A DNA stretch of 40,785 bases from Dehalococcoidia bacterium (GTDB lineage Bacteria > Chloroflexota > Dehalococcoidia > GIF9 > AB-539-J10), in contig JAUVZB010000019.1 in the NCBI GenBank assembly GCA_030602785.1, positions 1 to 40,785 of the forward strand, in the 5' to 3' direction. Positions 1 through 40,785 of the stretch are shown in pieces. A program made the translations under genes and the position numbers. The notes under the pieces are model-generated. The model was not told the DNA's origin. It made no database searches and worked only from the letters and a program-made list of their open reading frames with translations. Position 1 is the stretch's first letter. Each line of letters starts with the position of its first letter.

Positions 1-68
1 GCTCGGCCATGTCGCGCTGTCGACACGCCGCTCATTATCACCATTCATGGTCGAGTCCCTTGGTGTAG

Positions 69-181
69 GGGCGGACCTCTGTGTCCGCCCGCCACGGGTT
101 TGTGCATCGTCGGCGGTTAGCTGCACCACACCTCCATCTGCATCCATCGCCCCCACCACGGGCAGGCGCAGAGGCCTGCCC
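69..181. repeat. Two REP-like hairpin repeats
   Basis: Two palindromic hairpins lie in the first 331 bases, which contain no gene. The first has 8-bp arms GGGCGGAC (69-76) and GTCCGCCC (83-90). The second has arms GGGCAGGC (160-167) and GCCTGCCC (174-181). Both sit next to GTAG/CTAC trinucleotide-type ends, and similar hairpins recur at 17744-18243 and 18342-18363 with different but self-complementary stems. They look like dispersed intergenic palindromes of the REP type. They lie downstream of the minus-strand gene ending at 332 and could also stabilise or end its transcript. Confidence 0.65.
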
Positions 182-204
182 CTACATTTCGCGCTTCGCG
201 TACT

Positions 205-287
205 CCCGGCCTTCGCAAAATGGCGCACCAACCCTGCCCTACGCTGAGTAGCCTCACCGTCAGTGTGGTTATTCCGACAGGCTCCTA
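205..287 (-). repeat. Left copy of ~84-bp inverted repeat
   Basis: This 83-base stretch is nearly the reverse complement of 40647-40730. Only a few substitutions and a short variable patch separate the copies. The inner edge of each copy begins TAGGAGCCTGTCGG when read away from the window centre. The sharp edge looks like the terminus of a small mobile element or an insertion-sequence end, but no transposase is present. Having the repeat at both ends fits a contig broken at a multi-copy sequence. Confidence 0.75.
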
Positions 288-331
288 GCCAGCCTCCTCG
301 ACTCAGAAGTCCTCCGCCATATCAGCGCCTG

Positions 332-1195
332 CTAGCCGCCGAACAGCGACTTGATCCAGTTGACAAGGGAGTCCAGCAGGCTCTTGAGCTTGTCAAGCAC
401 ACTGCCGGCGGATACGTCTGCTGTCTGACCGGAGCCCTGCACAGGCAAGCACTCGGTCCCTGCGGAATTCCATTCGTAGCCCGCCTCGCAATGACACTCT
501 CCCTGGAAGGAGAATGCATTCGGCGGGCACTGCAGCACCGGCACGCAAGCGGAAAGGTCCCCGTTCCACTCGTAGCCATCGTTGCAGACGTACTGTGAGC
601 CGACGAGGTGCGAGTTGGCGGGAGCCGCACCGGGGACACAGCCACGCTCGTTGGCCTGCGGGTTTCCAGGGTCGCAGGTTTCGCCGGGGTAACAGGCACA
701 CTCCGGACAGTTCCCGCAATCCTCGCCCTTGCCCGGTTCGCACTCCCCTGGCACGATCATTGGACCGCGCGTCAGCGGCCGAAAGGCCAGCGAGTCCATG
801 AACTCCTGCGCCGTGAGTTGCTGGCTCATGAACGCCGCACCGTCGGACGGCGCACCGGAGACCTGCATTATCTGTCCGTCGTCGAAATACTGGATGACGA
901 CGCCCACCTGTGCCGCGGGCATCTCCTCGGATACAACCGCGAGGATTGTGCCGACCTTCTGCAGCACGTCCACAACGCTGTTCACCTCTGCTGCAGGCTG
1001 CTCGTATTCAATGGCGACCTCGCTACCGGATGTTGCGACGGACGTGACGGCAATGCCGGAGGTCATCAGCCTGTTCGTGATTGTTGCTTCGTCACCCTCC
1101 GCGCTGACCACACCCGGAGCGAGGAGAGATGCAAGAAGTACGAGAGGCAGCCAGGCTGCCAGAGATGCTCTGAGATATCGACGTATACTACTCAT
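332..1195 (-). CDS. Secreted Cys-rich protein of unknown function
   Basis: This encodes 287 residues. The ATG at 1195 is chosen over longer options because AGGAGAGG lies just upstream and the protein then opens with a typical signal peptide (MSSIRRYLRASLAAWLPLVL, cut near VVSA). Residues 30-145 are a mixed domain I do not recognise. From about residue 150 there is a Cys-rich stretch with EGF-like or disulfide-knot spacing (CEPGKGEDCGNCPEC, CNDGYEWNG, CHCEAGYEWN). The C-terminus is a short amphipathic segment (KLKSLLDSLVNWIKSLFGG). It starts 8 bases after the stop of the caspase-like gene at 1204, so the two are very likely co-transcribed. An extracellular or surface role is inferred from the signal peptide and cysteines; no enzymatic motif is visible. 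Confidence 0.85.
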   Translation of the reverse strand: MSSIRRYLRASLAAWLPLVLLASLLAPGVVSAEGDEATITNRLMTSGIAVTSVATSGSEVAIEYEQPAAEVNSVVDVLQKVGTILAVVSEEMPAAQVGVVIQYFDDGQIMQVSGAPSDGAAFMSQQLTAQEFMDSLAFRPLTRGPMIVPGECEPGKGEDCGNCPECACYPGETCDPGNPQANERGCVPGAAPANSHLVGSQYVCNDGYEWNGDLSACVPVLQCPPNAFSFQGECHCEAGYEWNSAGTECLPVQGSGQTADVSAGSVLDKLKSLLDSLVNWIKSLFGG

Positions 1196-1203
1196 GACCT
1201 CTC

Positions 1204-3378
1204 CTAAGGCTTGACCGATTTCACCGGGGTTGCGCTCCCGGGCAACTTGCCCTTGTAGCCCCAGTACGTACCGCCGCTGCGCAGCAGGTAGTCCCGCATG
1301 CTCATATCGTCGAGCGAGTAGCACGAGAACATGTAGACATAGTCCAGGTTCGGGTGCTCAACCCTGTCCGCGAGTATCTTCTCAAGCTTGTCCTTGCTAT
1401 CGACCCACTTGGCCGCATAGGAGCCGTACTGGCACACGCCAAGGAATCCCTTGTCCCACTTGCCGGTCATTGCGATTGCAGCCTTCACGCTATCGGTTCC
1501 TGACGTGGCAGGCGCCACCTCAAGTGTGGGGGTGCCGCCCGGGTCCTCGCCATGACCCGCGTACGCGAAGGCCATGGTTGATGGGCGCGAAAGGTACGGC
1601 GCAATCTCGTTGATATGGTACACGTAGATGTTCGGCGGTACCGTGTAGCCCATGGAACTGTAGAGCTTACGAATACCCGCGATGTCGTCGGACGCCCACC
1701 ATTCGTGGTACCATCCCAGCCCCCTGGAAATGAACACGTAGGCGACTTTCGGGCTGCACATCGTGTCCGGGTTGCGGAAGTCGCTCGAGGGGTCACAGAT
1801 TTCTTTCGGACCACACTTGCAATCCTCAGGACAGTCCAGACAGTCTTCAGTGGGAGCTTTCTCCAGGTCGCCACAGCCGGATATCAGTATCGAGCCCGCC
1901 CCGTCGGGCAGGCCGTCCTTGGTGGCGGTGATCTCGACCTTGAGCTTGCCTTCGGCAATCGTGTCACCACCAGGCGTCTGGCCCCAGGGGAACGTCCACG
2001 GAGCCTGTCCCATGGGGTCAGTCGTGCCGGAGAGTGTCGTCGACCTGCCGGAGTCGGTGTATGTCGCGCTGCCATCGAGGGCTGCGCCCTGCACCGGCTG
2101 TCCTGAACTGTCCTTGACGGTGATGGTGCAATAGACCGTGTCGCCGATAAGGTAGAGGTCCTTGTCTGTCACAATCTCTACGGACATCACATCCCCGACC
2201 GTGAACGTCGTACTGGCAGTCGCCGACCCTGCAGTCGACCCGGTTGCGGTAACCGTCACGTTGAAGGTTGCATCTCCCGCATCTGCAGCGATGGGATATT
2301 CAACACGGTAGTCGCCTGACCCATCGGCCGTCGTAGACATGGTTGAACCGGACACATTGACCACGACCGCTGCGCCCGGCACGCCGGCGCTGCCGTCTGT
2401 AACGCCACCCTGGATCACCACGGTGTCGCCCGGCGTGTAGCCGTCCTTGTCCGTATCAACGGTGACCGACAGTACCTGTATCTCACCAACGTTGATGCTC
2501 GTGCTCTCAGTTACGTCGGGGTAGCCGGGTGACGATGCCGTCACCGTGATGGGATAGCCCACCATTCCGACATCGCCGGGGATGGCGAAGCTCACACTGA
2601 AGTCGCCCGCACCATCCACCGTAGTGGAGAATGGCGTGCCTGCCACATCAACCGCCACCGAGGCTCCCGCAAGCGGCGTGGAGTCAGATGAATCGGTCAC
2701 GTTCCCGCTGATGACAACCGTTTCTCCGGGGGCGTACGAGGTGCTGAACGGAGTCAGCGTGAGCGCGATGGTCTGCGGGTCATAGTTGGCCAGGACCTTC
2801 TGCGCAATCGCGTTTGCGAACAGGTCGTGACGCCTTTTTCCATCATCCCAGGCTTCCTCGAGCTTGGTGCAATAGTCCAGCTTGACCGAGCTAACGGTTA
2901 TCTTGAGGCCCGAGACTGAGAAAACACTGGTGCCGCCAATCTCAACCATGTTGCGGTCCAACTGGTTTACGCCAAAGTCAGTGTACCCGTCCTCGCACCT
3001 GCTGTAGCAGGGTCGCGCAGGGCGCGTCGTATCCCAGAATAGCCCACAATCAGGATACGTACACTGGGTACATCCAGCCGTAGCCGTCTCAAAGCTTATG
3101 TCAGCAGTTGGCGAGAGGCGGGAGATCGCGACGGTGAAGTCGATCCACATGCTATCGATATCAGACGTGCCCCTGTACTTCCCCTGGAGGGCGATGTTGC
3201 CGTCAGCCGAATTGTCGATGATCTGCAGGATCTCGAGGCCCATCGCACTGGCCTCCGACTGGTCCAGCAACAGATACTCGTAGGGCCCCGCGGCAGATGC
3301 CTCCGAAGGCATTGCCATCGGTAGCGCGGCAAAAACGAACGCCAGAGGGATAGTCAGCCATCTAACTCTGTGTGCCAT
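1204..3378 (-). CDS. Secreted Ig-like repeat protein with C-terminal caspase-fold peptidase domain
   Basis: This encodes 724 residues. The start at 3378 follows GGGAGAGAA and gives a signal peptide (MAHRVRWLTIPLAFVFAALP, cleaved near SEASA). Residues 30-200 hold an unknown domain with several cysteines. Three Ig/MG2-like repeats follow at about 205-300, 310-400 and 405-495, seen as SYAPGETVVISGNVTD, DGYTPGDTVVIQGGVTD and DLYLIGDTVYCTITVKD. A Cys-rich linker (CGDLEKAPTEDCLDCPEDC) runs from about 500 to 545. The last ~180 residues look like a clan CD (caspase/gingipain/CHAT) fold: His609 in AYAGHGE and Cys686 in YMFSCYSLDD each follow a hydrophobic strand and match the dyad arrangement. Peptidase activity is an inference from this dyad; the cleavage target is unknown. 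Confidence 0.82.
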   Translation of the reverse strand: MAHRVRWLTIPLAFVFAALPMAMPSEASAAGPYEYLLLDQSEASAMGLEILQIIDNSADGNIALQGKYRGTSDIDSMWIDFTVAISRLSPTADISFETATAGCTQCTYPDCGLFWDTTRPARPCYSRCEDGYTDFGVNQLDRNMVEIGGTSVFSVSGLKITVSSVKLDYCTKLEEAWDDGKRRHDLFANAIAQKVLANYDPQTIALTLTPFSTSYAPGETVVISGNVTDSSDSTPLAGASVAVDVAGTPFSTTVDGAGDFSVSFAIPGDVGMVGYPITVTASSPGYPDVTESTSINVGEIQVLSVTVDTDKDGYTPGDTVVIQGGVTDGSAGVPGAAVVVNVSGSTMSTTADGSGDYRVEYPIAADAGDATFNVTVTATGSTAGSATASTTFTVGDVMSVEIVTDKDLYLIGDTVYCTITVKDSSGQPVQGAALDGSATYTDSGRSTTLSGTTDPMGQAPWTFPWGQTPGGDTIAEGKLKVEITATKDGLPDGAGSILISGCGDLEKAPTEDCLDCPEDCKCGPKEICDPSSDFRNPDTMCSPKVAYVFISRGLGWYHEWWASDDIAGIRKLYSSMGYTVPPNIYVYHINEIAPYLSRPSTMAFAYAGHGEDPGGTPTLEVAPATSGTDSVKAAIAMTGKWDKGFLGVCQYGSYAAKWVDSKDKLEKILADRVEHPNLDYVYMFSCYSLDDMSMRDYLLRSGGTYWGYKGKLPGSATPVKSVKP

Positions 3379-3453
3379 TTCTCTCCCTGTCTTGCATGCA
3401 ATGTCAGCCGGGTTCTCCTGCAGGCACCCTGCGATCAGCCGCCGCACAGCGTG

Positions 3454-3483
3454 AGCATGACGCGGGCAGTGCGCTCATGTCAA
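3454..3483 (-). promoter_or_regulatory. Candidate promoter for the caspase-like/Cys-rich gene pair
   Basis: On the minus strand a perfect -35 TTGACA (3478-3483) is followed after 18 bases by a weak -10 CATGCT (3454-3459). It lies about 75 bases upstream of the ATG at 3378 and would drive the 3378-332 gene pair. The -35 is convincing and the -10 is poor. Confidence 0.45.
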
Positions 3484-3537
3484 ACCCTCCCAGGACTGCG
3501 GCTCTCCCCTCCAAAGTGCAAGGGAGAGAGCAAACTT

Positions 3538-3555
3538 CGCATCTGTTCAGATGCG
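3538..3555. terminator. Palindrome downstream of the 49-residue acidic protein gene
   Basis: CGCATCTG and CAGATGCG form a perfect 8-bp inverted repeat with two bases between. It lies 60 bases past the stop of the small gene at 3615 and upstream of the candidate promoter at 3454-3483. No long T-tract follows, so it may be a weak terminator or a protein-binding palindrome. Confidence 0.35.
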
Positions 3556-3614
3556 CACGGGACGGAGATACCATCATGCAAGGAATGCTGCTTTCTCAGA
3601 ACCTTTGATCGAGA

Positions 3615-3764
3615 CTAGTCCCCGTCATCTCCGCCACCGTCGTCGCCGTCATCATCCTTGTCATCGTCGGGCTGTTCTTCGCCCGGATGGAGTCTTTCCC
3701 AGTCCTCGTCATTCATCCGCTTCCCCTTCCTCTTCTTGCCAAATAGATTGGATAGCATACCCAT
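3615..3764 (-). CDS. Small acidic protein, 49 residues
   Basis: A consensus AGGAGG lies 7 bases before the ATG at 3764 and supports this short gene. The product has a basic N-terminal third (MGMLSNLFGKKRKGKR) and a very acidic, Gly/Asp-rich tail (PDDDKDDDGDDGG). It has no signal peptide or transmembrane segment. It lies between a lipoprotein gene (3849) and the caspase-like gene (1204), all on the same strand. I do not recognise the family. The charged, probably disordered tail could bind divalent cations or a basic partner, but that is only a suggestion. Confidence 0.62.
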   Translation of the reverse strand: MGMLSNLFGKKRKGKRMNDEDWERLHPGEEQPDDDKDDDGDDGGGDDGD

Positions 3765-3848
3765 TGCTCGCCTCCTTAGAATCACCGTGCACGGGCCCTG
3801 AAGTCAGGCTCCCTGCTTCGTCTCTGAATCATGTCGCGGCTCGCCACG

Positions 3849-4355
3849 CTAGCACAGCCTCCCGGTCTTGACGTAGGAAATGCGCAGTTCTTGTTCTCCC
3901 AGAGTGCCCGTCAACTGTATCATCTCATCCACCTCGGGCACGTAGTCCGAGAAGTTAGCGCCGGTACGCGTCAGCAGGTAGCGACCCTCTTCCTTGCCCG
4001 CCACATCCAGTCCCACGCAATGCTCCAACGCTTCAATCTCGACTCCTCCAAGGAGGAATGGCTCATCGCATCCGTTAGTAACCTCGAGAATGCCCCCGTT
4101 GCAGTTGTTCACCTCGATGACCAGGTTGTCGAGCTCCGGCTCCACCTTCAGGTCCGTAATCACGCTCTTGCCGAAGCAACCCCCCATCGGCGCCAGTCCC
4201 CAGTATTCGCGGCACCCGGGGGCAGGGCTGTCCTTCACCAGCACACATCCCGACGCAGTGCATGCGAACAACAGCAGAACAAGAAGAGGCAGTGCACGCC
4301 TGCGCACGGTGCGGCCATCGCGTCTTCCGGCAAGCGGTCCTGTGCTGTTCCTCAA
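3849..4355 (-). CDS. Predicted lipoprotein of unknown function
   Basis: About 168 residues. A basic N-terminus and hydrophobic stretch (LPLLVLLLFACTASGC) end in a lipobox (TASGC), so the protein is probably lipid-anchored outside the membrane. The mature part has several cysteines (CREYWG, GGCFGKS, NNCNGG, NGCDEP) that could form disulfides. The likely start is the TTG at 4355, four bases after the stop of the lipoprotein gene at 4360, with GGAG about 10 bases before it. No other start gives a full signal sequence. The tight spacing indicates translational coupling within one operon. I do not recognise the domain. Confidence 0.75.
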   Translation of the reverse strand: MRNSTGPLAGRRDGRTVRRRALPLLVLLLFACTASGCVLVKDSPAPGCREYWGLAPMGGCFGKSVITDLKVEPELDNLVIEVNNCNGGILEVTNGCDEPFLLGGVEIEALEHCVGLDVAGKEEGRYLLTRTGANFSDYVPEVDEMIQLTGTLGEQELRISYVKTGRLC

Positions 4356-4359
4356 TCCA

Positions 4360-4884
4360 TCAGACTCCGTGAACCAGTTCCAGGGTGACGTGAGTCACGC
4401 TGTCTCGCCCAACCTCGACGAATACATCCGCAGAGTAGCTCTCGTCCCTGTAGAAGGCCCGAACGAAGTACGTGCCGGGCTCCAGGTCTATGTGCCAGTA
4501 GCCATTCTCTCTCGACGTCAACTCAGCAACCTCTTGTCCGGACTCATACGAAGTCCTCTCCGGCTGTCCTGCCGCCACCTTGTAGGTCCCTGATTCCACC
4601 GCCTGATGGATCAGGATTGAAGCTCCTTCGTACGTCTGCGGTGTCGCTTCCTCCGAAAGGAACTCGTCCTTGTCAACGACAACACCCTCGACGACTCCCC
4701 TGTCAGGCTCCGGGTCTAAGCCCTCCTGCTCCTGTGCACCGGTGTCTGTGACCCCGGGCTGACTGCACGAGGCGCCTGCAAAGGCCAGAACGGCCACCAG
4801 AAGGACCGGTAGCGCCAGCCTGTGCGTACTCGTGCGATGTATGAACGGCAACAGATTCACCCGGAGGGAAGCTTGTCTCTGCAT
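4360..4884 (-). CDS. Predicted lipoprotein with carboxypeptidase-regulatory-like domain
   Basis: 174 residues starting at the ATG at 4884. The N-terminus (RLALPVLLVAVLAFAGASC) ends in a lipobox GASC. After a linker rich in Glu, Pro and Gly, residues ~65-174 form a beta-sandwich-like region: RGVVEGVVVDKDEF, then GYWHIDLEPGTYFVRAFYRD. That Gly-x-Tyr-plus-PGTY pattern is typical of carboxypeptidase regulatory-like or prealbumin-like domains, which usually act as structural or adhesive modules on surface proteins. The start lacks a strong Shine-Dalgarno site. It is the first gene of the 4884-3615 cluster and has a candidate promoter at 4909-4938. Confidence 0.75.
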   Translation of the reverse strand: MQRQASLRVNLLPFIHRTSTHRLALPVLLVAVLAFAGASCSQPGVTDTGAQEQEGLDPEPDRGVVEGVVVDKDEFLSEEATPQTYEGASILIHQAVESGTYKVAAGQPERTSYESGQEVAELTSRENGYWHIDLEPGTYFVRAFYRDESYSADVFVEVGRDSVTHVTLELVHGV

Positions 4885-4908
4885 GGGAGCTCGATTGGCT
4901 CGCAGTGA

Positions 4909-4938
4909 ATGTTACCGTTCGCGCTACCGTTGCCGCAA
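4909..4938 (-). promoter_or_regulatory. Candidate promoter for the lipoprotein cluster
   Basis: On the minus strand TTGCGG (4933-4938) is separated by 18 bases from TAACAT (4909-4914). It lies 25 bases before the ATG at 4884. The match is moderate. Confidence 0.45.
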
Positions 4939-5177
4939 CCTTGGATTCGAGAGGAGCAGAGAGCAGCGTCAATCGGCTGACGGGGAAGTCATCACAGCCG
5001 GGAAGCCGGGCAAGCGGCAGCACTTGCCTTCGGGCCGAAGGCCTTCGAGGGCATGCGCAGTCGGCAAAGACAACAACGGGGCTAGACCTGCGCCCGGCAG
5101 GCAATCGCCATGAGCACAGCAGCGCACGTCAGTTGTAGAGGGTGCTGCAAATGAAGATGAGAGGAACGGTCGAGAGC

Positions 5178-5330
5178 AAAAAGAAACCCCAAGCAACCTT
5201 ACCAGGCGGGTTAGGGCCTGTCCCTCTGAGCTTTCGCCTTGCCCACTCCCACCATACGGATACAGTAGAAGCGTTTCAGCTATTGCCTGCTGGGCCTTTG
5301 GCCTTTCCCCTGAGCTCGATTGCTTGGGGT
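5178..5330 (-). ncRNA. Unrecognised structured small RNA, ~153 nt
   Basis: The region 4885-5536 has no credible protein gene but contains a self-contained RNA gene on the minus strand. The predicted start (~5330) falls right after a good promoter. The 5' end CCCCAAGCAA (5329-5320) is perfectly complementary to TTGCTTGGGG (5196-5187), giving a 10-bp helix that closes the whole molecule. This is followed at once by TTTCTTTTT (5186-5178), as in an intrinsic terminator. Inside are further helices: CGCUUCUAC pairs with GUGGGAGUG around a small loop, GGCC-AAA-GGCC, and CAGGC/GCCUG. The closing strand can also pair locally (AACC/GGTT), so two conformations are possible. I see no SRP, tmRNA, RNase P or tRNA signature. 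A 6S-like regulator is one option because of the end-pairing and size. Confidence 0.65.
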
Positions 5331-5337
5331 AATTGGT

Positions 5338-5366
5338 AAGCTAACATGCCAGGGTCCTTCTGTCAA
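5338..5366 (-). promoter_or_regulatory. Promoter of the small RNA
   Basis: On the minus strand a perfect -35 TTGACA (5361-5366) is followed after 17 bases by -10 TAGCTT (5338-5343). The expected start, about 7 bases later, coincides with the first base of the closing helix of the RNA at 5330. Confidence 0.65.
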
Positions 5367-5536
5367 GAATTCCCTGTTCGTGGGGCAGAGAATCTCCCGG
5401 GACAATCTCGGATTCCGCACCCCATTGCCACCACCATGGACACCGCACACTCAGCGCCGACACCCGGTCCCGGGCACAGATAATCGCAGGGAACAGGAGA
5501 AGAAGCGGGTACGATTGCAGCGGAGAGGGCAGTGAG

Positions 5537-6166
5537 TCAGTCGCTGAGCCGGCCACGCAACCTGGAATCCAGGAGCCGCCGTATCCGCCGGCCATCGGGA
5601 GGGTGGGTGAACTCGGGTCTGTCCCTGAAGCCGGAGTCGCGCAGTTCGCGGAGGGTCAACGCCATCACATCCTAGCCCACGTAGCGGGCTGCAACCCTGT
5701 CGGCTTCGTATTCGGCGGCCCAGCTCATGGCGGCAGCAGAAAGCACGAGCAACGCACCGCCAAGGACGAGGCGCCCGACAGTGGGAAAGCTCACAGCCAG
5801 ACCTGCGGCCACGCCCAGCACAGCCGCGAGCAGGCAACCCATCAGGAGGAGTTCCCAATGCCGGCACTTGAGGTGGGCCAGTTCATGAGCCAGCACGCCC
5901 TCCAGCGCGCCCGGCGACAGCTTCCTCGCCAGCGCGCCTCCCAGCCTGATACGCATGCCCCTCCGTCCGCGAATCGCGCACAGCGCCCTTGCGCCCAGCC
6001 AGGACGGGGCAATCTCCACAGGGAAGCTTGTATCGAGCCTCACGTTCATGCGGTCTGCGAGTTCAGACAGGCTCCCGGGAACATCGCTCCAACTCAAATC
6101 AACGACATCGTTGCCTTTTCCTGATGGGCCGGCGACGTGAAGCCTGATGATGTCCTGCCAGGTCAT
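5537..6166 (-). pseudogene. M48-type zinc peptidase interrupted by an in-frame amber stop
   Basis: The gene starts at the ATG at 6166, eight bases after GGAG. The translated part has the M48 zinc motif HELAH in LAHELAHLKCRHWE, then two hydrophobic segments, then the third ligand region EYEADRVAARYVG. A TAG codon at 5672-5674 stops it after 164 residues. The same frame then continues for 44 more codons (DVMALTLRELRDSGFRDR, HPPDGRRIRRLLDSRLRGR) to a TGA at 5537-5539. HPPxxxRIRRL is the usual C-terminal motif of M48 peptidases, so the stop interrupts a once complete 209-residue gene. The truncated product keeps all three metal ligands and might still be active. Membrane location is inferred from the hydrophobic segments. 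A sequencing error or a recent nonsense mutation (GAG to TAG is one step) are both possible. Confidence 0.75.
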
Positions 6167-6293
6167 AGTTGTTCTCCAGTATACATCGCCTGCACAGGCC
6201 GCCCGCCTTCGGGGCGGCGGCCACTCAAGACCACGCCTGAGGCGATGCCCTGCAGTGTGAGACGGCGTCCATAAGTTCCTCTCAGCACAAGAA

Positions 6294-6322
6294 GAGGGGG
6301 TGGGACTATTTCCCACCCCCTC
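6294..6322 (-). terminator. Intrinsic-type hairpin after the alpha-2-macroglobulin gene
   Basis: GAGGGGGTGGGA (6294-6305) and its exact complement (6311-6322) form a 12-bp stem with a 5-base loop. It begins 17 bases past the stop at 6339 on the minus strand. The bases after the stem on that strand (TTCTTGTGC) are only partly T-rich, but the stem is very strong. Confidence 0.7.
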
Positions 6323-6338
6323 CCAATGAAGACAGAAG

Positions 6339-9300
6339 TCAGCGTACTGTGACATCCTCCCCAAGCGTCTCCCCACTGAGCTCCGGGCTGTAGTAGGCGT
6401 AGGCCTTGGATGCAACCGCCTTTGCCTTCACAGGGTAGAGCGCCCTGGCCTTGAACTCGAGCGACACGCTCTCACCCTGCCTGAGGTTCTCTATGTAGAA
6501 GATGACCTTGCGCCCCGCCAGCTCGTAGCGCTTGAGGCGCTCGTCAGCCTCGACAGCGGCCTCAAGGGTGTCGGTGACCGCGGCGAAGCCGGTCGGGATG
6601 GAGATGTCCATGACCACCATACCCGCCTCCGCCGGCTGTGGCGGATTGAAGGTCAGCTTCGCGGACACCGTGATGGTGTCATCAACCTCCACCTCGGTGG
6701 TGTCGTAGTCCACTTCTATCTGGAGGATATTGAGGGTCTCAGACCCCACTTCCGGCAGGTTGAAACGCCGCACGACCTGGCCGACTGCCTTGCCCTTGCC
6801 GTCCACCGTCAGCTCGAATTCTTCGTTCACCGGCAGTTCGATAACCTGCAGCACGTCGAAGTTCTGCGACGTGATGGTGACGTCCTTCTTGAACCCTTCG
6901 CCGGCCACAGTGAGGTCAAGGTCCACGTCAGCGCGTCCGCCGCTCTGGTACTCGACAAGCGCCTGGATGCCAACGACCGTGTCCTGCGTAGAGCCGAAGC
7001 CCCCGTAGGAGTTCCGCTGGCTCGTAAGCCACTGGGCGGCTCGGGAGGCGTTGAAGGCGTCGCCGTGGAGCACGAGCGCCATCGTGGCGTAGCCCGTCAT
7101 CTCGATGGTGGCAGGACTCTGCTGCACAGGGTATGGCATGGATTCGCGCTCGCCTTCCAGCGGCACCATCGCGCTGCCCCAATACAGTCCGTTCTCGTCC
7201 TCGTTGGCGAGGTCCATCAGCTTCCGGTTGGCATCACCACGCTTCGGGCTCTTGCCAAGCTCCAGCGCATACGCGGTCAGGGCGACCGTGTACGCATCGT
7301 CCATTCCGCCCAGCCTGTCCTCAAGGTAGTCAACGGCCCTGCCGGACGCGTTCGTCTCGCCGGCCTCGATGAGCGCAACGGCGACGAACGCAGTCAGCGC
7401 ATCTTTGCCCTGGAGACCACCAAGGATCTCCTGGTGACAGATGAAGCCGACGGGGTCGAAGGAACCATCGCTGTTCTGGTGAGAGACAACCCACTCCTGC
7501 GCCTCGCGCAGGACCGTCTCGTCTATGTACATGAGGTCCTCCGCCTCCGAGAACGCCTTCAGGACGAAGGCCGTGAGCCACAGGCTTCCCTCCTGGTCGC
7601 TCTGGCCGAACGCGGAGAAGCTGCCATCGCTCCGGCGGTAGGTCAACTGCCGCTGGTAGCCCGTTATCATCATCTTCTCGGCCTTCGCCATTATCTCGGG
7701 CTTGAGCTGGCCGCTCTCTTCGAGGTACTTCGTGATGTAGACGTTCGGCGCGAAGAGCATCATGTTCTGCTCGCCGCAGCCAAAGGGCATCCGTATCAGC
7801 TCCTCGAGTCCTTCCATCGTCTGCGTGAGGAAGCTGGATGTGAGAGCCAGGTAGGCACGTCCGGAGCCCTCAACCGCCATCGGAGGGATGAACGTGCCGA
7901 TGTTCTTCGCATCACCGTCCGACAGCACGAGATTGTCCACGACCTCCCGTGACGCCCCCTCGGGCTCGATGATGATGGTCTTGCTCATGGCATCAGCGGC
8001 TGCCTGTCCCTGGGCCTTGACCTCGACCGGATTGATGCCCAGCTTCGTGGGACGGATGGTGAACGCGGCGGAGCCGAGGTCGTTGGGTCCTATGCGGACC
8101 ACCTGTACCGGGTCATCAAGGAGGTCGAACCAGTCGCCCTCCGTAATCTCAACCCGTATCTGCTGTTCCTCATCGAGGTAGTTGTATATGGCAACCGAGA
8201 CAGGGAACTCCTCGCCGCGTATGGCCGCGTATGGCAGGTCGACCTTCAGGAAGAAGGGTTGGAAGGCCCGCAACTGCGCCTCGGCCATTCCAAGTCCCTT
8301 TTCCTTGGAGATGCCTACAGCCCGCAGCATCCACGTCGTGATGGTGTCAGGCACCGTGACATCAAGCGATGCGCGCCCGTTGGAGCCGGTCTCGAGCTCC
8401 TCCCAGAGCCAGGTCTCGGGGAAGTACTGGCGGACTCGCTCAACCTCCACGAGCCCCTCTCCTCCCGGCATGCCCTGTTCAGGAACTGCCGAGGGCGCCA
8501 TGGCGCCGGCCTCCTCGTCCATCGCCATCTCAGCCTCTTCGACCATCAGGCCACCCTTGTTGAGCAGGCGGAAGAGCCCATCCCAGAAGCCTTCCTGGCC
8601 CTGCCATTCGAACTGCTTGCCCTCGGGGACATCGTGGTTGCTCAGCACAACGACGCCGGCATCCTCGAAAACCTCCGCAGCCCCCTTAGTCTCAATAACG
8701 GGGTAGATGTTGACCTCGTGCAACTCGGCCTGAGGGTCCATGTAAAGCCTTTCGAGCTCGGCAAAGACCTGCTGCAGATTGAGGCGGTTCTCGGCCAGTA
8801 TGAACACCGACTTGTCCACGGCGGCCAGGCCGACCCTCGCCTTGCCCTCGGTGCTGATGTTTATCTCGATATCATCGCCGGGCCTCGCCTCGTCCTCGCT
8901 GAACCCAACCTCGACGTTGTGCGGGTAGACCCCAGTAGCCTTGAACGGCAGGTAGTCAGCCGCGACTTCGCTGTTGGGGAGTATCTGGTACACGAGCAGT
9001 CTCGACGCCGGAGCCATCAGCGGTATGGTCTGGAAGGAGAACTCACTGTCCTTCGTGTATCCGGAGAATACGATGCGGTCGCGCGATACGACCTCGTAGT
9101 AGAAGTTCCGCGCCTCACTCGTCGAGTAGACCTTGAACTCGATGTCCTCACCCACCTGCGGCACGCCCTCACTGAGCTGCTCGATGTGAATGAAGTTACC
9201 GGAGGGCGAGTACGACGATTCGAGTTCCCGCTCCACGTACTTCCCCTCCGCGGTCGCTCTCACGGAGAGAGCGACCGCTCCCTTCGGCGGATTGCTCTCG

Positions 9301-10490
9301 AAGAGCGCCTTGCCGTCCTTCGTCTTCACATCGTCCTTCTCGGTCTTGATGTCCTTGAACTCCTCATCGAGATACGTGACCTCGATCTGCACCTTCGCGT
9401 CCACCGGCTGATTGTCGGGCGTCTCAGTGACCACGAGGAAGTTGAAGGCCAGGCCCGGCTTGAAGACGGCGCCCTCCGGAATGAGCTGCAGGTTCAGCGG
9501 TGAATCCGCCACTGTCAGGAGCCTCGCTGTCCGCTCCACGTAGCCGGTCACGTCCTCGGTGACCGTGATATCAAGCATGACATTGCCCTGGCCGCCAGCC
9601 TCGGGTACGCCCGCCACGTAGTCAGCCGCGGGTATCTCGAAGTCAGCGCTCCCGTCGATGTCAACAGTGAAGGTGGCGTACTCCTCCCACTCGCCGACGT
9701 AGCGCGACGCGACTATCTCCAGCTCGCCCTTCACAGGCTTGCCGAAGCTGTACTCCGAGGACACGCTGCCTTCAATAGGCTCGCTGACGAGGAACCACTC
9801 GCGCGGCAGCTCCATCTTGACCTCGTATTTCGGCAGTATGTAACGCTCGACGCGGACGTCGAGTTGCGTATCTGCCTTGTCCGTCAACGCCCGTATCTTC
9901 CAGACTCCGAGGTTCGGCTCGGACGACAGCGGCAGCTCAAGGCTCACCATGCCATACTCATCCGTCTCGACCTCTGTGCGGAAGATCTTGATCCCCTTCG
10001 CGTCGAGCACCTCTATGGTGACGTCCTCACGCAACGGCTTCAGCTCAGAGTCCAGAGTCATCGCACGCATGTGAATCGTCTGGCCGGGCTTGTAGATTGG
10101 CTTGTCCGTCTCGAGGAAAACAACGACGGGCTTGTCGATACGGACCGCTGCCTGCTGCTCAAAGCCCGTGCCCTTCACAACAACCGTGTAGTCTCCCTCT
10201 TCGACATCAGGTACGTTGAATTCCACGGTCCCCTTCCCATCCACCACCGCACTGGCTTTCGCAATCTCCTTGCCGCCCTGCAGAACACGGACCTCGACCC
10301 TGTCGCGGGCGGGGCCGTCGCTGCCAAAAAGGCTGAACGACACCGACTCCGTGCTCCCACTATGCAGTGTCTGCGGCACCAGCACGACGTAGCCTTCGGC
10401 AGCCTGCATCGGGCTACAGCCGGATGCGAATGGCAGCACAAGAGCACCGATAAGCAGGGCCGTTATCCCCAGCAACCATGTGCGTCTCAT
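6339..10490 (-). CDS. Alpha-2-macroglobulin family lipoprotein with thioester
   Basis: 1383 residues. AGGAGGG lies just before the ATG at 10490. The signal sequence ends in a lipobox with Cys25 (FASGC), so the protein is anchored outside the membrane. The MG2 domain is clear at about 120-215 (ETDKPIYKPGQTIHMRAM). A flexible Met/Glu/Ala/Pro-rich stretch at about 640-690 sits where the bait region should be. The A2M core follows (ETWLWEELETG near 690, then VPDTITTWMLRAVGISKEKG). The thioester is intact: PFGCGEQNMM with Cys905 and Gln908, followed by an all-helical thioester domain and a C-terminal receptor-binding-like beta domain from about 1270. Family members trap proteases: bait cleavage exposes the thioester, which bonds the attacker covalently. 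The architecture resembles animal A2M/C3 more than the E. coli YfhM type, and no penicillin-binding protein gene is adjacent. Confidence 0.95.
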   Translation of the reverse strand: MRRTWLLGITALLIGALVLPFASGCSPMQAAEGYVVLVPQTLHSGSTESVSFSLFGSDGPARDRVEVRVLQGGKEIAKASAVVDGKGTVEFNVPDVEEGDYTVVVKGTGFEQQAAVRIDKPVVVFLETDKPIYKPGQTIHMRAMTLDSELKPLREDVTIEVLDAKGIKIFRTEVETDEYGMVSLELPLSSEPNLGVWKIRALTDKADTQLDVRVERYILPKYEVKMELPREWFLVSEPIEGSVSSEYSFGKPVKGELEIVASRYVGEWEEYATFTVDIDGSADFEIPAADYVAGVPEAGGQGNVMLDITVTEDVTGYVERTARLLTVADSPLNLQLIPEGAVFKPGLAFNFLVVTETPDNQPVDAKVQIEVTYLDEEFKDIKTEKDDVKTKDGKALFESNPPKGAVALSVRATAEGKYVERELESSYSPSGNFIHIEQLSEGVPQVGEDIEFKVYSTSEARNFYYEVVSRDRIVFSGYTKDSEFSFQTIPLMAPASRLLVYQILPNSEVAADYLPFKATGVYPHNVEVGFSEDEARPGDDIEINISTEGKARVGLAAVDKSVFILAENRLNLQQVFAELERLYMDPQAELHEVNIYPVIETKGAAEVFEDAGVVVLSNHDVPEGKQFEWQGQEGFWDGLFRLLNKGGLMVEEAEMAMDEEAGAMAPSAVPEQGMPGGEGLVEVERVRQYFPETWLWEELETGSNGRASLDVTVPDTITTWMLRAVGISKEKGLGMAEAQLRAFQPFFLKVDLPYAAIRGEEFPVSVAIYNYLDEEQQIRVEITEGDWFDLLDDPVQVVRIGPNDLGSAAFTIRPTKLGINPVEVKAQGQAAADAMSKTIIIEPEGASREVVDNLVLSDGDAKNIGTFIPPMAVEGSGRAYLALTSSFLTQTMEGLEELIRMPFGCGEQNMMLFAPNVYITKYLEESGQLKPEIMAKAEKMMITGYQRQLTYRRSDGSFSAFGQSDQEGSLWLTAFVLKAFSEAEDLMYIDETVLREAQEWVVSHQNSDGSFDPVGFICHQEILGGLQGKDALTAFVAVALIEAGETNASGRAVDYLEDRLGGMDDAYTVALTAYALELGKSPKRGDANRKLMDLANEDENGLYWGSAMVPLEGERESMPYPVQQSPATIEMTGYATMALVLHGDAFNASRAAQWLTSQRNSYGGFGSTQDTVVGIQALVEYQSGGRADVDLDLTVAGEGFKKDVTITSQNFDVLQVIELPVNEEFELTVDGKGKAVGQVVRRFNLPEVGSETLNILQIEVDYDTTEVEVDDTITVSAKLTFNPPQPAEAGMVVMDISIPTGFAAVTDTLEAAVEADERLKRYELAGRKVIFYIENLRQGESVSLEFKARALYPVKAKAVASKAYAYYSPELSGETLGEDVTVR

Positions 10491-10554
10491 TGTCCCTCCT
10501 TCACCACTCATGGAATGTCCCTCGTCCCTGTAGGGCCGGAGCACTCTCTACTCA

Positions 10555-10583
10555 CATATACGCTGCCCGCGCAGCACTGTCAC
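10555..10583 (-). promoter_or_regulatory. Promoter of the alpha-2-macroglobulin gene
   Basis: On the minus strand GTGACA (10578-10583) and TATATG (10555-10560) are separated by exactly 17 bases. They lie about 65 bases before the ATG at 10490, in the divergent region shared with the decarboxylase gene. Confidence 0.6.
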
Positions 10584-10700
10584 ACTCCCGCGCCGTTTTT
10601 CCACCTATGCGCACGTCGCCGCAGTCCGGGAGACAGTCCGTGCAGGCCGGCGACGGCGGCGCCGTCACCCCGATGATAGCACCGGCCGAGGAACAGGCCT

Positions 10701-10709
10701 TGCTATACT
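10701..10709 (+). promoter_or_regulatory. Extended -10 promoter of the PLP decarboxylase gene
   Basis: TGCTATACT matches the extended -10 pattern TGnTATAAT closely. No good -35 is present at the right distance, as is common with extended -10 promoters. The ATG at 10760 is about 45 bases from the expected start. Confidence 0.5.
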
Positions 10710-10759
10710 CTCTCTCGGCCTGCAGCAGGAATGCGCGACAGCGGGCAAGGAGAGCGGTC

Positions 10760-12112
10760 ATGAAGCTTGAGAAGGACAGTCTCACCATTCTCAAAGAAGC
10801 GTTGGAGCGGCTCGACGGCGGTTTCGCAGAGCTGCCCGACGTGAACGCGCAATACGACAAAGATGCCCTTCGCGGCGTGCTCCTCGAGGTCGCCGACCGG
10901 ATGCAGGACAACTATCCCTACTTCCACCCCTGCTACGCCGGGCAGATGCTGAAGCCCCCACACCCGGTGGCGCGTCTCGCCTACATGCTCTCCATGTGGG
11001 TCAATCCCAACAACCACGCGCTCGACGGCGGGCGCGCCAGCTCACGGATGGAGAAAGAGGCGGTGGCGGAACTGGCGCGCATCTTCGGATGGGAGACACA
11101 CCTGGGACACCTGTGTGCAGGCGGCACGATGGCGAACCTCGAGGCCCTCTGGGTGGCGGGGAAGCTCAACCCGGGCAGGAAAGTCCTGGCCTCCGACCAG
11201 GCCCACTACACGCACAGCAGGATATCCGACGTTTTACACTTGGACTTCGAAGCTGTCCCGTGCGATTCCCGCGCACGGATGGACCTGAAAGCCCTTGAAG
11301 ACAGTCTCAAGAAGGGCGACGTGGGGACCGTTGTGGCCACAATCGGAACAACCGGGACCGGCGCCGTTGACCCGCTGCCCGCGATTCTTGAACTGCGTGA
11401 CAGGTACGGCTTCCGGCTGCACGCCGACGCAGCCTACGGCGGGTACTTCGGTCTCGTGGACAACCTGTCCGACGAGACGGCGGCCAGCTATCGAAGGCTG
11501 TCTGAGGTGGACTCACTCGTCATAGACCCACACAAGCACGGACTCCAGCCCTACGGCTGCGGCTGCGTATTGTTCAGAGACCCGTCGGTCGGCAGCTTCT
11601 ACAAGCACGACTCACCGTACACGTACTTCAGCTCGTCGGAGTTGCACCTGGGAGAGATAAGCCTGGAGTGCTCGCGCGCGGGCGCCTCAGCGGTCGCGCT
11701 CTGGGCCACGCAGCGGCTGCTCCCGATGACACGTGATGGCGAGTTCGCTGCGGGCCTGGCGAAGTGCAGGGAGGCCGCCGTCACGCTGTTCGGGAAACTT
11801 GAGGCAGACCCGCTCTTCCTCACGATGTTCGAGCCGGAGCTCGACATCGTCATCTGGGCGCCCCGCGCCAACAGGTCGAGCGAAGTGTCGAGGATGAGCA
11901 AGCAGCTCTTCGATGCAGCCGCGGAGCGCGGCCTGCATCTCGCGCTGTTCACCTACCCGGCGCGATTACTCCGGGAGGCGTGGCCGCATGTTGAATTCGA
12001 CACGGAGAGCGTTGCCTGTCTGCGCTCGTGCCTGATGAAGCCGGAGCACCTGGACTGGGGCGACCGCCTCTGGGAGCTGCTGCTGGACGCGACGCACTCG
12101 ATATCGAAGTAG
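10760..12112 (+). CDS. PLP-dependent group II decarboxylase-like enzyme
   Basis: 450 residues. The ATG at 10760 is preceded by AAGGAG at 8 bases; longer forms run into the promoter. The PLP-binding lysine is Lys259 in VIDPHKHGLQPYGCG. Upstream motifs of the group II amino-acid decarboxylase fold are visible: HLCAGGTMANLEALW (phosphate-binding turn), GTTGTGAVDPL, and HADAAYGGYF, where the Asp would bind the pyridine nitrogen. The family decarboxylates amino acids such as Glu, Asp, Tyr, DOPA or Trp. The substrate cannot be read from the sequence. It stands alone, divergent from the macroglobulin gene, with no antiporter or cofactor gene nearby. The length fits the family, and it is probably cytoplasmic. 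Confidence 0.9.
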   Translation: MKLEKDSLTILKEALERLDGGFAELPDVNAQYDKDALRGVLLEVADRMQDNYPYFHPCYAGQMLKPPHPVARLAYMLSMWVNPNNHALDGGRASSRMEKEAVAELARIFGWETHLGHLCAGGTMANLEALWVAGKLNPGRKVLASDQAHYTHSRISDVLHLDFEAVPCDSRARMDLKALEDSLKKGDVGTVVATIGTTGTGAVDPLPAILELRDRYGFRLHADAAYGGYFGLVDNLSDETAASYRRLSEVDSLVIDPHKHGLQPYGCGCVLFRDPSVGSFYKHDSPYTYFSSSELHLGEISLECSRAGASAVALWATQRLLPMTRDGEFAAGLAKCREAAVTLFGKLEADPLFLTMFEPELDIVIWAPRANRSSEVSRMSKQLFDAAAERGLHLALFTYPARLLREAWPHVEFDTESVACLRSCLMKPEHLDWGDRLWELLLDATHSISK

Positions 12113-12154
12113 CGGACTTCAACCACAGGGACACAGGGGAAGTCGGGCAGCCTC

Positions 12155-12797
12155 TCAGGAAACCACGTAGAGAATGGCTCCCTGCGTCGGAACACCCTCG
12201 ATATCCTGGAACGAAGAGTCGGCAAGGCCGACGCTCACCAGCTCCAGCGGGTGCTCGCCCTCCGGGGCCGGGTCACGCACGGAAAGTGAGACCGTTGCGA
12301 GGACGCCCGCAGGACAGGACGCAGCTGTCTCGCCTGTGCGCGCCATCACCAGCGTCATTTCACCGGCGGAGTTGTCGAGCCGCTTGAGGCCCACGATGGG
12401 GTCCGCGCCGAGGAACGCGCCCGGCTGGACGTCCACGACGGCAAGCACGGCGGGGTCATAGCCCAGGACGACTTCGCAGCCACTCACGGCCCAGCCAGCC
12501 GGCCTGACAACTATCTCGATATCAAACGAGTCCCCGGCACGCCCCTGGAGTTGAGTGGGGCGCAGGTAGACGCCCTCCTCCAGCTCCGGCACCACCGGAG
12601 GCGGCTTCGCAGGTGCGGGCGGGCCTTCCTCGCCCCCGCGGAAGAGCGGTTGTCTCCAGCGTCTCTCAAGCCCACGACCAAGGGCCTTCCTCGCCCCCGC
12701 GGAAGAGCGAGCAGGACAGGCCGGCGGCGCAGAGGCAGAGCAGGACAAGTACGACCCGCCAGACAAGTCTCCTGCGATTCTGCCTGCTGTCGCTCAT
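12155..12797 (-). CDS. Cohesin-domain lipoprotein, frameshifted by a 61-bp insertion
   Basis: Reading from the ATG at 12797 gives a signal sequence (RRLVWRVVLVLLCLCAAG) with lipobox Cys29 (GLSC), then LFRGGEEGP, and soon a stop. The intact downstream frame repeats LFRGGEEGPPAPAKPPP and continues to 12155 as a cohesin-like beta-sandwich: FDIEIVVRPAGWAVSGCEVVLGYDPAVL, then GEMTLVMARTG and ATVSLSVRD. The cause is the 28-bp repeat plus 33-bp insert at 12621-12709. The gene span is 643 bases; subtracting 61 leaves 582, a whole number of codons, giving a 193-residue lipoprotein. A cohesin on a lipid anchor would dock dockerin-bearing proteins to the cell surface. The gene upstream (12818) ends 20 bases away and its protein carries a dockerin, so the two probably partner. 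As sequenced, no full product can be made. Confidence 0.8.
12621..12709. repeat. 28-33-28 direct repeat/insert, copy 1 (cohesin gene)
   Basis: A 28-base sequence beginning GGGCCTTCCTCGCC occurs at 12621-12648 and, without mismatch, at 12682-12709. Both flanking bases differ, so 28 is the exact repeat length. The 33 bases between (12649-12681) start with G on the plus strand. The repeat contains an imperfect internal palindrome (CTTCC...GGAAG). One repeat plus the insert is 61 bases, and its removal restores the lipoprotein reading frame. Confidence 0.95.
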
Positions 12798-12817
12798 GAG
12801 CTATTCTCTCTGTCAGA

Positions 12818-14719
12818 CTAGGGGTTTGGAGCGCTCCCGCTATCGGTTTGACCGGACGTACTGCCGCTGTCGGACTGATCGGGCGTGCTTCCGGCTCCGG
12901 TCTGGTCGGTCGTGCTCCCACCACCAGATTGACTGTCCCCACCGGGACCAGTTCCGGGCGCCTGCGCCTGATCGGCGTGTGCCGGCATTACGTTCGGGTT
13001 GACCCATATCTCATAGGTAATGATGGAGCCACGGTGGAAATGTATCCGCGTGTAGTCGTCTATGTACTCCTGCCTTGTATAGACCTCACGCGTGTCGCTG
13101 ATGACATAGAAGAACTCATCGTCCGCGTCCTCCGGCGGCCCCACCTCATAGCCGGTCTCGCCACCATGGAGCACAACCGGATGCACAACGGTGACCTCGA
13201 TATGGTCGTTCTCATACGGCCCCGCGTGACGGGCATCAGCCTCATCCGGGTACTCCATCATGTCCACAATCTCATCCAGCGTCCACAGCCGCGAGAGGAC
13301 GCCTATCTCGTTGTCGGCGAAGCTGCCTCCATCATCATCCCAGAGGCCGATCTGGACGTAGAGCAACGCGATGCCCGCGCCACTGAAGCTGCGGTCAAAG
13401 ACAAACCTGTTCCTCTCGAAGCTGGACCCACTGGAGACGTCGCCACACTCGAACCTGTGGACATCCGCGGCCGAGTAGGGCAGGACGGCGAGGTCTTCGC
13501 CCTCGAGCGAGTGGTCATTGGCGCCGACGGGACTGCCGCCAACGGCGCCGACGAGCGTCCGGGCATAGACGTCTCCGTCACCCCTCCAGAAGCCGTCGCG
13601 GTCACTGTGCACGTGCGCACCGACGAACTTGACCTTGATCCCGCCCACCGGCCTCGTGTCATACAGCTCAACATGATTCAGGACCCGAATCCAACCGCTG
13701 CCGGGGTCGTCATCGGCGAAGGTTGTCACTCCCTGCTGGAGCACGGGCACCAGCTCGATAGACGAGCGACCTCCACAGAAGCCGTCTGTGTCAGAGCCGT
13801 CAGCGAGGGCGCCGGCCCAGTCAATCTCATCGGAGTCCGCAGCGCCGTAGGCGTAGAAGTCCGCGGCTGATGCCCCGTCTTCCAGGCCGAAGCCCGACTC
13901 CCGCGTCGTCATGAACGCAGCCGTCCCCATGTAGTCGTCCTCCTCCCCTCCCGTACCCAGGCCGACGACATTGATGATATCCAGGACGTCGCACGTGAGA
14001 TCTTCACAGCCCGTCAGGTCCTCCGAGGCCGTGATGACGTCAATGACACAGAGAATGGCATCGATGATGACCATCACGGCACCCACGAAAGCATCTATCA
14101 GACCGCGAAGAAAACGCTCCAGCCAGCCGTCGCCCTCGTATACGCCGGTGGCGAGAGTGTATCCGCCGTACCCGCTGAGTTCGTCCGCAGGCACAGCCAG
14201 CACAGGCACCCATGGCTGACACATCGGGTGACCGTCATCGCAGAGGGCCTCCACGTAGTTGTAGTAGGGGTAGTCCTGCACAAACTCGCGCGTGCCGCCA
14301 TCCGTGCGAGTCATGGTGGCGTGTGCGCTGCAATGCATCTCCCCCTCAGGCGGACTGCCGTCGGAGTCCTTGCTGAAGACTATCTCGCCGATGCTGGCCA
14401 CGTAGTAGCTATCGGGCGAGAAGGGTAGTGCTGTTCCCAGCAGAAAGACCAGGCCGGGCATCTCAATCTGCCTGACCCGGACCCTGTCAACGGCGACCGC
14501 GTGGTTGCCCGGGTAGTCCCACGCAGCCACCTCGAAATAGGTCTCGTTCGGCTCTCCCACCGGATAGGGCCCGCGCTCGAGGCGGTAGCTGCGCTCGCGC
14601 GGGTAGCCAGCCAGGCGGGGCGCTCTCACAGCCCCCGGCCGCGCGGTAGCTGCGCTCGCGCGGGTAGCCACTGTCCCAGAAATAGCTCGCAATGCGCTCG
14701 GGCTCGGTCTGGCGTCCAT
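12818..14719 (-). CDS. C-terminal part of the frameshifted dockerin surface protein
   Basis: This open frame holds the last ~597 residues of the giant protein begun at 17537. Its genuine coding starts in the 28-bp repeat near 14609; the residues encoded between 14719 and there are out-of-frame sequence and insert. Joined to the first part it reads DSGYPRERSYRLERGPYPVG without a break. Features are an Ig-like continuation, a hydrophobic segment (LIDAFVGAVMVIIDAILCVI) that may be membrane-associated, Asp/Gly-rich segments, and a low-complexity tail of repeated Gly/Ser/Thr/Asp/Gln units (GSTTDQTGAGSTPDQ). That tail resembles a flexible linker rather than a sorting signal. I recognise no catalytic domain. 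It lies 20 bases before the cohesin lipoprotein gene, in the same operon. Confidence 0.75.
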   Translation of the reverse strand: MDARPSPSALRAISGTVATRASAATARPGAVRAPRLAGYPRERSYRLERGPYPVGEPNETYFEVAAWDYPGNHAVAVDRVRVRQIEMPGLVFLLGTALPFSPDSYYVASIGEIVFSKDSDGSPPEGEMHCSAHATMTRTDGGTREFVQDYPYYNYVEALCDDGHPMCQPWVPVLAVPADELSGYGGYTLATGVYEGDGWLERFLRGLIDAFVGAVMVIIDAILCVIDVITASEDLTGCEDLTCDVLDIINVVGLGTGGEEDDYMGTAAFMTTRESGFGLEDGASAADFYAYGAADSDEIDWAGALADGSDTDGFCGGRSSIELVPVLQQGVTTFADDDPGSGWIRVLNHVELYDTRPVGGIKVKFVGAHVHSDRDGFWRGDGDVYARTLVGAVGGSPVGANDHSLEGEDLAVLPYSAADVHRFECGDVSSGSSFERNRFVFDRSFSGAGIALLYVQIGLWDDDGGSFADNEIGVLSRLWTLDEIVDMMEYPDEADARHAGPYENDHIEVTVVHPVVLHGGETGYEVGPPEDADDEFFYVISDTREVYTRQEYIDDYTRIHFHRGSIITYEIWVNPNVMPAHADQAQAPGTGPGGDSQSGGGSTTDQTGAGSTPDQSDSGSTSGQTDSGSAPNP

Positions 14720-17537
14720 CGGTATAGCGGCCCCACTCGTAAATCTCCACTTTCTGGATCATGTGGTCGTCCTCGATGGACACGTTGAAGGTGATAACGT
14801 CAGTGCCCCCCGGCTGCACGGGCGAGTGAGCAAGCTCGATGGTGGGCGGCTCGGTCTCCACGGGGAGGAATGTGAAATCGGCGTCCGTGACGGGCTCGAG
14901 CCCCGAGGTGACGACCTCTTCCCGGTAGTAGGGGCTCCAATCACCATGCCACACCGGCGTCTCAGGCTCGTCGGAGTGGAAAACAGGTGTCAACGTCCAC
15001 TCGCCCGGGCTGAGGCAGCCGCTGTTGTAGTAAGTCAGCCGGCCGCCGCTCAAGCCGGCGAAGCGTTGTTCAACATCGATGAGTCTCCCGTCCACAGCGA
15101 CGCGCCTCGCGCCCTGTGGCTGGCGCGTGAGCGGATCGTAGGTCATCCGCAGTTCGAAGCGCTCAGCCTGTATCTTGAGCGTGCTTACATCGTACGGAAA
15201 GCCGTAGATGCGCCCGTCGATGACAGGGCAGGGCTCGGGCACGGGCTCCCGCGGTATCCCCGGGCCTGCCTCCTCCGCGAGGACACCACCAGCGATGCCC
15301 GGATAGCGCCCCGTGAAGACGAGCGAGGACCGTGGCACGGGAGGCCCTGATACTGCATCGGGGGCCATAGCCGGCATGACGCCGTCGCCGACGTCCTCTT
15401 CTTCGTCGGACGGGAGCATGCTGCCGTCAGCAAACCGTATGGCCCCGTCATCGGTCTTCCCGAAGGCAGGGGCCTTGCCCTGCGCAGCCCCTATCCAGTC
15501 ATCCAGATCGTCCGGAGAGGGCAGCGGTTCGCCCCGCTCCTTGCCGCCGGACGCAATCCAGTCGAGCCTCATCTCGTCGCAGAGCATACGCCGCACGCTC
15601 TCGTCTGCGATTGCGACCGCCTGAAGCGCAGCAAGCGAACCCATGCCGAGCGCCTCCAGGCGATCAAGGTGGCAATCAGGCAGGCCCGGTACGGCCGACT
15701 CGAGTTCCGCCCTGCCTATCTGTCTCAGCAGGCGCTCGGGGTCGATGCCCGTCCTGAAGCTGAGGTCGGTGAAGGCAGCCACGCTGCCGACGCTCTCGAG
15801 GAGGTCGCCGGGCGTACTGATGCCGTGCTCCTCGAGCGTCAGCTCCGCGATGGACCTGCCGAACCTGGACCCGATGATGGCCAGGTCCTTGAAATCGACC
15901 ACGCCGTCCTCGTTCGGGTCCCAGGGAACACGCGACGTTCCCGTCCGGCCGCCATAGTGAGCTGCAATGGCGGCCACGTCATCCACACCGATCTCACCAT
16001 CGCCATCGACGTCGCTGTCCTGCGGCAACGGAGGCTCAGAGCCCGCCTTCGCGGCCGCTTCAGCGCCCGCGCTGAAGCAGTACCTGTATATTTCCTTCTC
16101 CGCGTCAATGACATCGCACACGATGGGCGCCCCGTTGCCATCAAGGCAGTATTCGAGGCCCCGCGCGTAGCCCTCGTATTTCTCAAGGCATTCGCACTCG
16201 GGAGGACACACGGTTGGCGGCGGTTGAGGCGTGCACTCGCACGTGCGCGTCAGGCAGTTGTTGTCCTCGTCCGCTTCCGCGACATCGTTCCGATTGTCCG
16301 CGCAGACGGTCACCTTGAGCGCCTCGCAGACATCCCACGAGTACTCCTCGAACCAACCCTCCAGCGTTGCGCCCGGCGCAAGCTCTCCCGCCTCGCTCTG
16401 CGAAGCCGCAGGAGAGCTCTCGACGATGAGCTCGGTGACGTGACCTGCCGGGGCTTCAACATCGCCGACGTTCTTGAGCACGTAGCCTATTCGGTGGTTG
16501 TCCCAATCGCAGAGGACCTCGGCGACCACGAGATCGGGCCGCGCGCCTGCGGCCGATTCCAGTCCTTCGCTGCGACAGTTGTTGTCCTCGTCCTCCTCCG
16601 CGATAGAATCAGTGGAGTCCGCACACACCTCAACGGTGACCACCCCGGTGATACTCCACGCGAGCAGGTACACCGAGCTTCCACCCGGCTCCCCGATACC
16701 GCCGTCCGAGATTGAGGTCGGAGTCCTCAAGTCGAACACGCCCTTCGGGCTGGCATCGAAGCTCACAGAGGCGACAGCAGACCACCCCTGCGGCAACGCA
16801 GCATCGCCGTAGTTGCGCACCGTGACCTGAAGCTTGCCACCGGGGCCGGTCTCGATGCGCTTGACGCGCAGGTCCGGGAGCTCCAACTCCTCAGCCACAA
16901 CGCGGGCCTCGGCCCAGGCAGCCCAGTCCTGGCCCGAGCTGTTGGCGGCATTCACGTAGAGTATGAAATGTCCCGTCTTTCCGGCCAGCGAGGAGAGGTC
17001 CTTCGTCGCCACATCGAGCTTGCCTTCATAGGTAGCCCCTACGCCGAGCAGCGTGCTGCGTGTCTGGCCCTCTTCGAACTGGACCTGAAAAACGACGCCG
17101 TCCGTGCCCGTGGCCCCGTTGTAGAAGCCGACCTTGAGGTGCAGCTCCGCGCCGTCCGGCACGGTGATAGTAGGATACCGGCCCTGTATCCAGCCGTTGC
17201 TGACCCACTGCGGGTGTGTCTGGAGGGACTTCGATGGACTGCTGCCATCCTCCAGAGTGAAGCCACTGCGGAGGAGTGCAAAGCCGCGGCTGTCCGAATC
17301 GCTGCCCGGGAATGGGAGTGCTCCCGCCCCGCTGGACCATGAGGCAGAGGCCGCATTCGCGACGAAGTCATAGACGACGTCGTCGCCGCGGACGGGCGCT
17401 GTGTTGAAGGGATTCGGGCCGACTGAGAGGAGGAGAGTCGCCGTCACAAGAAGTGCGGCAAAAGGCCTGAGGCGCGCAACCGAGAAGTGCCAGCCTTGCG
17501 GCCGCCAACAGCGTAGAACCGCAAATGAGCGCCTCAT
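14487..17537 (-). CDS. N-terminal part of a giant secreted CARDB/dockerin protein (frameshifted)
   Basis: 1016 residues as sequenced, of which the first ~955 are genuine; the rest is out of frame after the 61-bp insertion. The start at 17537 gives a long signal sequence (RPFAALLVTATLLLSV). Domains in order: an N-terminal beta-rich module (about 40-210, possibly carbohydrate-binding); two CARDB-type domains (about 212-320 and 325-430), each ending in EDNNC; a Cys-rich linker; a type I dockerin at about 500-565 with two calcium loops (DVDGDGEIGVDDVAAIAAHYGG and DPNEDGVVDFKDLAIIGSRFG, each cited here only as motif); a helix-hairpin-helix-like region (575-690); and an Ig-like domain (790-955). 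It is likely secreted and held to the surface through its dockerin by the cohesin lipoprotein encoded next in the operon. A strong promoter lies at 17570-17598. Confidence 0.82.
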   Translation of the reverse strand: MRRSFAVLRCWRPQGWHFSVARLRPFAALLVTATLLLSVGPNPFNTAPVRGDDVVYDFVANAASASWSSGAGALPFPGSDSDSRGFALLRSGFTLEDGSSPSKSLQTHPQWVSNGWIQGRYPTITVPDGAELHLKVGFYNGATGTDGVVFQVQFEEGQTRSTLLGVGATYEGKLDVATKDLSSLAGKTGHFILYVNAANSSGQDWAAWAEARVVAEELELPDLRVKRIETGPGGKLQVTVRNYGDAALPQGWSAVASVSFDASPKGVFDLRTPTSISDGGIGEPGGSSVYLLAWSITGVVTVEVCADSTDSIAEEDEDNNCRSEGLESAAGARPDLVVAEVLCDWDNHRIGYVLKNVGDVEAPAGHVTELIVESSPAASQSEAGELAPGATLEGWFEEYSWDVCEALKVTVCADNRNDVAEADEDNNCLTRTCECTPQPPPTVCPPECECLEKYEGYARGLEYCLDGNGAPIVCDVIDAEKEIYRYCFSAGAEAAAKAGSEPPLPQDSDVDGDGEIGVDDVAAIAAHYGGRTGTSRVPWDPNEDGVVDFKDLAIIGSRFGRSIAELTLEEHGISTPGDLLESVGSVAAFTDLSFRTGIDPERLLRQIGRAELESAVPGLPDCHLDRLEALGMGSLAALQAVAIADESVRRMLCDEMRLDWIASGGKERGEPLPSPDDLDDWIGAAQGKAPAFGKTDDGAIRFADGSMLPSDEEEDVGDGVMPAMAPDAVSGPPVPRSSLVFTGRYPGIAGGVLAEEAGPGIPREPVPEPCPVIDGRIYGFPYDVSTLKIQAERFELRMTYDPLTRQPQGARRVAVDGRLIDVEQRFAGLSGGRLTYYNSGCLSPGEWTLTPVFHSDEPETPVWHGDWSPYYREEVVTSGLEPVTDADFTFLPVETEPPTIELAHSPVQPGGTDVITFNVSIEDDHMIQKVEIYEWGRYTDGRQTEPERIASYFWDSGYPRERSYRAAGGCESAPPGWLPARAQLPPRARALSGGRAERDLFRGGCVGLPGQPRGRR
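14582..14670. repeat. 28-33-28 direct repeat/insert, copy 2 (dockerin gene)
   Basis: A 28-base sequence beginning GCGGTAGCTGCGCTCG occurs at 14582-14609 and identically at 14643-14670. The flanking bases differ. The 33 bases between (14610-14642) again start with G on the plus strand. The repeat has a central GCGC/GCGC palindrome. Geometry is the same as at 12621-12709 although the repeat sequence is unrelated. Removing 61 bases restores a 1552-residue frame from 17537 to 12818. Confidence 0.95.
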
Positions 17538-17569
17538 TTCTTCTTCCCAACCACAGATGCCCTGCATCA

Positions 17570-17598
17570 ATCCTAGCACCGGTCAGGATACCGGTCAA
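17570..17598 (-). promoter_or_regulatory. Promoter of the dockerin/cohesin operon
   Basis: On the minus strand TTGACC (17593-17598) and TAGGAT (17570-17575) are 17 bases apart, about 33 bases before the ATG at 17537. This is among the best promoter matches in the window, so the operon appears set up for expression despite the frameshifts. Confidence 0.65.
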
Positions 17599-17743
17599 CG
17601 AAGCGGATTGCGTCTGTTGATGGTCTACGATTCAGCCAGTTCTTGACTGTTCGGCGAAGCTGTCCGCATGGAGGAGATGGTGACGTTGAACAGGAAGGCG
17701 TGGCAGAGGTCGGTTTCCTGCAGGGGCGATGTACGCGTCGCCC

Positions 17744-18243
17744 GTAGGGCTGTGTGCAAAGCAAGGCTGTGTTGGTGGTTGCGACGCTGTGTGGCGACAG
17801 GGCGACGGGGCAGGCATGCCTGCCCCCTACATTGGGACCACCCCATCGCCCCACGGGCACGTGCAACGTGTCCCTGCGTCACGAACCACGATCGTGCGCC
17901 CGAGCAAGGGCGGATCTGCAGGGGCGAGGCATGCCTCGCCCGTAGGGCTGTGTGCGAAGCAAGGCTGTGTTAGTGATTGCGACGCTGTGTGGCGACAGGG
18001 CGACGGGGCAGGCATGCCTGCCCCCTACGTCAGGACCACCCCATCGCCCCACGGGCACGTGCAACGTGTCCCTGCGTCACGAACCACGATCGTGCGCCCG
18101 AGCAAGGGCGGATCTGCAGGGGCGAGGCATGCCTCGCCCGTCGGGTTGCATGCGAAGCAAGGCTGTGTCGGTGGTTGCGACGCTGTGTGGCGACAGGGCG
18201 ACGGGGCAGGCATGCCTGCCCCCTACATCAGGACCACCCCATG
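17744..18243. repeat. 198-bp tandem repeat array with perfect palindromes
   Basis: About two and a half copies of a 198-bp unit start at 17744, 17942 and 18140, nearly identical to each other. Each unit holds the 20-base perfect palindrome GGGGCAGGCATGCCTGCCCC (17807, 18005, 18203). Between units lies a second perfect palindrome with stem GGGCGAGGCA around the same GCATGC centre (17922-17941, 18120-18139). A degenerate relative precedes the first copy near 17721-17743. The region 17600-18421 has no gene. Open frames across it simply follow the repeat. It lies between the 3' end of the kinase gene (18422) and the promoter of the dockerin operon. Confidence 0.85.
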
Positions 18244-18341
18244 TTTGCACGGGCGACCATCGGCTGCTGCCGTGACCCTCATCGGTGGCCGGTCGTTCTC
18301 GAACGCCCCCTACATCCGAAACCACCCCACATCACGACCAC

Positions 18342-18363
18342 GGGCGGACGCAGAGGTCCGCCC
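18342..18363. repeat. REP-like hairpin
   Basis: Arms GGGCGGAC (18342-18349) and GTCCGCCC (18356-18363) enclose a 6-base loop. The stem is the same as that at 69-90, while the loop sequence (GCAGAG) resembles the hairpin at 160-181. It lies 60 bases past the kinase stop on the minus strand. Confidence 0.6.
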
Positions 18364-18421
18364 CCGCATCGCGAACCACCACGGCGAAGCCGGCGCCGCC
18401 AGGCAGCCGGTGACTCCCGTT

Positions 18422-21400
18422 CTATCCCGCCGGCACGTACACGCGCACGGTGGTGCCACCGTTGGGGACTCCCTCTATCTCAATCCTGCCTCCAAGCGGT
18501 CGCACGCGCTCGCGCATGCCTATGAGGCCGAGTGAGCCCGGGGCAGTCATCTCCTCTTCGGTTATGCCTCGCCCATCGTCGGCCACCATCAGGATATAGT
18601 GCCCGTCATCGAGTTCGAATGACACACGGACCCCGGCAGCACCTGCGTGCCTCCCGATGTTGGTAAGCACCTCCTGGAATATCCTGAACAGCGCGGTTGT
18701 GCGTGACCGCCCCAGGCCCGAGTCGTCCACGCGAGAGTCAAGACGGCACTTGAGGCCGGTCCGCTCCTCGAACTGGCCGAGCTGCCACTCCATCGCCGCC
18801 ACCAGTCCGAGGTCGTCGAGCAGGCCGGGGCGCAACTCCGAGGAGATGCGCCGGACATCGGCCGCTGTCTCATCAATGAGGCCCATCATCCCGGCGAGTT
18901 TCCCGGGCGGGATAGCCTCGCCTCTCTCTGCCCTCCCTTTCATGCCGGCCAGGTCAAGCTTCATTGCGGTCAGTGCCTGTGCCAGCTGGTCGTGAAGCTC
19001 ACGGGCGATGCCGGTCCGTTCGTCTTCGCGCACCTCTTCGATGTGAGCAGCGAGGTTGTGCAGTTGCTGCTCCGTCTTCTTGCGGTCGCTGATATCAATC
19101 AGGACGATCCTGACTCCCACGACTTCTCCACCACGGGCTATCGGACTGCGGTACACCTGCACCGGAAACACCGTGCCGTCCTTGCGCAGTGCCATGAACT
19201 CGCCAGCCACATCACCCTCCCATGTCTGCGGCGACTCAAAGTCCGCTCTTGCCCTATCGAGGTCTTCAGGTGCGATCAGCTCACAGAAGTTCAATCCAGT
19301 CTCCGCGCCCTCCTCGCCATAGCCCCAGAGGTCAAGCGCCCTGCGGTTCACGAACGTGATATTTCCGCGGACATCCGTCTCGCATACGGCCTGCGGCAAC
19401 AGCTCGCTCAACTCTCTGAACTTGGCCTCGCTCTCGCGAAGGACCCCTTCGGCCTTCTTCTGTTCGGTGACGTCGCGAATGACGGTCTGAAAACTCACCA
19501 CACGCCCGCCCGCATCCCGCACGGCATTGGACGTCAGGAGGCAGTCCATAATCGTGCCATCCACCTTCTTCAGCCTGACTTCTTCATCCCGGATAGCACC
19601 ATGTTGCTCCATCCGCCGCAGGAACTCGTCGCGGTCCGCCTCTCTCACATAGCGGTCACGCACATTGCTGTGGCCTATTTCCCCGCCATCGAACCCGTAC
19701 AGGCGCAGATAGGCTGGATTGGCATCCAGGAGCGTGCCGTCAACAGCGACAACAGCGACTGCGTCCATCGACTGCTCGAAGAGCGAGCGGAACTTCTCCT
19801 CGCTGTCCTGCAGAGCCCGCTGAGCGCGCTTCCGGTTTGTGATGTCGTGGATGACGCCTTGGTAGGCAACAGTATTCCCGTGCTCGTCCTTCCGCGCCAC
19901 CGTGGTCAACTGACAGTCCAGAACGGTGCCGTCCTTCTGCTTGAAACGCACCTCATCCTCAAAGAATCCGCTCTCCGCTATCCTGCGAAGGAAGTCCTCT
20001 CGGTCGTCCGGATTCGCGTAGAAGTCAACCGCCTTGAGACGCGACATCTCATCGCGGGAATAGCCGAAGAGGTCCAGCCACGCCTGGTTGACCTCGACAC
20101 TGGAGCCGTCGAACGCAGTGATATGGATGGCATCCATCGACTGCTCGAACAGCGAGTGGAATCTCTCCTCGCTGTCCGTCAGTGCCCGTTGAGCGCGCTT
20201 CCGGTTGGTGATGTCGTGGATGACGCCATGGTGGGCGACCGTATTCCCGTGCTCGTCCTTCCGCGCCACCACGGTCCGCTGGCAGTCTATTACGGTGCCG
20301 TCCTTCTTCTTGAAACGCACCTCGTCTTCAACAAGTCCGGTCTCGGCCATCCTGCGCAGGAAGTCCTCTCGCTCCTCCGGATTCGCGTATACCTCAACTG
20401 CATTGAATCCCGGCAGTTCATCGCGGGAGTAACCGAAGAGGTCGAGCCACGCCTGGTTCGCATCGATGCTGGCGCCACCGGGGGCGTTGATGTAGATAGC
20501 GTCCATGGACTGCTCGAACAGGGTGCGGTACTTCTCCTCGCTGTCCGTCAGGACCTGCTGAGCGAGCTTGCGGTTGGTTATGTCGTGCATGATGCCCTGG
20601 CAGGCCACAACGTTGCCCTCGTCGTCCTTCCGCGCCACCGTGGTCCGCTGGCAGTCCATCACGGTACCGTCCTTCTTCTTGAAACGCACCTCATCTTCAA
20701 CAAGTCCGGTCTCCTCTATCCTGCGCAGGAAGTCCTCGCGGTCCTCCGGATTCGCGTAGAAATCAACTGCATTGAGTCCCGGCAGCTCATCGCGGGAATA
20801 GCCGAGCAGGTCCAGCGCCGCCTGATTGGCCTCGACATGGGAGCCGTCGAACGCAGTGACAAAGATAGCGTCCATGGACTGCTCGAAGAGCATGCGAAAT
20901 TTCTCCTCGCTCTTGCGCAGCGCGCGCTCGGCGTTCCTCATCTCGGTGACGTCGCGCATGACACCCTGGAATGCACGTGTGCTCCCGTGTTCGTCACGTT
21001 GGGCCACAAAACGCCGCTGGCAGTTGAAGACAGTCCCGTCCTTCTTCTTGAAACGCACCTCATCATCAACGAATCCAGCCGCGGCCATCCTGCGCAGGAA
21101 GTCCTCTCGGTCCTCCGGATTCGCGTATACCTCAACTGCATTGAATCCCGGCAGTTCATCGCGGGAATAGCCGAAGAGGTCGAGCCACGCCTGGTTGGCC
21201 TCGACACTGGAGCCGTCAGGCGCGTTGATGTAGATAGCGTCCATGCTTTGCTCGAAGAGTATTCGATAGCGTTCCTCGCTGTTGCGCAGTTCCTCCTGTG
21301 CCCGCTTCCCCTCGGTGACGTCACGATTGATACCCTGGTAGGCGACCACTGCGCCGGACGTGTCACGGCGTGCCACCTGGAAGCGCTGGCACAGAAACAC

Positions 21401-23368
21401 GGTTTCGTCCTTGCGCTTGTAGAGCACTTCGTCCTTTACGAATCCGGTTTCCGCCATGCGGCGCACGAAGTGCTCTCGGTCCGCAGGGTTGGCGTACAAG
21501 TCGATGGCGCTGATTCGCGGGAGGTCTTCCCGCGAATAGCCGAACAGATCCAGCCATGCCTGATTGACATCTATGGCTGTCCCGTCGGGCGCCCCGATAT
21601 AGATGGCATCCGTCGACTGCTCAAAGAGCAAGCGGTACTTCTCCTCGCTATCCTTCAGGGTTTGCTGAGCGCGCTTCCGCTCGGTGATATCCCGCGCCAC
21701 GGAGAGGACAAGCGTTTGATCTCCCGACTCGACCAGACTCGCTCTCACCTCCACCGGCAGCACGGAGCCGTCCTTCCGCACGTGCTCGCTCTCGAACGTC
21801 GTGCTGCCTTTGCGAAGCAACACGTCTATCCTGCGCCTGAAGAGCTCGAAGTGCTCCGATGCTGACACTTGCCGGGCCTTCAGAGACAGCAACTCATCCC
21901 TCGTGTAGCCAAGCGTGGCGACAGCCGCCTCGTTGACATAGAGGAAGTTGCCCCGGAGGTCGTGCAGGAAGACCGAGTCACGGACGGAGTCGAGAAGCTC
22001 ACCCCTGAGACGCAACTCGGACTCATCGGACTTGCGTTGCGTCACGTCCCTTCCCACACTGAGGAGGAGAGTCCTCCCCCCGGTCCTTATCATCCGCGTG
22101 CGCACCTCCATGTCCAATCGAGACCCATCCTTCCGCACGTACACGGTCTCGAACTCGAGTTCGCCCTCGCGAAGCACTCGGCCAATCCTGGAGGGAACCG
22201 ATTCGGCGCCTTCGGGGGTGTTGAGCCGACGTATGTTCATGCCGACGAGCTCTTCCACGCCGTATCCCATGAGCCCTCCGAGAGCCTCATTGGCAAAGAC
22301 GATCTCTCCGGCCGGTTCAATGAGGTACACGGAGTCCTGCGCAAGGGCAATGAGCTCGCCACGAAGCCTCAGGTCTTCTTCGGCGCGCAACCGGTCGGTA
22401 ACGTCGCGCACGATGGTCTGGTATTCGAGCACGCCGCCTTCGCCATCCCGGCGCAGCCGGGTAGTCACAAGACAGTCGAGCACAGAGCCGTCACGCTTCT
22501 TCAGTCTGACAGGCTCCTCGTAGTGTTGCCCTTGTCGTTCAGCCTTCAGGACGACCTCAGCGTGCCGCGCGGGGTCCAAGTAGAGGTCGCGCATATGGCG
22601 TCCTTCAAGTTCGGCACGCGGATACCCGAAAAGCTCGCTGCCGGCCGCATTGACCCCGGCTATCGTGCCGTCGGCAGCGACGAGGAAGATGGGGTCAAGC
22701 GACTCCTCGAAGAGGTTGCGGAAGCGCTCCCCCCTCTCAGTGAGCGCGACGCGTCGGCTGCGTGCGACTCCCTGCCAGTAGCGCGCGATGAACAGGATGA
22801 AAGCAAACGTCACGAGGAGGAACAGCGACGGGCCGAAGACGATGCTGGAATACGGCACGTGAGGATGCACGACCGGTATGAGAAGCATGCCAGCGACGAT
22901 GCAGCCGCCCGCAACGGCAGCGAGCCGCACAGGTAACAAGACGGCCGCGAAGAAGAGTGGGAGCACAAGGTACACGAGGAGATCGACACCGTCAGGGCCG
23001 TAGGTCGGCGCCAGAGCACCGCTCAGGGTGAAGTGTGTGGCCCCGAAAGTCCCGGCAGCCAGCAAGCCAGCCGCGAGAAGGGCCGCCGACAAGTACGCGC
23101 CCCGCCTGTTGAGGAAGTACGCGACAAGCGCCCCGGCGGCAATCCCGAGTATCATCAGGAACTCCGGATTCGTCTGCGCGGGTCCAGGTGAGAAACGAGC
23201 GTCAACATACGCAGCCCCGATCAGGAACCCGGCTGCGAGGAGCAGCAGCAACGCAGAGAGAAGGCGCGACCGCTCTCGCAACGCGGGGTCCGTGAGCCGC
23301 GGCGAGGGCTCAGTCAGCCATTGCCATGCTCTTCTCATAACGCTGGTTTTCCGCTTCGTTTCGCTCAT
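18422..23368 (-). CDS. Membrane histidine kinase with ten PAS domains
   Basis: 1648 residues, starting at the ATG at 23368 after GAGG. Residues ~35-200 are a MASE-like membrane sensor with about six hydrophobic helices (LLSALLLLLAAGFLIGAAYV and onward). Ten PAS domains of ~120 residues follow (about 207-1440), each ending in an RDVT/HDIT-type motif. The C-terminus has a HisKA_3-type dimerisation domain with the phospho-acceptor His1459 in RELHDQLAQALTAMK and a HATPase_c domain (NIGRHAGA, VADDGRGI, GLIGMRERV), as in NarX/UhpB kinases. PAS 4-8 are close copies (SEE+FxxLFEQSMDAI, YANPEDREDFLRRM, VRFKKKDGTV) and repeat every ~366 bases in DNA, so the array grew by recent tandem duplication. No response regulator gene is in the window, so its partner is unknown. 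Confidence 0.93.
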   Translation of the reverse strand: MSETKRKTSVMRRAWQWLTEPSPRLTDPALRERSRLLSALLLLLAAGFLIGAAYVDARFSPGPAQTNPEFLMILGIAAGALVAYFLNRRGAYLSAALLAAGLLAAGTFGATHFTLSGALAPTYGPDGVDLLVYLVLPLFFAAVLLPVRLAAVAGGCIVAGMLLIPVVHPHVPYSSIVFGPSLFLLVTFAFILFIARYWQGVARSRRVALTERGERFRNLFEESLDPIFLVAADGTIAGVNAAGSELFGYPRAELEGRHMRDLYLDPARHAEVVLKAERQGQHYEEPVRLKKRDGSVLDCLVTTRLRRDGEGGVLEYQTIVRDVTDRLRAEEDLRLRGELIALAQDSVYLIEPAGEIVFANEALGGLMGYGVEELVGMNIRRLNTPEGAESVPSRIGRVLREGELEFETVYVRKDGSRLDMEVRTRMIRTGGRTLLLSVGRDVTQRKSDESELRLRGELLDSVRDSVFLHDLRGNFLYVNEAAVATLGYTRDELLSLKARQVSASEHFELFRRRIDVLLRKGSTTFESEHVRKDGSVLPVEVRASLVESGDQTLVLSVARDITERKRAQQTLKDSEEKYRLLFEQSTDAIYIGAPDGTAIDVNQAWLDLFGYSREDLPRISAIDLYANPADREHFVRRMAETGFVKDEVLYKRKDETVFLCQRFQVARRDTSGAVVAYQGINRDVTEGKRAQEELRNSEERYRILFEQSMDAIYINAPDGSSVEANQAWLDLFGYSRDELPGFNAVEVYANPEDREDFLRRMAAAGFVDDEVRFKKKDGTVFNCQRRFVAQRDEHGSTRAFQGVMRDVTEMRNAERALRKSEEKFRMLFEQSMDAIFVTAFDGSHVEANQAALDLLGYSRDELPGLNAVDFYANPEDREDFLRRIEETGLVEDEVRFKKKDGTVMDCQRTTVARKDDEGNVVACQGIMHDITNRKLAQQVLTDSEEKYRTLFEQSMDAIYINAPGGASIDANQAWLDLFGYSRDELPGFNAVEVYANPEEREDFLRRMAETGLVEDEVRFKKKDGTVIDCQRTVVARKDEHGNTVAHHGVIHDITNRKRAQRALTDSEERFHSLFEQSMDAIHITAFDGSSVEVNQAWLDLFGYSRDEMSRLKAVDFYANPDDREDFLRRIAESGFFEDEVRFKQKDGTVLDCQLTTVARKDEHGNTVAYQGVIHDITNRKRAQRALQDSEEKFRSLFEQSMDAVAVVAVDGTLLDANPAYLRLYGFDGGEIGHSNVRDRYVREADRDEFLRRMEQHGAIRDEEVRLKKVDGTIMDCLLTSNAVRDAGGRVVSFQTVIRDVTEQKKAEGVLRESEAKFRELSELLPQAVCETDVRGNITFVNRRALDLWGYGEEGAETGLNFCELIAPEDLDRARADFESPQTWEGDVAGEFMALRKDGTVFPVQVYRSPIARGGEVVGVRIVLIDISDRKKTEQQLHNLAAHIEEVREDERTGIARELHDQLAQALTAMKLDLAGMKGRAERGEAIPPGKLAGMMGLIDETAADVRRISSELRPGLLDDLGLVAAMEWQLGQFEERTGLKCRLDSRVDDSGLGRSRTTALFRIFQEVLTNIGRHAGAAGVRVSFELDDGHYILMVADDGRGITEEEMTAPGSLGLIGMRERVRPLGGRIEIEGVPNGGTTVRVYVPAG

Positions 23369-23723
23369 TCCGGCGTCCTCCGCATGCTGCGTTCCCGGGC
23401 AGGCGTTGCTTCAGGCAATGTCGTTCTCCTGTCCCTGCAGCGCCGCCGGCGCACCAGCCCGAGAGAGAGGGGACGCCGGCGATGAAGCCCATGACCGTGC
23501 CCGGACCGCTACCATGGTCGAGGGAGCCGGCCACTCTCTCCCAGTCGGACCGGTAGTAGCCCCGCTCAAGGGCCTCGATGATGCTGTGAAAGAGGAGGTA
23601 GTTCGAGCGGCCCAGCAGGTGAAGCGACACAAGGACGACCGTGGCGGCAAGCGCCCCGGCGAGGACGCTCCAGCGCCGCACACCTCCACCAACCCCGGAA
23701 CCGACTCTCTCACTGCCACTCAT
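23310..23723 (-). CDS. Short membrane-anchored ORF, possibly a MASE3 fragment (uncertain)
   Basis: A possible 137-residue product starts at the ATG at 23723. It has one hydrophobic segment (WSVLAGALAATVVLVSLHLL) followed by SNYLLFHSIIEA, which resembles the opening of MASE3 sensor domains, and then degenerates into compositionally biased sequence. It overlaps the first 59 bases of the kinase gene in another frame. The Shine-Dalgarno site is poor. It may be the remnant of the start of another sensor protein, or not a gene. Apart from this ORF I see nothing in the stretch 23369-23850. Confidence 0.3.
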   Translation of the reverse strand: MSGSERVGSGVGGGVRRWSVLAGALAATVVLVSLHLLGRSNYLLFHSIIEALERGYYRSDWERVAGSLDHGSGPGTVMGFIAGVPSLSGWCAGGAAGTGERHCLKQRLPGNAACGGRRNERNEAENQRYEKSMAMAD

Positions 23724-23850
23724 GTCAGGGACATCTCCCGCATCAGGTCAAGCGGGCAGTCCCGTACAACTCATGTTAGAGCACGGGCATGTCCCGCGCA
23801 AGATGCAGCGCGAGTGGGGCCGGCTGGATTTCGGGGGTCGGGCGGCACAG

Positions 23851-26088
23851 CTACGCGGGAGGTAGCAGCCCCTCATCCTCGGGCAACTGCCACAGCGGCA
23901 TGAAGAGCACCCCACCAGAGCCATCCGGGTCGACCGTGTACTGCGCTATGTGCATCGCATCAACGATGTCTACAACACCGTCGTCGTTCGTATCGCCGCA
24001 CAGCAACTGCCCGGCATCAAGGGTGCGCAGGCCGACCGTGTACTGGGCTATGAACATCGCATCTACGATATCCGTGGAGAGACCGAGATTCACATCGCCC
24101 TCCATCAGTCCAAGAACGCGCAGGACCCCATCCTCCGCGGTCGAGGGTATCGGGCCCCCAAGTGAATCGGAGAAGGCGTCGACGGTGAGGTCCAGCGGGC
24201 TCTCGACAGGAGGCTCCACGACTGCGTGGAAGGTCAGCGTAGCAAACAGGAAATCGCCGGTCTGCCCGGACCCGGTAGACCACGACATGGTCAGGTGACC
24301 GGTTGCGTTCGCGTCCCCCACTCCGTTGTGTGAGACCTCTCCCAACACACCGGACTCAACGGCTGTCAGCTCGGCGACGAGCAGGTTGAAGTCCAGACTG
24401 ATTGTCGCCGACGCAAGGTCGACGGCGCCAGCGATGCTCACTTCGACAGGAGCGGTGGAATCAGGCGCCATGGCCACGTCCGGAACGCTCACCGTGACAG
24501 GGTCGGTCATGGCATTCGCCTCCGCGTAGCCATCCGACCACCGGGCGCCGCCCTCCTCGAAGGACCATGCGCGGTAGTAGTAGCCGGCGCCGGGGGAGAG
24601 ACCCGAATCGGTGAATGCCGAGCCGGAGTCATCGTAGACCTGGTCACCGTCGCTGCGGTCAACAGGATAGCTCCCTGCCTTTCGCACAACGAGCGTCCTG
24701 TCGGCACCCGCACCGACAGTCCAGGAGAGGTCTATCCGTGTAGTGCCAAGGGCGGTGGCAGTGAGCCCGGTTGGCCCATCGGGCTTGGTGGTGAAGGTCA
24801 CGTCGTTGCCGTAGCCGTAGCCGCTGGAGTTGTGGGCGTAGGCCCTGACGTAGTACGTGGCGCCTTCCGACAGACCTGTCATGGGAACGCTAAAGGCGCC
24901 GGTGCCGAAAGAGCCGGGGGACTCCGACTTGCTGTCGTTGATGTCCGGGCCGGGCGAGGTGCTCCAGCAAACGCCCCTCGTGTCGCAGTCCTCTCCGCCC
25001 GTAGAAGTGATATTGCCGTTGCCTGTGGCCGTGGTCTCCTCAACCCCACCCGTCGCGACTGTCATGACCTCCGGCAGAGACGCTGCCGGCCCGAGCTCAA
25101 TAACGGTGACACCCAAATGTGCCATCGTGTTGTACTCTCCACCCCAGGTCATTTCGTGGACATTGTGGTCCCACGTGTTATGAAGATAGACCGTATCCGG
25201 CTCGTCGTAGCCGACCCCGAGCATCGTATGGCCATCAACCTGGATGAGTACCGGCCGCCCGGCATCTATCTCCTGCGTGTACTGGACGAACGTGAAGCCC
25301 GCAGGCGTGCCGTCGTAGCCGTAGATTTTCTGGTTGTAGTTCTGAACAACGGAGTAGCCGCGTGATTCGGCGAAGAGGCGCATGCCGTGGCAGCCGTCGC
25401 GCAGGGGCGGGGTCGAGCCTTCCGAGCCGGAGTAGTCGTGGATAGGAGTGTTGTCAGTGTAGTAGAAGAAAGTGGTTGCCCCGTCCGTGTTGCTCCAGTT
25501 CACGTACTGGCTCGTTCCCATGAAGTCGGCCGTACAGTCGGCGTAGTCGTGCTCCGTCCAGTCTTCGTAGTAGGGGTCCACGGTGCTGCCGATGCTCTGC
25601 CAGTAGTCGTCAACGTGCCCGAGGCCGCTCAGGCCATCATAGCCCTGGTGCGTGGCGCTGAGCGGCGACTCACCGTAACCCCACGTCCCATTGTCCAGAG
25701 GACACACTCCACCATTCGTTGGCCCGGTGTACATGTCCGGATAGCCGTTCCGGTCGTAGTAGCCGAAGAGCATTGCAGCGGCGGTTGCGGAGCAGCCGTA
25801 GCACCAGTCAAAGACGGGAACCCCGGACAGAGCTGCCTCGGCGGTTAGCTCGTCGAGCGACGAGGCGACAGCCGGAACGCGGGTATCCGGCGGGGGCAGC
25901 GGGCAGATGCGCACGTCAATCAGACGTCCATCGCCATCGTCGATGACGTCAATCAGAAACGAGTCTTCTGTGGAGTCCTCCGCATGGAGTGCCTGAGGGC
26001 TGAGCGGAAGAACTACGAGAAGCAGCGAGAGCAGCAGGGCGGCGCCACACGCCCGGGCGAATCCCGCTCCAGTCCCGGAGCCTGACAT
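23851..26088 (-). CDS. Secreted C39-like cysteine peptidase with FN3, cohesin and dockerin modules
   Basis: 745 residues. The ATG at 26088 follows GAGGT and gives a signal peptide (ARACGAALLLSLLLVVLPLS, cut near LHA). Residues ~85-330 are a C39-like papain-fold peptidase: the catalytic Cys is probably Cys99 in DWCYGCSATAAAMLFGYYD, His is in VDGHTMLGVGYD, and Asn is in YLHNTWDHN. Two fibronectin-III-like modules follow (ending VRAYAHNSSGYGYGNDVTF and starting GLTATALGTTRIDLSW). Next comes a cohesin-like beta domain (VSIAGAVDLASATISLDF) and a terminal dockerin (GDVNLGLSTDIVDAMF and GDTNDDGVVDIVDAMH). With both a cohesin and a dockerin it could bridge partners in a surface complex. No bacteriocin transporter is present, so it is not a bacteriocin-processing C39. 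Confidence 0.88.
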   Translation of the reverse strand: MSGSGTGAGFARACGAALLLSLLLVVLPLSPQALHAEDSTEDSFLIDVIDDGDGRLIDVRICPLPPPDTRVPAVASSLDELTAEAALSGVPVFDWCYGCSATAAAMLFGYYDRNGYPDMYTGPTNGGVCPLDNGTWGYGESPLSATHQGYDGLSGLGHVDDYWQSIGSTVDPYYEDWTEHDYADCTADFMGTSQYVNWSNTDGATTFFYYTDNTPIHDYSGSEGSTPPLRDGCHGMRLFAESRGYSVVQNYNQKIYGYDGTPAGFTFVQYTQEIDAGRPVLIQVDGHTMLGVGYDEPDTVYLHNTWDHNVHEMTWGGEYNTMAHLGVTVIELGPAASLPEVMTVATGGVEETTATGNGNITSTGGEDCDTRGVCWSTSPGPDINDSKSESPGSFGTGAFSVPMTGLSEGATYYVRAYAHNSSGYGYGNDVTFTTKPDGPTGLTATALGTTRIDLSWTVGAGADRTLVVRKAGSYPVDRSDGDQVYDDSGSAFTDSGLSPGAGYYYRAWSFEEGGARWSDGYAEANAMTDPVTVSVPDVAMAPDSTAPVEVSIAGAVDLASATISLDFNLLVAELTAVESGVLGEVSHNGVGDANATGHLTMSWSTGSGQTGDFLFATLTFHAVVEPPVESPLDLTVDAFSDSLGGPIPSTAEDGVLRVLGLMEGDVNLGLSTDIVDAMFIAQYTVGLRTLDAGQLLCGDTNDDGVVDIVDAMHIAQYTVDPDGSGGVLFMPLWQLPEDEGLLPPA

Positions 26089-26166
26089 CAACACCTCACC
26101 GGACAGCACACGTCATCGTGCCGTCGCCGCAAGGCAGAAGTGCCTGCGCAGAGAATCATCAAGCAC

Positions 26167-26172
26167 ATTCTA
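26167..26172 (-). promoter_or_regulatory. Candidate -10 box of the C39-like peptidase gene
   Basis: TAGAAT on the minus strand lies about 80 bases before the ATG at 26088. The -35 region is poor, so this is tentative. Confidence 0.3.
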
Positions 26173-26429
26173 AGACGTTCGTGTGCCGACTGCCAGTCCT
26201 GACGGCGTCCGGCGGCAGCCACGCCAAAGCTGAGACTCATCCAGGAGGCCCCGCAGGCGCGGACTTCAGTGCATTGCACTTTGGTACTCGCTCCGGTACT
26301 TTCAGAGCGGCGCCTGCCGGTTCGCGCGGAGCCCCCGGGGAAGCCAGGAGATGCACGTTGCCAACGAGGGGGGGGCAGAGGGCGAAGCTAGTCCAGGAGG
26401 CAACCATGACGAAGCGGGCAGCGGGAGTC

Positions 26430-26515
26430 TTCCCCGGGCGGACGCGTAGCAGCCGGTTCACCGTCGGGCAGATGTCGCCCTTGTCTATCGCCATGTAGTC
26501 GCGGGCAACTCTGGT
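26430..26515 (-). pseudogene. Remnant of a 4Fe-4S polyferredoxin gene
   Basis: Read on the minus strand, this stretch encodes RVARDYMAIDKGDICPTVN. It matches the second ferredoxin motif of the intact gene at 28031 (VACDYMAIEPGDPCPTVN), and the DNA is also alike. Two or more cluster cysteines are lost (C to R before DYMAI; the CVRCGEC that should follow reads LRVRPGK). It is a short decayed copy or domain fragment. The rest of 26089-26581 has no recognisable gene and includes an 8-G run near 26370. Confidence 0.55.
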
Positions 26516-26581
26516 AGACCCCACAGTCCGCGCCCCCGATAGACAATGGCATGGGCTATACTTCGGAACAGGGAGGATGTC

Positions 26582-26878
26582 ATGCGTAGTCACAAGCTGT
26601 TCGCGGTGCTTGCTGTGGTCGGCTTCGCAGGCCACCTGGTGGCGAATCTGTTCGTAGACGTCCTGTACTGGCTGCCGGAGTACGTCTGGGCGGCATCGCT
26701 TGTCTTCGCCGTGCTGGCAATCTACTCCGGAGCCATGACGGCCACAGGAACGGAAGCTGCCGGGAGAGGAACAGCCATCGCGTCCGCCCTCATCGGCGGC
26801 CTCGTGCTACTGGGCCTGATGTACAGCGGCATCTCCTGGCTGTTCATGCTGGGGGACATGTCCGGCGTGGCAATGTAG
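26582..26878 (+). CDS. Small multi-pass membrane protein
   Basis: 98 residues from the ATG at 26582, five bases after GGGAGG. Three hydrophobic helices are visible: KLFAVLAVVGFAGHLVANLF, VWAASLVFAVLAIYSGAM, and ASALIGGLVLLGLMYSGI with its extension. There are no cysteines or charged active-site motifs. A -10 TATACT at 26557-26562 lies just upstream. It stands alone between the ferredoxin remnant and the minus-strand reductase gene. I do not recognise the family. Confidence 0.75.
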   Translation: MRSHKLFAVLAVVGFAGHLVANLFVDVLYWLPEYVWAASLVFAVLAIYSGAMTATGTEAAGRGTAIASALIGGLVLLGLMYSGISWLFMLGDMSGVAM

Positions 26879-26887
26879 TCCGCGCCG

Positions 26888-26942
26888 CCGGGTTCACGGA
26901 GGGGAACGCAGTGACTTGCTGTTTTGCGGTCACCGAACCCGG
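26888..26942. other. Nested inverted repeat after the small membrane protein gene
   Basis: CCGGGTTC (26888-26895) and GAACCCGG (26935-26942) are perfect 8-bp arms. Inside them GTGAC and GTCAC form a second, nested pair around a T-rich centre (TGCTGTTTTGCG). The element begins 10 bases after the stop at 26878. It could fold in RNA as a long interrupted hairpin and act as a terminator or stability element for the membrane protein transcript. No T-tract follows. Confidence 0.5.
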
Positions 26943-27060
26943 GGCTCACCGGCACTGTGAAAGGCGCCCGCCGCAGCACACGAGCTCCGTCTGACACACG
27001 ACCACAGCGAGAGGCCTGCGCTAGTTCCCTTACAGACGGATACTACGAACCAGCGAACCC

Positions 27061-27846
27061 CTACAGCTTCCGCGTGAGTAGATCAGACCAGTCCCGTTTG
27101 AAGCTGAGCAGCGCCAGATACAGACCGAGCTCCGGATAGGCTCGATCCAGAAGTGCAAGGTTGTCGAACGGATCATAGTGCTGGTCCAGACACGGCTCCA
27201 ACCCAACGCACTGCATCAACAAATCGACTCGTTTCGACATCCATGCGCCGATAAACAGGGGCAGCCCGAAGTCAGCCAGTGCAGCCACAACCTTGTCCTC
27301 ACCGATGACCGGCTGGGTAATGACGAAGCGTGCCCCCGCGTCAACCTTCCACTCAAGCCTCTCCAGTTCATGCTCCGGGGGATCATACTGGTTGAAGGCC
27401 ACGCCGCAGGTGAAGACACAGGGGAACTCTCGTTCGATGTAGCCCAGCAGCACCACCGAGGTTACGACCCTGGCTTCAACCCCGAGGTCTGAGGGCTCCA
27501 GGCGGGGCAGTCTTGGGCTCCCGTCTCCGCTGACGACCAGCAGCTTCGTGAGACCCCCATCTGCAGCGGCACGCAGGAAGGCATCCATGTCGCTCTTGAG
27601 ATGAAAGCTGTTGAGATGGAGAAGCGTACGCTCAGGCTCTATCGGCAGGTCCAGGAAGTCCATGACCTCGATGGCCGTGAAGTGCACATTCCCCATCGGA
27701 TTGTCGGGAATCGAGACCACCGCCCCGGCATCAAGGATGCGGCGGTAGCGCTCCGCAAAGACCTCCAGTCGTGCTTCGAAGTCGTCGTTGTCCTGTTTCG
27801 GCGTGAGGAGTTCAATCAGATAGGGAGTTCCGAAGAGCGTGTTCAT
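27061..27846 (-). CDS. Methylenetetrahydrofolate reductase-like protein
   Basis: 261 residues. GGAGG lies four bases before the ATG at 27846. The fold pattern is that of MetF-type TIM barrels: LIELLTPK at the first strand, where Glu12 fits the catalytic acid position; LLVVSGDGSP on the strand that binds the flavin/folate region; CGVAFNQYDPP; KVDAGARFVITQPVIGE; and FGLPLFIGAWM. It is slightly shorter than E. coli MetF (296). The family reduces methylene-tetrahydrofolate to methyl-tetrahydrofolate with FAD. Shorter anaerobe forms often work with Fe-S partners in one-carbon metabolism or act on related C1 substrates. It lies downstream of a polyferredoxin membrane gene on the same strand (184-base gap), with its own promoter at 27871-27899. 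Confidence 0.82.
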   Translation of the reverse strand: MNTLFGTPYLIELLTPKQDNDDFEARLEVFAERYRRILDAGAVVSIPDNPMGNVHFTAIEVMDFLDLPIEPERTLLHLNSFHLKSDMDAFLRAAADGGLTKLLVVSGDGSPRLPRLEPSDLGVEARVVTSVVLLGYIEREFPCVFTCGVAFNQYDPPEHELERLEWKVDAGARFVITQPVIGEDKVVAALADFGLPLFIGAWMSKRVDLLMQCVGLEPCLDQHYDPFDNLALLDRAYPELGLYLALLSFKRDWSDLLTRKL

Positions 27847-27870
27847 GCGTCCTCCATGCGTTGACCAGAT

Positions 27871-27899
27871 ACTCTACTGGAATAGTCCTGGTGGAGCAA
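27871..27899 (-). promoter_or_regulatory. Promoter of the MetF-like gene
   Basis: On the minus strand TTGCTC (27894-27899) and TAGAGT (27871-27876) are 17 bases apart, 25 bases before the ATG at 27846. The -10 is identical to the one upstream of the dehydratase gene at 38031-38036. Confidence 0.5.
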
Positions 27900-28030
27900 T
27901 TGTTGTGGCTTCGCGCACTGCCGCACGGAGTGACCCGGTCATGCTGAAGGTGAGAGGCCCTGCGTCAGCACGCGCCGTATGAGGCCTGAGGCAGAACCAG
28001 AGCATTCCAGCGCGAACAACCGGGCAGAGG

Positions 28031-29452
28031 TTAGCGCTTCGCTGTGAATGAGATGGCGTTGAAGGGGCAACGGGAGAGGCACTCCCCGCAGCGGACACAC
28101 TCCATCTGGTTCACCGTCGGGCACGGGTCGCCCGGCTCAATCGCCATGTAGTCGCAGGCAACGGTGTGGCAGATCCCACACCTGGTGCAGGCGTCGCTGA
28201 ACCGTATCTTGAAGATGGAAAACCTCTGGAAAAGCCCCAGGAAAGCTCCCAGGGGACAGACGTACTTGCACCAGGGAAAGCCAATCACGATTGAAACCGC
28301 GAGCAGGACGACGAGGAAGAGCAGTGGTATCCCCAGGGAGAAGTCCAGGTTGAACAGGGCCTTGAAGGGGTCGATCTCCTCGAACACGGGCTGCCGGGTG
28401 AGCAGGACAAGCCCGATGAGCACCACGAGCACCACGTACTTCATCCAGCGAAGGATATTGTGCCGCTCACGGGATATCTCGAAGCGGCGCACTTTCTTGC
28501 CTGACTCCTTCCGGTAGAGGAAATACTGTGTCGCTCCCATGGGGCAAGCCCAGCCACAGAAGATGCGTCCGACGATGAGCGCCGCGAGCACTACTGCGGC
28601 GAACTGGACGTATGCAACCATGTGACTGGTCGCATCCCCGAGCCATATGAACACGTGCTGAAGTGCGCCGACAGGACACGGGCAGCCACCGACGTAGAAC
28701 CCGAGGAAGCCGAGAGAGATGAGCATCGCGAACGGCCGTGCGCGCCGGTAGCCCCGGGCAAGCGCAAGAGTTCCGGCAATCATGAGGGCAAGCAGGGCAA
28801 TCACGTATGGCTGCCTGAGGGCTTCGAGAAGTGCTTCACCGAAGGTCGGGTCTGCCGGTGCGGCGGGGGGGACAGATACCTCCTCGACATCCTCGACGGC
28901 AGGACCACCTGCATCGTCCGCAGCAGGGTCGGCATCATCCGCAGGAGGTGCGGCGGGCACAGCCTCCTGGTCATCCGGCTCCGCAGGAGAAGGCGGCGAA
29001 GCGACGGCCTCGGACGGCTCGATGGTCACGTAGACAGTGACATCACCACCGCCCTTCGCACACTCACGGATAACCCGGATGCTTCCCTCCCCGGCCTGGA
29101 GAAGGCGCACGGTGACCTGTTTCTCGTTGACCCCGTCGGCAACCTGCTGCCACGGCGTCTCCGAGACAAGCTCCATGTTCGTGAGGTAGACCTGCGTGTC
29201 ACCTATGGGTACGGTGCAGGTACGGTGGGTCTCCGCCACCGTGACAGTGAACGTGAGCGTGTCGCCGACCTTGCCGCTCACCGACGAAGGCTCGACGCTG
29301 ATATCACAGGCCAATACGGGCGCGGCCAGTGCTCCAAGCGCAACGACGGCAATGAGGATGGAGGAGAGAAGCCGGGCATAGCTTCGCTTGCTCCGTTCTC
29401 GTTGGAATGCGAGTCCTACGGTCTTCTTCGGTGCTCTCAAGCGAAGATGCAT
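28031..29452 (-). CDS. NapH/CcoG-like polyferredoxin membrane protein with an extracytoplasmic Ig-like domain
   Basis: 473 residues starting at the ATG at 29452. A signal or anchor segment (LLSSILIAVVALGALAAPVL) leads to an external beta-sandwich domain (about 50-150, SVSGKVGDTLTFTVTV) and an Ala/Pro/Asp-rich linker. The membrane part has several helices and the NapH-type cysteine motifs GGCPCPVGALQ, FCGWACPMGATQY and FPWCKYVCPLGAFLG. The C-terminus has two 4Fe-4S motifs, CTRCGICHTVAC and CVRCGECLSRCPF. Such proteins pass electrons from the quinone pool or membrane to a partner reductase. The external domain fused to the front is unusual for the family. The divergent gene at 29659 and the downstream MetF-like gene are both redox proteins. 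An extended -10 (TGCTAGACT) occurs about 15 bases upstream of the ATG. Confidence 0.88.
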   Translation of the reverse strand: MHLRLRAPKKTVGLAFQRERSKRSYARLLSSILIAVVALGALAAPVLACDISVEPSSVSGKVGDTLTFTVTVAETHRTCTVPIGDTQVYLTNMELVSETPWQQVADGVNEKQVTVRLLQAGEGSIRVIRECAKGGGDVTVYVTIEPSEAVASPPSPAEPDDQEAVPAAPPADDADPAADDAGGPAVEDVEEVSVPPAAPADPTFGEALLEALRQPYVIALLALMIAGTLALARGYRRARPFAMLISLGFLGFYVGGCPCPVGALQHVFIWLGDATSHMVAYVQFAAVVLAALIVGRIFCGWACPMGATQYFLYRKESGKKVRRFEISRERHNILRWMKYVVLVVLIGLVLLTRQPVFEEIDPFKALFNLDFSLGIPLLFLVVLLAVSIVIGFPWCKYVCPLGAFLGLFQRFSIFKIRFSDACTRCGICHTVACDYMAIEPGDPCPTVNQMECVRCGECLSRCPFNAISFTAKR

Positions 29453-29578
29453 CTCGAAGACCTAGTCTAGCAGCAGATTGTGAATTTGCAGAGAATCAGC
29501 TACAGGCACGGCCGATGCGCCCTCGAAGGCCGACAGATGGATAGCGAAGCAGCGATACGTCGGACGAGATCCGGAGTC

Positions 29579-29609
29579 TTTGACCATGGTAGAGAAGCGC
29601 TGCTATGCT
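29579..29609 (+). promoter_or_regulatory. Promoter of the QueG/RdhA-like gene
   Basis: TTGACC (29579-29584) is followed after 19 bases by TATGCT (29604-29609), which has an extended TG element (TGCTATGCT from 29601). The ATG at 29659 is about 45 bases from the expected start. Confidence 0.5.
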
Positions 29610-29658
29610 GGGGCGGTACACAAGGCAGTCACGCCCCACACGCGGGATGGAGAAACAC

Positions 29659-30528
29659 ATGACAGCAATGACAGAGATTCGCGCTCTCACCAACGACCTG
29701 AGACAATTCGTCGAGAGCAAGGACGTCGACCTGTACGGCATCGCGGCGGTGAGCAGCTACGACGGAGCCGGGGAGCAGATGCATCCCCGCTACTACGTCC
29801 CGGACGCACAGGCGGTGATAGTGCTGGGGCTGCAAGTGCCGAAACCAATCGTCGAGCAGGTCGAACGAAGGACCACGCCGTACCCCTACCAGAGATTCGC
29901 CCGATTCATACTGAACGACGAGTTGGACACGCTCGCGAATCAGGTGTCCCGGTTTCTCGCAAGACGCGGGTACGAGTGCCTGCCGACTCCGGCGAACGAC
30001 TGGCGCGACCCGAGGACACTCACGCCGCTCATCTCACACGTACTCACCGCCGTGGCCGCCGGACTTGGCGAAGTGGGTTGGCACAACATGCTACTCACGC
30101 CGCAGTTCGGGCCAAGGCAGAAACTGGTGACAATCATCACCAACGCGCCTCTCGAGCCAGGTCACGTATACGATGGCGACCCCATCTGCGACAGGTGCAT
30201 GCGCTGCGTCGAGGAGTGCAACATCGGAGCCATCTCACCCGAACGGACACGGAGCGTGACGATAGATGGCCGGAAGTTCGAATGGGGAGCGCTCAGGCGT
30301 CTCAAGTGCGTCTGGGAGTGTGAAGGTCTTACCAGCCAGGGCACCTTCTCAGGCGGCGTCGGGCCCTATTCCAGGGACGTGCCGTTCCCGGAGAAAACGC
30401 CCAGCCCAGAGGAGATAGTCGAGCTACAAGCGCTCAAGCCACGGTGGGCTGTCGGCTGCTCCGGCCGCTGCTACGCGGTCTGCAACCCCGACCCGGAGCT
30501 GGCGAAGTTGCGGCGTACGGCAGCCTAG
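29659..30528 (+). CDS. QueG/reductive-dehalogenase-like 4Fe-4S protein
   Basis: 289 residues. The ATG at 29659 follows GGAG at 7 bases. The segment AAGLGEVGWHNMLLTPQFGP with RQKLVTIITNAPLE matches the region shared by epoxyqueuosine reductases (QueG) and reductive dehalogenases (RdhA), where the cobalamin sits above the substrate. A first cluster motif, CDRCMRCVEECN (Cys177, 180, 183, 187), is clear. The second set is unusual: Cys217 and Cys221 (KCVWECEG) and GCSGRCYAVCNP (Cys267, 271, 275). There is no Tat signal, so it should be cytoplasmic, unlike respiratory RdhA. At 289 residues it is shorter than typical QueG (~380) and RdhA (~450). The substrate is unknown. It is divergent from the NapH-like gene, a plausible electron partner. 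Confidence 0.8.
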   Translation: MTAMTEIRALTNDLRQFVESKDVDLYGIAAVSSYDGAGEQMHPRYYVPDAQAVIVLGLQVPKPIVEQVERRTTPYPYQRFARFILNDELDTLANQVSRFLARRGYECLPTPANDWRDPRTLTPLISHVLTAVAAGLGEVGWHNMLLTPQFGPRQKLVTIITNAPLEPGHVYDGDPICDRCMRCVEECNIGAISPERTRSVTIDGRKFEWGALRRLKCVWECEGLTSQGTFSGGVGPYSRDVPFPEKTPSPEEIVELQALKPRWAVGCSGRCYAVCNPDPELAKLRRTAA

Positions 30529-30725
30529 CAGACCACCACGTACCTGAGCCAAGGCGTGTCGCCCCCCGGGTTGCCCGCGGCAGATGAGCTTCAGGCGAGA
30601 GCAAATCGAGAGCCTGCTGAAGCAAACGGGTGACGGCCCCTCCCCCAACAACCGAGAGACACAGACAGACGCACACGAATCACAGCAGGACACCACCCGG
30701 GAGAAAACCCCTCGTCGTTCCAGTT

Positions 30726-31238
30726 CTACTTCGCAGCGCTCCCTTTGCAGAACAGCCGCATCTTGCAGACAGAGCATGCGCGGCGTCTGCCCGGACCCAT
30801 GCTGTAGAAGGACAGGGCGAGGAGCAATCCGAGGACAAGGAGCTTCGAGGTCGTCGCCCCTCCCAGCAGCGCGACCGTGATTGCCACAAGCGGCAGCAGG
30901 GCCATGAGGCCATACACAACAGGCGCGAGCCTCACTCCCGCACTCTGGTTGAACTCCTCGATGCGCCCCCGGGTGAACCACATCGCTGCGAGAATGCCCC
31001 AGCCGGTCCCGCAGCGTTTCCCGAAGTAGTGGCAGCGCGTACAGACGAGCCGGCGCATCACGACATAGACCATGACTACGCTGAGCGCTGCGTACGCGAT
31101 TCCGAACGCGGGACTGATGAACCAGCAGGCGAGCGTGCCCGCTGCGATGAGAGCCACCATCGTCAGGTTGCCGGCGATGACATCGCGGACAGGGTACTCC
31201 TCAAGACCGGCCTCGTAGAGCTGAACCACCTTCTTCAC
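30726..31238 (-). CDS. Membrane protein with N- and C-terminal cysteine motifs
   Basis: 170 residues from a GTG at 31238, six bases after AGGAGG. Two hydrophobic helices lie near residues 25-65 (LTMVALIAAGTLACWFISP, FGIAYAALSVVMVYVVM), followed by CTRCHYFGKRCGTGWG. Two more helices (VVYGLMALLPLVAITVALL, KLLVLGLLLALSFYSMG) precede the C-terminal CSVCKMRLFC. The two Cys clusters could bind a metal or Fe-S centre at the same membrane face. I do not recognise a named family. It converges with the QueG/RdhA-like gene and lies close to the other Fe-S genes, suggesting a redox role, but that is an inference from position. Confidence 0.72.
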   Translation of the reverse strand: MKKVVQLYEAGLEEYPVRDVIAGNLTMVALIAAGTLACWFISPAFGIAYAALSVVMVYVVMRRLVCTRCHYFGKRCGTGWGILAAMWFTRGRIEEFNQSAGVRLAPVVYGLMALLPLVAITVALLGGATTSKLLVLGLLLALSFYSMGPGRRRACSVCKMRLFCKGSAAK

Positions 31239-31502
31239 ACACCACCTCCTCCCGCTCACTACGGTACGACCAACAACCCCTCTGTGGCAAGGCCTTCCGG
31301 AGCATCCGCAGACAAACACCAACACCCGAAGACAACATCACGTTGGCACCGGATTGAAGTCACCCGCCTGAACAAGATGGATTCAGGCGACCCTCGAGGA
31401 ACTAGTGGAACAGTTAGCGTCTTCAAGCACGCCGTGCCCGCTTCACCGCATCAACAAGAGTATCCTCGCGGCGCAGCGAGCCTCTTCGGCACTGGCGGAA
31501 CA

Positions 31503-31571
31503 TTGACAAACGGCAACATTCATCTTATCATAGAGCAATATGGTAGCCGATATTTATCACATGATATTGCT
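31503..31571 (+). promoter_or_regulatory. Promoter and operator-like palindromes of the toxin-antitoxin operon
   Basis: A perfect -35 TTGACA (31503-31508) is 17 bases from -10 TATCAT (31526-31531). Just downstream AGCAATAT (31534-31541) and ATATTGCT (31564-31571) form an 8-bp inverted repeat, and TATCA/TGATA (31555-31566) forms a smaller palindrome inside it. The arrangement suits autorepression by the HTH domain of the antitoxin. The rest of the gap 31239-31634 shows nothing else. Confidence 0.7.
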
Positions 31572-31634
31572 ACAGCCTGGAATTCGCAGGAGGTGCGGAA
31601 CGGACCACAGGGCTCTTGCCGGAGGCAGTATCCA

Positions 31635-32045
31635 TTGTGCGCCAGTGAAGAAGGGATAAGGCAAGTCCTGCTACAGATGAAGCGAGCTCTGACACAGAGC
31701 ACGGTGGATTCGTCACGCTTTGTATTGGTACTACGGGAGAAGAACCAAAGAACGATGCTTGACCTTGAACTGTCATACAGAGACGTTGGCCACCAGCTGC
31801 TGGGCTTGTCGGTCGAGGACTACTGTCAGGGTCCTTGCCCCGACACAGACGTGAGCGGTCTTGTATGGGTATTCGGAAAGCGAGTCAAGGGACGTGAGAT
31901 ATACATCAAGCTCAAGATGACAGGAGACCACCGTGCAGAGGTTGTGCGACTGCTCTCTTTCCACGATGCAATGTCGCCTCTACGCTATCCGTACAGACGG
32001 TCGCAGACCGTTCGCGAAGGGTTGGAGCACGCGCAGGAGGGTTGA
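31635..32045 (+). CDS. MqsR-type toxin (mRNA interferase family)
   Basis: 136 residues if started at the TTG at 31635, nine bases after GGAGG; the ATG at 31677 would cut off the helix EEGIRQVLLQMKRAL that family members have. Family features are the stretch LLGLSVEDYCQGPCPDTD, then LVWVFGKRVKGREIYIKLKM and VVRLLSFHDA, which match MqsR-like RelE-fold toxins that cleave mRNA. The stop is three bases before the antitoxin start, the usual toxin-first order of mqsRA. Codon use is less GC-rich than in neighbouring genes, hinting at transfer. The longer open frame reaching back to 30630 is not coding. Confidence 0.78.
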   Translation: MCASEEGIRQVLLQMKRALTQSTVDSSRFVLVLREKNQRTMLDLELSYRDVGHQLLGLSVEDYCQGPCPDTDVSGLVWVFGKRVKGREIYIKLKMTGDHRAEVVRLLSFHDAMSPLRYPYRRSQTVREGLEHAQEG

Positions 32046-32048
32046 ACG

Positions 32049-33056
32049 ATGACACTGAGCTGTCCGGTATGTGACAACTGCACGGGCATTGAGGCGAAGA
32101 AGGAAACCAGGGAACTGTCTGTTCGCGGCGAGCCCTTCACAGTCGAGGTCGAGTACTATAGGTGCCCGCAGTGCGGGGAGGAGTTCGTCCTGCCGTCCCA
32201 GAACGATCCGCTGGACGCAGCCTACCGTGCGTACCGGGAGCGGCACAAGTTGCTGCAACCGGAGGAGATTCGAGCATTCAGACACAAGTACGGCCTGACG
32301 CAATCAGAGTTGGCCAACCTTCTAGGTCTTGGTGGAGCCACACTCAGTCGCTACGAGACAGGTAGACTTCAAGATGAGACCCACGACACACTTCTTCGGC
32401 TGGCGATGAAGCCGGAATCCTTGCGAGAACTGGTCGCAGACTCAATGGCACTCGGCCAAGAAAAGAGAAACACGATACTTGCCTCGATTGAAGCCTCCGA
32501 ATCTGGTGCTAGCCGCATGGAGCACTATCTGACCTTCGGGATGGGCACGCAGGAACCAGACGAATTCAGTGGCTACCGCAGATTTGATCGCGACAGGCTC
32601 TTGAACGCCATCCTGTTGTTCTGCAGTGAAGGGATGATCAAGACGAAGCTGAACAAACTCCTCTTCTATGCAGACTTCAAGCATTTCAAGGACTACACAG
32701 TATCAATCACGGGGACACGCTACGCACGCATCCCCTTCGGCCCCGCACCGGACAACTATGACCTGTACTACCCGGTCCTGATACGGCAGAACACGCTTGC
32801 CCTGGAAGAAGTCCGCTATCCCAGCTTCCATGGCACTGACGACGTGAGTGGAGAGAAATTCACATCACTCCGGTCAGCCGACCTGAACGTCTTCCTGGAG
32901 AGCGAAGTGGAAACGTTGCTACGTGTGAAACGGTTCTTCAAGGACCATAGCGCTGGCCAAATCTCAGAGTACTCCCACGAAGAGGAGGGCTACGTCCGAA
33001 CGCCGACGGGCGGATTGATATCCTACGACTACGCTAGAGACCTCAAGCTCGGCTAG
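32049..33056 (+). CDS. MqsA-type antitoxin: zinc finger, HTH and Panacea (DUF4065) domain
   Basis: 335 residues. AGGAGG lies eight bases before the ATG. The N-terminus is an MqsA/YgiT zinc finger with CPVC (Cys5, Cys8) and CPQC (Cys39, Cys42). A helix-turn-helix of the Xre type follows at about 75-125 (GLTQSELANLLGLGGATLSR, then YETGRLQ). From about residue 185 to the end is a Panacea/SocA-like DUF4065 domain (KLNKLLFYADFKHFKDYTVS, RIPFGPAPDNYD). Zinc finger and Panacea modules neutralise toxins, and the HTH represses the operon. The fusion has three domains where E. coli MqsA (131 residues) has two. Confidence 0.88.
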   Translation: MTLSCPVCDNCTGIEAKKETRELSVRGEPFTVEVEYYRCPQCGEEFVLPSQNDPLDAAYRAYRERHKLLQPEEIRAFRHKYGLTQSELANLLGLGGATLSRYETGRLQDETHDTLLRLAMKPESLRELVADSMALGQEKRNTILASIEASESGASRMEHYLTFGMGTQEPDEFSGYRRFDRDRLLNAILLFCSEGMIKTKLNKLLFYADFKHFKDYTVSITGTRYARIPFGPAPDNYDLYYPVLIRQNTLALEEVRYPSFHGTDDVSGEKFTSLRSADLNVFLESEVETLLRVKRFFKDHSAGQISEYSHEEEGYVRTPTGGLISYDYARDLKLG

Positions 33057-33402
33057 TCCGGCTGGCTTCCACGCTTGCGCAAGAAACCCGTAGTATCCAT
33101 GCATTCCTCGACCACTATCGTCGCCTCTTTCACGGGTTGTTCTGGCGCTGGTGACAATGACGCGGTGGATCTCTTCTTCGCTACGCGATTCCTACACCAC
33201 TCCCGGTGACTCCACCCAAGGTCGGTCCCGGGCATCTACAGGGCGGCGACTGCAGAGCAGTCAGCCGGTCAACTCACACGACTCCCGGCTTTCCAGACAG
33301 GGCATTGCTCCTCAGCCGAACAACCCTTCACGACGCATCGCAAAGCAATGCGCCGCCGCAGGCTCGACCAAGCCGCGCGACGGCGCAAAGGGGCGGGTAA
33401 CT

Positions 33403-33477
33403 TAGACCCTGCCGAAGTCTACCTTCGAGTTGCAATTGATTCAATAGATTGCGCGGCCCCCTCAGCTTTGGGGTCTA
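33403..33477 (-). other. 75-nt cloverleaf-like inverted-repeat element
   Basis: TAGACCC (33403-33409) and GGGTCTA (33471-33477) close a 75-base element with a perfect 7-bp stem. Inside are CGAAG/CTTCG, GCAAT/ATTGC and CCCC/GGGG pairs, so it can fold as a tRNA-sized cloverleaf. It is not a normal tRNA: the T-loop motif is absent and the hairpin loops have the wrong sizes. A minus-strand promoter at 33481-33510 would start transcription at its edge. It could be a small RNA gene or an integration-type site. Confidence 0.4.
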
Positions 33478-33480
33478 TAG

Positions 33481-33510
33481 CTTGTAGTCCACGGTACTTT
33501 GGTACGTCAA
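33481..33510 (-). promoter_or_regulatory. Candidate promoter of the cloverleaf-like element
   Basis: On the minus strand TTGACG (33505-33510) and TACAAG (33481-33486) are 18 bases apart. The expected start falls within a few bases of 33477, the end of the element. Confidence 0.4.
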
Positions 33511-34153
33511 CGTGAACCGGGAAGCTGGCTGCCGTATCAGGCAGGACGCAGGGAGCGCGGATTCAGCGATACAGGTCGCGCTACCCTGGTCAGGGCTGTG
33601 CCCGACAACTCAACTGCGACGGGAGGCGTCACGGCAGCGCCTGGCAGCGCTTCGGCGATACCCCTCGCCAGTCCATATGCCCTCATGTCACGATACCGCC
33701 ACCCAGGAGATAGTGCCCCCGTCTCTCCATGGCTCCATCGACGAAAGGACCGCCGGGGCGGCGTCGCGAAGAAGGCTCCGGTTGATGACCACGACAGCGT
33801 GGCAGCCCCGTGGTTGATGCTGGAAATAAGTTCGCCGTCGCTGCGGGTGGTACGGCCCTTGCGACGGCGACGGCGGGCGAGAGGAGGTAGTTCGGGTTAT
33901 GGCCTGCGGTCATTTTACCCCCGGTGCGGTCGGTTGTCAACGCTCCCTGCAGCCCCCTTTTACATAGGTAAACACCGCGCTTGTGGCGCTCTACGGCCCG
34001 AAAACGGGCAGAAGGCTACCGTCCAGTGTACAATGGCTGAAGTTTCGCCCCGATTCCGGCTCCGACCGCACGAAAGAGAAGGGCGGCGCCACAACTCGAC
34101 AGGGCCGAACTGTGTGAAGAGAGCGCCAGAAGCTGCGAGAAGGGAGAAGGACT
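33511..34153. other. Region without a recognisable gene
   Basis: Together with 33057-33402 this is the longest non-coding stretch of the window. Open frames exist on both strands but are rich in Arg, Pro and Ser, lack Shine-Dalgarno sites and contain no family motif. The part 33640-33900 may be debris of an old gene, but I cannot name it. Confidence 0.4.
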
Positions 34154-34357
34154 ACGGACAAGAAACTGCTGCTACGCACCCCTGTATACGTGGGAATCAT
34201 GCTCCTGCTATACACGTTGGCCTCCGGCCTTTGGCTCCAGTACTCCGGCGAGCCGATCGAGCCCGGGGCCATCAGACAGCACTCGATAGTCGGCATCCTC
34301 GGCTCTGCGCTATGTATCACCGCAATCATCATCTCCGTCTGGAAACGCGAGAAGTAA
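34154..34357 (+). CDS. Small two-helix membrane protein with a non-canonical start
   Basis: The frame ending at TAA 34355-34357 encodes DKKLLLRTPVYVGIMLLLYT and onward, with two clear membrane helices (VYVGIMLLLYTLASGLWLQY and SIVGILGSALCITAIIISVW) and a basic tail (KREK). GGGAG lies seven bases before an ACG at 34154, exactly where an ATG would be expected, giving 67 residues. The next normal start in frame is GTG at 34190, which cuts into the first helix. An ATG-to-ACG change or a rare ACG start would explain this. Function is unknown. Confidence 0.45.
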   Translation, partial: TDKKLLLRTPVYVGIMLLLYTLASGLWLQYSGEPIEPGAIRQHSIVGILGSALCITAIIISVWKREK

Positions 34358-34453
34358 CACTTCAACAGTAGACCGGCACACCATTCACGCTGCCCCGGGT
34401 TCGCCCGCGTGAGCCCTGACAGAAGGCCTCGCGCACAGACTGAAGGAGGGCCA

Positions 34454-35299
34454 GTGACAACAGCACAACAGGGAACCGTCGAAGTCCAGGGAGTGAATCT
34501 CTACTATGAAGTGAGGGGGACAGGAGAGAATGTGGTGCTCATCTCGGGCCTCGGGGGCAACGCCGAGCTCTGGACTCGCCAGGCTCAGGTGCTGTCAGAA
34601 AGCCACAGAGTCGTGCTGTTCGACAACCGCGGCGCGGGGAGAAGCGACGCGTCGGAAGGACCATACACCGTCCAGATGATGGCCGCGGACACGGCACAAC
34701 TCCTCGACACACTGGATGTCGCCGCCGCGCATATCGTCGGTGCCTCGATGGGCGGGATGATTGCGCAAGAGGTAGCGCTCCAATACCCGGACAAGGCGCT
34801 CAGTCTCACCCTTGTCGCCACACAGTGCGGAGGGTCGCATGCAATCGGCGCGGCTGAGGAGAACGCGACTGCGCTGCAGGAACTGGCAACACTGGACATG
34901 ACCCCTCAAGAGCGCGCGAGAGGATGGCTCCCCTACACCCTGAGCCAGGAATTCAGAGAGGCCAATCAGGACCTTGTGGAAGAGTACGTGAAGGTCACAG
35001 GCCAGTACCCATGCACGACTGAAGGTCTGAGGGCACAATGGGCAGCCCTGATGGGCTATGACTCGTGGGAGCACCTGCCGGACATCGTGGCTCCAACACT
35101 CATTCTCCAGGGGAGCCAGGACAAGCTCGTGCCCCCTGAGAACGCGGACGTCCTCGGCGTCCACATCCCGGATTCGCGGGTCGTAATCATCGATGGAGCG
35201 GGACACAGCCTGGCTTTCGAAGCTGCCGACCGCGTCAACGAGCTTCTGCTGGAGTTCTTCGCGGAGAACGCGGACGACAGCGGGAGCACATCTGAGTAG
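34454..35299 (+). CDS. Alpha/beta hydrolase
   Basis: 281 residues from the GTG at 34454, just after AAGGAGGG. The fold is unmistakable: YYEVRGTGENVVLISGLGGN contains the oxyanion turn, VVLFDNRGAGRSD follows, the nucleophile is Ser98 in GASMGGMIAQE, and His251 lies in GAGHSLAFE. The acid is probably the Asp in GSQDKLVPPEN. The family includes esterases, C-C hydrolases and haloperoxidase-like enzymes; the sequence does not fix the substrate. It is followed at once by a transporter gene, which may carry its substrate or product. It has no signal peptide and should be cytoplasmic. Confidence 0.88.
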   Translation: MTTAQQGTVEVQGVNLYYEVRGTGENVVLISGLGGNAELWTRQAQVLSESHRVVLFDNRGAGRSDASEGPYTVQMMAADTAQLLDTLDVAAAHIVGASMGGMIAQEVALQYPDKALSLTLVATQCGGSHAIGAAEENATALQELATLDMTPQERARGWLPYTLSQEFREANQDLVEEYVKVTGQYPCTTEGLRAQWAALMGYDSWEHLPDIVAPTLILQGSQDKLVPPENADVLGVHIPDSRVVIIDGAGHSLAFEAADRVNELLLEFFAENADDSGSTSE

Positions 35300-35336
35300 G
35301 GCCACGAAAGAAGGCGGGAAGTCGACCAAGCGCAGC

Positions 35337-36596
35337 GTGTACTACGGCTGGGTGATTCTTGCCATTGGATTCGTAACGATCGTTGCGGGTTACGCATGCC
35401 GCAACACGTTCTCGGTCTTCTATCCCGCCATCGTTGACGAGTTCGGCTGGGGCCGGGGCAACACTGCCCTCATCTTCTCCATCAACCTTTTCGTCTACGG
35501 TGTAGTGGCCCCCTTTGCGGGCGGGCTCATCGACCGCTTCAAGCCACGCCGCATACTGGCTGTTGGCGCGCTGATAACGGGCGTCGGCATTGCTCTGTGC
35601 AGCCTGGCAACCGAGAAATGGCAGTTCTACCTCCTCTACGGGGTCGTCGCCTCCATCGGACTCAGCGTGGCAGGTTGGGCTCCAGTGGTCGCCATCGTCA
35701 CCAACTGGTTCGTGAGACGGCGTGCCCTTTCGATGGGCATTCTCGGGGCAGGATTCGGCTCAAGCCTTGTCTCCGCAATCGTGGCTCAGCACCTGATATC
35801 GGCCTTCGGATGGAGGACCGCCTACGTATTCATCGGCGTGTTTGCGGCAGTCGTCATCTGCCCGCTCGTCATCCTCTTCATTCGTGGACGTCCGGAGGAC
35901 AAGGGCCTGCACGCAGATGGACTGACTGCCGAGGAGACTCAGGAACACGCGGCCGCGGCGGAGACCAATGCACTCCACACGGAATGGACCCGCACGGAAT
36001 GGACGCTCGGACGCGCAACGCGGACGCACCAGTTCTGGTTGCTCTTCGCGATGGCATTCGTCGTGCTCGGACTCGTCGAACAGATAGCCATCACGCACCA
36101 GGTGTACTTCTACCGCGACGCAGGGTACTCCGCCATGACGGCGGCAGGTTTCTACGGCATCTTCGGAGTCTGCTTCGTCATCGGCAATCTATGCGGCTCA
36201 TTCTCCGACCGGCTGGGCAGAGAGCGCTATTTCATTCCCGCGAGCCTGGTTGCAGCAGGTGCCGGCCTGCTGCTGTTCGGTATCACGGACACGTCTCAAC
36301 CATGGCTGCCGGTCGCATTCGGCGTCGTCTTCGGGCTCAGCCTCGGCTCGGCCCCGTGCGTCTTCTACGCCACGGTTGGCGACCTGTTTCACGGAAAGCA
36401 TTACGGGAGGATAGTCGGCATGATGGTGATGGGTTTTGCCATGGGTGGTACGCTGAGTCCGTGGCTCGCCGGCTACCTCTACGACACAACGGGCAGCTAT
36501 CAGAGCACCTTCGTATTGCTCATCGCCGGCATGCTCGTCACTGCTGCGCTGATGTGGTTCGTTGCCCCCCGGAAGCTGAACCCGATTAGACACTGA
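35337..36596 (+). CDS. MFS transporter, OFA-like (first of a tandem pair)
   Basis: About 419 residues from the GTG at 35337; true start uncertain. The N-terminal motif YYGWVILAIGFVTIVAGYAC starts helix 1 just after it, so the real start may lie upstream: a CTG at 35292 with GGGAG five bases before it overlaps the hydrolase stop and would add a basic tail (KSTKRS). Twelve hydrophobic helices are visible, with NTFSVFYPAIVDEFGW and the MFS loop GGLIDRFKPRR, a central hydrophilic loop, and SFSDRLGRERYF at the helix 8-9 loop. The family (OFA, oxalate/formate antiporter-like) moves small carboxylates. It is close to the protein encoded at 36688 throughout, so the pair arose by tandem duplication. 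Confidence 0.88.
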   Translation: MYYGWVILAIGFVTIVAGYACRNTFSVFYPAIVDEFGWGRGNTALIFSINLFVYGVVAPFAGGLIDRFKPRRILAVGALITGVGIALCSLATEKWQFYLLYGVVASIGLSVAGWAPVVAIVTNWFVRRRALSMGILGAGFGSSLVSAIVAQHLISAFGWRTAYVFIGVFAAVVICPLVILFIRGRPEDKGLHADGLTAEETQEHAAAAETNALHTEWTRTEWTLGRATRTHQFWLLFAMAFVVLGLVEQIAITHQVYFYRDAGYSAMTAAGFYGIFGVCFVIGNLCGSFSDRLGRERYFIPASLVAAGAGLLLFGITDTSQPWLPVAFGVVFGLSLGSAPCVFYATVGDLFHGKHYGRIVGMMVMGFAMGGTLSPWLAGYLYDTTGSYQSTFVLLIAGMLVTAALMWFVAPRKLNPIRH

Positions 36597-36687
36597 CCTG
36601 CGAGCCGCCAGGAACTCAAGCATCGCCCTCCCCATAAGCGAAGCAGGGTGGCGCAAATGTGCCGCTCCCCAGACAGAACAAGGCTGA

Positions 36688-37998
36688 ATGATGGCGAAGA
36701 AGCGAAAGCTCTACTACGGCTGGGTCATCCTGGGAATCGGCTTCCTCACCATTTTCGGCGGCTTCGTGTGCCGCAACACATTCTCGGTCTTCTATCCGGC
36801 CATAGTGAATGAGTTCGGATGGACGCGAGGAAACACCGCGCTCATCTTCTCCATCAATGTGCTTGTCTACGGACTGTTCTCTCCTGTCGCTGGGGCACTG
36901 GCCGATCGGTTCCGAACCCGCTATGTGCTTGCAGCGGGAGCGCTCCTCATGGGAACCGGGATGGCTCTTTGCAGTATCGCCTCGGCGAACTGGCAGTTCT
37001 ACATCCTGTACGGGGTTGTCGCCGCCATCGGACTAAGCGTGGCAGGCTGGGCGCCTGTCGCAACACTGATCTCCAACTGGTTCGTGCGCCGGCGAGCCCT
37101 CGCCTTCGGAATTCTCGGGGCCGGCTTCGGCTTGAGCCTCGTGTCAGCATCCGCGGTCCAGTCCGTCATCTCGTCGTTCGGATGGCGGACGGCATACGTC
37201 GCCGTCGGCCTGTTCGCCGCAATACTGATAGTACCCATCTCCCTCATCTTCGTGAAGCGCACTCCGGCGGAGAAGGGGTTGCTCCCGGACGGCATGACGC
37301 CCGAGCAGGTACAGGCGGACTCGGTGCGTGAGGCGGAGAACGGGGTGAAGAGCGAGTGGCACAAGAACGAGTGGACGCTGCGCAGTGCCGCCCGCACACG
37401 CCAATTCTGGTTCCTCTTCCTCATCTTCGTGTTCTCCGTGGGAATCGTGGAGCAGCTCGCCGTCTCACACCTGGTGTACTTCTACCTCGAAGTCGGCTAC
37501 GACCCCATGGCCGCGGCAACGTTCTACAGCCTTTTCGGCATCTGCTTCGCCATCGGGAACCTGGCGGGCTCTCTGTCAGACAGGATTGGCAGGGAGCGTT
37601 TCTTCATCCCCGCCTGCCTTGCGTGCACGGCCTTCGTGTCCCTCCTGTTTCTTATGAAAGACACATCAACGTCGTGGCTGCCGCCGCTGATTGCCACAGG
37701 GTTCGGCGTGAGCTTCGGCTCGATTCCGTGTGTCCTCAACGCCACTCTCGCGGATCTCTTCCACGGGAAGCACTACGGCAAGATATCCGGCACGATGCTG
37801 GTTGGCTTCGCGGTCGGAGGAACCTTGAGTCCCTGGCTGGCCGGACACATGTACGACATGACCGGCAACTACACCGGAACATACGTCTTTCTCGTCGTGG
37901 CTCTGCTGGTCACGGCGGCCATGATGTGGCTTGTTGCACCCCGAAAACTGAATCCCATCAAACGCCACGACCGGTGTTGCCGCTCCGCGCCGGCATAG
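36688..37998 (+). CDS. MFS transporter, OFA-like (second of a tandem pair)
   Basis: 436 residues from the ATG at 36688 (a second ATG follows at 36691); AAGG lies just before. It starts KKRKLYYGWVILGIGFLTIF and shares nearly all motifs with its upstream neighbour: NTFSVFYPAIVNEFGW, GALADRFRTRY, NWFVRRRALAFGILGAGFG, SLSDRIGRERFF, LFHGKHYGKISG and VAPRKLNPIK. Differences concentrate in the central loop and the helices around it, so the two may transport different carboxylates. The 91-base gap has no strong promoter, so co-transcription from the hydrolase gene is likely. The next gene, a dehydratase, has its own promoter. Confidence 0.9.
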   Translation: MMAKKRKLYYGWVILGIGFLTIFGGFVCRNTFSVFYPAIVNEFGWTRGNTALIFSINVLVYGLFSPVAGALADRFRTRYVLAAGALLMGTGMALCSIASANWQFYILYGVVAAIGLSVAGWAPVATLISNWFVRRRALAFGILGAGFGLSLVSASAVQSVISSFGWRTAYVAVGLFAAILIVPISLIFVKRTPAEKGLLPDGMTPEQVQADSVREAENGVKSEWHKNEWTLRSAARTRQFWFLFLIFVFSVGIVEQLAVSHLVYFYLEVGYDPMAAATFYSLFGICFAIGNLAGSLSDRIGRERFFIPACLACTAFVSLLFLMKDTSTSWLPPLIATGFGVSFGSIPCVLNATLADLFHGKHYGKISGTMLVGFAVGGTLSPWLAGHMYDMTGNYTGTYVFLVVALLVTAAMMWLVAPRKLNPIKRHDRCCRSAPA

Positions 37999-38007
37999 GC
38001 GGCCCTG

Positions 38008-38036
38008 TTGCCTCCGTGCGCTGAACGCTCTAGAGT
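38008..38036 (+). promoter_or_regulatory. Promoter of the dehydratase gene
   Basis: TTGCCT (38008-38013) and TAGAGT (38031-38036) are exactly 17 bases apart, about 44 bases before the ATG at 38080. Confidence 0.55.
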
Positions 38037-38079
38037 ATCCTCGGAGCGGTCGCCTGCCGCATCCAGGGAGGGCAGCCAG

Positions 38080-39741
38080 ATGAGAAGCCATGCCACCACC
38101 AGAGGACTTGAGAGAGCCACACACCGCGCCCTGTACTACTCGATGGGATTCCTGCCGGAGGAGCTGGACAGGCCGCTCGTGGCCATCGCTAATCCGCAAA
38201 ACGAGACGATGCCCGGCCACATCCACCTCGATATCATCGCGAAGGCCGTGCGAGAGGGAGTTCTCGCCGCAGGCGGCACACCCGTCGAGTTCGGAACGAT
38301 AGGGCTTTGCGACGGCATCGCGCAGGGGAACTACGGCATGCACTACCCGCTCGCAAGCCGCGAGCTCATCTGCGATTCGATAGAGTGCATGGTGAACGGC
38401 CACTCGTACGATGCGCTGGTGCTGGTCACGGAGTGCGACAAGATAACTCCGGGCATGCTCATGGCCGCCGCCCGGCTTAACATTCCCACAATCGTCGTCA
38501 GCGGCGGCCCCATGTCCACGGGATGGTACTGCGGGAAAGAGGTCGGCTACACCGACCTCATCGAGGCGCAGGGCCTCGTGCAACGGGGCGAGATGACAAT
38601 GGAACAGCTCGCCGAGTTCGAGCAGGGAGCGCTACCGGGCTGCGGCGCATGCAACATCATGGGGACCGCGAACACGATGAACTTCCTTACAGAGGCACTC
38701 GGCATGTGCCTGCCGGGCAGCACCGCGCTCGCGGTCAGCGGACGCAGGATAGCCCTTGCCAAGCGGACAGGAATGAAGGTGATGGAGCTGTACCGCAAGG
38801 GCATACGGCCGCGTGACATCCTGACGGAGGACGCTTTCCGAAACGCATTCGTGGTGGATATGGCCATCGGCGGCTCGACGAACACACTGCTGCATCTGCC
38901 CGCCATCGCGAATGAGGCCGGAATCACGATAGACATGGGCATGGTGAGGGAGATCGCGGCTCACGCGCCGAACCTGGTCCGCATCAAGCCGTCAGGCCTT
39001 CACTTCCCGGCAGACCTCGACCACGCGGGCGGAATCACAGCGCTCATGAGTCAACTGATGGAAGCAGGCTTGCTCCGCGACAACCTCACCGTCACTTCGG
39101 AGAACATATCATCCAACGTGAAGAACGCCGGCGTGGCAGACAAGACTGTCATCAGGCCGATGGACAACCCGTACACCACTACGGGGGGGCTCGCCCTGCT
39201 CTACGGCAACCTAGCGCCCGACGGAGCGGTCTGCAAGGCAGCGGGCGTGCTGCCGGAGATGCTGAAGCACAGAGGCCCGGCGCGCGTCTTCAACCAGGAG
39301 GAAGACGCAGTGAAGGCCATCTACGAAGGCGAAATCCAGAGGGGCGACGTCATCGTCGTCCGCTACGAGGGACCGAAGGGCGGGCCGGGCATGCGGGAGA
39401 TGCTCTCTCCCACGGCCGCCATCGTCGGCATGGGGCTGAGCGATTCGGTCGCCCTCGTCACGGACGGGCGCTTCTCCGGCGCGACGCGTGGCGCGGCCAT
39501 CGGCCACGTGTCGCCAGAGGCGGCAGCGGGAGGTACAATCGGTCTCGTGGAGGAGGGAGACGCCATCGACATCGATATCCTCTCGGGGAAGCTGACGCTC
39601 GAAGTGGACGAGGCCGAGCTTGCACGGAGGAAGACAGCCTGGACTCGTCCGCCATCGAAGGCGGCGCCGGGCAGCTACCTGGAGAGGTACTCACGACTCG
39701 TGACGTCGGCGATGACCGGCGCGGTGTTCAACAGGGAATAG
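38080..39741 (+). CDS. ilvD: Dihydroxy-acid dehydratase (IlvD/Edd family)
   Basis: 553 residues from the ATG at 38080, which follows AGGGAGG at about 8 bases. The length fits IlvD. Fe-S ligands are seen in [14 protein letters not shown] (Cys119) and [15 protein letters not shown] (Cys188, Cys191); the N-terminal segment reads [11 protein letters not shown], the form with PGH in place of PCN that many bacterial and archaeal members share. Other family motifs are [37 protein letters not shown] and [15 protein letters not shown]. The enzyme dehydrates 2,3-dihydroxyisovalerate and its homologue in valine/isoleucine synthesis. No other ilv gene is adjacent, so a role on sugar acids cannot be excluded. 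It is followed 42 bases later by the UPF0173 gene. Confidence 0.88.
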
Positions 39742-39783
39742 GCCCGCACCTGCGTGCGGCAAGCAGTCAGGAGGGAGATTGAG

Positions 39784-40452
39784 ATGAGAATCCAATGGCT
39801 CGGACACGCCGCCTTCAAGCTCAGCGGGGCGGGGCAGACGATCTATATCGACCCCAGTCGGATGGAGCCACTAGGGCCGGCTGTGAAGCAGCTGTTCGAC
39901 CACCCTGAGCCGGCAGACGTCATCCTGTTCACTCACGACCACCCGGACCACTGCAACCCGGCTTCATTCGGGAAGATGCTCAAGGCGGACACGATGCTCG
40001 TGGGGCCGCCGGCCTGCCGCAGCAAACTGGGAATCGAGATGCACATGGTGGAGCCCGGCGCGGAGCTGACCGCCGGTGCAGCCACTATACGCGCGGTCTA
40101 TGCCTACAACATCACGCGGCACAGGACGCCGGGTACTCCCTTCCATCCACGAGGAGCCGGTGTGGGCTACCTGGTAACCGTTGAAGGGCACACGGTCTAC
40201 CATGCCGGCGACACCGAGCCGATACCCGAGATGGAACACCTCGGCACGGTCGATGTCGCGCTTCTGCCGGTCGACGGCCACTACACCATGCCGCCGGAGG
40301 AAGCCATGCAGGCCGCGGCCAGCATCCGGTGCGGGGTTGTCATTCCCATGCACCTGTTCAACACTCCCGGCGTAGAGGTCGAGGCGGCAGCCAGGGAGCA
40401 CCCGAACATCAGCTTCCGCCTGCTGCAGCCCGGCGACACGTATGAACTGTAG
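39784..40452 (+). CDS. UPF0173-type metal-dependent hydrolase
   Basis: 222 residues. AGGAGGGA lies eight bases before the ATG at 39784. It is a metallo-beta-lactamase-fold protein of the UlaG/UPF0173 type: MRIQWLGHAAFKL opens the domain, FTHDHPDHCNP gives the metal ligands (His51, His53, Asp55, His56), VYHAGDTEP gives a further ligand, and VIPMHLFNTPG carries the late His. The length is normal for the family. Members hydrolyse diverse esters or lactones and the natural substrate is unknown. It probably shares a transcript with the dehydratase. Confidence 0.9.
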   Translation: MRIQWLGHAAFKLSGAGQTIYIDPSRMEPLGPAVKQLFDHPEPADVILFTHDHPDHCNPASFGKMLKADTMLVGPPACRSKLGIEMHMVEPGAELTAGAATIRAVYAYNITRHRTPGTPFHPRGAGVGYLVTVEGHTVYHAGDTEPIPEMEHLGTVDVALLPVDGHYTMPPEEAMQAAASIRCGVVIPMHLFNTPGVEVEAAAREHPNISFRLLQPGDTYEL

Positions 40453-40475
40453 TGAGCTCTTTTGTGCGTGCCGGC

Positions 40476-40493
40476 TGTCCGGTGAACCGGACA
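40476..40493. terminator. Hairpin after the UPF0173 gene
   Basis: TGTCCGGT and ACCGGACA form a perfect 8-bp palindrome with two bases between, starting 24 bases past the stop at 40452. No T-tract follows, so it would be a weak or factor-assisted terminator. The rest of 40453-40646 holds no gene. Confidence 0.4.
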
Positions 40494-40646
40494 CTGCGGC
40501 ATCGCGACCACTCCGACAGGGTCACGGCATGAACACGGGCCGTCCGGGACCCGTGGACGTCAAACCGGAAACGGGCGAGAGTGAGACTCACACGAATACT
40601 GCTCCGGGAGGGCAGCGGTTGAGTCGCGCGCAGGGATACGGTATCC

Positions 40647-40730
40647 TAGGAGCCTGTCGGAATAACCACACTGATGGTGAGGCTACACAGCGTAGGGCAG
40701 GGTTGGTGCGCCACTCCACGAAGGCCGGGG
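40647..40730 (+). repeat. Right copy of ~84-bp inverted repeat
   Basis: The reverse complement of this stretch matches 205-287 almost base for base, with an altered patch near the outer end. It begins TAGGAGCCTGTCGGAATAAC at its inner edge. Short further matches continue outward (CATGGCCGAGC at 40756-40766 is the complement of positions 1-11). No transposase is present nearby. Confidence 0.75.
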
Positions 40731-40785
40731 GTGCGCATTCAGTTCACCTGCGCCCCATGGCCGAGCTACTCCCTTCGTACCAATG

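Follow-up and report, generated by a model that had tools for sequence, protein, structure and literature searches.

The window analysed here, a 40,785-nucleotide stretch of a Dehalococcoidia genome, carries on its minus strand an RNA gene of about 145 nucleotides with its own promoter (5330-5178), as delineated by folding and sequence comparison. We give a probability of roughly 0.6 to the reading that this gene belongs, as one of several paralogues, to a hitherto unrecognised family of free-standing structural RNAs that act in trans and bind protein, the binding being suggested by the architecture of the molecule. That these are genuine RNA genes we regard as close to certain. Each copy has a predicted sigma-70-type promoter, a predicted start that coincides with the first base of a terminal helix or adjoins it, and a T-tract. 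The copies are predicted to fold into a rod with almost only A and G in its loops, a design that is kept throughout the class Dehalococcoidia and also outside it, with 1 to 5 copies per genome. An earlier note, made from the single sequence, had described a self-contained structured RNA gene of unknown family. Conservation, covariation and the gene's own promoter and T-tract support that description; membership in a multi-copy, class-wide family lies beyond what a single sequence could reveal.

Structure of the gene

Read on the minus strand, TTGACA is followed by 17 bases, by TAGCTT and by 7 further bases, after which the terminal helix begins (Table 1). The promoter had been proposed in this form in the earlier note, and the comparison with relatives bears it out. 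TAGCTT alone is a weak -10 element that agrees with the consensus at three of six positions, and its weakness under the -10 rule of the consensus scanner explains why the scanner did not report this promoter; the call at the studied locus was settled by the relatives. The helix that joins the two ends, in which ACCCCAAGCAAUC pairs with GGUUGCUUGGGGU, is present as had been claimed and starts at 5330, but it comprises 13 bp, three pairs more than the 10 first described. It is followed directly by TTTCTTTT(T), in line with the earlier claim that the helix ends at a T-tract, and its 3' end passes without a gap into TTTCTTTTT.

Table 1. Features of the studied RNA gene, with positions counted from the first base of the window
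Feature	Position	Strand	Evidence
Structured RNA, about 145 nt plus T-tract; type-a paralogue	5178..5330	-	Kept in 7/7 genus genomes at 72-100% identity; covarying rod as consensus fold
-35 hexamer TTGACA	5361..5366	-	Invariant in 7/7 genus genomes; 34-38 nt upstream of the start in 127/137 family members
-10 element TAGCTT, inside TGTTAGCTT	5338..5343	-	17 bases past the -35; position kept in relatives, where it is commonly TGTGCTA..T
Terminal helix (13 bp), 5' strand	5318..5330	-	Double-sided compensatory changes at 12/13 pairs and 97.4% of cells paired, 137 members
Terminal helix (13 bp), 3' strand	5186..5198	-	Pairs with 5318-5330, with a probability near 1 for 12/13 pairs
T-tract; probable intrinsic terminator together with the terminal helix	5178..5185	-	Mean of 5.7 T in the 8 bases past the helix, 137 members
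Apical stem-loop with 9-bp G-U-containing stem	5244..5273	-	RNA pairs 58-66 with 79-87; 5 pairs with double-sided changes in the genus over the whole apical helix
GCUG/CGGC-type helix and purine-rich internal loop below the apical stem	5236..5280	-	Alignments; module enrichment in the wider family

The studied RNA folds better than its dinucleotide shuffles (z -3.9 and -4.4), as do three relatives (z -4.6 to -5.6). When folded alone, the 3' strand forms a local hairpin of -14.4 kcal/mol, and the earlier note had suggested that such alternative pairing of the closing strand would allow two conformations. We reject this alternative on the grounds that its probability within the whole RNA is close to zero and that, family-wide, such a hairpin occurs no more often than chance would predict (29 of 137 members, against 33-36 when shuffled).

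Conservation within the genus

A DNA search recovered the RNA from all six other genomes of the genus, and a degenerate pattern run over the GTDB genomes returned six records, all of them Dehalococcoidia bacterium metagenome-assembled genomes (MAGs). Across the genus alignment TTGACA does not vary, the position of the -10 element and the ends of the helix are kept, and similarity drops outside the gene. From the seven genus sequences RNAalifold predicts a single rod of 45 pairs, 7 of which show double-sided changes. Counted pair by pair, 7 pairs show such changes, compared with 3.3 in shuffles, and 95.6% of cells are paired, a proportion that falls to 31-51% when the strands are slid. The 9-bp stem with G-U pairs that the earlier note had pointed out forms part of the best-supported internal helix and has the support of covariation within the genus. 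The collection of homologous regions from relatives, one of the checks proposed in that note, thus yielded both conservation and compensatory changes.

Gene surroundings vary within the genus while the RNA is kept: A2M/M48 genes adjoin the studied locus, and POR/TPP-enzyme genes are found in G001. We therefore regard the RNA as independent of any neighbour.

A multi-copy family in Dehalococcoidia and beyond

Relatives in other genera and families were found with a first covariance model, built from the seven genus sequences. A second model (R2), built from 37 members, was run over 393 genomes of the class and 400 of the phylum; the E-values of such home-made models are rough. R2 matches 89 of the 393 class genomes, with 1 to 5 copies in each, so that either many lineages are without the RNA or the model misses them. 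The studied genome holds four paralogues (C21:5178-5330, which is the studied copy, C133:55194-55350, C119:5036-5184 and C78:2396-2478). Chloroflexota genomes outside Dehalococcoidia are matched as well, and most of the members read from them share the ends of the family and resemble it in their interior; one phylum-level match, G474, was discarded as a simple repeat. The helix pattern had no match in viral contigs.

The relatives share a common design, in which TTGACA and an often extended -10 element precede G(C/T)CCCAAGTAATCAAGC or a variant of it; next comes the interior, whose length varies, and then AAGGTTACTTGGGGC or a variant followed by the T-tract. The statistics rest on 137 distinct members drawn from 94 Dehalococcoidia genomes, mostly MAGs; these members were counted as if independent though they are related. 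In this set, double-sided changes in the terminal helix occupy 166 cells, against 43 +- 12 when shuffled, and sliding the strands by 1-3 reduces pairing to 33-53%. The lower helix, assessed in 37 members, has double-sided changes at 9 of 16 pairs, and the counted structure contains 42 double-sided cells compared with 18 when shuffled. The promoter lies outside the search model, so that its fixed distance from the start constitutes independent evidence. Matches of the covariance model on the reverse strand are weak (16-31 bits) and arise because the helix is nearly palindromic. We rejected the opposite-strand reading, given that promoter and T-tract are found on one strand only.

Members range in length from 75 to 196 nt, excluding the T-tract, and their interiors differ greatly between paralogues. 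The minimum-energy fold has a single hairpin loop in 118 of the 137, that is, it forms one rod. Internal loops are mostly small and symmetric, from 1x1 to 5x5, and the interior bases predicted to be unpaired are 51% A and 39% G, or 90% purine. Separately, the conserved strands CGGUA...UACCG could pair across the CCUGAGG/CUUCAGG helix to form a candidate pseudoknot at L199, L200, L203, L204, L206, L207, L210 and L213, loci that belong mostly to family f116 of the phylum.

In 65 of the 137 members (65 genomes) the next downstream gene is convergent and encodes the HPRT-like signature GYGLD; the two such neighbour proteins tested are GAF-phosphoribosyltransferase proteins. The same gene adjoins the RNA in G095 and G130, which are single-contig genomes of 1.4-1.5 Mb and 99% completeness. 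This shared neighbour argues for vertical descent of one ancestral locus. Since the nearest downstream gene is often convergent and the neighbourhood is variable, the RNA is not a leader. In G004, contig C18 (L055), three paralogues lie in tandem on the minus strand at 1501-1657, 1911-2066 and 2298-2454, each with a TTGACA promoter.

A recurrent bulged-G-like module

Among the short stem-loops of the 137 members, the commonest flanks are AGUA/GAA and GGUA/GAA. The corresponding module, [AG]GUA and GAA enclosing three base pairs and a loop, occurs in 42 of the 137, against 1.0 +- 1.1 in shuffles, and in none on the reverse strand. Strings of the GGUAGG and GCYGAA types are enriched (z 16-18); z-values for the module and the strings are too large because the members are related. 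Under the strict definition the module is degenerate or absent in the other 95 members, including the studied copy. There, the region from 5236 to 5280 corresponds to the position of the family's GAAA/AAGGUA-type module, and GCUGAAACG stands opposite GGGCAAGGC.

We take the [AG]GUA/GAA module, seen here as a sequence pattern alone, to be the sequence signature of the bulged-G or sarcin-ricin motif. The sarcin-ricin and loop E motifs of 23S and 5S rRNA likewise have an AGUA or GGUA strand opposite GAA and a cap formed by a short stem with a four-base loop. The spacing differs, with three base pairs between motif and loop in the family module and one in the 23S sarcin-ricin loop. Unlike its rRNA-borne counterparts, the module of the family sits in a small free-standing RNA.

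Comparison with known RNA families

No match to Rfam 15 falls on the RNA when the window is searched at gathering scores, and a permissive scan of the locus gave chance matches only. Covariance models for 6S, SRP and all of Rfam, which the earlier note had recommended running, matched no family at the locus. Scans for tRNA and tmRNA at the studied locus found none, the RNase P RNA model was likewise unmatched, and neither the small SRP RNA model (RF00169) nor the conserved SRP tip GGAAGGAAGCAG matches the studied RNA; the absence of SRP, tmRNA, RNase P and tRNA signatures thus holds as first described. In permissive Rfam scans of 55 loci, the matches were flanking tRNAs, a Moco riboswitch or hits well below cut-off. 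The open-paper literature on 6S, small and noncoding RNAs in Chloroflexi or Dehalococcoides yielded nothing about this RNA family. In the main text of an intergenic survey of 50 genomes, Dehalococcoides is mentioned only for an rdhA motif (PMC11109978).

Several other candidates were rejected. A riboswitch or cis-regulatory leader conflicts with the gene's own promoter and T-tract, with the convergent orientation of the commonest neighbour, and with the change of context inside the genus. A small protein-coding gene was dismissed on the basis that member lengths are spread over all three remainders modulo 3, that 19 members are without a complete start-to-stop frame, and that the longest frames are most commonly of at most 30 codons. 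The family resembles sponge RNAs of the CsrB/RsmZ type in its multi-copy state, its purine-rich loops and the presence of some GGA (plain GGA is slightly enriched, z 3.3). It differs from them in being depleted in the CsrA-like pattern ANGGA (149 occurrences against 177 +- 12 in shuffles, z -2.4), and we rejected a CsrA/RsmA-sequestering role. A Shine-Dalgarno decoy was rejected because AGGAG is depleted (z -4.0) and GGAGG occurs at chance level.

Rfam 6S RNA is above cut-off at G090:C227, G143:C114 and G120:C31 (L214-L216), and most of the class yields none. A bacterial Y RNA, which would bind Ro, a TROVE-domain protein, through its terminal stem, is a further candidate suggested by the paired ends and variable interiors.

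Function and rival explanations

In the protein-binding reading that we favour, the RNA would act in trans, bound by one conserved protein or complex. The terminal helix, as the most sequence-conserved part, would be its natural docking site, together with the recurring bulged-G-like modules. Non-canonical pairing within the purine loops may make the rod stiffer, and variants of the same particle would arise from paralogues that differ in their interiors. Protein binding appears likelier than antisense pairing because the molecule is largely paired and its loops suit non-canonical purine pairs. Arguing against such a particle, the interior varies between paralogues to a degree that is unusual for a single-function housekeeping RNA.

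The main rival is a 6S-like role, in which the family would be the Chloroflexota counterpart of 6S RNA (RF00013): a rod present in abundance, it would imitate an open promoter, bind the RNA polymerase holoenzyme and have no sequence similarity to the Rfam 6S family. The two have much in common: a free-standing gene with a strong promoter, a similar length (110-200 nt), a rod with paired ends and, at times, several copies. Furthermore, only 4 of 148 class genomes have an Rfam 6S match, and the studied genome has none. What keeps a 6S-like role alive is that 7 of the 13 members from outside the class open into a 12x11-nt loop directly above the terminal helix, a loop that resembles a central bubble. 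Within Dehalococcoidia, however, no large central bubble is seen: the median size of the largest two-sided loop is 5 nt, and loops of at least 9 nt on both sides occur in 4 of 137 members. Counter to this role, too, no member locus searched matches a 6S model, 6S loci are unmatched by R2, and one genome (G090, with 9% contamination) has both a 6S RNA above the Rfam cut-off and five family copies. We consider a 6S-like role unlikely. Less probable still is that the members are regulatory small RNAs that act by base pairing, each paralogue repressing or activating mRNAs of its own. The presence in one genome of several paralogues that keep promoter and ends but diverge in the interior would fit the latter, as would the tandem array of three copies in G004. 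Yet the small, mostly symmetric and 90% purine loops of a largely paired molecule make poor seeds, the Shine-Dalgarno-like strings are not enriched, and the sequences conserved family-wide are paired or lie within the structural module.

It is very improbable that the locus is an element acting at the level of DNA or transcript (a bidirectional terminator, a cis-regulatory leader or a mobile repeat) with no functional RNA product. Such an element could account for the frequent position between convergent genes, the T-tract end and the several copies per genome. It would not account for the conserved promoter that precedes 127 of 137 members, for compensatory changes in both terminal and internal helices, or for a one-sided T-tract, low copy number and the same gene alongside across the class. 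Hardly credible, finally, is replacement of the signal recognition particle RNA in the studied genus. This idea draws on the distribution of the Rfam small SRP RNA, which is above cut-off in 38 of 61 genomes of the order and in 0 of 7 of the genus, where the conserved tip is also absent at up to three mismatches. The family shares with bacterial small SRP RNA a rod of short helices and symmetric purine-rich loops, but lacks the GGAA-capped conserved domain IV, and its apical loop is variable. Moreover, many genomes of the order, among them G022, G023, G027 and G041, have both canonical SRP RNA and members of the family. The genus may instead carry a very divergent SRP RNA.

Returning to a protein-binding structural RNA, we suggest tentatively, and at less than even odds, that the gene is the founding example of a new Chloroflexota RNA-protein particle. 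An ancient free-standing RNA would have diversified into paralogues within genomes, and the terminal helix and sarcin-ricin-like modules, borne on an all-purine-looped rod, would attract a conserved binding partner; this might be a factor of translation or transcription whose usual target is a motif of this kind. A class-wide structured RNA with a strong promoter and up to five copies that stands outside Rfam would represent a notable annotation gap. If the family binds RNA polymerase, it could take the place of the recognised 6S RNA that most of the class apparently lacks; if it does not, it points to an unknown particle. The class Dehalococcoidia includes the cultured, organohalide-respiring Dehalococcoides lineage, and expression and the binding partner are therefore directly testable.

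Other observations at family loci

A molybdenum cofactor riboswitch (L038, 1814-1928) is located downstream of one family member, at a distance of about 150 bases. In the window itself, 6339-10544 on the minus strand encodes a bacterial alpha-2-macroglobulin of 1401 amino acids with thioester (TED), bait-region and receptor-binding domains, and this gene is adjoined by an M48-type peptidase frame at 5672-6415.
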